Source: Bacillus sp. (in: firmicutes)
GTDB lineage: Bacteria; Bacillota; Bacilli; Bacillales; Salisediminibacteriaceae
Assembly (NCBI GenBank): GCA_003560495.1
Contig: PWLM01000046.1
Span: 32,326-96,325 of the forward strand
Reading direction: 5' to 3'
DNA: 64,000 nucleotides
The notes under the pieces were generated by a model, which searched no databases, was not told the DNA's origin, and saw only the letters and a list, made by a program, of their open reading frames with translations. Positions within the stretch are counted from its first letter, which is position 1; each line of letters starts with the position of its first letter. The position numbers were made by a program, and so were the translations under genes. Positions 1-64,000 of the stretch are shown piece by piece.

Positions 1-1497
1 TATGACAATAATCGGCAGTCCCATTAGACCTGAAACAACTTCCAGCGGCTCAAGACCGCCGATATTCATAAGAACGAGTGCCATTGACGTAATAATAACG
101 GCTGCCAGAATACGAAGCTTTCTGGAAGGCTCATATTTACTCATATCTTTCGTACTCGTATACGCTGCAATTGTATATGTCGTCGAATCAAGTGTAGTAG
201 TTAAGAAGATCATAGCTACGATAACAAAAACAGCGAGCGCCATTTCCGGAAATGGCAGTGTAGAAAGTATTTCGGGGATGGCCGGCATCGGCCCCTGATT
301 TTCTACGATTTCAACAGCATCGACTTCTCCAGTAATATATCGGTGCACACCGAGCCCTCCAAGCACCCCCGTAGCAGCCCAGGATAAAAGTGTTGGAGCA
401 AGCAGGTATGTCAAAATCATTTCTTTTATCGTTCTCCCCTGGGAAATTTTCGCGGCAAAAACGCTGTGGAGCATTGCCCACGTAGCGCTGTAGGCAAACC
501 AAAATACCGTATTGCGCTGAATATGATCTGCTTCTCCAGCAGCAAGAGCTCCCGTGTAAAGAGAAATGTCGACATAATTATTCAAAAGAAAAGCGACACT
601 GTCCGTGAAATAATTTAAAATAAAGACGCCCGGTCCTGCAATCATAATAAACAGAGCAAAAAGGCCTGCAAGATACATATTAAATTTACTCAGCCGCTTG
701 ATTCCTTTATCAATACCCACATATGCACTGACGGAAAACATCGCCACCCAGACAAGCGTAATAATAATCGTTAATGTAAACGTTACTTCCATGCCGAATA
801 AGGCAGAAAGATTGTGAGTAACAATAGGTGTTCCAAGCCCAAGTGTGACAGCCGCACCGGAGAGAATGCTCACGAGAAAGAGAATGTCCAGCATTTTCCC
901 TCCCAGACCGTCGGTAAACCGGTCACCGAAAATAACACGCGAGGCTTCCGATATCCGCATCAGCGGACGCTTCTTCACATGAAGAATATACGCCATAGCG
1001 GGGGCAATCATAACAAATATAGCAAACACCTGAAAACTCCACATAAACATACTGTAGGAATTCCCCCACATTAATGCTTCCGAGGAGCCCGGCTCCACTC
1101 CGAATGGCGGGCTTGCTGTTACAGACGCCCACTCCACCATGCCGGTACGCATAATCGTGGAACCTACTCCCATCGCAATTAAAATAGACGCATATTCAAA
1201 CAATGTAAAGCGTGGTTTTTCAGCAGGATCCCCAAGCACAACCTGACCATATTTTGAAAATGACAAATACAGGCCGGCTATAACGAGAATAATTGCATAC
1301 CAAAGATACCCCCAGCTGAATACATCGAGTACAGTATCAAAAGTAAAATTCAGGACAGCCAGTGCCTGATTCTCCAAAGCGGCGAGCGGCACACTGCCTG
1401 CGATCATAATGAGGACGGCAGGTATTAAGATGCGGTAATCAATTAATTTCCCCGCCGGCCTGTCTCCCTTCTTACTTTCCAACTTATCACTGCTCAT
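1..1497 (-). CDS. BCCT family (betaine/carnitine/choline) transporter, partial (3' end beyond left edge)
   Basis: Reverse-strand translation from ATG at 1497 gives MSSDKLESKKGDRPAGKLIDYRILIPAVLIM...GDPAEKPRFTLFEYASILIAMGVG...; GDPxEKPRF and multi-TM pattern typical of BCCT. Open to the left edge. Confidence 0.9.
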   Translation of the reverse strand, partial: MSSDKLESKKGDRPAGKLIDYRILIPAVLIMIAGSVPLAALENQALAVLNFTFDTVLDVFSWGYLWYAIILVIAGLYLSFSKYGQVVLGDPAEKPRFTLFEYASILIAMGVGSTIMRTGMVEWASVTASPPFGVEPGSSEALMWGNSYSMFMWSFQVFAIFVMIAPAMAYILHVKKRPLMRISEASRVIFGDRFTDGLGGKMLDILFLVSILSGAAVTLGLGTPIVTHNLSALFGMEVTFTLTIIITLVWVAMFSVSAYVGIDKGIKRLSKFNMYLAGLFALFIMIAGPGVFILNYFTDSVAFLLNNYVDISLYTGALAAGEADHIQRNTVFWFAYSATWAMLHSVFAAKISQGRTIKEMILTYLLAPTLLSWAATGVLGGLGVHRYITGEVDAVEIVENQGPMPAIPEILSTLPFPEMALAVFVIVAMIFLTTTLDSTTYTIAAYTSTKDMSKYEPSRKLRILAAVIITSMALVLMNIGGLEPLEVVSGLMGLPIIVI

Positions 1498-1854
1498 TCA
1501 TAATTCCCCCTAAAAGCTGGTTCGTTCCCAAGACTTGAAGCCTCGTTTATAAGGGAAATGTTCCAGTTACATCTCATGGCCTATCCTCTATAGTGATACG
1601 CCCTTTCTTATGTATTTCTTCACCCAAGGAAGAGTACGGAACGTTTCCCCGTCCCTATGGGTGTACCCTTTTTTAATAAGTTAACACCTTTTATTCCTAT
1701 TTTTCACGGTTGAATTTATTAACTTATAGGTAAACTGTTATCGATTTTTAAAATCAATGCAGTAATCTGAGTAAAATAATGGATAATGCCAGTCCTTTCA
1801 GGAAGCAGAAGGCACGTACATTCCTCAGCAGTACTTACCAGGCCGGCACGAAAT

Positions 1855-1877
1855 CAAGCCGCCATTAAGGCGGCTTG
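1855..1877 (-). terminator. Stem-loop caagccgccattaaggcggcttg downstream of tyrS
   Basis: Perfect inverted repeat read directly; about 75 bp beyond the tyrS stop. Confidence 0.6.
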
Positions 1878-1879
1878 TC

Positions 1880-1925
1880 ATAGTCTTGAATAAGTCTTGT
1901 TCCTGCAATAATTGTTCCAGCAATT
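1880..1925 (+). mobile_element. Decayed left-end fragment of the terminator-associated repeat (relic E)
   Basis: gaataagtcttgttcctgcaataattgttccag resembles the left end of the intact copies (gattaagtcttgatttcagaataattcttccag), immediately adjacent to the tyrS terminator hairpin. Confidence 0.55.
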
Positions 1926-1950
1926 GATGAAGCGGCAAATTCAAATATTT

Positions 1951-3246
1951 TTAATTAGTTTCTGCGTTATTAGTTTTCCATTTAATAAGAAAGAACTTCT
2001 TTTTCCCGCGGCGGATAATAGTAAACGCACCTTCCAGTTTATCTTCCTCCCCGACCACTTTGTCGAGTTCCTGGCATCTTTCTCCATTAACATAAACTGC
2101 TCCGTTTTTTACATCCTCTCTCGCTTGTCGTTTAGACGTGACAATTTTTGACTCTACAAGAAGATCGACAAGGCTGATTTCCTGCGATGCAGGCGCATAC
2201 GAAGGAACATCTTTAAATCCCTGCAGGACTTCGTCAGCAGTGAGAGATTTGATATCCCCCCGTCCAAAAAGAGCATGGGTAATGTTTTCCGCCTGCTTCA
2301 GAGACTCCTCCCCGTGCACAAAGGAAGTAAGTTCCTGCGCAAGACGGCGCTGTGCGGCTCTTTCATGCGGCCGTTCGGCCAGTTCGGTTTCCAGTGACTC
2401 TATCTCTTCTTTGGAAAGGAACGTAAAATACTTTAGAAACTTGATTACGTCGCTGTCTTCTGTATTCAGAAGAAACTGATAAAACTCGTATGGGGACGTC
2501 TTCTCTGCGTCCAGCCATACAGCGCCCCCTTCCGTTTTGCCGAATTTCTGGCCGTCCGCTTTTGTTACGAGCGGGATAGTGAAACCGAAAGCCGGCTCCC
2601 GTGCTCCTTCTTCCGTCCCGTACATACGGCGGATAAGTTCCAGCCCTGCAGTAATGTTTCCCCACTGATCGCTACCGCCGATCTGAAGTTTAATTCCGTA
2701 TTTTTTATGAAGATAGTAAAAATCCAGTGACTGCAGAATCTGATACGTAAACTCCGTAAATGAAATTCCACTCTGTATACGGGATTCTACGGATTCTTTT
2801 GCAAGCATATAGTTTACGCTGAAATGCTTCCCTGTATCACGCAGAAAATCAATAACTGACATTTCCCCGATCCAGTCATAGTTATTTACGAGAACTGCTG
2901 CATACTCGCCTTCGAAATCCATAAAACGCTCCAGCTGTTCCTTAATTCTGCTGCTGAAGTGTTCTACGACGTTCTGCTCATTTAATGAACGCTCCGCACT
3001 CTTTCCGCTCGGATCACCAATCAGACCGGTCGCTCCTCCTACAAGGGGATAAGGTTTGTGCCCGGCGAGCTGAAAGCGCCGCAGTGTAATAATGGTAAGA
3101 AGATGTCCAATATGCAGACTGTCCCCGGTCGGATCAAAGCCGCAGTAAAGTTTAACAGATTCCTTGTCCATCAAATCTTTCAGTCCATTTTCGTCTGTCA
3201 CCTGGTTAACAAGTCCCCGGTATTTCAATTCTTCCAAAAGTTTCAT
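1951..3246 (-). CDS. tyrS: Tyrosyl-tRNA synthetase
   Basis: 431 aa; HIGH-like HIGHLLTIITLRRFQ and KFGKTEGGAVWLD (KFGKS-like) motifs, C-terminal S4 domain; T-box leader upstream. Confidence 0.97.
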   Translation of the reverse strand: MKLLEELKYRGLVNQVTDENGLKDLMDKESVKLYCGFDPTGDSLHIGHLLTIITLRRFQLAGHKPYPLVGGATGLIGDPSGKSAERSLNEQNVVEHFSSRIKEQLERFMDFEGEYAAVLVNNYDWIGEMSVIDFLRDTGKHFSVNYMLAKESVESRIQSGISFTEFTYQILQSLDFYYLHKKYGIKLQIGGSDQWGNITAGLELIRRMYGTEEGAREPAFGFTIPLVTKADGQKFGKTEGGAVWLDAEKTSPYEFYQFLLNTEDSDVIKFLKYFTFLSKEEIESLETELAERPHERAAQRRLAQELTSFVHGEESLKQAENITHALFGRGDIKSLTADEVLQGFKDVPSYAPASQEISLVDLLVESKIVTSKRQAREDVKNGAVYVNGERCQELDKVVGEEDKLEGAFTIIRRGKKKFFLIKWKTNNAETN

Positions 3247-3454
3247 TCTTTATACCTCCATTTTCAATTGAAAAATTATACATATTTTAAAACGGTTCTA
3301 TCGTAAGTCCCTGTTGTCATAACGGAAAACTGCGCGGTCGATAAAAAGCTTTTCCACTTTCAGAATACAGCTCTGTTATTATCCACATTTTTATCAGGAA
3401 AACTTCACTGCAGACTTACGTAAAGAGGACTGATTCTTTAACAAAGCCCACTAA

Positions 3455-3715
3455 AAAAGCCCCCTGTCGTTGGACAAGGGACGATTATTACCGTGGTACC
3501 ACCCAGTTTTGAGAAAAAAATTTCTCCGCTCTGCCGTTTAACGCCCGGAACGCGCCTTTCATTTCTGAAAGGAAGCTCAAAGACCGTAATTCACTGACAC
3601 CTCTGTACTGGTTCGCATCAACCACCAGCTTTCTGCAACAGGGAAGTATACAGCTACTTTATCTTTTCATCGCTGAATGCTATTTATCTTTATTATTTCT
3701 ATCACAAAAAATGTT
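3455..3715 (-). promoter_or_regulatory. T-box leader of tyrS
   Basis: Reverse complement contains the T-box signature tgggtggtaccacg followed by terminator stem cccttgtccaacgacaggggg and a T run; candidate UAC specifier in gtgaattacggtc. Confidence 0.9.
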
Positions 3716-3805
3716 TTTCTGTCAAGATTACCTTCCCTTTACTTTCCTTCACTGCTTATATGTTATAATATAGGGTGATATTGCTATAATTAAGGGGGTT
3801 TCCAT

Positions 3806-6800
3806 GTGAGTAAAGGGTCATCTTCATGGAAGAATATATTTCATAAGGAAGGAACATCTGGAGTCACGAAAGGATTTCGTGTTACATCTGCAGTTGTCTG
3901 GAATCTGGTGCTGGTTATATTTGTAATCGGGCTTATCGGTGTGGCGTTTGCAGGCGGAGCCGGGGCAGGCTATTTTGCCTCGCTCGTTCAGGATGAACCG
4001 ATACGCGATTATGAAGAACTACACACCGAAATTTATGATTTTGAAGAAGCTTCGGAAGTTTATTTTGCAGACAATGAATACTTAGGAGATCTCGTTGCTC
4101 CTTTGGAACGCCGGGAAGTTTCGCTGGACGAAGTCTCGGATAATCTTATTAACGCTATTATTGCAACAGAAGACGAATACTTTTTTGAACATGAAGGAAT
4201 TGTGCCGAAAGCACTGATGCGGGCAGTGATGCAGGACTTCTCCAACGCAGCAACGCAGACTGGAGGAAGTACGCTCACACAGCAGCTTGTAAAAAACCAG
4301 GTACTTTCCAGTGAAGTTACCCACGATAGAAAAGCCGTAGAAATTCTACTCGCCATGCGTGTTGAACGATTCATGGATAAAGAAGATATTCTGGAAGCCT
4401 ACCTGAACGTAGTACCTTTTGGACGTAATGCTTCCGGTGTTCAGATCGCCGGTGCCCAGGCCGCTGCCGAAGGAATTTTTGACACGGAGGTATCTGAATT
4501 AACTATCCCTCAATCGGCATTTATTGCAGGACTTCCGCAGAGCCCCTTCGCCTATACGCCATTTACAAACGATGCAGAGCAGAAGGAATCAATCGAAGCC
4601 GGCACCAATCGTATGGGCACAGTATTACGCCGTATGAAAGACAGCGGCTATATCGATGAGGAACAATATGAAGAAGCGCTGAACTATGATATTCGCCAAG
4701 ACTTCGCAGAACCTCAGCCTTCCAGTCTGGACGAATACCCTTATATAGTAGACGCTGCCCGGGAAAAAGCCCACGGAATCATCATGAACCACTTGATGGA
4801 GGAAGACGATGTAGTACTTGAAGAAATTGAAGATGAAGACTACCGTGCCCTCGTGAGAAGCCGATATAATGAGGCCGCAGAGGAAGAACTCCAGCAGGGT
4901 GGATTCGAAATTCATACGACTATCCATAAAGATATTTACGATGCACAGCAGGAAGCAGTTGAAAACTTTGACCACTTCGCTCCAAACCAGACTGCCATGA
5001 TCGAAGTTGGCGAAGAAGGGGAAGAAGAAGAAGTAGAAATGGAATTTATGGAACAGACCGGTGCGGTCATGATCGACAATCGTACAGGTGGTATTATCAG
5101 TTTTGTCGCCGGCCGCGATTATGAGGAAAGCAATTTCAACCGTGCCACAGGTAACATGCGCCGCCACACTGGTTCTACAATGAAATCCCTGCTCACCTAC
5201 GCTGTAGGTTTCGAAACGGGATCACTTCAGCCGGGGTACATTACGGCAGACATTCCTTACGACTACGAAGCCGATGAATTCGATGAGGACCCGGCCAACG
5301 AAGTGTCCAACTTTGATAACAGCCATTCAGGTCTTATTACAGTGCGCGAAGCACTTTCCCGTTCGAGAAACGTACCTGCGGTAAGAGAAATGAGCTTTAT
5401 TGATCACGACACAGCAAGAGAGGCACTTATCAATTATGGATTTGAGCCTTATATGGGTGGAGATGAAGGTATCCCTTACCAGTCTACAGCTCTTGGAACA
5501 CTCGGAATGAACGTAGAAGCTAACACAAGTGCTTTTTCCACCTTCGGTAATGACGGAAAGCGAAAAGAATCCTACATGGTGGAGCGTATTGTAGATTCCA
5601 ACGGCGAGACTATTTTCGAAGAGAACGCGGAAGATGAAATAGAGATTCTTTCGGAAGAAACAAATTACTTGATGATTGACGTTATGCGGGACGTAATGGA
5701 ATCCGGTCTTGGTACCGCTCCACAGCTCCCTGGATTTCTTGACTTCGAATCAGATCTTGCCGGGAAAACCGGTACAAGTAACGAAACGCGGGACGCCTGG
5801 TTTGTCGGTCTTAACCCGAATGTTACGATGGGAATATGGGTAGGTTATGATACAGAACAGATTCCTGTACCGCAGGAACATGACGGCATCTCCTACGGTC
5901 CACGAACCCAGATGCTCTGGGCAGAACTCGCTAACGCAGCCTACGACGTGAACGATACGCTGATGGCACCGGAAGAAGAGTTCCAGCAGCCGGATGGAGT
6001 AGTAGAAGAAGAAGTGTGCGGGGTCTCCGGAATGGCACCAACTGAACGATGTGAAGATGCCGGACTGGTAACAACAGACCTCTTCAATGAAGAATTCGCA
6101 CCTTCAGAAGACGGTGATGATGATATGATCGATTACGTGCAGATTGATGGAGACAATTACCTTGCTCTTGACAGCACACCTTCTGAGTTTACACGAAGTG
6201 GTGTAGCGATGCTGGATGAACGATTTGACTTTTCATCAGATGACCTTTCTGAGTACCTTCCTTCTGATTGGGATGATCTTGCTTCAGCCAGTGAAGAAGC
6301 TCCGGACAACGGCCGCACACCAAGTACTATGCCGGACATTGACAGCGGCTCCTCTTCCATCTCATGGGATGCCCATCCGGATGAAGAAGTGATTGGCTAC
6401 CGGGTATACCACGCTTCCAGTGAAGGCGGAAGCTTTTCTGAAGTAGAAAGTGTACGCTGGGATGAAGATTTTTCTTACTCCGGCAGTTCGGGAGCCTATC
6501 GTGTAACAGCAGTGGACGTTGCCGGCCGGGAATCGAGTCCGAGTAATTCTGTAACCGTTGGATCAGGCTCTACCGACAGCGACGACGATGAGTCTGATGA
6601 AAATACAGGAAGTAATGATGAAGATACAACCGATAATACTTCCAATAACTATGATGAAAACGACAACAGTGCAGCAACAGACGATGAATCCAATGATAAC
6701 AATTCGGACAACAATAACGGTTCGAACGATAATGCAGAAAACAACAACCAGGAAAATAATGCCGGGACTGATAACACCCCGGCAGACACTGGTTCAAACA

Positions 6801-7402
6801 ATGACAGCTCCAACAACAACTCCGGCAATGACGCCGGCGGTAACAATAATGCCGGGGGCAATAACAACAACTCCGGCAATGACGCCGGCGGTAACAATAA
6901 TGCCGGGGGCAATAACAACAACTCCGGTAATGAGGCCGGCAGCAACAATGCCGGGGGCAATAACAACAACTCCGGCAATGACGCCGGCGGTAATAATGCC
7001 GGGGGCAATAACAACAACTCCGGCAATGACGCCGGCGGTAACAATGCCGGGGGCAATAACAACAACTCCGGCAATGACGCCGGCAGTAACAATGCCGATA
7101 GCACTAACAACAACTCCGGCAATGACGCCGGCAGCAACAATGCCGGGGGCAATAACAACAACTCCGGCAATGACGCCGGCAGCAACAATGCCGATAGCAC
7201 TAACAACAACTCCGGCAATGACGCCGGCGGCAGTAACAATGCCGATAGCACTAACAACAACTCCGGCAACGAGGCCGACGGCAATAATGCCAGTAGCAGT
7301 AACAACAACTCCGGCAATGAGGCCGACGGCAACAATTCCAACAATAACTCCGACAATACTTCTACCAATAACTCCAATAATAACTCCAACAACAACGAAT
7401 AA
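3806..7402 (+). CDS. PBP1A-type bifunctional penicillin-binding protein (GT51 transglycosylase + transpeptidase) with FN3-like domain and long Asn/Gly/Ser-rich repetitive tail
   Basis: 1198 aa; ATEDEYFFEHEGIVPKA, GGSTLTQQLVKN (GT51), TGSTMKSL (SxxK), SRSRN (SxN) and AGKTGTSNETRDAWFVG (KTGT). GTG start overlapping ATGTGA. Confidence 0.95.
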   Translation: MSKGSSSWKNIFHKEGTSGVTKGFRVTSAVVWNLVLVIFVIGLIGVAFAGGAGAGYFASLVQDEPIRDYEELHTEIYDFEEASEVYFADNEYLGDLVAPLERREVSLDEVSDNLINAIIATEDEYFFEHEGIVPKALMRAVMQDFSNAATQTGGSTLTQQLVKNQVLSSEVTHDRKAVEILLAMRVERFMDKEDILEAYLNVVPFGRNASGVQIAGAQAAAEGIFDTEVSELTIPQSAFIAGLPQSPFAYTPFTNDAEQKESIEAGTNRMGTVLRRMKDSGYIDEEQYEEALNYDIRQDFAEPQPSSLDEYPYIVDAAREKAHGIIMNHLMEEDDVVLEEIEDEDYRALVRSRYNEAAEEELQQGGFEIHTTIHKDIYDAQQEAVENFDHFAPNQTAMIEVGEEGEEEEVEMEFMEQTGAVMIDNRTGGIISFVAGRDYEESNFNRATGNMRRHTGSTMKSLLTYAVGFETGSLQPGYITADIPYDYEADEFDEDPANEVSNFDNSHSGLITVREALSRSRNVPAVREMSFIDHDTAREALINYGFEPYMGGDEGIPYQSTALGTLGMNVEANTSAFSTFGNDGKRKESYMVERIVDSNGETIFEENAEDEIEILSEETNYLMIDVMRDVMESGLGTAPQLPGFLDFESDLAGKTGTSNETRDAWFVGLNPNVTMGIWVGYDTEQIPVPQEHDGISYGPRTQMLWAELANAAYDVNDTLMAPEEEFQQPDGVVEEEVCGVSGMAPTERCEDAGLVTTDLFNEEFAPSEDGDDDMIDYVQIDGDNYLALDSTPSEFTRSGVAMLDERFDFSSDDLSEYLPSDWDDLASASEEAPDNGRTPSTMPDIDSGSSSISWDAHPDEEVIGYRVYHASSEGGSFSEVESVRWDEDFSYSGSSGAYRVTAVDVAGRESSPSNSVTVGSGSTDSDDDESDENTGSNDEDTTDNTSNNYDENDNSAATDDESNDNNSDNNNGSNDNAENNNQENNAGTDNTPADTGSNNDSSNNNSGNDAGGNNNAGGNNNNSGNDAGGNNNAGGNNNNSGNEAGSNNAGGNNNNSGNDAGGNNAGGNNNNSGNDAGGNNAGGNNNNSGNDAGSNNADSTNNNSGNDAGSNNAGGNNNNSGNDAGSNNADSTNNNSGNDAGGSNNADSTNNNSGNEADGNNASSSNNNSGNEADGNNSNNNSDNTSTNNSNNNSNNNE
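6810..7340 (+). repeat. In-frame minisatellite, about 11 units of about 45-51 bp encoding NNNNSGN(D/E)AG(G/S)NNAGG-type repeats
   Basis: Unit aataacaacaactccggcaatgacgccggcggtaacaatgccgggggc repeated with small variations inside the PBP ORF. Confidence 0.95.
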
Positions 7403-7407
7403 ATTTA

Positions 7408-7450
7408 AAGCAGTTCCCCCGGTCTTCCACCTCAGGGGAACTGCTTTTTT
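7408..7450 (+). terminator. Intrinsic terminator after the PBP gene
   Basis: agcagttcccccggtcttccacctcaggggaactgctttttt: inverted repeat plus T run. Confidence 0.85.
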
Positions 7451-7638
7451 ATATTCTATAAAAAGAAGCTTCTCTGCAAAACCGGCAGATCCAAGGGCAG
7501 CACGCAATACACTTTAATATTTACACCTGTTTGTGCAGACAAGTTTTATCAATAAACTCCCTCCCTTGCCATTATTTCTGCAGAATGGATAGGAGCGTAT
7601 TCCATTCTATGGTATATTAGACATATCAATGTGGGAAA

Positions 7639-8286
7639 GTGGGGATGGCTTTGAAACATAAAAAAACGTTTCATTCGATCGAACACACCGGCAGGGACGG
7701 CAGAAAATTCACAATTGCCGGGCCTTTATCTACAGAAACTATTGAAAGCGCTGCCTTTGATGAGGGGTTGAAAGCGTTCCGTACTCCTGAGAAGCAGCAT
7801 GAAGCACTCGTTAATGTAGCAAAACTTGAAGAAAGCCGGATCATCGCAGCTATGGAAGATAACACGATTGTCGGCTACGCTGTCTACCTTTATCCGGATG
7901 AAGTGGAGAGATGGTCACAGTACCGTTTTGACAATTTGATTGAACTCGGAGCTATCGAAGTTTCCAGAGATTTCCGAGGTCATTCACTGGCGAAAGAGAT
8001 TCTTAAAGTTTCAATGATGGATGAATCGGTGGAGGATTACATTATTATTACTACAGAATACTACTGGCACTGGGATTTGCGGAGCACTGGACTGTCAATC
8101 TGGGAATACCGTGATATTATGGAAAAAGTTATGAATTCCGGCGGGCTGATATGGTACGCTACAGATGACCCCGAAATCAGTTCTCACCCTGCCAATTGTC
8201 TCATGGCCAGAATAGGCAGCCGTGTTTCCAATGAGTCGGTGCATGAATTTGACAGGGTTCGTTTTCGCAACCGCTACATGATTTAA
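7639..8286 (+). CDS. acuA: Acetoin utilization protein AcuA-like GNAT acetyltransferase
   Basis: 215 aa, AcuA-like sequence, followed directly by acuB and acuC. Alternative ATG start at 7645. Confidence 0.9.
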   Translation: MGMALKHKKTFHSIEHTGRDGRKFTIAGPLSTETIESAAFDEGLKAFRTPEKQHEALVNVAKLEESRIIAAMEDNTIVGYAVYLYPDEVERWSQYRFDNLIELGAIEVSRDFRGHSLAKEILKVSMMDESVEDYIIITTEYYWHWDLRSTGLSIWEYRDIMEKVMNSGGLIWYATDDPEISSHPANCLMARIGSRVSNESVHEFDRVRFRNRYMI

Positions 8287-8311
8287 TAACATGAAAAGAG
8301 GTGCTTACCGT

Positions 8312-8917
8312 ATGCGTGTGGAGGAAGTAATGCAGCGTGATATTATATCCATCGTACCAACAGATACTGTCGGTCACGCCGTATCTTTAATGCTTGAAAA
8401 CAAAGTCCGGCATCTGCCGGTCGTTTCAATTGAAACAGAAGAATTAACCGGCATAGTATCCAACAGAGATCTACGGGCCCTGGATCCTCAGATCATAATT
8501 CAAGAAGTAATGATAGAAAACGTACATACAGCTTTTCCCGGGGACTTCGTGGAGGAAGCTGCCTATATGATGCTTGAAAACAAAATTCACTGTCTTCCGG
8601 TAATGGACGAAGATAACGTAATCGGTATGCTGACAGATACTGACCTCCTTCGTACACTCGTAAAATTAACAGGCTCTGACCGCCCGACATCCCGGGTGGA
8701 AGTCGACGTACCTGATGAAAGCGGGCAGCTCTCCCAGCTGACAACTATAGCAAAGGACTATAAAATGAATATTCAAAGTATTTTTGCTATTCCTTCTGAA
8801 CAGGATCGTATGCGTATTGTCATGAGAATGCAGACAATCAACCCCCACTCTTTCGTACAGGAACTTAAACATCAAGGCTACGTACTAATCTGGCCGAAAG
8901 AACCGGAGATGAGATAA
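8312..8917 (+). CDS. acuB: AcuB-like protein, CBS domain pair + ACT-like
   Basis: MRVEEVMQRDIISIVPTDTVGHAVSLMLENKVRHLPVV; CBS pair; start chosen at internal ATG 8312 (ORF opens at 8291). Confidence 0.9.
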   Translation: MRVEEVMQRDIISIVPTDTVGHAVSLMLENKVRHLPVVSIETEELTGIVSNRDLRALDPQIIIQEVMIENVHTAFPGDFVEEAAYMMLENKIHCLPVMDEDNVIGMLTDTDLLRTLVKLTGSDRPTSRVEVDVPDESGQLSQLTTIAKDYKMNIQSIFAIPSEQDRMRIVMRMQTINPHSFVQELKHQGYVLIWPKEPEMR

Positions 8918-8918
8918 T

Positions 8919-10079
8919 ATGAAAAACGAAGCAGCATTTATATTTTCCGAAGAACAGCTTGGATACAAGTTTCACGATGACCACCCGTTTAATCAGCATC
9001 GTCTGACGATCACTAATGATCTTCTTTTTAAAACGGGTGCTTTAAAACAGGAAGATATTACTCCTGCCCGGATGGCTACGGTGGACGAACTGCTTCTCGT
9101 ACACGATGAAGAGTTTGTTTCCGCTGTTATTAGTGCTACCGAAGGGCAGCAGAAATCCGCATACAAAACTAAATTTGGTATTGGAACCGAAGATACACCG
9201 GTATTTCCGATGATGCACGACGCTGCGTCCTGGCTGGTAGGCGGAACGCTTCAAGCTGCCGATCTCGTTTTTCAGCATGGCTATAAACATGCTCTGAATC
9301 TCGGCGGCGGCCTTCATCACGGGTTCCGGGGAAAAGCTTCCGGCTTTTGTATTTATAACGACAGCTCTATCGCCATAGAATATATGAAGCAGAAATACGG
9401 CGTCCGCGTATTATACATTGATACCGATGCCCACCATGGAGACGGCGTGCAGTGGGCTTTCTACGATGATCCGGAAGTGTGTACACTTTCCTTTCATGAA
9501 AGCGGCCGCTTCCTTTTCCCAGGAACCGGTCATTCGTCCGAAAGGGGACACGGGGAGGGATATGGTACCGCATTCAATGTTCCTTTTGAAGCTTTTTCAG
9601 AAGACGATACAATGCTCCAGTCTTACGAAACCGTCATGCGTCAGGTTATTGAATCTTTTAGACCGGATGTTATTTTAACGCAGAATGGCGCCGATGCCCA
9701 TTACTTCGACCCTCTTACCCACCTGTGCGGCACGCTCAATTTTTTTCACGAAATACCGAGGCTTGCTCACCAGCTTGCCCACGAGTACTGTGATGGACGA
9801 TGGATTGCCGTCGGAGGCGGAGGTTACGATATATGGAGAGTTGTACCAAGAGCATGGTCCAGTGTCTGGCTGGAAATGAGTGAGCAGACCCACATTCGTA
9901 AAGACCCGATTCCGGAATCCTGGCTGCAGAGCTGGCAGGAGGAGTCCCCCGTTAAACTTCCTGATAAATGGGATGATCCACCCGGCTTGTATCCTCAGAT
10001 CCCGCGCAAAAAAGAAATTGATCAGAAAAATGCCCGTACAGTAAAGCAGGCCTTAAAGTTTCTTTCAAAACAGCCATAA
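8919..10079 (+). CDS. acuC: AcuC, class I histone-deacetylase-like deacetylase
   Basis: YIDTDAHHGDGVQWAFYDDPEV and GGGGYD motifs; operon context. Confidence 0.95.
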   Translation: MKNEAAFIFSEEQLGYKFHDDHPFNQHRLTITNDLLFKTGALKQEDITPARMATVDELLLVHDEEFVSAVISATEGQQKSAYKTKFGIGTEDTPVFPMMHDAASWLVGGTLQAADLVFQHGYKHALNLGGGLHHGFRGKASGFCIYNDSSIAIEYMKQKYGVRVLYIDTDAHHGDGVQWAFYDDPEVCTLSFHESGRFLFPGTGHSSERGHGEGYGTAFNVPFEAFSEDDTMLQSYETVMRQVIESFRPDVILTQNGADAHYFDPLTHLCGTLNFFHEIPRLAHQLAHEYCDGRWIAVGGGGYDIWRVVPRAWSSVWLEMSEQTHIRKDPIPESWLQSWQEESPVKLPDKWDDPPGLYPQIPRKKEIDQKNARTVKQALKFLSKQP

Positions 10080-10085
10080 AGAAAC

Positions 10086-10122
10086 AAGCCGGCCTTATCG
10101 ATGATATCGATAAGGCCGGCTT
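10086..10122. terminator. Bidirectional terminator between convergent acuC and mtnN
   Basis: aagccggccttatcgat-gat-atcgataaggccggctt: 17-bp perfect stem. Confidence 0.8.
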
Positions 10123-10174
10123 CAGGATGGTTAATAAAGCGGTTTAAGCGCCTGACAGAAGCAGCATTTGAAAG

Positions 10175-10900
10175 CTATGATCGGTTTTCCTGAGGAAGAG
10201 TTTTCATATACTTGCGAATAGCATTCGTGACAATAAAAGCAGACCTTTCTGCCGTCTCATACACCCACTGCTGAAAAGATTTTGGAGCATCCCCATTTGC
10301 TTTATCGGATATAGAACGGATGACTACAAACGGGACGTCATGCATCCAGGATATGTGAGCAAGAGCGGCCCCTTCCATTTCAACGCAGTCAGCTTCAAAC
10401 AAAGTTCGCAGCTGGTCCACTTCTTCCTTATTCGCAATGAACTTTTCACCGCTGATAACCTTCCCCTCTTTCACATTAATACCCTCAATCTCCCGGGCAG
10501 CTTCTGTAACTAATGAACGCCACAGGGGATCAGCATGAAAAATAGAAGGCCCGTCGAACATAGGAATTATTCCTTTCGGAAAACCGAGCGGACTCGCATC
10601 AATGTCGTGGTACTGACACATACTGCTTACTACAATATCCCCTATTTCCAGGTCGGGATCTGCTGCTCCCGCTACTCCCGTGAATAAAATCACATCCACA
10701 TTAAATACGTCGATCATTTTTTGAGCTGCGGCAGCGGCATTTACTTTTCCAACTCCTGCTTTTGTAAGGACAACACTACAGACACCATAGCAGCCTTCAA
10801 AATACTTTGTTTTAGCGAGCGTATGTTTTTCTTCGATGCTGAAAAGATGGGTAAAATAAGCAATTTCTTCTTCCATTGCTCCAATTATTCCTATTTTCAT
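10175..10900 (-). CDS. mtnN: 5'-methylthioadenosine/S-adenosylhomocysteine nucleosidase
   Basis: MKIGIIGAMEEEIAYF...VLTKAGVGKVNAA...FTGVAGAADPDLEIGDIVVS; MTA/SAH nucleosidase hallmark. Confidence 0.95.
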   Translation of the reverse strand: MKIGIIGAMEEEIAYFTHLFSIEEKHTLAKTKYFEGCYGVCSVVLTKAGVGKVNAAAAAQKMIDVFNVDVILFTGVAGAADPDLEIGDIVVSSMCQYHDIDASPLGFPKGIIPMFDGPSIFHADPLWRSLVTEAAREIEGINVKEGKVISGEKFIANKEEVDQLRTLFEADCVEMEGAALAHISWMHDVPFVVIRSISDKANGDAPKSFQQWVYETAERSAFIVTNAIRKYMKTLPQENRS

Positions 10901-10986
10901 CGAAAAAACCCCCTCTAATCTGCATGGTCAGCAGAACCGGACATTTTACATTATGTCCGGTTTGGATGCTGATTGCTGTAATGCTT

Positions 10987-11997
10987 TTATTCTTCTTTAA
11001 AAGACGTGGACTGACGATATTCTATCCGATGCGGAAGGACAACTGCGTTTTCTTCCACTTCTTCTTTATTCATAAGTTTTGTAAGCAGTCTCATAGAAAC
11101 AGCACCGATATCATACATCGGCTGAACAACTGTTGTGAGGGCCGGCCTTACCATGGTGGCAAGACGGGTGTTATCAAACCCGATAATTTCAAAATTTTCT
11201 GGAATACTGTATCCGGCATCCTGCGCACCATGGATCAATCCAAGTGCCATTTCATCTGTGGACGCAAAAATAGCTGTAGGTTTATTTTCAAGTTTATCAA
11301 GTTGACGGATCGCATCCAGACCGGAATCGTGAGTATAATCCCCGATGACGACAAGATCGTCTTCGAGGTCAATATCTGCTTCCTGAAGCGCTCTTTTATA
11401 CCCTGAATACTTCTGATATCCATTGATTGGATCCTCAAGAGTGCCGGAAAGCATAGCAATCCGTTTATGTCCTTGACGGATAAAGGTAGATACAGCATCA
11501 TAAGCAGCCTGATGATAATCAATATTTACGGATGGAAATTCCTTTTTCTCATCGATGGTCGCTGAAAGTACGACGGGCACAGGCGACTTTTTAAAAGCAT
11601 CCTCGTGCTCCTTAGTAATTTCTCCTCCCATAAATACAATCCCATCCACCTGCTTTTCCAGCATAGTATTAATCAAGTGAATTTCTTTGTCCTTATTCTG
11701 GTCCGAGTTGCTGAGAATGATGTTGTACTTATACATTGTCGCAATATCTTCTATTCCTCGCGCAAGTTCTGCAAAGAAAATACTGGAGATGTCTGGAATA
11801 ATTACTCCAACTGTCGTCGTCCTTTTACTTGCAAGTCCCCGGGCTACTGCGTTCGGACGGTATCCAAGCCGGTCGATAGCTTCCATCACTCTTTTTCTCG
11901 TAGTCGGCTTCACGTTTGGATTGCCGTTTACAACACGTGATACGGTCGCCATCGAGACCCCTGCTTCTCTTGCTACATCATAAATTGTTACATTCAT
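10987..11997 (-). CDS. ccpA: Catabolite control protein A, LacI family
   Basis: [40 protein letters not shown]; genomic context next to acu and aroA. ORF opens at 12015. Confidence 0.95.
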
Positions 11998-12167
11998 TAC
12001 TGCTCCTCCTAACAATTATTTACAAATAATGGTTTTCATATTTTCATAATCTACACTCATCATACGACACTTTTTATAGGCGTGCAAACGATTAAATATT
12101 CAGAAATACCCGCTGTTACCGGCATGTTATTATACTTAATTCTCTATGAATATCTTCAATTCCTTCC

Positions 12168-12210
12168 ATAAAAAAAGCTGTTTCGAGGGTTCATTTACCC
12201 CGAAACAGCC
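12168..12210 (-). terminator. Terminator of the DAHP synthase gene
   Basis: aggctgtttcggggtaaatgaaccctcgaaacagcttttttt on the reverse strand. Confidence 0.8.
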
Positions 12211-12218
12211 TCAAATTA

Positions 12219-13313
12219 TTAATTTAACGCAGGCTGGCCTTTCTTGTAAAGACCTGATTCCGTCAGTTTGGCAAGAAATTCCTCAAATTGTGGAATGTTC
12301 ATCTGCTGGGCAGAATCTGAAAGTGCCACTGCAGGATCCGGATGAACTTCTGTCATGACACCGTCTGCGCCTACAGCAAGGGCTGCTTTTGCAGTCGGCA
12401 GCAGAAGATCCCGTCTTCCGGTAGAGTGAGTAACGTCTACAAGTACCGGCAGGTGGGTTTCCTGCTTAAGAATCGGAACAGCTGAAATATCCAGCGTGTT
12501 TCTTGTAGCAGATTCGTACGTTCTGATACCTCGCTCGCAGAGTATGATCTGACCGTTGCCCTGGGCATGAATGTATTCAGCAGCGTTAATAAGCTCTTTA
12601 ATTGTTGCAGAAAGTCCCCGCTTAAGAAGAATCGGCTTGTCTACTTTTCCTGCCGCCTTAAGAAGTTCAAAGTTCTGCATGTTACGGGCGCCGATCTGGA
12701 TAACGTCGAGGTAGTCAACAGCTTTTTCCATGTCGTGCGGCGTAACAATTTCGCTGATTACCGCCAGATCGTGTTTATCCGCCACCTGTTTAAGAATTTT
12801 CAGTCCTTCTTCGCCAAGTCCCTGGAAATCATAAGGGGAAGTTCTCGGTTTGAAAGCTCCGCCGCGCATCAGTTTAATACCCTGTTTTTTAAGTGCTCCG
12901 GCTACTTCATCTACCTGTTCGAAGCTTTCTACAGAACAAGGACCAGCAATAATGCGCTGCTCTCCGTCTCCAATTGTCTCCCCTTTTACGTTAACGATCG
13001 TATCTTCCTGCTTACGTTTTCTGGAAACAAGAAGAGCTTTCCGGTGATCGTCTTCCTGAAGCTCAAGACTGGCTTTAAAAATTTCTTTGAAAATATGCTG
13101 GATTGTGGACGTTTCAAATGGTCCTTCATTCTTTTCAGCCAGTGCATCCAGCATTTTTCTCTCTCTTACAGGATCAAAACGATTAAGCCCCTGGGAAGCT
13201 TTGACACGTCCTACTTCCTGAGCAAGCTTTGCTCTTTTGGAGATCAGCTCAAACAGCTGGTCGTTCACCTCGTCTAATTGCGTTCTAAGCTCTTCTAGTT
13301 GTTCATTTCCCAT
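12219..13313 (-). CDS. aroA: Bifunctional chorismate mutase / 3-deoxy-7-phosphoheptulonate synthase
   Basis: N-terminal AroQ-type mutase ([25 protein letters not shown]) fused to DAHP synthase ([27 protein letters not shown]). Bacillus naming (aroA(G)). Confidence 0.95.
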
Positions 13314-13850
13314 TCTAAAAAACTCCTCTCTTTTGCTGTCAAGCCATCGCTTGCTTTGGATTACTGCTCATTATAAACGATAAAGTTCCAATTGTCAGCC
13401 CTTTTTCTTTAATTCTTGAACGCTTTTAAGCGCTAAAGTGTTTTAAGCCCGCCGCTGCAGTGTTTTCTTCTCAATTTTTTTAATACTGAATTTGATTTTC
13501 CTAGGAAAATCCGTGGATTTATTCTCTATTCTCCACCTAAGAAACAGATTTTCTGCATATTGAAAGTCACCTTTAACCGACCTTTGTTTAAAATATTTTT
13601 GTATATTTAGAAATATTACTATATTCCAACTTCATTTAGCAAGTTTAACCGCTTGGTTCTAACACCATCGAACAATATGAGCAAATTAATTGATTGTTAA
13701 ATGTTAGAAACTATGTAAGATCAGTTTTGATAGCGATTGGCAGGAACGGCTGCAAAAAAAATGCCCCTCGGCCGGAAGAGACCTCGGGACAGAATATACT
13801 TGCTGCAGAATGAAGGCTGAAGATAAACACACTTTCTTACGTTCAGTGAA

Positions 13851-14180
13851 TTAATTCAGCTTTTCAGCAGCTGTCTGCAGTTTTTCGTTTGTTATTCTCC
13901 AATGGGAATCATGCCATACTACCTTTCCATCGGATACTAGAAAAGCCTGTGGAGATTCATGCTTGATCTGGAAATGCTCAGCTGTATCAGATGAGCCTTC
14001 CCGGAACTCCTGCACATTCAAGTAGTACACAGGCAGATTCTCACTCTGGCCGGCAAAAGCCTCCGTTTCTTCGAACGCTTCTGAGCTGATCGGACAAGTC
14101 AAACTGTGTTTCATTAATAGATAAGGTTCTTTTTTTGCATACAGCTGTTTTAATTCTTCCATCGTGTTAATTTTAAGCAT
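13851..14180 (-). CDS. ytxJ: Bacillithiol-system thioredoxin-like YtxJ
   Basis: MLKINTMEELKQLYAKKEPYLLMKHSLTCPISSEAFEE; adjacent to ytxH/ytxG. Confidence 0.85.
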   Translation of the reverse strand: MLKINTMEELKQLYAKKEPYLLMKHSLTCPISSEAFEETEAFAGQSENLPVYYLNVQEFREGSSDTAEHFQIKHESPQAFLVSDGKVVWHDSHWRITNEKLQTAAEKLN

Positions 14181-14628
14181 GAAAATTTTCACCATCGCTT
14201 TTTTCTTTTTCGTAGGCTTCCACTTCACGGATCAGTTCTTCCACGGAGCGCTGCAGATCTTCCACTTCCTGACGTACAGAAGCAGCAATATCCTCGGAAA
14301 GGTCATCAAAATCATCTACAAGATAGTCAGCAGAATCCGTGAGCTCCTGCATGTTTCTGCGGAGAGAGCGGGTCCCCCGGCGGATTTTTTCTCCGAGACT
14401 TGTCGTACCCTCTCTGGCGCTGGAAGCTACACTGCCTCCTTTTTCAACTGCCTGGTTCGTCCATTCGGAAGTTTTATCTTTTGCTGTACGGGCCTGCTCA
14501 TTGATCCCTTCACGGAATTCGCGGCCGGAAGCTGGTGTCAGCAGAAAAGCAATCACTGCACCGGCCAGGCCTCCAATGAGTGTGCCCAGAAAAAAGTCTT
14601 TCGTATTGATTCCGTTCTCTTCACTCAT
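14173..14628 (-). CDS. ytxH: YtxH family general stress protein
   Basis: GTLIGGLAGAVIAFLLTPASGREFREGI: YtxH domain. Confidence 0.9.
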   Translation of the reverse strand: MSEENGINTKDFFLGTLIGGLAGAVIAFLLTPASGREFREGINEQARTAKDKTSEWTNQAVEKGGSVASSAREGTTSLGEKIRRGTRSLRRNMQELTDSADYLVDDFDDLSEDIAASVRQEVEDLQRSVEELIREVEAYEKEKSDGENFHA

Positions 14629-14642
14629 CGCTGCTTCCTCCT

Positions 14643-15068
14643 TTATTTAGATCCTGCCTCTTTTTTCGATTTCCATTTAGACCAGACAGTAATAGCTGCA
14701 TTGCTCCATTCCACAGCTTTTGCTACCTGATCGGAGCGGTTTTCAGCTGTCTGGGAGAAAGAATCGGAAACTCTCTTAAAAGAGTGGTTTAAGTTTTGAA
14801 AAGTCACACCAAGATCCTGTGCTGCCGCAAATACCGAATTCAGTGATTCGGATTTATGCTGCAGATCCTCTGCCAGAGCATTGGTCTTATGTAGCAGTGC
14901 ATCTGATTCTTTCGTTATTCCTTCCACCTGTCCTTGAAGATCCTCCACTGTTTTGGAGACGTTATCCATTATGTTCTTCAATGCCTTGAGCGTAGAGATA
15001 ATAAATACTACGAGCAGAGCAAAAGCTACCGCGATAATTGCAATACTTACGTATAAAAGCCATTCCAT
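14643..15068 (-). CDS. ytxG: DUF948 protein, YtxG-like
   Basis: N-terminal TM plus coiled-coil, DUF948-like; upstream of ytxH. Confidence 0.85.
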   Translation of the reverse strand: MEWLLYVSIAIIAVAFALLVVFIISTLKALKNIMDNVSKTVEDLQGQVEGITKESDALLHKTNALAEDLQHKSESLNSVFAAAQDLGVTFQNLNHSFKRVSDSFSQTAENRSDQVAKAVEWSNAAITVWSKWKSKKEAGSK

Positions 15069-15230
15069 CGTTTCATTCCTCCTTCTACTTAGTAAATAGC
15101 TCGTTCTTCTATTATTGAACAGGATTCTGTAATATTTGTCAAAACCCTGAGCATTCCGGCTCCCGAGCTGGCATTTTTCCCTGCAGAAAGGTAAACTTAA
15201 GACGAATCTACTACATAAGGAGTGTTTACT

Positions 15231-16346
15231 ATGAGAGATCCCCGTTTATCCGTTCTGGCGGAAAACCTCATCCGCTATTCCACCAGCCTGCAGCCGGGCG
15301 AAAAAATTCTGATTGAAAACTTCGGCCTTCAGAAAGAGCTTGTAAAAGCGCTCGTTGAAAAAGCCTATGAAGCCGGGGGTATACCATTTGTTTCCCTAAA
15401 AGAAGCAGATATAAACCGCACCTTGCTGATGGAAGCCAGTGAAGAGCAGCAGGAAATGACCGCCCGCTTTGAAGCTCAAGTTATGGAGGAAATGGATGCT
15501 TATATCGGACTTCGAGCCGGAAACAACATCAGCGAACTATCGGACGTTCCCTCAGAAAAAATGAGTCTTCACCAACGCACTGTCGGCACTATGGTGCACC
15601 GGAAAATAAGGGTCCCGAATACTAAATGGGTCGTTCTTCGGTATCCAACTGACTCCATGGCGCAGCTCGCGGATATGAGCACATCAGCCTTTGAAGATTT
15701 TTACTTTAATGTATGTAATCTTGATTACAGCATCATGGACAAAGCGATGGACTCCCTCGTAGCACGGATGAACCAGACAGAAACGGTCCGCATTACCGGC
15801 GAAAAAACTGACCTTACTTTTTCCATTAAAGATATGTCTGCTGTGAAATGCGCAGGTAAACTGAACATTCCGGATGGAGAAGTATATACAGCACCTGTAA
15901 AAAATTCAGTTAACGGTACTATTACCTACAATACTGCTTCTCCTTATCAGGGGACAACGTTTGAAAATATATCTTTTACTTTCAAAGATGGAAAAATTAT
16001 TTCCGCTGCCTCCAGTGATGAAAAAAAGATTAATGAAATTCTCGATACAGATGAAGGTGCCCGTTTTATCGGGGAATTCGCCATTGGTGTTAATCCATTT
16101 ATAAAACATCCGATGCAGGATATTTTATTCGACGAAAAAATTGACGGAAGTTTTCATTTCACCCCAGGACAGGCATACGATAACGCTTACAACGGAAACG
16201 ATTCAGCCATCCACTGGGACATTGTAAATATCCAGCGTCCGGAGTACGGCGGCGGAAATATTTATTTTGACGACGAACTGGTCCGTGAAAATGGCCGTTT
16301 CGTCACCGAAGATCTTCAGGGTCTGAATCCGGAAAATCTTACTTGA
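15231..16346 (+). CDS. ampS: Aminopeptidase, M29 family
   Basis: MRDPRLSVLAENLIRYSTSLQPGEKILIENFG...; thermophilic aminopeptidase (M29) family. Confidence 0.9.
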   Translation: MRDPRLSVLAENLIRYSTSLQPGEKILIENFGLQKELVKALVEKAYEAGGIPFVSLKEADINRTLLMEASEEQQEMTARFEAQVMEEMDAYIGLRAGNNISELSDVPSEKMSLHQRTVGTMVHRKIRVPNTKWVVLRYPTDSMAQLADMSTSAFEDFYFNVCNLDYSIMDKAMDSLVARMNQTETVRITGEKTDLTFSIKDMSAVKCAGKLNIPDGEVYTAPVKNSVNGTITYNTASPYQGTTFENISFTFKDGKIISAASSDEKKINEILDTDEGARFIGEFAIGVNPFIKHPMQDILFDEKIDGSFHFTPGQAYDNAYNGNDSAIHWDIVNIQRPEYGGGNIYFDDELVRENGRFVTEDLQGLNPENLT

Positions 16347-16361
16347 TATAAACTTCTTCCC

Positions 16362-16394
16362 TTTCTCCGGCCTGTTATATGGCCGGAGTTTTTT
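16362..16394 (+). terminator. Terminator ctccggcctgttatatggccggagttttttt
   Basis: Inverted repeat and T run after ampS. Confidence 0.85.
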
Positions 16395-16480
16395 TATGCC
16401 TCTGTATACGCTTACCTGCTTTCGTCTTCGCAGGACGCTCTCCGGGCGGGGGAAGGCGCCGGCAGGGCCGAGCGCAGGAG
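16395..16480 (-). mobile_element. Internally deleted copy of the terminator-associated repeat (copy G)
   Basis: tatacgcttacctgctttcgtcttcgcaggacgctctccgggcggg matches the right-end region, then ggcagggccgagcgcaggagag matches the left-end region of other copies, directly after the ampS terminator. Confidence 0.7.
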
Positions 16481-16554
16481 AGGTTTGTACCCCCCGCACG
16501 ATAAGCCGGCGAACCAGTGGTATCTCACTCATATCTCCAGCACTCATAGTGAAT

Positions 16555-17859
16555 CTATTTTACAGCCGCTCTGTTTTCATAGGCTGCCTGGAATTTCTGT
16601 ACGTCTCCAGCTCCCATAAACAAAAGCACGCCAGTCGTGTGCTCTTTTAAAACTTCCACATTATCTTCCTTCAAAATTTTTGCTCCGGGAATTTTATGCT
16701 GCAGATCTTCTATGCGAAGTTCTGCCTTCTTCTCTCTGGCAGAGGAGAAAATGTCACACAAATATACCGTGTCAGCGTCTTTTAATGTCTCTGCAAATTC
16801 ATTCATAAATGCTTCTGTTCTTGAAAAAGTATGCGGCTGAAATATCGCGATAATTTCCCGGCCGGTATATTTTTTCATTGCCGATTCAATCGTAGCCCGG
16901 ATTTCCGTCGGATGATGGGCATAATCGTCTACTAAAATCTGGCTTCCCATTTGTTTTTCTGTAAATCTGCGCTTTACTCCTTCAAACGTACGGAGCCTTT
17001 CTTCCAGTATTTCACGTTCAATGTTTTCGTAATGACAGAGGGCTATAACCGACAGAGCATTCAGGACGTGATGCGTCCCGTACCCCGGTATAGTAAAACT
17101 ACCGTAGGACTCGCTTCGAATATAGCAGTCAAAGTGGGTACCTTTTTCGTCGGTATAGATATCTTTCGCCTGAAAATCATTGTCATTGTCCAGTCCATAA
17201 TATATTACAGGCACATTAGCCGTAATATGCTTAAGGTGTGGATCATCCCCACAGGCAATAATAGCTTTCTTTACCTGATCCGACATCTCCTGGAATGCCT
17301 TAAACACGTCTTCTACATCTTTAAAATAGTCAGGGTGGTCGAAATCGATATTTGTCATTATGGCATAATCAGGATGGTAATTCAGAAAATGTCTGCGGTA
17401 TTCGCAAGCTTCAAACACAAAATATTCACTGTTTTCCTGTCCTTTACCTGTCCCGTCTCCGATAAGATAGGAAGTCTGTCTTGCTTCAGACAGAACATGC
17501 GAAAGCAGACCGGTCGTCGTTGTTTTACCGTGGGAACCGGTCACAGCAATGCTTGTGAAATTTTGGATGAAGCTCCCCAGAAAATCAGGGTAGGAATGTA
17601 CCTGAATGTTTTTTTCGCCCGCCGCTTTCACTTCTTCATTTGTTTCGTTATAGGCTGCAGAAGCTATGACGGTCTGTCCTTCCTGGATGTTTTCCGCTTT
17701 GAACGGAAGCAGGGGAATACCTTTCTTTTCCAGCGGGATCTGAGTGAAAAACCGTTTTTCGACGTCGGATCCCTGTACGTTTTTATTCATATCACTTAAT
17801 ATTTGCGCGAGGGCACTCATGCCCGATCCTTTAATTCCAATGAAATGATAATTTGTCAT
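16555..17859 (-). CDS. murC: UDP-N-acetylmuramate--L-alanine ligase
   Basis: [16 protein letters not shown]...[13 protein letters not shown]; Mur ligase. Confidence 0.97.
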
Positions 17860-17949
17860 TCCTATGAGCCTCCGAATATCTTTTAAGTTAGTAACCCGCA
17901 GCTTATCTGCGGCTATCTTTTCTATTATAGCAAACTCCTTCCGGCCCTG

Positions 17950-18615
17950 CTACGGATTCCGGGAAGAATGACAATGTAAATACTTCACTCCCATTTCTTT
18001 CATAAAGCGGTGATAAGCTTTTCTGCCATCGTCTTTTTTGTCGTTTATTTCTTCTATCACCGTGTTTTCGTTTGCTCTGCCGATTCGGATTACCGGACCT
18101 ATCATCATCGATTCGAATCCTACTGTACTGATTCTTGCGAGAATCATATCTCCTTCTCCCGTATCCGCTACCTCTCCGAGCGGCTGGACCTTCCGGCGGT
18201 TTTGTTCGTCGTCCAGAAGAGTCAGTGTACCGGCTTCCAGTTTTTCCACGCGGTAAGGTGCGAGATACATCAGCATAAACAGTCCGGCAGTTTCTACAAG
18301 CTTTGCCGGCATTTTTTCCTTTTTGGCACGAATGTACAGATCCAGCGGACGGGATCCTATTACAGTAATGTAATCAAACATCAGCCAGTGTTCAAAATGC
18401 ATCTCTTCAAAAGAAGTCAGCGCCCGTTCTTTTTCAATTCCGCACAGTTCACGGAACATATGCTTGGCCCGCACCTTTTCCCGGAGATTCATTTCTGTCT
18501 GTATAAACTGAAAAAGATTTTCATACAGCATTTCTGCACTTCGGACATATTCCTTCTGCCTTAATTCCTTCACCCGTTTAAAGTCCACGAGAAATGCCGT
18601 TTTCTTTCCACGCAT
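17950..18615 (-). CDS. Conserved hypothetical protein
   Basis: 221 aa intact ORF with coding character between murC and NAPRTase; no family recognised. Confidence 0.7.
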   Translation of the reverse strand: MRGKKTAFLVDFKRVKELRQKEYVRSAEMLYENLFQFIQTEMNLREKVRAKHMFRELCGIEKERALTSFEEMHFEHWLMFDYITVIGSRPLDLYIRAKKEKMPAKLVETAGLFMLMYLAPYRVEKLEAGTLTLLDDEQNRRKVQPLGEVADTGEGDMILARISTVGFESMMIGPVIRIGRANENTVIEEINDKKDDGRKAYHRFMKEMGVKYLHCHSSRNP

Positions 18616-18854
18616 CTGTTTTCCCTCCTTTAATATTTTTTAGCAGGATAATCCAAGTTGTACAAACATCCGCTTGACTTCCTATGTAAACAGACAAAAG
18701 GATGACGATGAAACGCTCTGCGCTTCATGCCACCCCTTTTCTTTTAAATCAGGCTGACCGGAAAATACCGAAAAGTTCCGGTATGCGAAACCTGCTTTCA
18801 GGTCATTCCGTGGAAGTCCCGCTGTTATTCACACTGCACTGCCGCACTGTAAAA

Positions 18855-19976
18855 TTATCTTTCCAACTGTTGTTTTTTCAGTTCAATTTTTTCAAGACGC
18901 GGGTTTGCACGGTATTTTCTTCCTTCCTTCGCTTCAGGGAAACCGTTCAGGATTACATTGTCCCCGGTAAATCCGATATGTATCTTTAGAAGACTGCCGC
19001 CTACTCCGTACATGTCGACCGGTACTCCTTCTGTTTCATACCTTGTAATACGGGCAGCATCAAAGCCGCCGGAAGCAACAATTTTTACCTGCGTGAAGCC
19101 TTCCGAGTCGAGCGCTTCCCGGAGAGCAAAAATAAGCTTCGGATTGACGCCCCGTGGATCAAAGCTGCCAAGAACATCCGGGTTTCTGGTAAAATACTTG
19201 TCCACCATATGATTGGACGTATCCAGCCGGACAGCACTCAGCTCGTCTCCAAACTCACGGGCTACCTTTAATGAGTCAACAATGACATCGTTATTGTAAT
19301 CTACAAGAGCCATGAGTTCGTCGTCCGGAAACGTTTTCTGATAAGCTTTAGTCGCTTGTACAAGGTCACCTTCAAACAGCTGGATAAGAGCGTGAGGCAT
19401 CGTCCCGATTCCTTTTTTACCCCACCATTCGTTCATAGCATGGGTTGCCTGAGCTTTGGATCCGCCGATAAATGCTGCGTATCCATCCCCCGACTGCATC
19501 ATAAAATGGTCATCACGGTCCCCCATAAAAATAACTGGTTTTTCTGTACCGGATGTCCTTGCTGCTTTAACTACTTCGTACACATTGGTAGCTACAGAAG
19601 TTCTCCTTGCCAGAATACCATCAATTACTCCTTCCAGAAAACCAAAATGCTGATAGGGTCCTGTGATCGTAAGGACCGATTCAAAAGGCTGCACCTTATC
19701 TCCGTCTGCAAGTGAATGAATTTCCAGATCTTCCGGCCGGACAGCGAACTCCTGAAGAAGTGCCAGCACTTCATCTGTTCCGCACAGAACGGCATTTTCC
19801 TTTTGAAAAAACTGCATAGTCACAGTGTTATCCGGAACGATTTCTTCGGCAATTTTTTTTGTTTTTAAAAAATAAACCGCAGAAAACCATCCTTCTCCAA
19901 CCCGCTCATCAAATTTGAACGTTTTGTTGGTTAACCGACTGATCTTTCCCTGCAGTTTAAGTGATATTTCCTTCAT
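18855..19976 (-). CDS. Nicotinate phosphoribosyltransferase
   Basis: FKFDERVGEGWFSAVYF...MPHALIQLFEGD...VRLDTSN...VKIVASGGFD; NAPRTase family. Confidence 0.9.
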   Translation of the reverse strand: MKEISLKLQGKISRLTNKTFKFDERVGEGWFSAVYFLKTKKIAEEIVPDNTVTMQFFQKENAVLCGTDEVLALLQEFAVRPEDLEIHSLADGDKVQPFESVLTITGPYQHFGFLEGVIDGILARRTSVATNVYEVVKAARTSGTEKPVIFMGDRDDHFMMQSGDGYAAFIGGSKAQATHAMNEWWGKKGIGTMPHALIQLFEGDLVQATKAYQKTFPDDELMALVDYNNDVIVDSLKVAREFGDELSAVRLDTSNHMVDKYFTRNPDVLGSFDPRGVNPKLIFALREALDSEGFTQVKIVASGGFDAARITRYETEGVPVDMYGVGGSLLKIHIGFTGDNVILNGFPEAKEGRKYRANPRLEKIELKKQQLER

Positions 19977-20009
19977 GAATCATAATCTCCTTGTATATCC
20001 TTAAAATTA

Positions 20010-20198
20010 TTAATGGTGTATTGTTTCTTTTGCATACTCTGCTATTACGGCTTCCATGATCTCCATTACATCTTCCTCGTTAATGCTTTCTACTCCGTTT
20101 TTCAGTACGATATCTTTCATTCTTTCGCTGTCGGTCAGCAGATGAAGCCAATTCGGAGATTTCTGTTGAACCAGATGACCCAAAGATATTTGATGCAT
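20010..20198 (-). CDS. Small hypothetical protein
   Basis: 62 aa ORF with plausible coding content, upstream of the NAPRTase gene on the same strand. Confidence 0.5.
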   Translation of the reverse strand: MHQISLGHLVQQKSPNWLHLLTDSERMKDIVLKNGVESINEEDVMEIMEAVIAEYAKETIHH

Positions 20199-20385
20199 AG
20201 TACATCCCCTCCCTGGATTTTGTTCAAAGCTGGTGAAATTGAGAGCAGACGGCTCCCGGCTCTTCGATCACAGTGCCCTTCAGCTGAATAAAAAAAGAGT
20301 ACACAGTTGCTATTGTACCAAAAACAATAATACTGTGTACCCTTTTCCCCAGTATACCCTGAATGACTATGCTTAATCCAGCAAT

Positions 20386-22881
20386 TTAGGTCACCCGGTC
20401 CAAACCAGTATAAACATCCCTCGGTTTGCTGCCATTAGCCGGAGAAACAACACCGTGAGCCTCCAGTTCGTCAATCAGCCTGGCTGCACGGTTATAGCCT
20501 ACTTGAAAGCGTCTCTGCAGCAGAGAGGTCGAAGCAGTCTGTTTTTCGATAACAAATTCTCTCGCCTCTTCAAACAATCTGTCTTCCGGAGCCGTATTTT
20601 CAATTTCTTTCAGTTCTTTCGGATCGAAAAGCGGGGCCGGCCTTTCATTTCTGCCGGCAAATTCAATTACCCTGTCAATCTCATCATCTGTAACAAACGT
20701 TCCCTGTATTCTTACCGGCTTTGGGCTGCTGTTCGGATGAAAGAGCATATCGCCTCTGCCGAGCAGTCTCTCAGCACCGCCGCTGTCAAGAATGGTACGG
20801 GAGTCCGCCGCAGATGAAACAGAAAAGGCAATCCGTGAAGGAATATTAGCTTTAATCAGTCCTGTAATAACATCGACGGACGGTCTTTGAGTTGCTACGA
20901 GAAGATGGATGCCGCAGGCTCTTGCTTTCTGCGCAATACGGCATACAGCATCCTCCACTTCCGAAGGAGCCACCATCATCAGATCCGCGAGTTCATCTAC
21001 GACGATTAAAAGTTTCGGAAGCTTATGTTCGGCTTTAGCGTTATAGCGGCTTAAGTCACGGGCCCCTGTATCTGCGAAAAGCTGATACCGTCTCTCCATC
21101 TCCTCTACAGCCCAGTTCAGTGCCGCTGTAGCTTCCTTCGTATCTGTAATAACCGGTGCCGCCAGGTGGGGCACATTGTTAAATGGAGCAAGCTCCACCA
21201 TTTTCGGATCAATCAGAAGCATTCTTACTTCCTCGGGTGAGGCTTTATACAGGATGCTTGTCAGCATAGAATTCACACACACACTTTTACCTGATCCTGT
21301 CGTACCAGCTATAAGACCGTGTGGCATGGATGTAATATCTGTAACGACAGCATTCCCGCTGATATCAACTCCAAGCGCCACTGTCAGCGGGGAGGGGGCA
21401 TCCCGGAAATTTTTATCTTTCAATACTGTCCGCAGCATGACCGGGGCAGGAGAAGGATTAGGCACCTCTATTCCAACAGTCGTTTTACCCGGAATAGGTG
21501 CTTCCAGCCGTATTTCTGTTGCCGCCAGGCTCCGCTTTAAATCATCCGTCAGCTGGACGATTTTACTTATTTTTACGCCCGGCTCCGGCTGCACTTCAAA
21601 CCTTGTAACTGAAGGTCCGGAGGTGTAGGTTACTACTTCTGCCTGAATACGGAAATAGGAGAACGTTTCGTTCAGCTTCTGCGACATTCCTTCCGCCCAT
21701 TCCTCTCTTCCGGTGTCCACCTGCGGCGGAACGTCCAGAAGGTTAAGCGGCGGAAATGTATATCCAGGGGCCGTTCTCTGAGGCGCACGCTTTGCGCGGG
21801 CCCGGTCAGCTGGTGTCATCATCACGTTAAAAGGTTTGTTCGGCTTTCCGTTTTCCTTTTTTGGGGGAATAACCGGCCGGGAACTGTCCCCTGCTTTATC
21901 CGATCCGCTTTTTTCTTCTATTCGTCCGGTCTCCGCTTCTAACTGCCGCGGTGCTGTATCGATTTGTTTATTATCTAACTTATTTTCCTGGTTTTCTTCA
22001 ACCTGCACTTCTTCCTCAGAAACATCTTTTTCATGAATAACTTCCGGTTCTACAGGAGAGCTTACTGCTTCTTCTGTGGACAGGCTGTTATCTTCTACTA
22101 CCGTTACCTTTGCTTTCGGTTCCGAAGGACGGATAGTTACGGCCTCTTCCTCCTGGAGAGGAATTCTCTCTTCCGTTTTCAATTCTTCTGATTTTTCGTC
22201 GGCTGCAGAGGCAGCATGGTGAAACGTATCATTTGAATCCTCTGTATTATAAGCAGCTGGACGACTTTGTTCCGGCACGCCGGAAGTTTCTTCCTGACGG
22301 TGATATGACGTATCTGTCTGAACGCGTACAGGAATTTCGAGCCTTTGTTTTTCTTCGTTATGTTCTGCTTCCATTTTTTGTCTATACTCTTTTCGGCGCT
22401 CCTGTTCCAGTTTCAGTCCCCGGACTGGAGAAGGGATTTCCTGGGCTTTGAAAGGACCACTTCCATAGGCCGAAGGACGGGATTTTTTCTTTTCAGGCCT
22501 GTCAGGAACGACGGCCGGCTGTTTTCTTTGAGATCTTTCAGTACGTACATTAGACCCCTCTTTCTTCGTGCGGCTCTGCACCTCCGTTTTTTTCTTTGAA
22601 GCTGTTCCTTCTTTTCTTTCCCTTGGAGGACGTGGGAGTGTTTCTTTAGGGTAGTAGTGGCGCATTTTTACAGGCTCCAGTTCCACACTTTCCTCCGGCA
22701 GAGTATAGTAGCTTTCCTGTTTGTCCGGTTTATCTGCCGTAGGTGATTTTATCGGGACCGGATTTGAAGCAGTTTTTTTCTTTATGGGTTCCGATCGTTC
22801 AGTTATATTCGTGTCGGGCTCCTCGTCTTCTGCAAAGAGCCAGTTTTTTATTTTGGACCAGTAGTCTTGTTTCTTTTTCAC
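20386..22881 (-). CDS. sftA: FtsK/SpoIIIE-type DNA translocase, SftA-like
   Basis: PHGLIAGTTGSGKSVCVNSML Walker A, C-terminal gamma domain; long charged linker; synteny with murC/ytpQ. Confidence 0.93.
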   Translation of the reverse strand: MKKKQDYWSKIKNWLFAEDEEPDTNITERSEPIKKKTASNPVPIKSPTADKPDKQESYYTLPEESVELEPVKMRHYYPKETLPRPPRERKEGTASKKKTEVQSRTKKEGSNVRTERSQRKQPAVVPDRPEKKKSRPSAYGSGPFKAQEIPSPVRGLKLEQERRKEYRQKMEAEHNEEKQRLEIPVRVQTDTSYHRQEETSGVPEQSRPAAYNTEDSNDTFHHAASAADEKSEELKTEERIPLQEEEAVTIRPSEPKAKVTVVEDNSLSTEEAVSSPVEPEVIHEKDVSEEEVQVEENQENKLDNKQIDTAPRQLEAETGRIEEKSGSDKAGDSSRPVIPPKKENGKPNKPFNVMMTPADRARAKRAPQRTAPGYTFPPLNLLDVPPQVDTGREEWAEGMSQKLNETFSYFRIQAEVVTYTSGPSVTRFEVQPEPGVKISKIVQLTDDLKRSLAATEIRLEAPIPGKTTVGIEVPNPSPAPVMLRTVLKDKNFRDAPSPLTVALGVDISGNAVVTDITSMPHGLIAGTTGSGKSVCVNSMLTSILYKASPEEVRMLLIDPKMVELAPFNNVPHLAAPVITDTKEATAALNWAVEEMERRYQLFADTGARDLSRYNAKAEHKLPKLLIVVDELADLMMVAPSEVEDAVCRIAQKARACGIHLLVATQRPSVDVITGLIKANIPSRIAFSVSSAADSRTILDSGGAERLLGRGDMLFHPNSSPKPVRIQGTFVTDDEIDRVIEFAGRNERPAPLFDPKELKEIENTAPEDRLFEEAREFVIEKQTASTSLLQRRFQVGYNRAARLIDELEAHGVVSPANGSKPRDVYTGLDRVT

Positions 22882-23000
22882 GGGAATTCACCTGTCTTTA
22901 AGTTAGTCGGCTAAACAAAAGGTGACATCAAAGCAGCTTTCAAGCCGTCCCTGTGTCACCTCAACCTATCCTTTATCTTACCTTACTTCGATGGTAAAAA

Positions 23001-23801
23001 TCATCCATCATTTTTCGTATTCTTTGGTTTTTTCTGCGCAAGAATGAAAATCGGCTCCAGTTCTCCATTTTCATAAAGGAAAGGAAGAGCTGTGAGCGGC
23101 ACGTGGCCTTCAGCAAAAAACTGGAATGTCATCTGTCCAAGCACATCGTAACCGGCTTCGTTACGAAGATCTGCAATAAGCAGCATATCGTGATGAGGAA
23201 CAGCTACTGCCATCTCTCCCTCTATTTCTTTTTTCATTTTCTCAAGCAGCTGCTCATCCAGAATTCTACTGGCTTCGTAGCCGTCTCCAGCATGCAGGAA
23301 ATAAAATTTATTTCCTGCTGCTTCATCTATCCGGAAATCTGATGGAAGGGCCCGCACATTAAACTGTGCCGTTTCACGAATTTCCTCTCCTGTTTTTCCT
23401 GACTGATTCAGCATATCCTCATCAATCATAGAATAGGAAGCCCCTTCATCCACGGCGTAAAAGATTTTAGTTTCCGCCGTATGTTCATCCGAAAGCAGCT
23501 GTTTACCTTCCCCAAAGCCGGGTGTACGAAGAACCGGGAAAATGTTTTTTTCTTTGCCGTTCAGATCAGCCTTTTCGACGAGAAGGCGCATGCCTTCCTT
23601 AATTTTTGCTACAGTACCTTCCAGCGCTGCATCTTTATCTTCTTTGAATTTATCGGTAAGGTTGCCAAGCCTTACAGTAATTCCTTTATCAACTCTTTCG
23701 TCAACGATTCTGAATGTGTCGTTATCTCTGTCGTACGATGTAATCCAGTGTTCATTCTGCAGGTGCGCTTCCAGCTCCCGCTTTATTTCAATTGGTTTCA
23801 T
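23001..23801 (-). CDS. ytpQ: DUF1444 family protein (YtpQ)
   Basis: 266 aa DUF1444-like sequence; position downstream of the sftA/PTS region. Confidence 0.85.
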   Translation of the reverse strand: MKPIEIKRELEAHLQNEHWITSYDRDNDTFRIVDERVDKGITVRLGNLTDKFKEDKDAALEGTVAKIKEGMRLLVEKADLNGKEKNIFPVLRTPGFGEGKQLLSDEHTAETKIFYAVDEGASYSMIDEDMLNQSGKTGEEIRETAQFNVRALPSDFRIDEAAGNKFYFLHAGDGYEASRILDEQLLEKMKKEIEGEMAVAVPHHDMLLIADLRNEAGYDVLGQMTFQFFAEGHVPLTALPFLYENGELEPIFILAQKKPKNTKNDG

Positions 23802-23914
23802 AATTTATCCCTCCATTACCTTTATACAGTGTAGCACGCAGGCGTTTTTCAGACCAATCAAGAGGATTCATAAAAGTGCAGCAATCTTTTTTACCGCTCG
23901 TGCCATGACCTTTT

Positions 23915-24943
23915 CTATGATTTATCAATCTGCATATCTCCAGGCCTGATCCAGTCTTTTCTTCTCATCCACTCTGATACAAGCAGGCTGATTGCTGCAG
24001 GTGCCGCAAAATGGAGAATGATAATGCCAGCAAAAACCCCGCCTCCTGTACCCATTGTATTAACTGTCATAATCTGCCCGACCAGTCCGCTCGTCCCCAT
24101 ACCGGCACCTTCCGGATTATTTTCCATAAGGAAAAACATCGTAGCGAAGGGGCCGAGAACTGCTGCTGCAACTGTCGGCGGCACGAGAATCCGCGGATTT
24201 TTTATTACGTTTGCTATTTGCAGCATAGAAGTGCCGAGACCAAGCGCCATGAGACCTGCTCCTTTATTTTCTCTGTAGCTGCTCACCGCAAATCCGATCA
24301 TATGAGCAGCACATCCGACTGTTGCCGCTCCAGCCGCGAGTCCGTCCAGCTGAAGAATAATAGCTATAGCTGCACTGGAAATAGGAGCAGTGAGTGCAGC
24401 TCCCATCGTAACAGCTATAATGACACCCATTACAAAAGGCTGCTGTTCTGTTGCCCAAATAATAAACGCTCCCAGCTGAGTAAGTGCCCCGCTTATGGGC
24501 GGTCCTACTGTGTAGGAGGCAAACGCCCCAGCTAGAATTGTCACAAATGGGGTGACGATAATATCTACCTTTGTTTCCTGTGAGACGAGTTTACCGATTT
24601 CCGTAGAAAAGAGTACTGCTAGAAAACTTCCGGCCGGACCCGCAAGTTCGTAACCGAGTGCCCCGCTGAAAAGCCCTGCAAACAAAACAAGCCGCGGAGC
24701 TTTTAACCCGTACGCCACCGCTGCTCCAATAGCCGGACCCGCAAGACCCATTGCCATTTCGCCAATTTCAGAAAGCCTGCCGGTTGGAAAGCCTGCCTGC
24801 ACACCTGCATCACCGATCGTCTGCATAATTAAGCCGATAATCAATGAAGAAAACAGTCCCAGCGCCATATAACTGAGTGCTTGAATCAAATAATTATGTA
24901 CTCCCGGTTCAATACCTTTTTTCTGCAGAAAAGCTTTCATCAT
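23915..24943 (-). CDS. PTS transporter subunit IIC-like membrane protein
   Basis: 342 aa, multi-TM Gly/Ala-rich; PTS_EIIC-type sequence. Confidence 0.8.
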   Translation of the reverse strand: MMKAFLQKKGIEPGVHNYLIQALSYMALGLFSSLIIGLIMQTIGDAGVQAGFPTGRLSEIGEMAMGLAGPAIGAAVAYGLKAPRLVLFAGLFSGALGYELAGPAGSFLAVLFSTEIGKLVSQETKVDIIVTPFVTILAGAFASYTVGPPISGALTQLGAFIIWATEQQPFVMGVIIAVTMGAALTAPISSAAIAIILQLDGLAAGAATVGCAAHMIGFAVSSYRENKGAGLMALGLGTSMLQIANVIKNPRILVPPTVAAAVLGPFATMFFLMENNPEGAGMGTSGLVGQIMTVNTMGTGGGVFAGIIILHFAAPAAISLLVSEWMRRKDWIRPGDMQIDKS

Positions 24944-24996
24944 GATCCCTCCTAAAAAAAAGAAGCCATTACGCTTCCAGAATCTGCGGTATGGCT

Positions 24997-25524
24997 TTAA
25001 TGTGTTGTTATAAAATTATGTTCTTCCACCGACTGGACAATGTCGAACATCAGCCTCGACTGGTCGTTAATATCTTCCCTCGGCAGAACCGTAGTCATTG
25101 TTGTTCCTTCATAACCAACCTTTACTTCGTACGTGTCTTTTTCAAAAGGCGCAATGATTAAGTAGCTCTTTTCCCCTTCACGTACTTCTGCAATGAGCGG
25201 CTGTGTCTCCTGAATATTCATGTTCTCTTCCGCTTCGGTCTGTTTACTGTTCAGCGAAAGGGCGTATATCTGCCCCTCATGCGTTACCCGGTACTCTTCT
25301 TCTGCCGACTTTTGAATATCGGCGTTATTCGGCAGGTAAAGCATCATATCTCCATGTTCCCTCGTTGCGTCCTGCGGCTCCTGATTCATTTTTTCTTCCA
25401 GAACTTCTTCTGCCTGTTTTACGATTTTTTCTTCGCCTGCCCCACAGGCTGCCAGAAGCCCAACTATAGAAATTGAAACCAGCCTTCGTCCTATCCGCCC
25501 CAAAAAGACCACTCCATTCTTCAT
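24997..25524 (-). CDS. Putative lipoprotein
   Basis: Signal peptide with lipobox VGLLAACGAG. Confidence 0.75.
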   Translation of the reverse strand: MKNGVVFLGRIGRRLVSISIVGLLAACGAGEEKIVKQAEEVLEEKMNQEPQDATREHGDMMLYLPNNADIQKSAEEEYRVTHEGQIYALSLNSKQTEAEENMNIQETQPLIAEVREGEKSYLIIAPFEKDTYEVKVGYEGTTMTTVLPREDINDQSRLMFDIVQSVEEHNFITTH

Positions 25525-25674
25525 GTAGTAGGCTCAAAATATTTTACCATACTGGAGACTCCCCGTGTCGAAAATTGAAGAAAAGTATGGTATTTTCTCT
25601 AAATGTACGAATAATTTGACATTCTTCTGCCTTTTCTTTCATAGTAATGTTATCAACGAAAAAGGAGAGATATT

Positions 25675-26121
25675 ATGCAGCTGACAGTTTATCTGGCTGG
25701 CCAGATCCATGATGACTGGCGCCAAAACTTGAAAGACAAGGCTTCGGAGAAAAACCTTCCGGTAACTTTTGTCGGACCTATGGAAAATCACGACCGTTCC
25801 GATAACATCGGAGAAGAAATCCTCGGAAAACAGCCGGATAACATTATCCGGGATGAAGCAGCTTCCCAGATGAATAATCTGAGAACCCGTGTTTTGATGA
25901 ACAAATCCGATATAGTCATTGCCCTTTTCGGGGAAAAATACAAGCAGTGGAACAGTGCGATGGATGCCGGCGCAGCTCTTGCCACAGACAAACCGCTGAT
26001 TCTCGTGCGCCCTGCCTCATTGCACCATCCATTAAAGGAAATTTCGGAAAAAGCCCAGGTAACAGTAGAAACGGCTGATCAGGCTCTCGAAGCTCTTGCC
26101 TATATTTTCGCCGAAAAATAA
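25675..26121 (+). CDS. ytoQ: YtoQ family protein
   Basis: MQLTVYLAGQIHDDWRQNLKDKA...FVGPMENHDRSDNIGEEILG. Confidence 0.9.
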   Translation: MQLTVYLAGQIHDDWRQNLKDKASEKNLPVTFVGPMENHDRSDNIGEEILGKQPDNIIRDEAASQMNNLRTRVLMNKSDIVIALFGEKYKQWNSAMDAGAALATDKPLILVRPASLHHPLKEISEKAQVTVETADQALEALAYIFAEK

Positions 26122-26171
26122 ACGATAATATAAGCTGGTTTAACGAATCCGCTGAAATTATCACCGCGTAT

Positions 26172-26206
26172 AAAAAGCCGTCTCAGCATCCGTCTGAGAC
26201 GGCTTT
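26172..26206. terminator. Terminator hairpin A-left (duplicated)
   Basis: aaaaagccgtctcagcatccgtctgagacggcttt. Confidence 0.85.
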
Positions 26207-26513
26207 CCGGGCGGGACGGCCTCAGCTAATTTCTTCCTGCCATTGCTCGGAAGAAATGGATCTTCGGCTCGTCCCCTGCGGCTCCAGCAGGGAAATAATA
26301 TAGAAAATCCCAGTCCTAACAAAGCACGCTGTACCGGTCTTATTCTTTCACAAGGGGACACCCGTGGGATCAGCGACGTCGACAGATCCTTTTCTGAAGA
26401 AACTCAGCTTCGGCAGAAACAGCCGATGACGAGCCCCATGGCAGGGCTGAGCGCAGGAGAAAGCTATACTCTGGAAGAATTATTCTGAAATCAAGACTTA
26501 ATCAACACTCTGA
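26207..26513 (-). mobile_element. Terminator-associated repeat, copy A (one end truncated)
   Basis: Reverse complement starts cagagtgttgattaagtcttgatttcagaataattcttccagagtatagctttctcctgcgctcagccctgcc, nearly identical to copy B; other end lacks about 75 bp. Confidence 0.9.
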
Positions 26514-26548
26514 AAAACCGTCTAAGTATCCGTCTGAGACGGTTTTTT
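26514..26548. terminator. Terminator hairpin A-right (duplicate of 26172-26206)
   Basis: aaaaaccgtctaagtatccgtctgagacggttttt. Confidence 0.85.
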
Positions 26549-26604
26549 GCATTTTGCCAACAAACAGTACTTTCAAAGGGTGTGTTTACAGACAATTTAT
26601 TAGT

Positions 26605-27678
26605 TTAGACGTTATTACGAATCGTTTCCAGTGTTGTTTTGTCGGTATTTTTAACAAGCGTAACAATTAATTCTTTCGCTGCTGCGTAATCATCCACATG
26701 CATAATGGAAGCAGCTGTATGAATATAACGTGAGCATACGCCGATAACTGCCGACGGCACACCATTATTTGAAATGTGCACTCTTCCAGCATCCGTTCCC
26801 CCCTGGGAAATGAAATACTGGTACGGGATTTTGTTTGTTTCTGCTGTATCAAGTACAAACTCTCTCATTCCCCGGTGCGTAATCATCGTGCGGTCAAAAA
26901 TCCGGAGAAGTGCGCCTTTACCGAGATGACCAAAAGCATCTTTTTCACCGGAAGCATCGTTTGCAGGACTGGCATCCAGCGCATAAAAAATATCAGGCTG
27001 AATCATATTGGCTGCAGCCTGCGCTCCTCTCAGGCCAACCTCCTCCTGCACCGTCGCCCCGGAATACAATGTATTTGCAGGCTGTTCGTTCTTGAGCTCC
27101 TTCAAAAGTTCAATGGCCAAACCAACTCCATATCTGTTGTCCCAGGCTTTTGCCAGCAGCTTTTTTTCATTGGCCATTGTTTCCATCGGACAAACCGGCA
27201 CAATTTGCTGCCCTGGTTTAATTCCAATTCTCTCTGCATCTTCCTTATCATCTGCCCCAATGTCGATATACATGTTTTTAATATCCATCGGCTTTTTCCG
27301 CTTTGCTTCATCCAGAAGATGAGGAGGAATGGACCCTACTACCCCTGTCACCGGGCCATTGTCGGTAATAATATGGAGACGCTGCGCCAGAAGCACCTGA
27401 CTCCACCATCCGCCGAGTGTCTGAAAACGAATAAGACCTTTTTCGTTAATTGATGTAACCATAAATCCAACTTCGTCCATATGTCCTGCCACCATAACCC
27501 GGGGGCCGTCTTCCGGGCCTTTTTTTAATCCAAAAACGCCGCCCAGGCGGTCCTGTACAATTTCATCACTGTATTTCTGAAGCTCTTTTTTTACGTAACG
27601 ACGGACTTCATGCTCAAATCCAGGGGCCCCCGGAAGCTGAGTTAAAGTTTCGAACATTTTGTAAGTTTCCTGATTCAT
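26605..27678 (-). CDS. ytoP: M42 family metallopeptidase (glutamyl aminopeptidase-like, YtoP)
   Basis: [12 protein letters not shown]...[12 protein letters not shown]...[14 protein letters not shown]42 motifs. Confidence 0.92.
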
Positions 27679-28004
27679 GTGTTCACCCTCCTGTGTATAT
27701 GTATCTGTACTTATTTTACCGGAGAATTTATCGCGTTTCCAGTTTTTTCGAAAATCGAAAGATATGGAGAAAGGAATTTTGAACAGAGTTTTCAGACCTC
27801 ATATTGAGTACGATGAAAAACAAGAAAGGAGCAGGGGTATATCGGATAACAGGCTGGCAGAGAGGGAATTTTATGACAGGCTTTGGGAGGCCAACACCTT
27901 TCTGTATGATTCCCTTTTGAAAACCCTCTCACAATCATTGGCATTTTCAGATGCTTTCAGTATACTAGGGGAAAGACATGTAAATTAAGAAGGAGTGTTG
28001 TTTT

Positions 28005-28325
28005 ATGAGCTGGAAAGGTTTTGCTGCAGGAATCGGGGCAGGAGTAGCTGCTACGGTACTGGCTAAAAATGCCCTCGATCAAAAGGAAACGCTGCTTTCT
28101 CCCGAGAAAGCTTTAAAACTTGCAAAGAAAAAGGCTGCCGATCTCGGCACTGTAGAAGGATCATGGGTGCACATGATGACAGAGCAGTATGAGCACGGAA
28201 ACCTGATCTACGATGTTTATAAAGGCGGCATCACTGTTTCCGAACCGGAAGGAACAGTTAATGCTTATGAATTTTACGTTGATGCCCCTACCGGAACGAT
28301 CATCGAACTCGTTAAACAGGACTGA
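28005..28325 (+). CDS. Small PepSY-domain-like protein
   Basis: 106 aa; EKALKLAKKKAADLGTVEGSWVHMMTEQYEHGNLIYDVYKGGI; good RBS aaggagtg. Confidence 0.8.
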   Translation: MSWKGFAAGIGAGVAATVLAKNALDQKETLLSPEKALKLAKKKAADLGTVEGSWVHMMTEQYEHGNLIYDVYKGGITVSEPEGTVNAYEFYVDAPTGTIIELVKQD

Positions 28326-28327
28326 TA

Positions 28328-28364
28328 AAAAACCGGCAGCGTCGTATGAGCGCTGCCGGTTTTT
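28328..28364. terminator. Terminator hairpin B-left (duplicated)
   Basis: aaaaaccggcagcgtcgtatgagcgctgccggttttt. Confidence 0.9.
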
Positions 28365-28781
28365 CAGAGTGTTGATTAAGTCTTGATTTCAGAATAATTC
28401 TTCCAGAGTATAGCTTTCTCCTGCGCTCAGCCCTGCCGTGGGGCTCGTCGTCAGCTGTTTGCCCTCCGGCTTTGAAAAGGATCTTCCGACTTCGCTCAAT
28501 CCCACCGGCGTCTCCGCCCGACGTTCCGGAGGAAAAAGCCTCTCCTGAATGGAAGAAAGGGCGGAATCAACACGTTTTTTAGAAGAGAAAACTACTTTTT
28601 CTTTTCCTGTTGGAGTTGCAGCAGGCGACTCCGGGGCGAGATAGGACGAGCAGAAGATCCATTTCTTCCGAGCATTGCTCGGAAGAAATTAGCTGAAGCC
28701 GGCCCGCCCGGAAAGCGTCCTGCGGAGGCGAAAGCAGGGAAATGTCTACGCCTGTATAAAAAATACTTTATAAACAGCCTG
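28365..28781 (+). mobile_element. Terminator-associated repeat, copy B (full-length type, 417 bp)
   Basis: Starts cagagtgttgattaag..., ends ...aaatactttataaacagcctg (imperfect TIRs); homologous to copy C along its length. Confidence 0.92.
28651..28692. repeat. Internal perfect hairpin of copy B
   Basis: tttcttccgagc-att-gctcggaagaaa; only partly kept in copy A and lost in copy C. Confidence 0.8.
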
Positions 28782-28818
28782 AAAAACCGGCAGCGCCGTA
28801 TGAGCGCTGCCGGTTTTT
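28782..28818. terminator. Terminator hairpin B-right (duplicate of 28328-28364)
   Basis: aaaaaccggcagcgccgtatgagcgctgccggttttt; one nt different from left copy. Confidence 0.9.
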
Positions 28819-28862
28819 AGTTTTTTGATCAAGTTCTTTTGTTGAAATAATTGTTCCACCGT
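28819..28862 (+). mobile_element. Decayed left-end fragment of the repeat (relic F), after hairpin B-right
   Basis: ttgatcaagttcttttgttgaaataattgttccac versus ttgattaagtcttgatttcagaataattcttccag. Confidence 0.55.
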
Positions 28863-28943
28863 TTGTATAAGTTTTTGCTGTGTCCCGCGGAAGCTGTTCG
28901 CCCTACTCTTAAACTGCTTTACCAATAACGGTAATACTGTTTT

Positions 28944-29813
28944 TTACTCACTTTCTTTGGCTTCTTCCCGAAGAAGACTTTCAACAATATCTTTCCCGTT
29001 TTCATCCCAGCGGAGCATTCGGTATTTGTAATCGTGATAAAACATAAACCAGGCACCTTGTTCAATGGCCGGCAGCGTGTATTCCTGCTTTTTTTCAATG
29101 GAATCGAGCGGATAATCATCGTACGCCAGTACCCACAGCACATTCTGGTGGGCATGTGTCGGCATAATATCTGCCATATGCCATATCTCCCGCTCCCCCC
29201 GGGAGATATTGAGAATGCAGTGACCTGCGCTGTGTCCGCCTGTGTGAATAAGACGTATACCCGGGACTACTTCTTTCTCTTTTTCAAAGGTTTTGACCTG
29301 GTGCTCAATCGCATCCCAGTTTTCCTTGAAATATGTATTCCTGGAACGGATATTTGGGTTCTTCATTTCCTCCCACTCGATATCATTCACCCAGATCACT
29401 GCATTCGGATACATAGGTTTCCTGCCTTCTTCTGTTTCTTTCGTCAGTCCCATCGAATGATCAAAATGCATATGCGTCATCAGAACGTCACTGATGTCCT
29501 CCGGGCTCAGACCAAGATCGCTGAGGTTCTCCTCAACAGAAGATTCTTCCGTCACACCATAGTTTTTCATTGCTTTTTCTGAAAGCCGGCCGCGGCCGAT
29601 GCCGCCTTCCATAATCATATTTCTTCCTTCTGCCTGTATCAGAACCGGGTCGCACCGGAGTTCTATCTGGTTTTTTTCATTAACCGGATATTTTCTGGAC
29701 CAGAGAGGCTTTGGTACAACGCCGAACATTGCCCCTCCATCCATATTCGTGTCCCCGCCGTTGAGCCATGTTAACGTCGTATCTCCGCTTACGTGAAACT
29801 GTTCAAGCGTCAT
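28944..29813 (-). CDS. ytnP: MBL-fold metallohydrolase (YtnP lactonase-like)
   Basis: VLMTHMHFDHSMGLT (HxHxDH), ...IHTGGHSAGHCIL; synteny next to trmB. Confidence 0.88.
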   Translation of the reverse strand: MTLEQFHVSGDTTLTWLNGGDTNMDGGAMFGVVPKPLWSRKYPVNEKNQIELRCDPVLIQAEGRNMIMEGGIGRGRLSEKAMKNYGVTEESSVEENLSDLGLSPEDISDVLMTHMHFDHSMGLTKETEEGRKPMYPNAVIWVNDIEWEEMKNPNIRSRNTYFKENWDAIEHQVKTFEKEKEVVPGIRLIHTGGHSAGHCILNISRGEREIWHMADIMPTHAHQNVLWVLAYDDYPLDSIEKKQEYTLPAIEQGAWFMFYHDYKYRMLRWDENGKDIVESLLREEAKESE

Positions 29814-29835
29814 AATAACCCCACCTTATCTGATA

Positions 29836-30474
29836 TTAGTGAAGCCGAGCCTCCAGCCTGTAAATACGCATTCCTTTTTCTGAAAACTTCTGTTCATACT
29901 CTGTCATAATATTATCTTCCATTTCACTCTGATGAAGATCAAGGCTGACATTCTGGAGTTTCATTCCATAATTCGCTAATGACTCCAGAGAATATTCAAA
30001 CAGCCCCTGATTGTCTGTCTTAAAATGGATCTCGGCTTCTCTTTTCAGTACTTCTTCATACTTTTTCAAAAATCCTGCATTTGTAAGACGGCGTTTAGCG
30101 TGTCTTTTTTTCGGCCAGGGGTCGGTAAAATTAATAAACAGCCGGTCGATTTCTTCCCTGCCGAAGAATTCGGTCAAATCCTCCACGTTCTGCTGCAGCA
30201 GGATGAGGTTGGACTTTGGTTTTTCGACAGCACGTTCTACTCCTCTAACTATTACACTTTCGTACAGTTCGATGCCTATCACATTGATTTCCGGGTTCTT
30301 CTCTGCAAGCTCGTTAACAAATTTCCCTTTACCTGAACCAACTTCCACATAAATTGGATGATCATTGCCGAAACGTTCCTTCCACTTATTTTTCCATTTC
30401 TCCGGCTGCTGCTCGACAATACGACTGTTGTTTTCTATATATTCCTTTGCCCAGGGCTTGTTACGCAGACGCAT
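29836..30474 (-). CDS. trmB: tRNA (guanine-N7-)-methyltransferase
   Basis: VEVGSGKGKFVNELAEKNP...INFTDPWPKKRHAKRRL. Confidence 0.97.
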   Translation of the reverse strand: MRLRNKPWAKEYIENNSRIVEQQPEKWKNKWKERFGNDHPIYVEVGSGKGKFVNELAEKNPEINVIGIELYESVIVRGVERAVEKPKSNLILLQQNVEDLTEFFGREEIDRLFINFTDPWPKKRHAKRRLTNAGFLKKYEEVLKREAEIHFKTDNQGLFEYSLESLANYGMKLQNVSLDLHQSEMEDNIMTEYEQKFSEKGMRIYRLEARLH

Positions 30475-30599
30475 ACTTCATTCCTCCATTAAGCTTATAT
30501 TTTCCTGCCCGGCGATTTACCGGATCATATTTCCCCCCGTCCGAAACACACAAATAAAAGGGCGCCCGGAGAGGCACGCCCCTTTCATTTATAAACCAT

Positions 30600-31367
30600 T
30601 CAGCCGGTCCTCACTTCTTTCAGCCGCCTGTACCATGCAGAGACTTCTTCCTTTTCATTCCTCAGCGTATGCCAGAGGACGTTCTCGACGCACTGGGCCG
30701 TGCGGTACCACCACATTCTGAAAAGGAGTGCGCTGTCCGGATTCTCTCCGTAGGCTGTCAGCCATGTATCCCAGTCTTTTTTCGGGACATATTCATAAAG
30801 CAGCGGGGCTAAATCGAGCGCAGGATCTGCCACCTGCGCTCCGTCCCAGTCAATCAGGAATAAGTTTTTATTTTCATCTTCAATCCAGTTGTTGTGATGC
30901 ACATCAGTATGACATACAACGTATTCTCCTTCCGGTAACAGAGGATACCTGCTGCTGAGTTCTTCGAGTGTCTCCGCAATCAACCCATCTGTTTCCCGGA
31001 TTCCGGCAGCTCTTTCGGAGAGTCCTTCGAATATCTTCCCCGGATCGAGCGGTTTATTTCCCATACGCATGAACATATCGAGAAGTTCTTCCGACCGGTG
31101 AATTTTAGCAAGAAGACCCGCGACTTCTCCGCAGTTCATCTCTCCGCTTTTCAGCTCGCGGCCGTTGACCCACTGCTGGGCTGTAATCACATCCCCGTTT
31201 TCCAGCCGCTTCGTCCAGAGGAGCTTCGGAACAATTCCTTCAGCAGATAAAACGGCTAAAAAAGGTGAAGAATTACGTTTTATAAATATTTTTTGTTGTC
31301 CTTGTTCGGCAATATACGCCTCCCCGGTTGCTCCGCCGGCGGGACGCAGATGCCATCCTTCACCCAT
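30600..31367 (-). CDS. ytmP: Phosphotransferase family protein (YtmP-like, choline kinase/APH fold)
   Basis: VCHTDVHHNNWI...LFLIDWDGAQVADPALDLA; start set to MGEGWHLRPAGG because the longer ORF overlaps pulA. Confidence 0.88.
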   Translation of the reverse strand: MGEGWHLRPAGGATGEAYIAEQGQQKIFIKRNSSPFLAVLSAEGIVPKLLWTKRLENGDVITAQQWVNGRELKSGEMNCGEVAGLLAKIHRSEELLDMFMRMGNKPLDPGKIFEGLSERAAGIRETDGLIAETLEELSSRYPLLPEGEYVVCHTDVHHNNWIEDENKNLFLIDWDGAQVADPALDLAPLLYEYVPKKDWDTWLTAYGENPDSALLFRMWWYRTAQCVENVLWHTLRNEKEEVSAWYRRLKEVRTG

Positions 31368-31474
31368 GAAATGTTCCAATCGTTTCACCCTTATCTCTCG
31401 TTCATTACTTTTTTTACCACTCGACCGCAGAAAAAGCCTTATATCATTGTAAATAAGTTTTCCTTTTTGTTCAA

Positions 31475-33556
31475 CTACCGCCGCTGTTTTTTTATCATTA
31501 AAAATTCGTACGGCTCCAGCGTCATAAACTCTCCAAGAATACTTTCCCCGGTGTCCTTCACACTGGAGGCAAGATGATGCCACTCCCCCGGGGACGGCAG
31601 CTGTATTTCGAAGATCCGTTTTGTCGGGTTTAAATATATGGAGATATCTCCTGCTGCTTCAAGTAAGGTATAGCCAAAAACAGGGGCCGGGGTGCTCAAA
31701 ACATGAAGACGGTCCCGCACATTTTTGGCAGAACGCAGTCGAAAAACTTCGTAGCGGCGTCTGACAGCAATAATTTCCTTTATAAACGCCGTATCGCTGT
31801 CATACTTTCCACGAGCTTCCCAGTCAAGCTGATTGATTCTGTCACTGGAGATATAACTATTACCTTCCCCAAGCTTTGTTCTGAAAAACTCCTGTCCGGC
31901 ATGAATAAAAGGAACACCCTGACTTACAAGTGTCAGTCCGAGAGCAAGCCGGCACATCGCTCTTCTATCTTCTTCCGATTCATCCGCATTCGTATATTCC
32001 AGACGGTCCCAGAGTGTATGGTTGTCGTGGGATTCCGTGTAGTTTACTGTCTGAACAACTTCCGCTGTAAAAGGAGAAACATCTTCTTCCAGGTCAGCCG
32101 ACCCTTTAACGAGCTGCGGCAGCCTTTCAATAAACCTGCCCTTCCCGTTAATATACCCATAATCTCTCAAGTCAAATAAATTTCCTTTGGCCGTATCTCG
32201 GAAAAAATCATTAAAAAATCGAAGATCGGGGAGATCCCCGGCCTGGGTATTCGTTGTTTTTAAATCATCTGCAAGAGCTGTCGGGAGATGCCACCCTTCT
32301 CCAAGAATAATAATCGGTACAGATTCGGTTCTGCAGCGTGCTGCGATTTCTTTCATCGTCCATTTATCCAGTGCCCCCATCAAATCAAAACGGAATCCGT
32401 CGACTCGATAATGCTCCAGCCAGTAATCCACAGTATCGAGAATAAACTTTCGCACCATCAGTCTCTCAGAAGCTATATCGTTGCCGACTCCAGTCCCATT
32501 ACTTAATGTTCCATCCTGATGATATCGGAAGTAATATCCGGGCATCAGCTTTTCAAAGGAAGATTCCTGCATAACGAAAACGTGGTTAAATACAACATCT
32601 GCGATGACCCCTATTTTTTCTTCATGAAAGGCGTCAATCATTTCCCGGCATTCCCTGATTCGTGCAAACGGATCTTTTACGCTCGTTGCAAAGCTTCCTT
32701 CCGGCACCTGAAAATACAGCGGGTCGTAACCCCAGTTATACGTTTCATCCGGTTTGTAATCGTCCACTCTTCCAAAATCATTGATCGGGAGCAGTTCCAC
32801 ATGGGTGACGCCGAGGTCTTTAATGTAGGAAAGCCCTGTGGAATAGCCATCGCTGCTGACTGTATTTTTTTCTGTTAACCCTTTGTACTTCCCTTTTGCC
32901 TGCACTCCGCTGTCCGGGTGGATCGTGGCATCCCGCACGTGCAGCTCGTAAATAATGCTGTCCTGGGTATGGGCCAGGGGCGGTCTGTCCGGTCTGTCTA
33001 TGTTTTTATCCAAACGGTAAACGACTCCTCTGACACTGTTCGGAGTCAGGGCTTTAGCATACGGATCAACGAGACTTTTGACTTCTCCGTGAACCATTCC
33101 TTTATAAAAATACTCCGCACCGTGGAGATCCTCCGGGAAACTTTTTTCCCACGTCCCGTTTCTTTTGTCTTTCATTGGAAATAGTTTATTATTTACGACT
33201 ACGTTCATGCTCTCGGCGAGAGGGCTCCATACGCGGAACGTCGTTTTTCCATCTGCTGCCACAGCCCCCAGATCTTCATCAAGAGCGGAAAACTCCTCAT
33301 CAAAAGCGGGGTCGTGAACTATTTTTCTTAAATAAACAGGGAAGATATCCCCTCCGGCTTCCACCGTCATGCCTTTCTCCACCGGGAGCATATCCGGGCT
33401 TCTGTAGTGCACATTCTTTTCATCTATCCGCTCTTCATAAAACAGTGGATAACTGTTTTTCTTTCCATCTGTATAAAGATAGAGTTTTTTTTCTTCAAGA
33501 GGCATAGTTGTTTCCACTGTTACAACATGCCGTTCGTCAAGCCAGAATTTTGTCAT
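31475..33556 (-). CDS. pulA: Type I pullulanase
   Basis: YNWGYDPL, VVFNHVF, DGFRFDLMGALD, ILGEGWH; GH13 pullulanase motifs. Confidence 0.95.
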   Translation of the reverse strand: MTKFWLDERHVVTVETTMPLEEKKLYLYTDGKKNSYPLFYEERIDEKNVHYRSPDMLPVEKGMTVEAGGDIFPVYLRKIVHDPAFDEEFSALDEDLGAVAADGKTTFRVWSPLAESMNVVVNNKLFPMKDKRNGTWEKSFPEDLHGAEYFYKGMVHGEVKSLVDPYAKALTPNSVRGVVYRLDKNIDRPDRPPLAHTQDSIIYELHVRDATIHPDSGVQAKGKYKGLTEKNTVSSDGYSTGLSYIKDLGVTHVELLPINDFGRVDDYKPDETYNWGYDPLYFQVPEGSFATSVKDPFARIRECREMIDAFHEEKIGVIADVVFNHVFVMQESSFEKLMPGYYFRYHQDGTLSNGTGVGNDIASERLMVRKFILDTVDYWLEHYRVDGFRFDLMGALDKWTMKEIAARCRTESVPIIILGEGWHLPTALADDLKTTNTQAGDLPDLRFFNDFFRDTAKGNLFDLRDYGYINGKGRFIERLPQLVKGSADLEEDVSPFTAEVVQTVNYTESHDNHTLWDRLEYTNADESEEDRRAMCRLALGLTLVSQGVPFIHAGQEFFRTKLGEGNSYISSDRINQLDWEARGKYDSDTAFIKEIIAVRRRYEVFRLRSAKNVRDRLHVLSTPAPVFGYTLLEAAGDISIYLNPTKRIFEIQLPSPGEWHHLASSVKDTGESILGEFMTLEPYEFLMIKKQRR

Positions 33557-33886
33557 GATGTCTACCCCATCCTTGTTTACATCTTCTTAATCTTGGGCTG
33601 CTTTGAAAAGCAGTCCGTACGCTGTCCGTATCCTTGTCATACTGTATTATTAAGTGCTTACTTTCTGAATCCCGGAAAAAGCAGAAACAGTTTTTGCTTT
33701 AGTAATCTCCGGACATCCGAAATGTATAACTGCGCTCACTATTTCTCTTAATTTTATCACAATTATAACAGGAGTTTTCGTACAATCTATCGAATACAAA
33801 CACTTAACGCTTTTATGCGGGCGGAGTCCTGTTTTAACAGTCTCAGCCGGCGGGTAAGAGTAAAAATAAGAAAGGAGGTTCCGCCT

Positions 33887-35797
33887 ATGAAATTTGGACT
33901 GTCGGAAGACGATATATATTTATTTCACCAGGGAACAAATTATGAATCCCAGCGCATGCTGGGCTCTCATTATATAACACTTGACGGCGTATATGGCTGC
34001 AGGTTTACTGTATGGGCTCCGCACGCTTCTTCCGTAGCTCTCGCCGGTGATTTTAATAACTGGTCATGGACCACACATACATTGGAGCTGATGAACGAAA
34101 CAGGACTCTGGGGAGGATTTTTCGAAGATATACCGGAAGGAAGCACCTACAAATACGCCATTATCCATCCCGGCGGGTGGAGCGGCCTTAAAGCCGATCC
34201 TTTTGCCCGTCAGGCAGAATTGCGTCCTCAGACAGCTTCTGTCACGCCATTTGATACTACCGGCTACGTCTGGAAAGATCAAGCCTGGCAGAAGTATAAA
34301 GAATCTGCCCCTCCTTACGATTCACCGGTTAACATTTACGAAGTGCACTTCGGAACCTGGAAGCAGAAAGAGGATGGGACACTCTATGATTATGAACAGA
34401 TGGCAGATCTTCTTATCCCCTATGTGAAGGAAATGGGGTATACACATATCGAACTGATGCCGCTCGCTGAGCATCCGTTTGACCTGTCCTGGGGCTACCA
34501 GATCACCGGTTATTTTGCTGTAACAAGCCGCTATGGAACGCCGAATCAGTTCAAGTATTTTGTCGATAAATGCCATCAGGAAGGTATCGGAGTCATTATG
34601 GACTGGGTTCCCGGACATTTCTGCAAAGATGATCACGGGCTCCGGATTTTTGATGGGGAAGCTCTCTTTGAATACAACGATGATAAAAAAGCGGATAAAC
34701 CTTCCTGGGGGACACTTACTTTTGACTTCGGAAAACCCGAAGTGCAGAGTTTTCTCGTATCAAATGCTATCTTCTGGATGAAGGAATTTCACATCGACGG
34801 AATCCGGGCAGATGCTGTAGCCAGTATGCTTTACCTTAACTTCGACCGCATGGATGGAGAACCAAAAATTTTCAACACTTACGGCGGAGAGGAAAATCTG
34901 GAAGCTCTTGCTTTTCTGCGAAAGCTTAACGAAGCCGTATTTGCTTACGACAGCAGTGCACTGATGATGGCTGAAGACAGTTCTGATATCCCGCTGGTAA
35001 CTTCTCCTACTCATACAGGCGGGCTCGGATTTAATTATAAATGGAATATGGGATGGATGAATGACATGCTGCGGTACATGGAATACTCTTCCTACCACCG
35101 CAGGTGGCACCACAATCTGCTTACTTTTTCCTTTATGTACGCTTTCAGTGAAAACTATGTTCTTCCGCTTTCCCACGATGAAGTCGTCCACGGCAAAAAA
35201 TCAATGCTCGACAAAATGCCGGGGGATCAGTGGCAGCAGTTTGCCCAGCTTCGTCTTTTCTACGGCTATCAAATGACCCACCCGGGCAAAAAACTGCTGT
35301 TTATGGGCGGGGAATTCGGCCAGTATGCTGAGTGGAAAGATAAAGAAGATCTCGACTGGCTCCTTCTCGATTATCCGCTTCATGCGGCAATGAAAGAATA
35401 CGTAAAAACTTTGAATCATTTTTACAAATCTGAGCCTGCTCTTTTCGAAATGGACCATGAAAGCAGCGGGTTTGAATGGATTGACCCGCATAACAGCGAG
35501 CAGAGCATTATCGCTTTTATACGAAGAGGCCGAAAAGAAGAACTTGTCATCGTCTGCAACTTCACACCGGAAGTGTATTATGACTACAAAATCGGTGTGC
35601 CATCCCCCGGTACTTACACGGAGGTATTTAATTCGGACAAAGCAGACTTTGGCGGCTCGGACCAGATGAACGGCAAAAAACATTTCAGCTACCCGGAATC
35701 CTGGCACGGCCAGGACCAGCACATATTAATCAAGGTGCCGCCATTTGCGGCAGCTGTATTCAAAAAATCCAGTTCACCTCAAAAAAGGAGGAAGTAA
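33887..35797 (+). CDS. glgB: 1,4-alpha-glucan branching enzyme
   Basis: [37 protein letters not shown] aaaggagg before ATG 33887. Confidence 0.96.
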
Positions 35798-35798
35798 A

Positions 35799-36935
35799 AT
35801 GAAAAAACGCTGTGTCGCCATGCTTTTGGCAGGAGGAGAAGGAAAACGACTCGGACTGCTCACGAAAAATTTAGCCAAGCCCGCAGTTCCATTCGGAGGT
35901 AAATATCGTATTATTGATTTTACTCTCTCCAACTGCACCAATTCCGGAATAAACACTGTTGGAGTCCTTACCCAGTACTCTCCCCTCATTTTGAACACTC
36001 ATATCGGTATAGGTAAGCCTTGGGATCTGGACCGTCAGTCTGAAGGGCTTACGATCCTCTCCCCGTACACAGCTAAGCAGGGGGGCAGCTGGTACAAAGG
36101 AACGGCCGATGCGATTTATCAGAACATTCATTACATTGATCAATACGATCCGGAATACGTGCTTGTTATTTCCGGTGATCATATTTATCAGATGAACTAT
36201 GAGCACCTGCTCCAGCACCACGAAGAAAAACAGTCGGACGCCACTATTTCTGTTATTGAAGTTCCATGGGAGGAAGCCTCCCGTTTTGGAATTCTGAACA
36301 CCCACGATGACCTTGAGATATATGAATTTGATGAAAAACCTGAAAATCCGAAAAGCAACCTGGCCTCTATGGGAATCTACATTTTCAACTGGAAAGCGCT
36401 GCGAAACTACCTTGTGGAAGATGCCGAAAAAGATATGTCCGATCACGACTTTGGTAAAGACATCATACCGGCGATGCTGAACGAGGGAAAAAGAATGTAT
36501 GCCTACCGCTTCAGCGGCTACTGGAAAGATGTCGGTACTATCCAGAGCTACTGGGAAGCCAACATGGACCTTCTCGAGGAAGACCTTTCCCTCTCGCTCA
36601 ACAATAAAGAATGGCGGACGTACTCTGAAGATACAAACTATCCGCCGCAGTATCTCGATGCCACCGCTGTCGTTGAAAACTCTCTTATTAACTCCGGCTC
36701 ATGGATCAGCGGAACAGTTAAAAACTCCATTTTATTTGAGTGCATCCAGGTCGGATCCGGCTCCATGATTAAAGAATCTATTCTCCACCCAAGAGTCACA
36801 ATCGGCAAAAACTGCACGATCAACCGGGCCATTATTATGGAAAACGTAGAAATTCCTGACAACACCGTTATCGACGGTGCCGATTATGAAGAACCGGTAG
36901 TAATAAACGAAGAATATGTAGAACAGCTAACATAA
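35799..36935 (+). CDS. glgC: Glucose-1-phosphate adenylyltransferase
   Basis: [42 protein letters not shown] aaaggagg. Confidence 0.97.
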
Positions 36936-36948
36936 AGGAGGCAGCATT

Positions 36949-38055
36949 ATGAGCAAATTAATGGGTTTGATCAACCTGGAGCACGAACATGAATTTCTTG
37001 AAGAGCTGACTTATTTCCGCTGTGGAGCTGCGGCTCCTTTTGCCGGAAGATACCGGCTGATTGATTTCACCCTGTCAAACATGGTTAAAACAGATATTAC
37101 AGAAGTAGCAATTTTCACGAGCCGCAAATACCGCTCACTTATGGACCATCTCGGTACAGGGGGCGACTGGGAGCTTGCGCGACGTCACGGCGGCCTGTTT
37201 ATTCTTCCACCGGACTGGAACGATCCTACCGATATTTCAAGAGGAGACCTGCGCCATTTTCACAACAACCGTGATTACTTCCACCGGTCAAAAGCCGAAC
37301 ATGTACTGATCAGCGGAAGTCAGTTTATCGCCAACACGAGCTACGATAAGGCTTTCCAGCAGCATCTCGATACCGGGGCAGACGTTACGCTGATTACAAC
37401 ATCCATTCAGGAAAATCTGCCGGAGCATACGGCACAGCTCCGTGTGGAGAAAGATGAAAACGGACGGGTCACCAATATGACAAACGATCAAAATAACCAC
37501 GAATTGTTTTCGAACGCCTACATTATTAAGAAAGATGTCCTGATTGATCTCGTCGATCAATGTATTGCTTTTCACCGGGACCATCTGCTGTTGCACGGGG
37601 TAAAAGAAAATATCTCTAAACTGGATATCCGAACTTTTCAATATGAAGGCTACTCCTTCTTTGTCAACTCCGTCGAAAGCTTTTTCAGGCATAACATGAA
37701 TCTGCTTCATCCTGATGCCTACCATAACTTGTTTTTTAATAACTCCTATGTGAAAACTAAAATCAGTAACCAGCCGCCTGTAAAATACCGGCACACGTCA
37801 GACGTTAAAGACTCCCTTCTCGCAAATGGATGCGTCATTGACGGAGATGTTTCCAACAGTGTGATTTTCAGAGGGGTCGAAGTTCACAAAGGTGCGGTCA
37901 TTAAAAATTCAATTATTATGCAGCGGTGTATTATTGAAGAAGGGGTCCACCTGGAAAATGTTATACTTGATAAAGATGTGAAAATTACCGGGGGCCAGAA
38001 GTTTATGGGCTCCCCCGAAAAACCGTTTATTGTAGCTAAACGTAAAGTAATTTAA
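36949..38055 (+). CDS. glgD: GlgD-type glucose-1-phosphate adenylyltransferase subunit
   Basis: MSKLMGLINLEHEHEFLEELTYFRCGAAAPFAGRYRLIDFTLSNM. Confidence 0.95.
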   Translation: MSKLMGLINLEHEHEFLEELTYFRCGAAAPFAGRYRLIDFTLSNMVKTDITEVAIFTSRKYRSLMDHLGTGGDWELARRHGGLFILPPDWNDPTDISRGDLRHFHNNRDYFHRSKAEHVLISGSQFIANTSYDKAFQQHLDTGADVTLITTSIQENLPEHTAQLRVEKDENGRVTNMTNDQNNHELFSNAYIIKKDVLIDLVDQCIAFHRDHLLLHGVKENISKLDIRTFQYEGYSFFVNSVESFFRHNMNLLHPDAYHNLFFNNSYVKTKISNQPPVKYRHTSDVKDSLLANGCVIDGDVSNSVIFRGVEVHKGAVIKNSIIMQRCIIEEGVHLENVILDKDVKITGGQKFMGSPEKPFIVAKRKVI

Positions 38056-38130
38056 ACACTGCGACTCCGTGCTGCTCTATTGCCACGGAGTTTTACTTAA
38101 ACCGCCCCGCCGGGTCCGAAGGAGGAAATT

Positions 38131-39546
38131 TTGTTGAAGAATATTTTATTTGCGGCCTCTGAAAGCACGCCGTTTATGAAAACAGGAGGGCTTGCAGATG
38201 TTACCGGCTCTCTCCCCCAGGCCCTGAACAAAATCCGGCAGAATGAAGTCCGTGTCATGCTGCCTTTTTATGAAGCCATGGATGAATCCTACAAAAAAGA
38301 AGCTGTAAAAAAAGCTTCTTTTGACGTTCCAGTCGGATGGCGTATTCAGGAAGCCCATCTTTATGAATTGGAATGGGAAGGTGTTGTCCACTATTTTATT
38401 AGAAACGAATTTTATTTCGGCCGGGATGATGTGTACGGATATTTTGACGACGGGGAACGCTTTGCTTTTTTCAGCCGGGCTGTGATTGAATCTTTCCCTT
38501 ATCTTGATTTTGATGTGGATGTTCTGCACGCCCACGACTGGCAGACCGGTCTGGCAGTCGCATTTGCCGGAATACTGCAGCCTAAGCCCGGCCTGCGCAC
38601 CGTATTTACGATCCATAATATTCAGCATCAGGGGTGGATGGGGCCGGACGCTTTTTACGATGTTTTAAACATTGGTCCCGAACATTTTGCCGGTCTCGAA
38701 TGGCATGGGATGATCAACTGTATGAAAGCAGCACTTCATCATACAGATAAAATTACAACTGTCAGTCCCAGTTACGCCCAGGAAATCAGGCAGCCGTATT
38801 ACGGAGAGGGGCTGGATCCTGTTCTTAACGCCCGTTCTGCTGACCTCATGGGAATTATCAACGGAATCAATACAGACGATTACAACCCCGCCACTGACCC
38901 TAACCTTGCTGAACCATATACCACGTCACGCTTAAAGAAAAAAGCAAACAAGCGGCGGCTTCAGAAACAGCTCTGCCTGAAGGATGACCCTGATATTCCT
39001 ATGTACTCTATCGTTTCCCGCCTTGTAGAGCAGAAAGGATTTCACCTTCTCGAACATATTCTCGATGAATTTCTTCAGGAAAATGTCCAGGTCGTCCTTC
39101 TCGGTACCGGGGACACCGCTTTCGAGCAGTCTTTTGCCTATTTTTCCAGCCGGTACCCGGATAAAATGTCAGCTCTTCTCCGCTTCAGTGAACCGCTCGC
39201 AAGGCAGATATATGCAGCGTCCGATTTCTTTATTATGCCGTCCAAGTTCGAGCCGTGCGGTCTATCCCAGCTTATTGCCCTCCAGTATAAAACGATTCCG
39301 ATTGTCAGGGAAACAGGCGGACTGAAGGACACTGTCCAGCCTTACAACGAAATTACCGGAGAAGGCAACGGCTTCAGCTTTGCCAACTATAATGCCCACG
39401 AACTTCTTTATTCACTGCGCTATTCGATGCTCGTCTATCATCGGCCGGAACTGTTTAAACCGCTGATCGCCAATGTTAACCGCAGCCGCTTCAGCTGGAA
39501 AGATTCCGCCGAACTTTACAACGGCCTGTATGACGAGCTTGTTTAA
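38131..39546 (+). CDS. glgA: Glycogen synthase
   Basis: FAASESTPFMKTGGLADVTGSLPQAL...VVLLGTGD...PSKFEPCGLSQL; TTG start (38131 or 38134). Confidence 0.95.
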   Translation: MLKNILFAASESTPFMKTGGLADVTGSLPQALNKIRQNEVRVMLPFYEAMDESYKKEAVKKASFDVPVGWRIQEAHLYELEWEGVVHYFIRNEFYFGRDDVYGYFDDGERFAFFSRAVIESFPYLDFDVDVLHAHDWQTGLAVAFAGILQPKPGLRTVFTIHNIQHQGWMGPDAFYDVLNIGPEHFAGLEWHGMINCMKAALHHTDKITTVSPSYAQEIRQPYYGEGLDPVLNARSADLMGIINGINTDDYNPATDPNLAEPYTTSRLKKKANKRRLQKQLCLKDDPDIPMYSIVSRLVEQKGFHLLEHILDEFLQENVQVVLLGTGDTAFEQSFAYFSSRYPDKMSALLRFSEPLARQIYAASDFFIMPSKFEPCGLSQLIALQYKTIPIVRETGGLKDTVQPYNEITGEGNGFSFANYNAHELLYSLRYSMLVYHRPELFKPLIANVNRSRFSWKDSAELYNGLYDELV

Positions 39547-39773
39547 TTAAAAGGCTCTGTTAAAGCTCTATGTTAATGGAAGGGCACCTGAGATGGAGAA
39601 TCCCCTCCATAGCAGGCCAGGTTGGAGCGGAGATTTTTCCAGCAATCATCACCGAACTTTAATCCATCTGATTAAAAACGATTTTAATTAATAATTTTTA
39701 CTGCAGAAGCAGTGTATTTACAAAACATTCACTACCTTCATCATGAGGATAAATAAAGGGAGGCACCCGTATT

Positions 39774-42203
39774 ATGGAATACACTGTTGAAACGTTTCAG
39801 GAGCTTTTAGCTGAAAAATTAAAAAAAGACCGTGGCAGATCGCTTCAGGAAGCCAATGAAAAAGACCTGTACTATGCCGTCGCTTCCATTGCTCAGGAGC
39901 GCCTAAATGAAAAATGGGTAAATACCCGTGAAAAATACAAGCAGAATGATGAGCGCCAGGTATATTATATCTCGATGGAATTTTTAATCGGCAGACTGAT
40001 GGAAAATAACCTGATGAACTGCGGCCTGCTTGATATCTGTAATGAAACGCTCATAAGCCTCGGTAAAGATCCCGAAAAAGTTTACAGCCAGGAGCATGAC
40101 GCAGGACTCGGTAACGGAGGGCTCGGCCGGCTTGCAGCGTGCTTTCTCGATTCTATCGCTTCCCTCCGCTACGCTGGGCATGGGAGCGGTATACGCTACA
40201 GGTACGGACTGTTTGAGCAGCGAATTATTCACGGCAACCAGGTGGAGCTTCCTGACTACTGGCTGAAAGAAGAATATCCGTGGGAAACGCGGCGTCCCGA
40301 AGAGTCTCTGACGGTTCATTTCGGTGGAGAAGTTCATATGCACCACCGTGCGGACAACGTACTGGAGTTTTCCTACGAAGACACAGATGAAGTAAGAGCC
40401 GTCCCTTATGACGTGCCTGTATCCGGATATCACAATGACGTTGTTAACACTCTCCGTCTATGGAGCGCCGAACTTCCCGAGCAGGAAACTGATATTCTCG
40501 CAGAATCGGAAAGCAAATACTATCATCATCTGGACCATATGCACTCCATCGAACAGATTTCTGGTTTTCTTTATCCGGATGATTCCCAGTATGAAGGAAA
40601 AGAACTGCGCATTAAGCAGCAGTATTTTCTCGTATCAGCTACGATTCAGAATATTATACGGGAGTTTAAGGAGCAGAAAGGCCATGACCTTCACCAGCTC
40701 CATGAAAAAGCAGTTATCCAGATAAATGATACCCACCCTTCTCTTGCAGTACCTGAGCTGATGCGTATTCTAATGGATAATGAAAAGTTTTCATGGGAGG
40801 ATGCCTGGGAAGTAACGACAAAAACTGTTGCCTACACTAACCATACTACTCTCAGTGAAGCACTCGAAAAATGGCCTGTGCATATGATTAAAAACCTGCT
40901 CCCGCGTATTTACATGATTATTTACGAAATTAACGAACGCTTCTGCCGCGGCATCTGGTTCGACCATCCGGAACTGCGCGATAAAATTCCGGAAGTCGCC
41001 GTTATTGCCGACGATCAGATCCATATGGCACGGCTTGCCATCGTCGGCAGCTTCAGTGTAAATGGTGTAGCTCAACTCCACACAGAAATACTTAAGAAAA
41101 AGGAAATGAAACCTTTTTATGAACTGTTTCCTTCCAAATTCAATAACAAAACAAACGGTATCACCCACAGGCGCTGGCTCCTTCAGGTTAATCCAAAGCT
41201 GTCCGAAACAATTACAGAAGCTATCGGTCCGCAGTGGATCCGGCAGCCGGCTAAACTGATCGGCCTGATGAGATATTCCAACGACCGCCCGTTTCTGGAC
41301 GATATCGCTTCTGTTAAACATCAAAACAAACTGGCACTTGCTGACTTGATTAAATCCCGGACTGGTATCACTATCAACGAGCATTCTATTTTTGACGTTC
41401 AGATCAAACGGCTGCACGAATACAAACGCCAGCTTCTGAATATCTTCCACGTGATTTATTTGTACAACGAGCTGAAAGATAATCCGTCGCTTGACCTTAC
41501 TCCCCGCACCTTTATTTTTGCGGCTAAGGCGGCACCGAGTTACCATATGGCTAAAGAAGTAATCAAGCTGATTCATCACGTGGCCTCCGTAGTGAACCAC
41601 GACAAAGATATCAATGATAAGCTGAAAGTCATTTTTCTCGAAAACTACAACGTCAGCCTGGCTGAAAAAATTATTCCCGCTGCGGAACTCAGCGAACAAA
41701 TTTCAACAGCCAGTAAAGAAGCATCCGGCACTGGGAACATGAAAATGATGATGAACGGTGCTATGACTGTAGGGACTCTGGACGGTGCCAACATTGAAAT
41801 CAAAGATCTCGTCGGTGATGATAACATCTTTATTTTCGGGCTGAACAGTGAACAGGTTCTCGATTATTATGCCAATGGCGGTTATAATGCAAAAGACATT
41901 TACCACACAGATGAGCGTGTCCGCCGCATTATGGATCAGCTGAAAGTTGGTGCATTCGGTTCCCAGGAAATCGAATTCAAAGATATTTTTTATCATATGC
42001 TCTACCATAACGATCCGTATTTTGTACTGAAGGACTTCGATCCATATATAGAAACCCATGAGCTCGTAGAACGCAGCTATCGTAACCAGGAATACTGGCA
42101 GAAGATGAGCGTAGCGAACATTGCCTACTCCGGCAAATTCTCCAGTGACCGGACAATTCACGAATACGCTTCAGACATATGGAAGATCAATCCTGTAAAA
42201 TAA
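39774..42203 (+). CDS. glgP: Glycogen/starch/alpha-glucan phosphorylase
   Basis: GNGGLGRLAACFLDS...RLHEYKRQLLN...EASGTGNMKMMMNGAMTVGTLDGANIEI. Confidence 0.97.
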   Translation: MEYTVETFQELLAEKLKKDRGRSLQEANEKDLYYAVASIAQERLNEKWVNTREKYKQNDERQVYYISMEFLIGRLMENNLMNCGLLDICNETLISLGKDPEKVYSQEHDAGLGNGGLGRLAACFLDSIASLRYAGHGSGIRYRYGLFEQRIIHGNQVELPDYWLKEEYPWETRRPEESLTVHFGGEVHMHHRADNVLEFSYEDTDEVRAVPYDVPVSGYHNDVVNTLRLWSAELPEQETDILAESESKYYHHLDHMHSIEQISGFLYPDDSQYEGKELRIKQQYFLVSATIQNIIREFKEQKGHDLHQLHEKAVIQINDTHPSLAVPELMRILMDNEKFSWEDAWEVTTKTVAYTNHTTLSEALEKWPVHMIKNLLPRIYMIIYEINERFCRGIWFDHPELRDKIPEVAVIADDQIHMARLAIVGSFSVNGVAQLHTEILKKKEMKPFYELFPSKFNNKTNGITHRRWLLQVNPKLSETITEAIGPQWIRQPAKLIGLMRYSNDRPFLDDIASVKHQNKLALADLIKSRTGITINEHSIFDVQIKRLHEYKRQLLNIFHVIYLYNELKDNPSLDLTPRTFIFAAKAAPSYHMAKEVIKLIHHVASVVNHDKDINDKLKVIFLENYNVSLAEKIIPAAELSEQISTASKEASGTGNMKMMMNGAMTVGTLDGANIEIKDLVGDDNIFIFGLNSEQVLDYYANGGYNAKDIYHTDERVRRIMDQLKVGAFGSQEIEFKDIFYHMLYHNDPYFVLKDFDPYIETHELVERSYRNQEYWQKMSVANIAYSGKFSSDRTIHEYASDIWKINPVK

Positions 42204-42211
42204 AACAAAAA

Positions 42212-42243
42212 GGCAGTTCCAACGGTCGGTTGGAACTGCCTTC
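42212..42243. terminator. Terminator between glgP and Lon-like gene
   Basis: aggcagttccaacggtcggttggaactgcctt. Confidence 0.85.
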
Positions 42244-42255
42244 AGTTTGTTAACG

Positions 42256-44688
42256 TTATTCCTTCAGCTGCTCCCGTTCTTCTTTTGCTATTTCATGCAT
42301 TTTTGAAAACCGCTCGTCTGCCCTCGCAAAAATAGACCCTTCCGGAAATTCCCCATTATTATTACGTTCATATCCTGCATGAAAGCCGGTCAGTATTTCC
42401 AGTCCATCTGCAATATGTCCGATCGCCCAAATATGAAACTGCCCGTTCCGGACCGCTTCCACAACTTCTTCATCGAGCATAAGATTTTTTACATTCTGCT
42501 TTGGAATGATTACCCCCTGCTCGCCGGTCAGGCCGTTTTGACTGCAGATGTGATAAAAACCTTCAACTTTTTCATTAACACCACCGATCGGCTGAATCTC
42601 TCCCCATTGATTAACCGATCCCGTAACAGCCGTACCCTGATGAATTGGCACTTCGGCGAGTGACGAAAGCAGTACATACAGCTCTGTACTGGAAGCACTG
42701 TCCCCGTCAATCATCGTGTACGTCTGCTCGAATGTAATACTTGCGGAAAGCGGGATCGGTCTGTTTTTGGCAAATTGGCCTGACAAAAAACCTGTAAGAA
42801 TCATCATTCCTTTATGATGAATTTGACCGCTCATAGCTGTTTCCCGTTCAATATTGACTATGCCGTTCTTGCCGGCAAATGTCTGCGCCGTGATTTTAGT
42901 CGGAATGCCAAACAGCGAATCTCTCGTTCCCATAACGGCAAGACCATTGATCTGACCGATACGTCTGCCTTTTGTTTCGATCATAATCGTTCCATTATGG
43001 ATCATTTCCCTGAATTTTTCCGGGACATGATTGGATCTCTGCGTTTTTTCAAATAGAGCTTTCTGAATGTGCGTTTTATCGACAATCTCCTCTTCTGCTT
43101 CTTTCGCATAAAAACTCGATTCCACGAGCAGTTTCGTTATATCCTGAAACCGTGTCGTCAATTTTGTTTTTTCATCGACAAGTCTGGAACTGTAGTTAAT
43201 GACATCTGCCACGGCTCTTCGGTGAAAAGGAAGCAGCCCTTCGTCCTCGGCATAGTTTTTTATGAAGCAGGCCATTTTATGATTGTTTTCATCGCTTTTA
43301 GGCATTTCAGTATCAAATTCCACTTTCACTTTAAACAGCTTGTCGAAATCTTCATCGAGTCTGGAGAGCAGTTCATATATATAATAAGACCCTATGATGA
43401 TTATTTTCACGTTCAACGGAATCGGTTCTGGTTTAATCGCACTCGCCGGGAAAAGCCCCCGGTCTTCATTCGGGTTTTCGATCGGTATATTCCCTGACTG
43501 CAAAGCTCTTTTTAACCCAGTCCAGGCATAGGGGTGCTGGAGAAGTTCAGATGCCTGCAGAATCAAATATCCCCCATTGGCCAGATGAAGCGCGCCTGGT
43601 TTAATCATAGTAAAATCTGTAATCAGGTTACCCAGCTGCCCCTGATATTCCACTTTCCCAAAAAGGTTCTGGTACGTTGGATTTGTTTCGTAAATAACCG
43701 GGGCCCCTTCCAGACCTTTATTATTCACAAACAAATTTACCGCGTATCTGAGAAACGGCTTTTCTTTCGGCCCCGCCAGTGCATTCAAAACCGTTTCCTG
43801 CTCCTCTTCCTCCGAAAAAAAGAAATGAAAATGCTCTACCACATCAGAATAATAGGCGTCCAGGTATGTTCCTACCTTCTTATTTTCATAATATTTTTCT
43901 TTCAGCGGAATAAAAAGACTTTTTACTGAATTGGACGTTATTTCCTTCATAAAAGCCTGGACACTCTTCCGGAGCTGATCTTCTTTTTTTTGAATCTGCA
44001 GCACGGTTTCCTGCAGTTTATCCTCAAGCAGCTTCTCCTGTTCTTTAAGGTGCTCTTTCTGCTGCGGGGAAAGCCGTTTGAATTCCTCAACGCTGATCGG
44101 CTTTCCGTCAATAAGAGGAATTGTATTAATACCTCCCGGGGATCGTTCAATTTTATAATGGTGCTCCCCTGCAAAGACTTCGGCCTCTTTCCAGAGCTGC
44201 TCTACACTCCTCCGGAATTCATCTATCATTTTTCTTTTCTGTTTTTCATAGCCGTCGCTTGTGAAAGCACTCCGTATTTCCCTTTCAATATCCATCAGCA
44301 GAATTTCCATGTCCCTGCGGAATTCGTGTCCCTTCCCTGCTTCAAAAGAAATTACTACCGGACGGTCGTGGTTGTCAAAGTTGTGAACGTAGCCCCAGTC
44401 ACGCGGAACTTCTCCTGACTCTGCCATTTTTGAGACGCTTCCCTGCGTGTAGGTCATTCTACCGGTTCCTGCAGGCCCCACTACAAACAAATTATATCCG
44501 TTCTGTTCCACTGCCAGCCCGAAGGACATCGCCTGTTCTGCACGCTTCTGCCCGATCATATCAATACTGCATTTTCCAATATCGTCTGTTGTTTCGAAAT
44601 CAAAAAAATCGTCACGGCACTCTGATCTCAGTTTCTCCGGCGGCAGCCGGTGGGATGATCTTTTCTGGTCGAACTCTTCGGTATTCAT
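42256..44688 (-). CDS. Lon-like ATP-dependent protease (AAA + S16 domain, LonB/LonC-like)
   Basis: FVVGPAGTGRMTYTQG (Walker A-like), S16 region DGDSASSTELYVLLSSLAEVPIHQGTAVTGSVNQWGEIQPIGGVNEKVEGF. Confidence 0.88.
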   Translation of the reverse strand: MNTEEFDQKRSSHRLPPEKLRSECRDDFFDFETTDDIGKCSIDMIGQKRAEQAMSFGLAVEQNGYNLFVVGPAGTGRMTYTQGSVSKMAESGEVPRDWGYVHNFDNHDRPVVISFEAGKGHEFRRDMEILLMDIEREIRSAFTSDGYEKQKRKMIDEFRRSVEQLWKEAEVFAGEHHYKIERSPGGINTIPLIDGKPISVEEFKRLSPQQKEHLKEQEKLLEDKLQETVLQIQKKEDQLRKSVQAFMKEITSNSVKSLFIPLKEKYYENKKVGTYLDAYYSDVVEHFHFFFSEEEEQETVLNALAGPKEKPFLRYAVNLFVNNKGLEGAPVIYETNPTYQNLFGKVEYQGQLGNLITDFTMIKPGALHLANGGYLILQASELLQHPYAWTGLKRALQSGNIPIENPNEDRGLFPASAIKPEPIPLNVKIIIIGSYYIYELLSRLDEDFDKLFKVKVEFDTEMPKSDENNHKMACFIKNYAEDEGLLPFHRRAVADVINYSSRLVDEKTKLTTRFQDITKLLVESSFYAKEAEEEIVDKTHIQKALFEKTQRSNHVPEKFREMIHNGTIMIETKGRRIGQINGLAVMGTRDSLFGIPTKITAQTFAGKNGIVNIERETAMSGQIHHKGMMILTGFLSGQFAKNRPIPLSASITFEQTYTMIDGDSASSTELYVLLSSLAEVPIHQGTAVTGSVNQWGEIQPIGGVNEKVEGFYHICSQNGLTGEQGVIIPKQNVKNLMLDEEVVEAVRNGQFHIWAIGHIADGLEILTGFHAGYERNNNGEFPEGSIFARADERFSKMHEIAKEEREQLKE

Positions 44689-44843
44689 TCAGGAGCCTCC
44701 CACTAATATTTATTATGTCTTTCTTATTACTATTAGACATATAAATTCCAATCCCTTCTTTACGGAATGATGTAATGAAAAATACCGGTTATCCTTATTT
44801 TTAACCGCTCCCCCGAAAGAAAAAGTAAATATCCACCAGAAAA

Positions 44844-44872
44844 AAGCCTCCGTCTTTTATAAGACGGAGGCT
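44844..44872. terminator. Terminator hairpin D-left; exact 29-bp duplicate at 47962-47990
   Basis: aagcctccgtcttttataagacggaggct; A run on the left is the T-tract for minus-strand transcription. Confidence 0.9.
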
Positions 44873-44873
44873 C

Positions 44874-44965
44874 CAGACTGTTTATAAAGTATTTTTTATG
44901 AATGGTTATACGCTTCCCTGCTTCCGCCTTCCAGGGGACGCTTTCCGGCGGGCCGGCTCTTATAG
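44874..44965 (-). mobile_element. Truncated end of the terminator-associated repeat (copy D)
   Basis: cagactgtttataaagtattttttat...ttccctgcttccgccttccaggggacgctttccggcgggccggct matches the reverse complement of the copy B right end. Confidence 0.8.
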
Positions 44966-45019
44966 TTGAGGCTGCTTCACCGTACTTAAGTAATTACGGA
45001 TCGCATGCGTGTTTATTTA

Positions 45020-45283
45020 CTAAAATATAAATAGTACAAATACTGCCACTATTACCGTATTTAAGGGGATGGTAAATACACCCATAGTTTTGGCTTTCTT
45101 TTTATGATCTTCCTGCTGCCGATTAAACTGCGCCTCTAAAAAGAAATTTCCAATGGAAATAATAAGGACCAATAACAAGTACATGGCTACATTCTCTTGG
45201 AATAAATTAGTGAATGCAGGAGACAGCATCAACAGGGTAACTAATTGGATCAGTGAGATAATATACTTATCTAGGAAATTCAT
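45020..45283 (-). CDS. Small membrane protein (about 3 TM), possible immunity protein
   Basis: 87 aa: hydrophobic segments flanking NRQQEDHKKKAK; directly downstream of the bacteriocin-like ORF. Confidence 0.6.
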   Translation of the reverse strand: MNFLDKYIISLIQLVTLLMLSPAFTNLFQENVAMYLLLVLIISIGNFFLEAQFNRQQEDHKKKAKTMGVFTIPLNTVIVAVFVLFIF

Positions 45284-45299
45284 TTGCTCTCCTCCTTCA

Positions 45300-45836
45300 T
45301 TAAGGACACATTAGTTGTCCACCAGTATAAACTAACCCCATACCAGTAGCAACGGCAAGCGCTACTGGGCCTGATACACCTAGGATAACAGCTGCAGTAG
45401 CAAGACTGGTTGTATGACCGAATCCTAGTATGCTAAGCGCATTCGAACAAGTACTCATGGTACCAATCCCGTCATTTTCTCCCTGGGCTTCCGTTGCTGC
45501 ACCAACCATCAATTGTTCCAGTTCCTGTTTGGTGCTATCTCCTTTTTCTCCCGCAATAATTGCATTGAAATGGTTAAAACCGCTTCGTATTTCCCCGTAA
45601 TTGACGGATGAATGATCTCTCGCAGCCTCTTTCAAAGCACTATCGTCCGTAATTACTAATTCTTCGTTTTCAATATCAAATTCAACACTGTTTTCAATCG
45701 CTTCTGCCAGCGCCACATCCTCTGAACTGAGCTCATGATCTGAACTTCCCTGAGCGGCGAAGCTGGTTTAGCCGAAAGTAACAACCAACAAAACAGTCAC
45801 CATCAACATCGCAAAACTTTTCTTCAACATTCCCAT
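45300..45836 (-). pseudogene. Bacteriocin-like secreted peptide precursor with in-frame TAA in the signal peptide
   Basis: Continuous frame MGMLKKSFAMLMVTVLLVVTFG*TSFAAQGSSDHELSSEDVALAEAIENSVEF...GTMSTCSNALSILGFGHTTSLATAAVILGVSGPVALAVATGMGLVYTGGQLMCP; annotated ORF starts only at GTG 45716. Confidence 0.65.
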
Positions 45837-46197
45837 TTTTCCAACTCCATTCTATGAATTTTTCACTACGGTGAACAATTTACTAAAAAATATTTACAAT
45901 TTCAAGTTCTTCCATGATGATAATGGCCGTAAACTAATAATTTTTTTAAAACAGTATAAATAAGCAAGGTTAATATTAATGAATTTCCAATTATAGTTAT
46001 ATATTGTAATTTAATCACTTGATGATAAGAATAAATATTTAAAAGTAAAAAAATATCTTCAGTCTTCTAAAGCTCTTAGATAAGATTGACTCCATAACAT
46101 TCTATCAGCCTCATAGAGCGAACTTCTTTTTCCTATGCTCCCTGGTCCTGTAATTCTTCCATAACCGGAGTCATAATAGAGGAAAGGAGCTGATAGT

Positions 46198-46450
46198 ATG
46201 CAAAGAAATGAGTTTGTTGAACATGTTTCCTGTTCCATTGTGAAAGGCCGCTATTATCATGTGGGGATTATTCCTGAAACCAACTGGCAGTGCGACGACT
46301 ACGATGGGCCGGCAATAACGGTCAAAGTATATTTTGTAGGAAACAGCAGCACCCAGAACTATCCGCCGCAATACGCGCCGAAAGATCGGCTCCGCATCCG
46401 GGAAGCAGAAGACCGTCTTTGGGAAAAGTATAATCTATCATATGTTAATA
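46198..46450 (+). CDS. Hypothetical protein, mobile-element type (3' end uncertain)
   Basis: ORF MQRNEFVEHVSCSIVKGRYYHVGIIPETNWQCDDYDGPAITVKV... with RBS ggaaaggagctg; frame runs to 46608 but passes through a terminator-like hairpin at 46459 and overlaps the next gene. Confidence 0.45.
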
Positions 46451-46458
46451 ATTTACGC

Positions 46459-46486
46459 AGGACCGTCCATTTGGGCGGTCTATTTT
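46459..46486 (+). terminator. Hairpin gaccgtccatttgggcggtctatttttg
   Basis: 8-bp stem (gaccgtcc/gggcggtc) plus T run. Confidence 0.6.
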
Positions 46487-46513
46487 TGTTTTCAATCAAA
46501 AATAGAAGGAGAG

Positions 46514-47559
46514 ATGACCATGGCACGATTAGCAAGCCAGTCCAAAGCAGGATACTATCCGATACCAGTAGAGGAAATAGAGCGTATCATACCGCATTTG
46601 CGGATTAACTATGTTCCGGGAGAACAGGAATACATTAACGCCCTTGATCCCTGCTGCGGGGAAGGCGAAGCGCTCCAGATCTTTTCAAATGCCATGAAGC
46701 CGGTAGACGCCATCCGCTTTACGTCCTACGGCGTCGAACTGGAACAAACCCGCTTTGAAAAAGCAGCGGCTGTCCTTGACCACACCATTCATGAAGATTA
46801 TGCTCTGCTTCGCGCCAACGATGCTTACTCCATGATGGGGCTTAATCCACCGTATGATGAAAATTATAAGGAGCGCAGTGAACTCCGCTTCTTACGAACG
46901 CTTTCGGGAAAAGCAAAAAACGTTCTCTGTAAAAACGGCCTTCTAATGTTTTGCATTCCGCAGGCGGTTCTGGCTCCTTGTGCAATCCACCTGACAAAGA
47001 CATTCAAGGATATTCGCGTCTTTCGATTCACCGACGACTTCTTTGATCAGTTTGAGCAGGTGGTTGTCTTTGGAAGTCATGGTTCTTCCCCGTTGACAGA
47101 ACAGCGGAAGCAGGCAAAACACCTTCGTGCCCAGAAGTCGATCCGAAAGAAATTCTGACACTGGCTGAAATGGAAGAGGAAACCTTTGTCATTCCTGCTC
47201 ACAAAGAAGGGGTAAAAATCTTCCGGGCGGATGCGCTAAATAAAGAAGAGCTTTCCAAAGACCTGGCCTCCTCTACGGTATTTTCCGAATTTCAGCAGCG
47301 GGTCACGGTCTCGATTAACCGCATCATTATGAAGCAGCCCATTCTCCCGCTTAAATCCACCCTCGACGGTGTCGCGGTAGCGAGTGGTGCCATTGGAGGG
47401 AATCTTGGGACACATATCGTAAGCGGTGTAACCAAACCCATCACGCGCATTCACCCGATATATGACGATGAAGGAAAATTTACCGGAGAAAAACATGTGA
47501 AGTTTCATACCTCCGCTGTCCGCATTTTCACGCAGAATGGCGTTCACGAACTGATCTAA
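46514..47559 (+). pseudogene. DUF6094-like SAM-dependent N6-adenine-type DNA methyltransferase, frameshifted
   Basis: ALDPCCGEGEAL (motif I), GLNPPYDENY (NPPY motif IV); frame breaks near 47135 and the downstream frame (EVDPKEILTLAEMEEETFVIPAHKEG...) reads as its continuation. Confidence 0.65.
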
Positions 47560-47580
47560 TTGTAGAAAGGATAAAGTCTG

Positions 47581-47961
47581 TTGATTACCACAAAAAAACC
47601 ATTGTATAACAATCGTCTGATCATGCAGGGGGCACACCATACGATTGATACCGTCCTGCATTTTCTTGTCTACGAACCAGATCACCATCCCAAGCGCCTG
47701 CATAAACTCGTTGTAGCAAGCTTCGTTGGGGGACCCGACGCTGTGACGGCTCTTGGAGCGGGCATTGCAGAGGGGCGGGTCATGAGCTGTAACCGTGAGG
47801 ACTATGTCAGGGGACCGGAATCATTTCGTCGACTGGAGCGCCGCATCGGGCTGAATGATATTTCCCATGTGATTCTTTATTCTTCCATTGCGGCGATCTC
47901 CGGGATTGTCGAATCACCGGAACCGAGTGACGATACGGAAAGCTATATTATCGACATGCAG
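47581..47961 (+). pseudogene. 3'-truncated hypothetical protein of mobile-element type
   Basis: MITTKKPLYNNRLIMQGAHHTIDTVLHFLVYEPDHHPKRLHKLVVASFVGG...DTESYIIDMQ, then the frame enters the terminator hairpin at 47962. Confidence 0.6.
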
Positions 47962-47990
47962 AAGCCTCCGTCTTTTATAAGACGGAGGCT
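47962..47990. terminator. Terminator hairpin D-right (exact duplicate of 44844-44872)
   Basis: aagcctccgtcttttataagacggaggct, downstream of the minus-strand gene at 48003. Confidence 0.9.
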
Positions 47991-48002
47991 TCAAAAGCGT
48001 TA

Positions 48003-48260
48003 CTATACCAGTCCGCTCTGCCAGGATCGGACTTCATGGTTGATAGAAGCAAATTCTTTTTCGGTCATCGGCGGGACAATCCGGTACATTACAGTTTCCG
48101 GATTCGCAAGAAACTGTCGGATCTCTGCCCGTCCGATCCGGAAAGTTTCAGCGAATACTGCTTCGTCGTTCTTTTCTGTATATAACTCTATGCCTGTATT
48201 ACCGTGCCAGTCAAAAGCACGGCGTACGAACACGATCTGATGCTTCTGAAAAGTGCTCAA
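48003..48260 (-). CDS. Small hypothetical protein
   Basis: 85 aa intact ORF followed by the duplicated terminator. Confidence 0.65.
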   Translation of the reverse strand: MSTFQKHQIVFVRRAFDWHGNTGIELYTEKNDEAVFAETFRIGRAEIRQFLANPETVMYRIVPPMTEKEFASINHEVRSWQSGLV

Positions 48261-48339
48261 AAATCCCCGCTCCTTCTTGGCTTGATTCTGCCTATAACAT
48301 CTTAACGAATTTCCAGAACTGTTTCAATGATTATTATCT

Positions 48340-48876
48340 TTATTTGAAAAATATTGTGGATACCTTTTCATATTTTGGTGATTTCTGCGGCTGGACTTTG
48401 AAAAGAGACATTTCGTTGACTGTTTCTACAGTCTTCTCCACTTCTCCATACGCAGGAAAAGGGAACGGCCGGTTTCCTTTATATTTTTTTGCGATCGTCA
48501 CGTGCGGCCGGAAGGGTTTGGACGGTACTGGGTAATTGAGGCTGAAAGCTTCTTCGCTCACTGCACTATATAAATTCATGAGCATCTCATTTTCACGCGG
48601 TCTTAAAAAAAGAACACGGGGATAGTCTTTTTTCCCAAAAAAAGCATACTGGTCAAAGTACAGCTTAAAAGAAGAAAATTCTCTGTCTTGAAGTGCAGAC
48701 CACAGTTTCTGCCTTTTACCAGTTTCCCACCCGCCGAGAAACAGCAGCGTCAGATGAAAATCCTCCTTGACCGGAAGTTGTTTAAAATAATTTTTCAGGC
48801 AGAGCTCCTCTTGCAGGGAAACAGCTGTATCAGCTGCTTTTCCTTCCACTTTAATACCAATAAAATAGTGCTCCAA
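48340..48876 (-). CDS. thpR: 2'-5' RNA ligase / RNA 2',3'-cyclic phosphodiesterase family
   Basis: HLTLLFLG and HVTIAKK (HxTx motifs). Confidence 0.9.
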   Translation of the reverse strand: MEHYFIGIKVEGKAADTAVSLQEELCLKNYFKQLPVKEDFHLTLLFLGGWETGKRQKLWSALQDREFSSFKLYFDQYAFFGKKDYPRVLFLRPRENEMLMNLYSAVSEEAFSLNYPVPSKPFRPHVTIAKKYKGNRPFPFPAYGEVEKTVETVNEMSLFKVQPQKSPKYEKVSTIFFK

Positions 48877-48984
48877 TCTTCTTCTCTCCTTTCCAACTCT
48901 TCTGTACTTCTGCTTTCTTCTTAAAAAATGAATGTGTTATAATGGTAAGTAATCTTATCAGAATTTAATCACCAGCAGGAAAGG

Positions 48985-49929
48985 ATGACCAACGTGGCAA
49001 AAGTAGTTGACCGTATGGATGAATTAATCGGGGATACTCCCCTCGTAAAACTGCACCACCTGCCGGAAGCAGGGGGAGCGCAGGTATATTTGAAACTGGA
49101 ATTTATGAATCCGAGCGGAAGTGTTAAAGACCGTGCGGCCTCCAACATGATTGAGCAGGCCGAAAAAGACGGATTACTCACTTCTGAATCAGTTATTATT
49201 GAACCGACTTCCGGAAATACAGGAATCGGCCTGGCAATGAATGCAGCTGCCAAAGGCTACCGGGCCATTCTGACAATGCCTGACACAATGTCCCAGGAAC
49301 GTATTAACCTTCTGAAAGCTTACGGTGCAGAGGTGGAACTGACTCCGGGTGATAAAAAAATGCCTGGAGCTATCGAAAAAGCAAAAGAGCTTGTTGAAAA
49401 AATACCCAACGGCTTTATGCCGATGCAGTTCGAAAATCAGGCTAATTCAGATGCACACCGTACGACTACTGCTGTTGAAATTGAAGAAGCTGTTAAGCAG
49501 ATAGACGGTACACTGGCAGCTTTTGTAGCAACTTCCGGAACGGGAGGCACTATTACTGGAACCGGAGAAGAACTCCGCAGATCCTACCCTGAACTGGCCG
49601 TTCATGTAGTTGAGCCGAAAGGATCTCCTGTCCTGTCCGGTGGAAAACCGGGCCCTCATAAACTTGTAGGGACTTCCCCCGGGTTTGTTCCGCCAATTTT
49701 AAATGAAAAGATTTATGATAAAATTTATCAAATTTCTGATGAAGACGCTTATGAAACTGCCAGAAGACTGGCACGTGAAGAAGGAATTCTTGTCGGACCT
49801 TCCTCCGGTGCAGCCTGCTATGCAGCACTGCAGTCTGCTAAAGACCTCCGTCCCGATGAAGTTGTTGTTGCCATCGCCTGCGATACCGGCGAAAGGTACT
49901 TGTCGACAGACCTTTTTCAATTTGAATAA
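48985..49929 (+). CDS. cysK: Cysteine synthase family protein
   Basis: LGDTPLVKL-like IGDTPLVKLHHL, NPSGSVKDRAASNMIE, EPTSGNTGIGLAM, TSGTGGTITGTG. Confidence 0.95.
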   Translation: MTNVAKVVDRMDELIGDTPLVKLHHLPEAGGAQVYLKLEFMNPSGSVKDRAASNMIEQAEKDGLLTSESVIIEPTSGNTGIGLAMNAAAKGYRAILTMPDTMSQERINLLKAYGAEVELTPGDKKMPGAIEKAKELVEKIPNGFMPMQFENQANSDAHRTTTAVEIEEAVKQIDGTLAAFVATSGTGGTITGTGEELRRSYPELAVHVVEPKGSPVLSGGKPGPHKLVGTSPGFVPPILNEKIYDKIYQISDEDAYETARRLAREEGILVGPSSGAACYAALQSAKDLRPDEVVVAIACDTGERYLSTDLFQFE

Positions 49930-49934
49930 TCCCT

Positions 49935-49968
49935 GCCCCGCCGTTATAAGGCGGGGTTATTTTTATTT
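49935..49968 (+). terminator. Terminator ccccgccgttataaggcggggttattttta
   Basis: Inverted repeat plus T-rich tract after cysK. Confidence 0.85.
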
Positions 49969-50112
49969 TCAGGCTGTCCTCGAAAAAACATATAATAGGA
50001 GCTTCTTTTTACTTCGGTACATTTCCCTGAGTTTTTATGGGAAGACTTTTGTGAATTAACTTGTTTCTCCGTCCTAATATGCCTTTTAAAAGTCATTTCT
50101 GATGTAAGACTT

Positions 50113-51285
50113 TTATACAGAAGGTTTCTTTACGACATGCGGCTGACGACGTGCAAGTACAAACAGCAGAAATGCACCAATAAGCGTCATTATTCCATAA
50201 AAGAAGTAAACGGCCGGAATCGAAAACCAATCAATGATCAGGCCGGCGGAAATACTGAAGAAAAAAGCCCCAAGACCGTTTCCAACGGCTGCATAGATGG
50301 ACACGGCCGTTGCTTTGACTTCTCCAGGAGCAATATCAGTAACATACTGAAGCGCCGCAGGAACAAACAATCCGATACTGAATCCCTGCATAATCGTAGT
50401 AATGTAAATCCACACCGGGTCCGGATTGGTAGCGTAGAATATCCAGCGTATACCGGAAATAAATGCGGCTGCAAATAAAATAAACAATATTCCGCGGCTT
50501 TGAATCCAGGCGCCGGCCCACCTCATAAACGGCACTTCACTTCCTGCTGCAAGAAGAAAAGCAAAACCTACTCCGGCAAGTGATCCTCCGGCAAACTGTA
50601 TTAAAAGGCCAAAATAGAAGTTGTTTGCCATAATCGGCCCGTAAACAAGGAAGGTAATCAAAAGAAAAAGCAGAAAGCCGTCGACTTTTACGAGACGCTT
50701 CATTCCTCCTTTGACATCCACCTTTACAGAGGCAGCCTCATTCGGCATACCGGCTGAGAAAAAAGCACTGATAAGGAGAACGAGGGCAAAACCGTAAAAA
50801 ATAACCTGCAGTCCGAACCAGTCGGATAAGTTTCCCATCACCCAGACAGCTATGGCAAAACCTACAGCCCCCCACATGCGGATTTTTCCGTAGTCTCCTC
50901 CGTGCTTCTTTACATAATTCATCGCAATGCTGTCTGACAACGGAATCAGCGCACTCTGAAATACCGCGAGAGTCGCTGCGATTCCGACAAAAATGGCATA
51001 ATCCTGTGCCGTTATGTATGTCAGACCGGTCGCTCCTGCTCCGATGGAGGCGATCACGAGTAGAAATTTCGGTTTTTTCGTATAGTCACTCAGCATTCCC
51101 CAGAGCGGCTGGCTCAATATCATCACGACCGGCCCTATGGATGTGATAACACCAATCTGTGATCCGGTGAGACCGACATCATCCTGAAGATAAACGGTCA
51201 GTAGTGGAAAGAGACCTCCAAGACCGAAGTAAATAAAGAAAAAATAGCCTTTCATATTAAAAAACGCGCGTTCCTGCATAAACAA
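50113..51285 (-). CDS. MFS transporter
   Basis: 390 aa, 12-TM pattern; GLGGLFPLLTVYLQDDVGLTGSQIGVITSIGPVVMILSQPLWGMLSDYTKKPK. Confidence 0.88.
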   Translation of the reverse strand: MFMQERAFFNMKGYFFFIYFGLGGLFPLLTVYLQDDVGLTGSQIGVITSIGPVVMILSQPLWGMLSDYTKKPKFLLVIASIGAGATGLTYITAQDYAIFVGIAATLAVFQSALIPLSDSIAMNYVKKHGGDYGKIRMWGAVGFAIAVWVMGNLSDWFGLQVIFYGFALVLLISAFFSAGMPNEAASVKVDVKGGMKRLVKVDGFLLFLLITFLVYGPIMANNFYFGLLIQFAGGSLAGVGFAFLLAAGSEVPFMRWAGAWIQSRGILFILFAAAFISGIRWIFYATNPDPVWIYITTIMQGFSIGLFVPAALQYVTDIAPGEVKATAVSIYAAVGNGLGAFFFSISAGLIIDWFSIPAVYFFYGIMTLIGAFLLFVLARRQPHVVKKPSV

Positions 51286-51661
51286 TCCCTGGCTTTCTAT
51301 ATGTAATTTCTGTCTACAGTTCCAGTATACGCTTCCTATTTCCTGCTGAAAAGCAGAAAAACCGAACGATCCAGTGAAATTTACAGAATTTTTACGATTT
51401 TCACTTCTTTTTCGCTTTACGAAACGACAGACCGTAGGTTAAAATATATTAAAAGGAGGGACGTCTTCTGCACGAGCGCGATACAGAATACTAAAACAAC
51501 CGTATTCACTGTGGAAACCTATGATAAACAGAGAAGAGCCTGAGCCATTATATTTTTCAGCTGAAACTTTTGAGTCTGTTTTATCATTATTACCGTTTCG
51601 CCCTTTCTGCACTGGTGTGCTGAGAAGATACCGTGGGTGACAAACAAGAAGGAGTGGTTTT

Positions 51662-51880
51662 TTGAAACCGTCAACTGACCGTATGTTAACTCGTATTAAA
51701 TCTGTTTATCTTTACATTAAACAGAAAGGGAGCGTCTCTACGAAAGATCTGGTTGAAGAATTCGGTACAACTGAACGTACCATTCAACGGGATTTGAACG
51801 TCCTTGAATATAATGGTCTCGTGGAACCACAGGAGCGTGGAACCTGGGCTGTTACCAGTAAAAAAACAAAAGCTTCTTAA
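51662..51880 (+). CDS. ytzE: DeoR-type HTH regulator (YtzE-like)
   Basis: RIKSVYLYIKQKGSVSTKDLVEEFGTTERTIQRDLNVLEYNGLVE. Confidence 0.88.
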   Translation: MKPSTDRMLTRIKSVYLYIKQKGSVSTKDLVEEFGTTERTIQRDLNVLEYNGLVEPQERGTWAVTSKKTKAS

Positions 51881-51922
51881 ACATAAACAAGGAGCGGGCC
51901 CGGCCCGCTCCTTGTTTATGTT
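51880..51922. terminator. Perfect 43-bp palindromic bidirectional terminator
   Basis: aacataaacaaggagcgggcc-c-ggcccgctccttgtttatgtt: 21-bp stem; overlaps both stop codons. Confidence 0.9.
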
Positions 51923-52631
51923 ATTCTCCCCGAAGAACAGCCAGCTCCTTATCAGTCAACTCCCGGTACTCCCCTGCTTCCAGCGTTTCATCAAGAAAAA
52001 GTGTCCCCATCCTTACTCTTTCCAATTCATTCACGTGATTTCCACACGCCGCCATCATCCTCTTTACCTGATGGTATTTCCCCTCCTGTATCGTAAGGAA
52101 AATCACTGTCGCAGCATCTGTCTGTGTGACACGGGCCGGCTTCGTTTCATACCCGTCGTCCAATTCTACGCCTGCTTCCAGTTTTTCACGGGCATTTTTC
52201 GTAAGCGGCTCAGCCAGTTCGACTCTATATTCTTTATCCACTTTATGCTTCGGTGAAGTTAATCTATGCGCAAGCCGGCCATCATTAGTAATAAGCAGCA
52301 GTCCTGTCGTATCTTTATCCAGCCGGCCGACAGGAAATGGAGCAAATAAAGCATCTTCCGGCGTCAGCAGGTCTATAACCGTTTCCTCTGTTTCATCCTC
52401 CGTCGCCGATACAAGGCCGGACGGTTTATTCATCATCAAATAAATAAATTCCCGGTACTCGACCGGTTCTCCAAATACTTCCACTTCCTGCTTTTCTGTA
52501 TCGATATGTGTCTTCCCGTCTTTTACGGCCTTCCCATCTGCTGTAAGAATTCCTTTCTTTAACAGTCCCTTTACTTCTTTCCGTGAGCCGTATCCCAGAT
52601 GCGCCAGCAGCTTATCTGCTCTCATTTTCAT
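51921..52631 (-). CDS. RsuA-family 16S rRNA pseudouridine synthase
   Basis: MKMRADKLLAHLGYGSRKEVKGLLKKG S4 domain; GRLDKDTTGLLLITNDG; start set at 52631. Confidence 0.92.
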   Translation of the reverse strand: MKMRADKLLAHLGYGSRKEVKGLLKKGILTADGKAVKDGKTHIDTEKQEVEVFGEPVEYREFIYLMMNKPSGLVSATEDETEETVIDLLTPEDALFAPFPVGRLDKDTTGLLLITNDGRLAHRLTSPKHKVDKEYRVELAEPLTKNAREKLEAGVELDDGYETKPARVTQTDAATVIFLTIQEGKYHQVKRMMAACGNHVNELERVRMGTLFLDETLEAGEYRELTDKELAVLRGE

Positions 52632-52814
52632 ATACTCCGCCTCCTTCTGCAAATTATTTCTTTTAAAACTTGTTAATATCCAATATTTTTTATAACCACC
52701 GACCGTATCTCCTGAATACATCCATCCGCTCTGAAAGAACTCACTTTTCTTCTGCTTCCACCATTCAGCGGACCTTAAAAAATGCCGGAACCTGGAACAG
52801 GCTCCGGCAGTCCT

Positions 52815-53990
52815 TTATTCATCTTCCCCGAACATAAAGTATTTTGTGCGTATATTGACATTCAGTACGAGTCCCATAGCGATCATATTAGTTACGAGGG
52901 CACTGCCGCCGTAACTGATGAAAGGAAGGGCCAGCCCTGTAATCGGTACGACCCCGATAGTCATCCCGATATTTTGAAATATCTGGAATACAAGCAGACC
53001 GATAACTCCTGCGGTTATATACGTCCCAAACGTATTGTTGCAGTTAAACGCAATAAGCACCATCCGGTAAAGCAGAAGGAAATAAACGACAACGAGAACC
53101 GTTGCTCCGATAAAACCAAATTCCTCTCCTATAACCGTGAAAATGAAGTCCGTATGGAGCTCCGGTATCATACCACTCTGCGTTTTTACTCCTTCTGTAA
53201 AGCCAGTTCCGAAAAGCTGGCCCGCCCCGATGCCCTGAAGTGCATGAAAAAGCTGGTACCCTTCAGCCCCTATATTTGCTGAAGGATCGAGCCAGGCATA
53301 AATTCTGCTGAGCTGGTGAGGCCGGATTACCTGTGTAAACACCTCGTAAAAGTTATTATGGAGCCAGACGAGCAGGGAGACCCCTCCAACGGCGGCACCT
53401 GCGATAAGGCCAATAATACGGAAACTGACACCTGCCATGATAACCATAATGAAAATAATGGATCCTATAACAAGCGCTGTTCCAAGATCGGGCTGCAAAA
53501 GAATCAGGAAAAACGGCGGCAGCCCCACCCCGAGAATTTTCCCTACGACTACACTGTCTGACTTAAACGATTTTTCTCTCGGTTTCCTTGTAATAAAGAA
53601 CAGAAGATGAGCGAGTGAGATAATGATGAATATCTTAACAAACTCCGACGTCTGAAACGTAAACACATCGGGAATACCGATCCACCGCTGTGCCCCGTTT
53701 ACTTCGATTCCAAACAAGTGGGTCAGTATTAAAAGCACCATGCTGATAACATACAGCGGTATTGACAGCTTTTTCAGCGCTTCATAATCCACCACCATCG
53801 CTGCCAGCATAAGAATCGTACCTACAGCGAACCACAGAATCTGCCGCTGCACGAAAAAACTGGCCGGTACATTGTACTGTTCCGAGGAAGCAGCACTGAA
53901 AATGGCTATTAGACTAATACACATTAGTACAAATAGTAAAAATAATAAAGTATAATCCAACTGCTGTAGTGGACTTTTACGCTCCTGCAA
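52815..53990 (-). CDS. SEDS family peptidoglycan glycosyltransferase (RodA/FtsW), copy 1
   Basis: LLQPDLGTALV, LPFISYGGSALVTNMIAMGLVLNV. Confidence 0.93.
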   Translation of the reverse strand: MQERKSPLQQLDYTLLFLLFVLMCISLIAIFSAASSEQYNVPASFFVQRQILWFAVGTILMLAAMVVDYEALKKLSIPLYVISMVLLILTHLFGIEVNGAQRWIGIPDVFTFQTSEFVKIFIIISLAHLLFFITRKPREKSFKSDSVVVGKILGVGLPPFFLILLQPDLGTALVIGSIIFIMVIMAGVSFRIIGLIAGAAVGGVSLLVWLHNNFYEVFTQVIRPHQLSRIYAWLDPSANIGAEGYQLFHALQGIGAGQLFGTGFTEGVKTQSGMIPELHTDFIFTVIGEEFGFIGATVLVVVYFLLLYRMVLIAFNCNNTFGTYITAGVIGLLVFQIFQNIGMTIGVVPITGLALPFISYGGSALVTNMIAMGLVLNVNIRTKYFMFGEDE

Positions 53991-54004
53991 TATTTTTCAC
54001 CTTC

Positions 54005-55186
54005 TTACACGCTGCGAATCTTTGGCCGCTGCGGTTTCGGCACGTCTTCGTGCTCTTCTTCACGCTTAAACCTTTCCTGACGCCTGCGCTCTGTATTTCT
54101 CGAAATATTGGCAAGTATGCCTAACGAAATAAGGGTAACAAGCAGCGATGAACCTCCGTAACTTAAGAAAGGAAAAGGAATCCCGGTAATTGGCAGAACC
54201 CCGCTTACTGCTCCTGCATTAAAAATCACCTGGATAGCAAGCTGCATCACAATACCAAAAGCCAGCAGGCTGCCAAAAGCGTCCCGGCAGCGTACACCGA
54301 TCAGCACCCCGCGCCCGATGATAAAGGCCATCCCCCCAAGCGCCAGCATAATGCCGAACATCCCGAGTTCTTCACTGACAATAGCAAGAATAAAATCTGT
54401 GTGCGCTTCCGGAAGATAGAACAGTTTCTGTACACTCTGCCCAAATCCCGCTCCGGAAACTCCCCCGTGGGCAATGGCTATATATGACTGTACGAGTTGA
54501 AATCCTTCGGTCTGCTCCAATTCAAAAGCATTTCTGAACCCTACGAGACGGTTCATCCGGTATTCCTCGGAACTTGCGTAATAATACAGCCCTGCGCCTG
54601 CAAGCACTGCCAGAGCCCCGAGATGTTTCATTCTTGCTCCGGAGAAAAAGGCGATTAATCCAGCGACAAGAACTATTGAAGTACCTGTCCCGAGATCCGG
54701 CTGTCTCATAATTAATAGAAAGACAAGTATAACGATTACAAGCGGGGGCATAAGCCCTTTTTTAAAGTCATCGATATATGCCTGCTTTCGGGAATAAATA
54801 TACGCGACGTAAATAATCATTCCGAGTTTCACGAATTCTGAAGGCTGAATTGTCAGACCTCCTGCGGAAATCCAACGCGTAGCTCCGTTTACAGTATGCC
54901 CGAGTCCCGGAACAAGTACAAGAGCCAAAAGAATAAAGCTGGATATAAGAATAAACGGAATAAGTTTCCGGAAAGCCCGGTATGGAAAAAACATAAAAAC
55001 TGTAAACATAACAACTGACATAAAAAGCCAGATTAAATGACGAGTAAAGAAAAACGTTTCATTTTCATACGACTGATAACCCTGTACAAAACTTGCACTG
55101 TATACCATAAGCAGTCCGAAACAGGACATGACAACAATAGCAATAATTATGTACCAATCTATGTAAAGCTTCTGCTTTTCTTCCAC
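54005..55186 (-). CDS. SEDS family peptidoglycan glycosyltransferase (FtsW/RodA), copy 2
   Basis: MRQPDLGTGTSIVLVAGLIAFFSG, IPFPFLSYGGSSLLVTLISLGILANI. Confidence 0.93.
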   Translation of the reverse strand: MEEKQKLYIDWYIIIAIVVMSCFGLLMVYSASFVQGYQSYENETFFFTRHLIWLFMSVVMFTVFMFFPYRAFRKLIPFILISSFILLALVLVPGLGHTVNGATRWISAGGLTIQPSEFVKLGMIIYVAYIYSRKQAYIDDFKKGLMPPLVIVILVFLLIMRQPDLGTGTSIVLVAGLIAFFSGARMKHLGALAVLAGAGLYYYASSEEYRMNRLVGFRNAFELEQTEGFQLVQSYIAIAHGGVSGAGFGQSVQKLFYLPEAHTDFILAIVSEELGMFGIMLALGGMAFIIGRGVLIGVRCRDAFGSLLAFGIVMQLAIQVIFNAGAVSGVLPITGIPFPFLSYGGSSLLVTLISLGILANISRNTERRRQERFKREEEHEDVPKPQRPKIRSV

Positions 55187-55515
55187 ATTCGCCCACCTCC
55201 CCGATGAGCACTGCTCATGCTGATTCCTATATTATAGCAGATGCCTTCCCCTGCATAAAGAGGGCTTTAGATGGGGAAAACACTTTTACACACCAGCATA
55301 GGCTTTCCGTTGTAATCGGTGGGATAACGAAACCGAAAACGGCCCGTAGAAGCGAAGTTTTCTAAGTTTAACAAAGCTGTTTAAAAAAAAGTGGTTTATT
55401 CACTTGATTCATGTGCGCTTAATTTATGGACTTGCTTCTTCATATGCTATAATAGGAAAAACCGGTGCCCTGATTTGTGCATTCCTAAGAACGACTCAGA
55501 AATGAGGTGAACAGC

Positions 55516-55857
55516 ATGGAAGACTTGACCATGTGTCCTAAATTCGAAACTGCTTTTCAGCTTCTCGGAAAACGCTGGAACGGTTTAATTATACGCGTGC
55601 TTCTTCACGGGCCATCCCGTTTTCGGGATATTTCCTCCCACATTCCCAACATGAGTGACAAAATGCTCGTAGACCGGCTCAAGCAGCTGGAAATCAACGG
55701 TATTATCGAAAGGAAAGTATACCCGGAAACCCCGGTCCGCATCGAATACCAGCTGACTTCCAAAGGGCGTGCCCTGGAACCTGCACTCGATGAAATTCAG
55801 TCCTGGGCTGAAAACTGGGTCGAAAACGACATCCCGGAACCAGTAGAAAATCAGTAA
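55516..55857 (+). CDS. HxlR-family winged-helix regulator
   Basis: MCPKFETAFQLLGKRWNGLIIRVLLHGPSRFRDISSHIPNMSDKMLVDRLKQLEINGII. Confidence 0.92.
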   Translation: MEDLTMCPKFETAFQLLGKRWNGLIIRVLLHGPSRFRDISSHIPNMSDKMLVDRLKQLEINGIIERKVYPETPVRIEYQLTSKGRALEPALDEIQSWAENWVENDIPEPVENQ

Positions 55858-55859
55858 TA

Positions 55860-55898
55860 AAGAAGGTTTCCGCCGGATGGTGGAAACCTTCTTTATGT
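55860..55898. terminator. Terminator between convergent hxlR-type gene and ytgP
   Basis: ataaagaaggtttcc...ggaaaccttctttat: 15-bp stem. Confidence 0.8.
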
Positions 55899-55976
55899 AC
55901 TGTCTCCGATTTCTTTTTTCATTACGTGAAGAGAGTCCCCAGATGGTTCAAAATATTACCGGTATATTTTTATTGA

Positions 55977-57590
55977 CTATCTTTTCAGCACAGCAAAACG
56001 ATGTCCGAGCACACGTCCGGCGAGACCGGATCTTACAGTAAGATTTAAATAGATGATGATTCCTGCTGCGATGGAAAGTCCCAGGATGATACCTGCATTC
56101 CATCGATTGTCCATTGGAAAAAAACGTTCCAGACCGAAAGCAATATATAACACTACCGCTGCCATTATGAATGTGTAAATAACAACCTGCCGAAGACGCT
56201 TGAAAATTATACTGTAATCAAATTGTGCGTACTTTCCTATTGCCCAGACGTTAACAGTGACGGACAGCATATAGCCGCCTAATGTGGCAAATACGCCTCC
56301 CTGCGGTCCGAACCATTGAATAAACAGGCTGTTGAAAAGGACTTTAAACAAAAGACCTGCAACGAGAGCAATAACGGCGAATTTCTGCTGGTTAATCCCC
56401 TGAAGGAGTGATGCTGTAACTGCAAAGACAGCGAAGAAAACAGCTACCGGAGCATACGTGCGGAGCATTTCTCCTCCGATTGACACTTCACCAAGACCAA
56501 AAAGTGCAGCATAGGCAGGCTCTGAAAGCACCATCAGCCCTGCAGCGGCCGGAATGGTAAGAAAGAGAATGATCTGATACGTCTGTGTAATCGTACGCTG
56601 CAGCCTGTCGGTATCTCCGTTCGTATAGGCGCTTGTTATAGTAGGGAGAATTGTCAGAGACATAGCAGTAGCAATGGACACCGGAATTAATATGAGCTTA
56701 TGCGTGGACTGGGTGAAAGATGCATAGTACGTTTCTGCAATCGGCTGGACAAATCCGGCATCTCTCATCGCCGGATTAAACGTCCACAAGTCGATCGTCT
56801 GATAAAGAGGGATTGCCAGCCCTACAAAAGACAGCGGAATCGCGTAGCGAAAGAGCTCCCTGTACATTTTTGTAAGCGGGATCTTATGATCCACTGTGCT
56901 TTCCTCAAGCATTTTCTGCATTCCGGCATAGCGTCTGCGCCAGTACCAGAGAAGAACGGCGAGCCCCCCGAGAGCTCCCGCAAAGGCCCCGAAAGTAGCA
57001 AAACCTACCGCTGTTCCAAGTTCCCCGTCGAGCGTGTACATAATGACGTATGTAACGACAAGAATAAATGCGATACGGATAATTTGTTCAATAACCTGGG
57101 AGACAGCTGTCGGTCCCATGGATTGATTCCCTTGAAAAAAACCACGAATAATGGCCATTACCGGGACTACGAGCAGTGCTACACTCACCATGCGGATCGT
57201 AAAGACTGCGTCCCCGACTGAATTCCCTTCCAGACTATCCGGATCCAGCACCCGGTTGGCGATCATTTCTGCCGAAAAAAATAAGGCGAGAAAAGCAATG
57301 AACCCGGTAATGGACATAATAATCAAGCCGGATTTCAAGAGGCGCTGCCCGGTATGGTAGTCCCCAAGTGCGTTATACTTCGAAACGAATTTAGAGACGG
57401 CAAGCGGCACTCCGAGTGTCGCCAGACTGAGAAGTACCGTGTAGGGCGTATAGCCGTATGTATACAACGCCAGACCCTGGTGGCCGACGATGGATGTAAA
57501 AGGGAAAATATAAATCAGGCCGAGCATTTTCGAAATGAAAATGCTCGCCGTAAGAATCATTGTTCCCCGTAGTAACTGTTGATCTGACAT
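55977..57590 (-). CDS. ytgP: Polysaccharide biosynthesis / lipid II flippase-like protein (YtgP/MurJ-like)
   Basis: 537 aa, LLRGTMILTASIFISKMLGLIYIFPF; MOP superfamily. Confidence 0.88.
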   Translation of the reverse strand: MSDQQLLRGTMILTASIFISKMLGLIYIFPFTSIVGHQGLALYTYGYTPYTVLLSLATLGVPLAVSKFVSKYNALGDYHTGQRLLKSGLIIMSITGFIAFLALFFSAEMIANRVLDPDSLEGNSVGDAVFTIRMVSVALLVVPVMAIIRGFFQGNQSMGPTAVSQVIEQIIRIAFILVVTYVIMYTLDGELGTAVGFATFGAFAGALGGLAVLLWYWRRRYAGMQKMLEESTVDHKIPLTKMYRELFRYAIPLSFVGLAIPLYQTIDLWTFNPAMRDAGFVQPIAETYYASFTQSTHKLILIPVSIATAMSLTILPTITSAYTNGDTDRLQRTITQTYQIILFLTIPAAAGLMVLSEPAYAALFGLGEVSIGGEMLRTYAPVAVFFAVFAVTASLLQGINQQKFAVIALVAGLLFKVLFNSLFIQWFGPQGGVFATLGGYMLSVTVNVWAIGKYAQFDYSIIFKRLRQVVIYTFIMAAVVLYIAFGLERFFPMDNRWNAGIILGLSIAAGIIIYLNLTVRSGLAGRVLGHRFAVLKR

Positions 57591-57617
57591 ATTTACCTAT
57601 CTCCTGCTCTTTTCCGT

Positions 57618-58019
57618 TTAGCCTTTAATTATTTTTACATATACATTTCTGGAGCGCGGCCCGTCAAACTCACAGAAGTAAATACCCTGCCATGTGCCGA
57701 GAATCATCCGGCCGCTGTCAATAAGAACAACCTGTGACGCCCCGACGGTACTTGCTTTAAGATGAGAAGCTGTATTTCCTTCCATATGGCGGTATTTCGG
57801 ATGATCCCATGGATAAACTTCATCAAAACGCATGAGCATATCAGATTTCACATCCGGGTCTGCATTTTCATTAATCGTAATACCTGCGGTAGTATGGGCA
57901 CAATAAATGTAAACGACCCCGTCCTCTACCGCTTCTCTACTGATGACATTCTGGACCTGATTCGTAATATCGATCATTTCGTCCCGTTGATTTGTTTTTA
58001 CGGACAGTTTCTCTATCAA
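57618..58019 (-). CDS. YjbQ family (secondary thiamine-phosphate synthase-like)
   Basis: [23 protein letters not shown]...[18 protein letters not shown]. Confidence 0.92.
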
Positions 58020-58832
58020 TTAAGACTCCTCCCCCTGTGCTCTGGCATGTTCGTTTGCAGCCTGTACGGCCTGCTGAAACATGCGGTCGACACCGTACGT
58101 ATCAAGTACACGCAGCCCTTCCGCTGTGGATCCTCCTGGAGAAGCGACCTGTTCCATAAGATCATCCGGGCTGTGGCCGGCTTCAAGCATCGCGACAGAC
58201 CCTTTCATCATCTGAACGACAAGCCGTCTTGCCTGTTCCTCAGAAATACCATACTTCACTGCTGCCTCTTCAAGCGCTTTTTCCACATAATAAATAAATG
58301 CCGGAGCACTGCCGGTAACCGCAGTCAGGTTGTGCACCTGTTCCGAAGTAAGTTCCTCCGCCGGACCGATTGCATTAAGGAGCGCCTCAATGTAAGGCCG
58401 GTGATGGCTTTCCACGGACCGTCCGCACGTATACGTCGACATGGACATACCGATCTGTGCAGCTGTATTCGGCATTATCCAGCAGACCGGTGTCTTTTCC
58501 GGAAGTCTGTGTTCAAGAAACTCCGGATCGATACCTGCTGCCACCGTTACTACAAGCTGGCCGCTGATGTGGGGACTTAATGCTCGAAGCAGCTCTTCAT
58601 GCGTCTGCGGTGGTGTTGCAAAAACAATAATATCATTTTCCTGTACAGCCTTCAGCCAGTCTGTCGTCATCTGCACACCGTATGTACTCTGCAGATGCTT
58701 CAGTTTTTCCTTGTTGGATCGATTAGCCATTGTGATAGTCCCAAAAGTTTCCCTGCTCGTTTTAACCACTCCTGAAACGACCGCTTCGGCCATCCGCCCG
58801 GCACCAATAAAAAGAATATCTGCTTTTTTCAC
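58020..58832 (-). CDS. proC: Pyrroline-5-carboxylate reductase
   Basis: ILFIGAGRMAEAVVSGV...VTGSAPAFIYYVEKALEEAAVKYG...VASPGGSTAEGL. Confidence 0.93.
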   Translation of the reverse strand: MKKADILFIGAGRMAEAVVSGVVKTSRETFGTITMANRSNKEKLKHLQSTYGVQMTTDWLKAVQENDIIVFATPPQTHEELLRALSPHISGQLVVTVAAGIDPEFLEHRLPEKTPVCWIMPNTAAQIGMSMSTYTCGRSVESHHRPYIEALLNAIGPAEELTSEQVHNLTAVTGSAPAFIYYVEKALEEAAVKYGISEEQARRLVVQMMKGSVAMLEAGHSPDDLMEQVASPGGSTAEGLRVLDTYGVDRMFQQAVQAANEHARAQGEES

Positions 58833-58985
58833 ATATAACAGCTCCTTTCCTTCTGCTTATTACTTTACCATTTTTCAACCACGAACCAAACTTATTTTAT
58901 GCCTTCCCAACCCCGGCAAGCAAAAAGCTGTCTTTTTTGAGGATTTCAAAAAAGACAGCTTTATTAATCATCGTAAGTGCTTTTA

Positions 58986-59684
58986 TCAGCTGATACGCTG
59001 CAGGCGCCGCTCCAGCTCTTTCAGCTTGAACTCCTGCTTGTGAGCCTTTTCGTAATGCTTCAGCCGGCGTTTCATGCGTCCTTTCGTCCAGGTAAAATCT
59101 GCAATTCCCTTATGGTTAAGGTACGTCGCAAAGAAGTCGAGATGACCGCTTTCGTATTTATTTTCCTTATCGACCGTGTCGATATACAGTTCAAATGCTT
59201 CTGTTACAGAAGCATTCTCCGGCACAAAATCTCCATAGGCTTCTGCGAGGCTTCTGTAGTTATTTTCACGAAGCTTCGTGAGAAAGGATTGAAGGAAAAG
59301 TTCTTCCTGGCCCTGCGTCTTAAATCCTTTGCGCTCAAGAAGCGAAAGGAACACTTTCAGTTCATTATGATAGAAGGAATACGCACGGCGCATATCCTTT
59401 GTCATGGAAAGATTTATATTGAAGGTTCCTTCCGAGCGTGCATAAAGCATATTCAGAAGGGCGCGGTTCGTTTCGGGCTTTAACAAAAAGGAAGGGTGTA
59501 CTGTTCTCAGGTATTTCTCAACCTCCTGATTTACTATTGACTGCTGCGCCTGTTTTCTATTCATCTCTTCCAGGGACCGGCTTCTTTCATAAGCTGCGTA
59601 TTGTTCAATACGTTCCTGGGTTTCTTTTGACCAGACCGCCCGCTTTTCGTTCAGTCTGGATTTCAGTCCTGCAAACATGTTCAA
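58986..59684 (-). CDS. Conserved hypothetical protein
   Basis: 232 aa charged ORF with good coding character; no family recognised. Confidence 0.7.
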   Translation of the reverse strand: MNMFAGLKSRLNEKRAVWSKETQERIEQYAAYERSRSLEEMNRKQAQQSIVNQEVEKYLRTVHPSFLLKPETNRALLNMLYARSEGTFNINLSMTKDMRRAYSFYHNELKVFLSLLERKGFKTQGQEELFLQSFLTKLRENNYRSLAEAYGDFVPENASVTEAFELYIDTVDKENKYESGHLDFFATYLNHKGIADFTWTKGRMKRRLKHYEKAHKQEFKLKELERRLQRIS

Positions 59685-59966
59685 ATTCTCCTCTCACACT
59701 CTTTTTTCTACTCGTTGATTTGATCTCCACAGAGCAGTGTAGCACATCCAAATCATAAATAAAATAGAGTTGTTGTAAAAAAACAAAACTATTTTAAAGC
59801 TCACGTCCTCTCATCACTTCTAACGACATTTCATATGGCTGTATCCCTGATTATAGTGATATTTGGTATTTGCAGCAATGTATCTGCTCACAGCATCCTT
59901 CTTGTTTTTCCTGCGTGATTTCCGTACAATCATTGCAGACACGATATGCAGGAAAGGAAGTTTATA

Positions 59967-61244
59967 ATGAGAGATGTAATTGTAATTGGAGGAGGGCCAT
60001 CAGGACTGATGGCTTCCGTCGCAGCAGCAGAAAATGGAGCCGACGTACTTCTTCTTGATAAAGGAAATAAGCTCGGACGTAAACTCGCTATTTCCGGAGG
60101 AGGCCGGTGCAATGTTACAAACCGGGTGGACGCTGCAGAAATTATTAAGCATATTCCGGGAAACGGCCGTTTTATGTACAGCCCTTTTTCTATTTTCAAT
60201 AATGAGGATATTATCAGCTTTTTCGAAACACTCGGTATCGAATTAAAGGAAGAGGATCACGGCCGAATGTTTCCAGTAAATGATAAGGCGATCGATGTCG
60301 TCCGGGCTTTACTGAATCGTATGCAGCAGCTCGAGGTGGAAATATGGAAGAAAACAGAGGTAAAAGATCTTCACTTCGGTAAGGATTCCCACCATACTGT
60401 GGAACTGGCAGACGGCGAAATTATAAAGTGCCGGAACATTATTATGGCGGTAGGCGGAAAGTCTGTGCCCCACACCGGTTCTACGGGAGACGGCTACCCT
60501 TGGGCAGAAAAGGCAGGACACACCATCACGGAGCTCTATCCGACGGAAGTACCGATAACTATGAGCGATGCTCATATAAAATCCAAGGAGCTGCAGGGAC
60601 TTTCATTAAGAAATGTCCGCCTCTCTGTCATTGATCCAAAGAAAAAGAAAGCTGTAAAAACCCATCAAGGGGACATGATTTTTACTCATTTCGGTGTTTC
60701 CGGTCCTATTGGACTGAGATGCAGCCAGTACGTTCTAAAAACGAAGAAAAAATACGACGTTCAGGAAGTACCGGTGGAAATTGATCTATTTCCGGAAGAA
60801 AACGAGGAACAGCTGTTTCAGCGGCTGAAAAAGCAGCTCGACGCCGCCCCTAAAAAAGCCGTTAAAAATGCTCTTTCCGGTTTTGTACCGGAGAGAATGC
60901 TTCCAGTTTGTCTGCGGTTTGCTTCCATAGCTCCTGATAATACGGGAACGGAGCTTGCCCACGATAAACTCCGTACTCTTTCCCGTATAATGAAACACTT
61001 CTCTCTTACGGCTGATGGCACACTGTCGATTGATAAAGCTTTCGTCACCGGCGGAGGAGTAAGTGTTAAAGAGGTTTATCCTAAACGGATGGAATCACGG
61101 CTTGTGGAAGGACTTTTCTTCTGCGGAGAGGTCATGGATCTTCACGGGTACACCGGAGGCTACAACATAACCGTCGCTTTCTCCACCGGTTATACAGCAG
61201 GACAGGCTGCCGCCGGACGGCTCAAAGAACCAGAACAGCTTTAA
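59967..61244 (+). CDS. ytfP: NAD(P)/FAD-dependent oxidoreductase (YtfP/HI0933 family)
   Basis: [52 protein letters not shown]. Confidence 0.93.
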
Positions 61245-61281
61245 AACGCTTTGAACGAATCGCTTCATATAAAAAGCATAA

Positions 61282-61313
61282 GGGGGACAGGACAATCTTT
61301 TGTCCTGTCCCCC
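61282..61313. terminator. Terminator hairpin C-left (duplicated)
   Basis: gggggacaggacaatcttttgtcctgtccccc. Confidence 0.85.
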
Positions 61314-61722
61314 AGAGTGTTAATTAAGTCTTGATTTTAGAATCATTATTCTTCTGAACGTCCAGCTTTCTCCTGCGCTCAGCCCTTGCCGTGGGGCTCG
61401 TCGTCAGCTGTTTGTCCTGCCGGCTTTGAAAAGGATCTTCCGATTTCGCTTTCTCCCACCGGCGTCCCCGCCGGACGTTCCGGAGGAAAAAGCCTCTCCT
61501 GAATGGAAGAAAGGGCGGAATCAACACGTTTTTAGAAGAGAAAACTTCTTTTTATTTTCCTGCTGGAGCTGCAGCAGGCGACTCCCTGGGCGATAGAGGA
61601 CGAGCAGAAGATCCGTTTGAGAGGAAGAAATCAGCTGAAGCCGGCCCGCCCGGAAATCGTCCTGTGGAGGCGAGAGCAGGGAAATGTCTACGCATGTATA
61701 AAAAACACTTTATAAACAGCCT
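61314..61722 (+). mobile_element. Terminator-associated repeat, copy C (full-length type, about 409 bp)
   Basis: agagtgttaattaagtcttgattttagaat...gtataaaaaacactttataaacagcct; collinear with copy B. Confidence 0.92.
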
Positions 61723-61754
61723 GGGGTACAGGACAATTTTTTGTCCTGTACCCC
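61723..61754. terminator. Terminator hairpin C-right (duplicate of 61282-61313)
   Basis: ggggtacaggacaattttttgtcctgtacccc. Confidence 0.85.
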
Positions 61755-61793
61755 TTCTTTATAAAAACAGCACCGTCCGGTTTTTATATTTTT

Positions 61794-62885
61794 CTACTTG
61801 ATTCCCACCGCGGCAGGTTTCACGGTGCGGACAAAATCTGCAAGAATCCGCTGGTATTCCTTTACTGAATCCATGTACACCATTTCCTTTTCTCCGTGCC
61901 AGTCGTGGCCGGCAGGACCGAATTCCACCGAAGCTCCTCCGTATGGCGTGAAAAATTTGCCATCGTTGGAACCATGCTGTCCGTACAGGTTTGCTTTTTC
62001 AAGATCTGTTTCCTGAACCAGCGACCTGGACAAATCCTGCACATACGGGTTATGCTCTTCTGTCCGCACCGGAGCTCCAATGTCGTGCACGTAAATTTCC
62101 CCGTCCGTAATGCTTTCAATCTCCTTCACAATTTCCCGGGCATCCTGGTCCGGCAGATAACGTATATCCAGTGACATACTGCATTCCTTCGGTACTTTAT
62201 TATAAGTCCCTCCGCCATTTATTGCTGCCAGGTTGATCGATGGCTTTCCATAAACCGGCGGCGCTGTTGTTTCTGCAAATGGAAGCTTATATATCTTCTC
62301 ATACAGATCCATCGCTTTGTGAACCGCGTTTTTACCTTCCCAAGGTCTGCTGCCATGGGCGGAGGTTCCTTCAAATTCAATATCGAGCTGAAGTACTCCT
62401 TTTGATTGGATCGCAATACCGAAATTCGTGGGTTCACCACAGATAATAAAATCGCCGAGGTAACCCTGCTCAGTTAAATATTTCGTTCCCAGCGTCCCGC
62501 CTGTTTCTTCATCAGGAACGATTTGAAGCATAACGCGGCACGGAAGGCTCTCCTTCTGCAGATCGGCAACTGTTTCCATCATTGCTGCCGCCCCAGCCTT
62601 CATATCCACCGTGCCGCGTCCGTACATTTTACCGTCTTTTTTAAATGGAGTGAACTGGTGCTCCTCTCCGTCCACCACGTCCAGATGAGCATTAAAGACA
62701 ATAGTTTCTTCTCCACTGCCTATTTCACAGACGAGCATGCTGTATCCACTGTTTTCAAGCTTCTTTACTTCGAGGCCTCTCTGCTCGAGCCATTCTTTAG
62801 AAAAATCCATGATTTTATTGACACCTGATTTAGTAGAACTGTCAATCTTCACTAATTCCTCCAGTAAAGGAATCGGATTGACCAT
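61794..62885 (-). CDS. M20 family metallopeptidase (ArgE/DapE/CPG2-like)
   Basis: VFNAHLDVVDGEEHQFTPFKKDGKMYGRGTVDMKAGAAAMM...PDEETGGTLGTKYL. Confidence 0.9.
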   Translation of the reverse strand: MVNPIPLLEELVKIDSSTKSGVNKIMDFSKEWLEQRGLEVKKLENSGYSMLVCEIGSGEETIVFNAHLDVVDGEEHQFTPFKKDGKMYGRGTVDMKAGAAAMMETVADLQKESLPCRVMLQIVPDEETGGTLGTKYLTEQGYLGDFIICGEPTNFGIAIQSKGVLQLDIEFEGTSAHGSRPWEGKNAVHKAMDLYEKIYKLPFAETTAPPVYGKPSINLAAINGGGTYNKVPKECSMSLDIRYLPDQDAREIVKEIESITDGEIYVHDIGAPVRTEEHNPYVQDLSRSLVQETDLEKANLYGQHGSNDGKFFTPYGGASVEFGPAGHDWHGEKEMVYMDSVKEYQRILADFVRTVKPAAVGIK

Positions 62886-62984
62886 GATTAGCCTCCTTTT
62901 GTGTTCACTGATGTGTTTATTAGTGTGACTGCTAGTGTATTTTCACGCTGAATCGACATATTAAACGTCTATTCAGAAAGATTT

Positions 62985-64000
62985 TCAGAGGCTTTTTTCT
63001 ACTTTTTTTGCTTTGTTTTTATTGATCTGGGCGACAACGTCGTGCCGGGCAAACTCCAGATCATTTTCTTCTGTCAGCCATTCTTCTTTTACTTCCCTTC
63101 CTGCCACCAGGGCGAGTATGACGGAAGGGATGTCTGCCCCTGCTTCATGGGAAAAGCTGTATCCTCCCCCGATCCGTGGATTCATATCAATCACGTAATA
63201 TCCCGTTCCATCATAATAAACATCCGTGTTAATGTAGCCTGTATGGCCGAGATTTTCACCGATTTTCCGGCCGATTTCGAGCAGCGCCGGTTCGTTTACA
63301 GTAAGGCAGCGGTCTACATCGCCGCCCCTCATAGCCAGCTGCTTTCTGACGAACGTCGTAAGGTATTGACCGTTCAAATCATTAAAAACATCCAGGCTGA
63401 ATTTTTCGCCTTCCACTGTTTCCTGAAAAATAACATTATCTTCCGGTTTCTGATGAGCGGTTTCTCCAATGGACTCTTCTTTGATTTCGTTGACTGCAAA
63501 AGTATAGGCCGTTTCCAGCTCATCCAGAGAATGGGCGAAATGAATTCCAATGGAAGCCTGTCCGTTTCTTGGTTTAATAATAAAAGGAAGCGAGGCTTTC
63601 CCCCGCTGCACCGCTTCTTTTGCTTCCTCCAGGTCTATAAATGTACGCGGCACCTGTACCCCAAAGTTACCGAGATGCTTTTCATACTTTCCTTTATCCC
63701 GGATTATTTCTACAATATCAGGTGACGATGCGAAAACAGAAATACCCGCCCGGCTGAATTTCTCCTTATTTTCAGCCAGCTTTGAAATTTCCAGGTCATT
63801 AACCGGTACAATCCCGCGGACATCGTGGCTCCGGCAGATTGCCAGAATTTCATCCACATAGTCCGGGTCCGTGTGCTTTGGTATAACGTAACTTATATCC
63901 GCCTGCTGCAGAGATGGAGCATTGTATTCCGGATCTGCTGCAATAACTTCTCCTCTAATATCCAGCTTTTTGTAGGCTTCCTGAAAAAAACGTACAAAGT
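62985..64000 (-). CDS. ATP-grasp domain protein (PylC/CarB-like), partial
   Basis: PFIIKPRNGQASIGIHF...GYYVIDMNPRIGGGYSFSHEAGADIP; reverse-strand frame stays open from the listed start to the right edge (FVRFFQEAYKKLDIRGEVIAADPEYNAPSLQQADISYVIPKHTDPDYV...). Confidence 0.88.
   Translation of the reverse strand, partial: FVRFFQEAYKKLDIRGEVIAADPEYNAPSLQQADISYVIPKHTDPDYVDEILAICRSHDVRGIVPVNDLEISKLAENKEKFSRAGISVFASSPDIVEIIRDKGKYEKHLGNFGVQVPRTFIDLEEAKEAVQRGKASLPFIIKPRNGQASIGIHFAHSLDELETAYTFAVNEIKEESIGETAHQKPEDNVIFQETVEGEKFSLDVFNDLNGQYLTTFVRKQLAMRGGDVDRCLTVNEPALLEIGRKIGENLGHTGYINTDVYYDGTGYYVIDMNPRIGGGYSFSHEAGADIPSVILALVAGREVKEEWLTEENDLEFARHDVVAQINKNKAKKVEKSL

Follow-up and report, generated by a model that had tools for sequence, protein, structure and literature searches.

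The 417-bp non-coding element at positions 28365–28781 of the window, the 64,000-nucleotide stretch of DNA analysed here, is very probably a MITE of an IS1182-family subgroup that would be moved in trans by a transposase targeting terminator hairpins and duplicating the whole hairpin. In this genome, that of a salt-loving Alkalicoccus, at least about 40 scored places hold the element. The window lies on contig C230; the source assembly comprises 2.87 Mb in 256 contigs and is about 80% complete. As the assembly is fragmented and copies often lie at contig ends, copy counts are lower bounds. The copy studied, copy B, starts exactly at CAG (28365), ends exactly at CTG (28781) and is sited between the convergent genes 28005–28325 (+) and 28944–29813 (−). 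The features at this locus are:

28328–28364, no strand: left copy of the 37-bp target-site duplication (TSD) of copy B, a complete terminator hairpin with stem 15 and loop 7, matching the right copy at 36/37 positions; hairpin span 37, centre offset 0
28365–28781, + strand: copy B, full-length and MITE-like, 417 bp, from a left end of CAGAG type to a right end of CAGGC type; boundaries from 40 full-length copies and exact hairpin duplications, orthologous site empty in A. saliphilus
28365–28384, + strand: left terminal inverted repeat of copy B, CAGAGTGTTGATTAAGTCTT, conserved genome-wide
28762–28781, − strand: right terminal inverted repeat of copy B, CAGGCTGTTTATAAAGTATT, conserved genome-wide
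28782–28818, no strand: right copy of the 37-bp TSD, the same hairpin followed by a T-rich tail, scored as intrinsic-terminator-like; a single hairpin here in A. saliphilus

Compared with CAGGCTGTTTATAAAGTATT on the opposite strand, the left end CAGAGTGTTGATTAAGTCTT is identical at 15 of 20 positions, with five mismatches, a level reached by chance between unrelated 20-mers with a probability of about 4e-6 to 3e-4. The first-pass annotation had described these imperfect terminal inverted repeats and had recognized both ends in copy C, the left-type end in copy A and the right-type end in copy D. Our analysis bears this out, and finds that copy A has lost its right end:

26173–26206, no strand: hairpin duplication on the outer side of copy A (family D2)
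26207–26512, − strand: copy A, an older 306-bp copy with its right end lost; left end at 26493–26512
26513–26546, no strand: hairpin duplication on the other side of copy A (family D2), 88% identical to 26173–26206
44845–44872, no strand: terminator-type hairpin beside the end of copy D
44874–44958, − strand: copy D, an 85-bp remnant with the right end CAGACTGTTTATAAAGTATT at 44874–44893; 82.6% identity to query positions 334–418
61283–61312, no strand: hairpin duplication of copy C (30 bp), left side; dyad-centred, with 27/30 positions identical on the right side
61313–61723, + strand: copy C, full-length, 411 bp, with both ends; orthologous site empty in A. saliphilus (L213)
61724–61753, no strand: hairpin duplication of copy C (30 bp), right side

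The hairpin pair of copy A is also found at the orthologous locus of A. saliphilus, and this copy is therefore considered old.

The ends had also been proposed to be the boundaries of the element, and the alignment of 40 full-length copies from three to four genomes (386–434 bp; pairwise identity 66–99.5%, median 87%) confirms it by a sharp drop in conservation. Homology ends at CAG...CTG: the information content inside the ends is about 1.3–2 bits per base, with the exception of the right end's final base and two variable columns, whereas within about 4 bp outside the ends it is near zero. The residual outside signal consists of 3–4 bp of T (left) or A (right), the A/T tracts of the target terminators. 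Across the 2.87-Mb assembly the terminus pattern CAGNSTGTTNATNAAGTNTT recurs without mismatch 57 times, and its reversed control not once; neither homology past the ends nor a lack of a conserved terminus is therefore seen. The same pattern yields 75 matches in A. saliphilus and 38 in genome G006, with zero for the reversed control in each. It occurs in six of 36 genomes of the bacterial family, one of them outside Alkalicoccus and with a single match, and is almost confined to Alkalicoccus within this family. Matches to a left-end pattern that carry a name are limited to Alkalicoccus saliphilus 6AG and an Alkalicoccus MAG, from which the genus is taken to be Alkalicoccus. A plasmid collection gave no match.

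As in a MITE, the element is short, present in many copies and without a transposase gene, and it has both target-site duplications and empty sites. No open reading frame of at least 80 amino acids was found inside copy B, and Rfam models gave no match near the gathering score in the region 25900–29000, so that the element does not fall into a known structured RNA family. On both strands, copy B is predicted to fold more stably as RNA than shuffled sequences do (z about −4.2), as expected from the internal inverted repeats of the sequence. A perfect internal hairpin, ATTTCTTCCGAGCATTGCTCGGAAGAAAT, lies within copy B at 28661–28689.

The adjacency of the ends to duplicated hairpins, which had been noted before, is real; the hairpins are, however, not separate features but the TSD itself, the whole terminator hairpin being copied on each side and centred on its dyad. 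Listing the flanks copy by copy reveals the same hairpin on both sides of a given copy, whereas the hairpin changes from locus to locus. A hairpin scoring at least 20 adjoins 78% of the 109 distinct termini, compared to 0.9% of stretches lying some 300 bp off (Mann-Whitney p 4e-27); about 22% of the termini are without an adjoining strong hairpin. Clean TSDs, that is, ungapped flank matches, are found in 29 copies over 28–37 bp (median 33), and several are perfect (e.g. 35/35, 34/34, 33/33 and 29/29). When the flanks are joined in silico, the centre of the hairpin coincides exactly with the centre of the TSD in 25 of these 29 copies and lies within 1 bp in 28, while 20,000 permutations of one side gave 3.4 exact matches on average and 11 at most. 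The hairpin foot is at most 1 bp from the TSD end in most copies, with exceptions that are mainly A/T extensions. Regressing TSD length on loop and stem length gave a loop coefficient of 1.00, which corresponds to one additional base pair of TSD per loop base, and the insertion points are mirror-symmetric across loops of 3–8. Several copies (L042, L053 and L056) are flanked by two different hairpins or by one; like the termini that lack a strong hairpin, they tell against this reading, and we assume that they are decayed or rearranged.

Comparison with orthologous loci informs on how this arrangement came about. A. saliphilus carries one 37-bp hairpin without the element at the ortholog of copy B, and one hairpin without the element at the ortholog of copy C. 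Conversely, this genome lacks the element at the site of the A. saliphilus insertion L048 (locus L253), where the same hairpin occurs once, and the pairs L033/L238, L177/L269 and L209/L227 give the same picture with more divergence. These empty sites and the IS-type termini support the earlier proposal of transposase-mediated mobility over simple tandem duplication, and the genome comparison suggests that the element is mobile. It is exceedingly improbable that tandem duplication of, or recombination between, pre-existing hairpins produced the structures without any transposition. Terminator hairpins are indeed repeated sequences able to recombine, but here each hairpin is specific to its locus and matched only between its own two sides, the same element lies between unrelated hairpins, and exactly one hairpin copy is present at orthologous empty sites. 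The idea that the hairpins belong to the element, which would bring its own terminators, could be drawn from the fact that most ends have an adjoining hairpin; we give it practically no credence, as the hairpin sequence is not conserved between copies, the information content outside the ends is near zero, and the hairpin exists at empty sites that have no element. The locus-specific hairpins together with the empty sites contradict both tandem duplication and element-borne hairpins.

Two further observations concern the hairpins themselves. In G006, an element of a different subfamily (L167; contig C4, 1883–2185) was independently inserted in the same terminator as copy B, its hairpin TSD being likewise 37 bp long. 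In some terminator hairpins the loop is inverted with respect to the ortholog, reading for example CGCCGTATGAGCG in the window and CGCTCATACGGCG in A. saliphilus. Such flips are seen at some insertions, namely on both sides of the insertion at 28365 (28328–28364 and 28782–28818) and at L092, L209 and L101. A tie between flipping and insertion was rejected, as the element-free hairpin 51880–51922 is also flipped relative to both relatives; hairpin flipping looks general rather than insertion-specific.

Ends of the same type are found in IS1182-family ISs of related genera, identified in the genomes G015 (L063, L082), G008 (L061) and G033 (L081). Their ends are CAGGCTGTTGAGAAAG / CAGATTGTCGAGAAAC or close variants, and their transposase reaches 485 bits for NF033551, whose cut-off is 270, and contains the Pfam domains DUF772 and DDE_Tnp_1_6. 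The MITE ends match those of IS1182-type ISs of other genera within one or two pattern positions, and the IS ends CAGAGTGTCGACAAACCT and CAGACTGTAGACAAAGTC in G018 are close to both MITE end types. Beyond the ends, about 100 bp of subterminal sequence are common to the ISs and the MITE: the MITE consensus aligns to the 5' non-coding part of L063 with 51.1 bits (200 shuffles: mean 18.7, maximum 26.8), and to L061 with 31.1 bits, barely above the shuffle maximum of 28.3. Ends and subterminal sequence thus both place the element with the IS1182 subgroup. The insertion pattern is similar as well, since all 13 distinct IS insertions with recoverable ends (G008, G015, G018, G033 and G044) have palindromic hairpin TSDs of 19–27 bp, 11 of them perfect and two with one mismatch. 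A palindromic or stem-loop target is accordingly found for the MITE, by its termini beside hairpins, and for the ISs, by their palindromic TSDs. An IS1182-type DDE transposase is present in the related ISs and missing from the element itself, which is therefore filed as an IS1182-family derivative and not as an IS1182 element.

The exact partner of the MITE is not among the ISs found, because the MITE termini GTTGATTAAG and GTTTATAAAG differ from the IS termini GTTGAGAAAG and the MITE TSDs, at 28–37 bp, are longer than those of the ISs. Searches with NF033551 and with transposase proteins returned no transposase of the matching subgroup and no autonomous element with the same ends in eight Alkalicoccus genomes, two of which are only about 80% complete, which makes this absence weak evidence. 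Similarly, no autonomous partner was found at 20 loci around unpaired ends in G001 (A. saliphilus) and G000. The IS1182 ISs of A. saliphilus (L064 and L083) were rejected as partners on account of their different ends. The link to IS families with long direct repeats that the first-pass annotation had suggested was right in spirit: the ends, the subterminal sequence and the hairpin-length repeats point to IS1182, although a matching transposase gene was not found in the genomes of the genus that were searched. IS1634 and IS1549 also have long, variable direct repeats, and on these grounds a MITE of another such family might be considered; this is very unlikely, as the ends, the subterminal sequence and the hairpin-centred TSDs fit IS1182-family ISs. 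In L063 (1174–1210), L061 and L081, the IS end beside the transposase gene is a hairpin followed by a T run (GGCTGTTGAGAAAGTTTTCTCAACAGCCTTTTTTT), which may be a terminator that shields the transposase gene.

The outcome of insertion, its symmetry, its length rule and its empty sites are direct observations, as is the like outcome for autonomous ISs. In the mechanism that we propose, the MITE would hold nothing of an IS1182-subgroup IS but its subterminal DNA and the ends that the transposase recognizes, and an IS1182-type DDE transposase from a lost or unsampled partner would move it in trans. This transposase would choose a terminator-type hairpin as target, regardless of its sequence, and would join the two element ends at mirror-image positions near the hairpin feet, one per strand. 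Gap repair would then copy the whole hairpin, leaving two complete terminators that flank each insertion. Cutting would be guided by structure, with the shape of the target deciding where the transposase cuts. The transposase would recognize an extruded hairpin, a cruciform, and not dyad symmetry in double-stranded DNA; for extrusion the sequences provide only indirect support. With modest confidence, we favour the view that in this IS1182 subgroup the TSD length is set by the folded target and not by the enzyme, and that joining near the feet of an extruded terminator hairpin duplicates it, as in the hypothetical pathway b for IS1272.

It is possible, though on balance we doubt it, that the transposase of the same IS1182-type MITE reads dyad symmetry or terminator features in double-stranded DNA, or a bound protein, instead of an extruded hairpin. 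No feature of the sequence shows extrusion, and the A/T tracts at the feet are a sequence feature common to the targets. Moreover, because terminator stems in these genomes are alike in length, a cut at the foot fits hardly better or worse than one that lies nearly always equally far from the loop (mean 14.0 bp, sd 1.0), and with natural terminators the two are indistinguishable. Fixed spacing does not, however, simply explain the one-for-one tracking of TSD and loop length or the mirror symmetry at loops of 3–8, and the target hairpins are unrelated in sequence.

The choice of stem-loops as targets has precedents in the IS1182 family. The staphylococcal elements IS1272 and TnSha1/TnSha2 of this family insert at stem-loops irrespective of sequence, and often at terminators (PMC5678879, PMC4923244), and the related ISs described here belong to the same transposase family. 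For IS1272 and TnSha1, the stem-loop is reported to be replaced or partly deleted, and no TSD to be formed (PMC5678879, PMC4923244). In contrast, the target stem-loop is not lost here, and the whole hairpin is found on both sides of the element. Wan et al. drew, as a hypothesis only, a pathway b in which the whole stem-loop would be duplicated through joining at its 5' feet (Fig. 13; PMC5678879). Siguier et al., as cited in the IS1272 work, mention that some IS1182 members target palindromes, without detailed data in that account.

The MITE is also close to the autonomous IS1182-family ISs of the same bacterial family and order (L061, L063, L082, L081, L281, L283, L284, L285 and others), with which it has in common CAG...CTG ends of the same type, subterminal sequence and hairpin-length, dyad-centred TSDs. 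They differ in having a transposase gene, TSDs of 19–27 instead of 28–37 bp, and a gene-side terminus that folds into its own hairpin. MITEs have also been assigned to an IS1182-family partner in Methanosarcina acetivorans, where the ISMac2-related MITEs measure 160 and 169 bp; unlike here, their direct repeats are short or lacking (4 and 0 bp), and the part of the report consulted describes no hairpin target (PMC3852290). The pneumococcal RUP, SPRITE and BOX are likewise small interspersed non-coding elements, SPRITE being terminator-like, but they have other sequences and other hosts, and no whole-hairpin TSD is described for them in the portions of the reports consulted (PMC10969869, PMC3049150). 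On the basis of a literature search of open-licence papers, we therefore regard the element as a MITE family that is new, and its hairpin-duplicating insertion as systematically documented here.

The TSD of DDE transposases is usually fixed in length. Here it varies over 28–37 bp (19–27 bp in the related ISs), tracks the hairpin base for base and is centred on the dyad, so that the sequences directly support insertion guided by structure in the IS1182 family. Whether a stem-loop is replaced, as by IS1272, or duplicated becomes experimentally testable. The arrangement also explains how a high-copy element can spread harmlessly, landing behind genes and leaving on either side a terminator that looks functional. 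If, as ISfinder has it, the direct repeats of IS1182 differ widely in length, individual instances of hairpin duplication may have been recorded before.

Related elements extend the picture within the genus. Sister element families in other Alkalicoccus species (L126 in G005, 1408–1830; L127 and L128 in G002; L118 in G007, 3361–3998) have internal modules at about 71–168 and 261–357 in common. The ends of L126 adjoin matching hairpins, and in L118 a MITE-type end is joined to an IS-type hairpin end. Finally, G000 contains two very short forms in which both ends are present, one of 140 bp with two right-type ends (contig C64, 10200–10339) and one of 167 bp (contig C160, 5035–5201).
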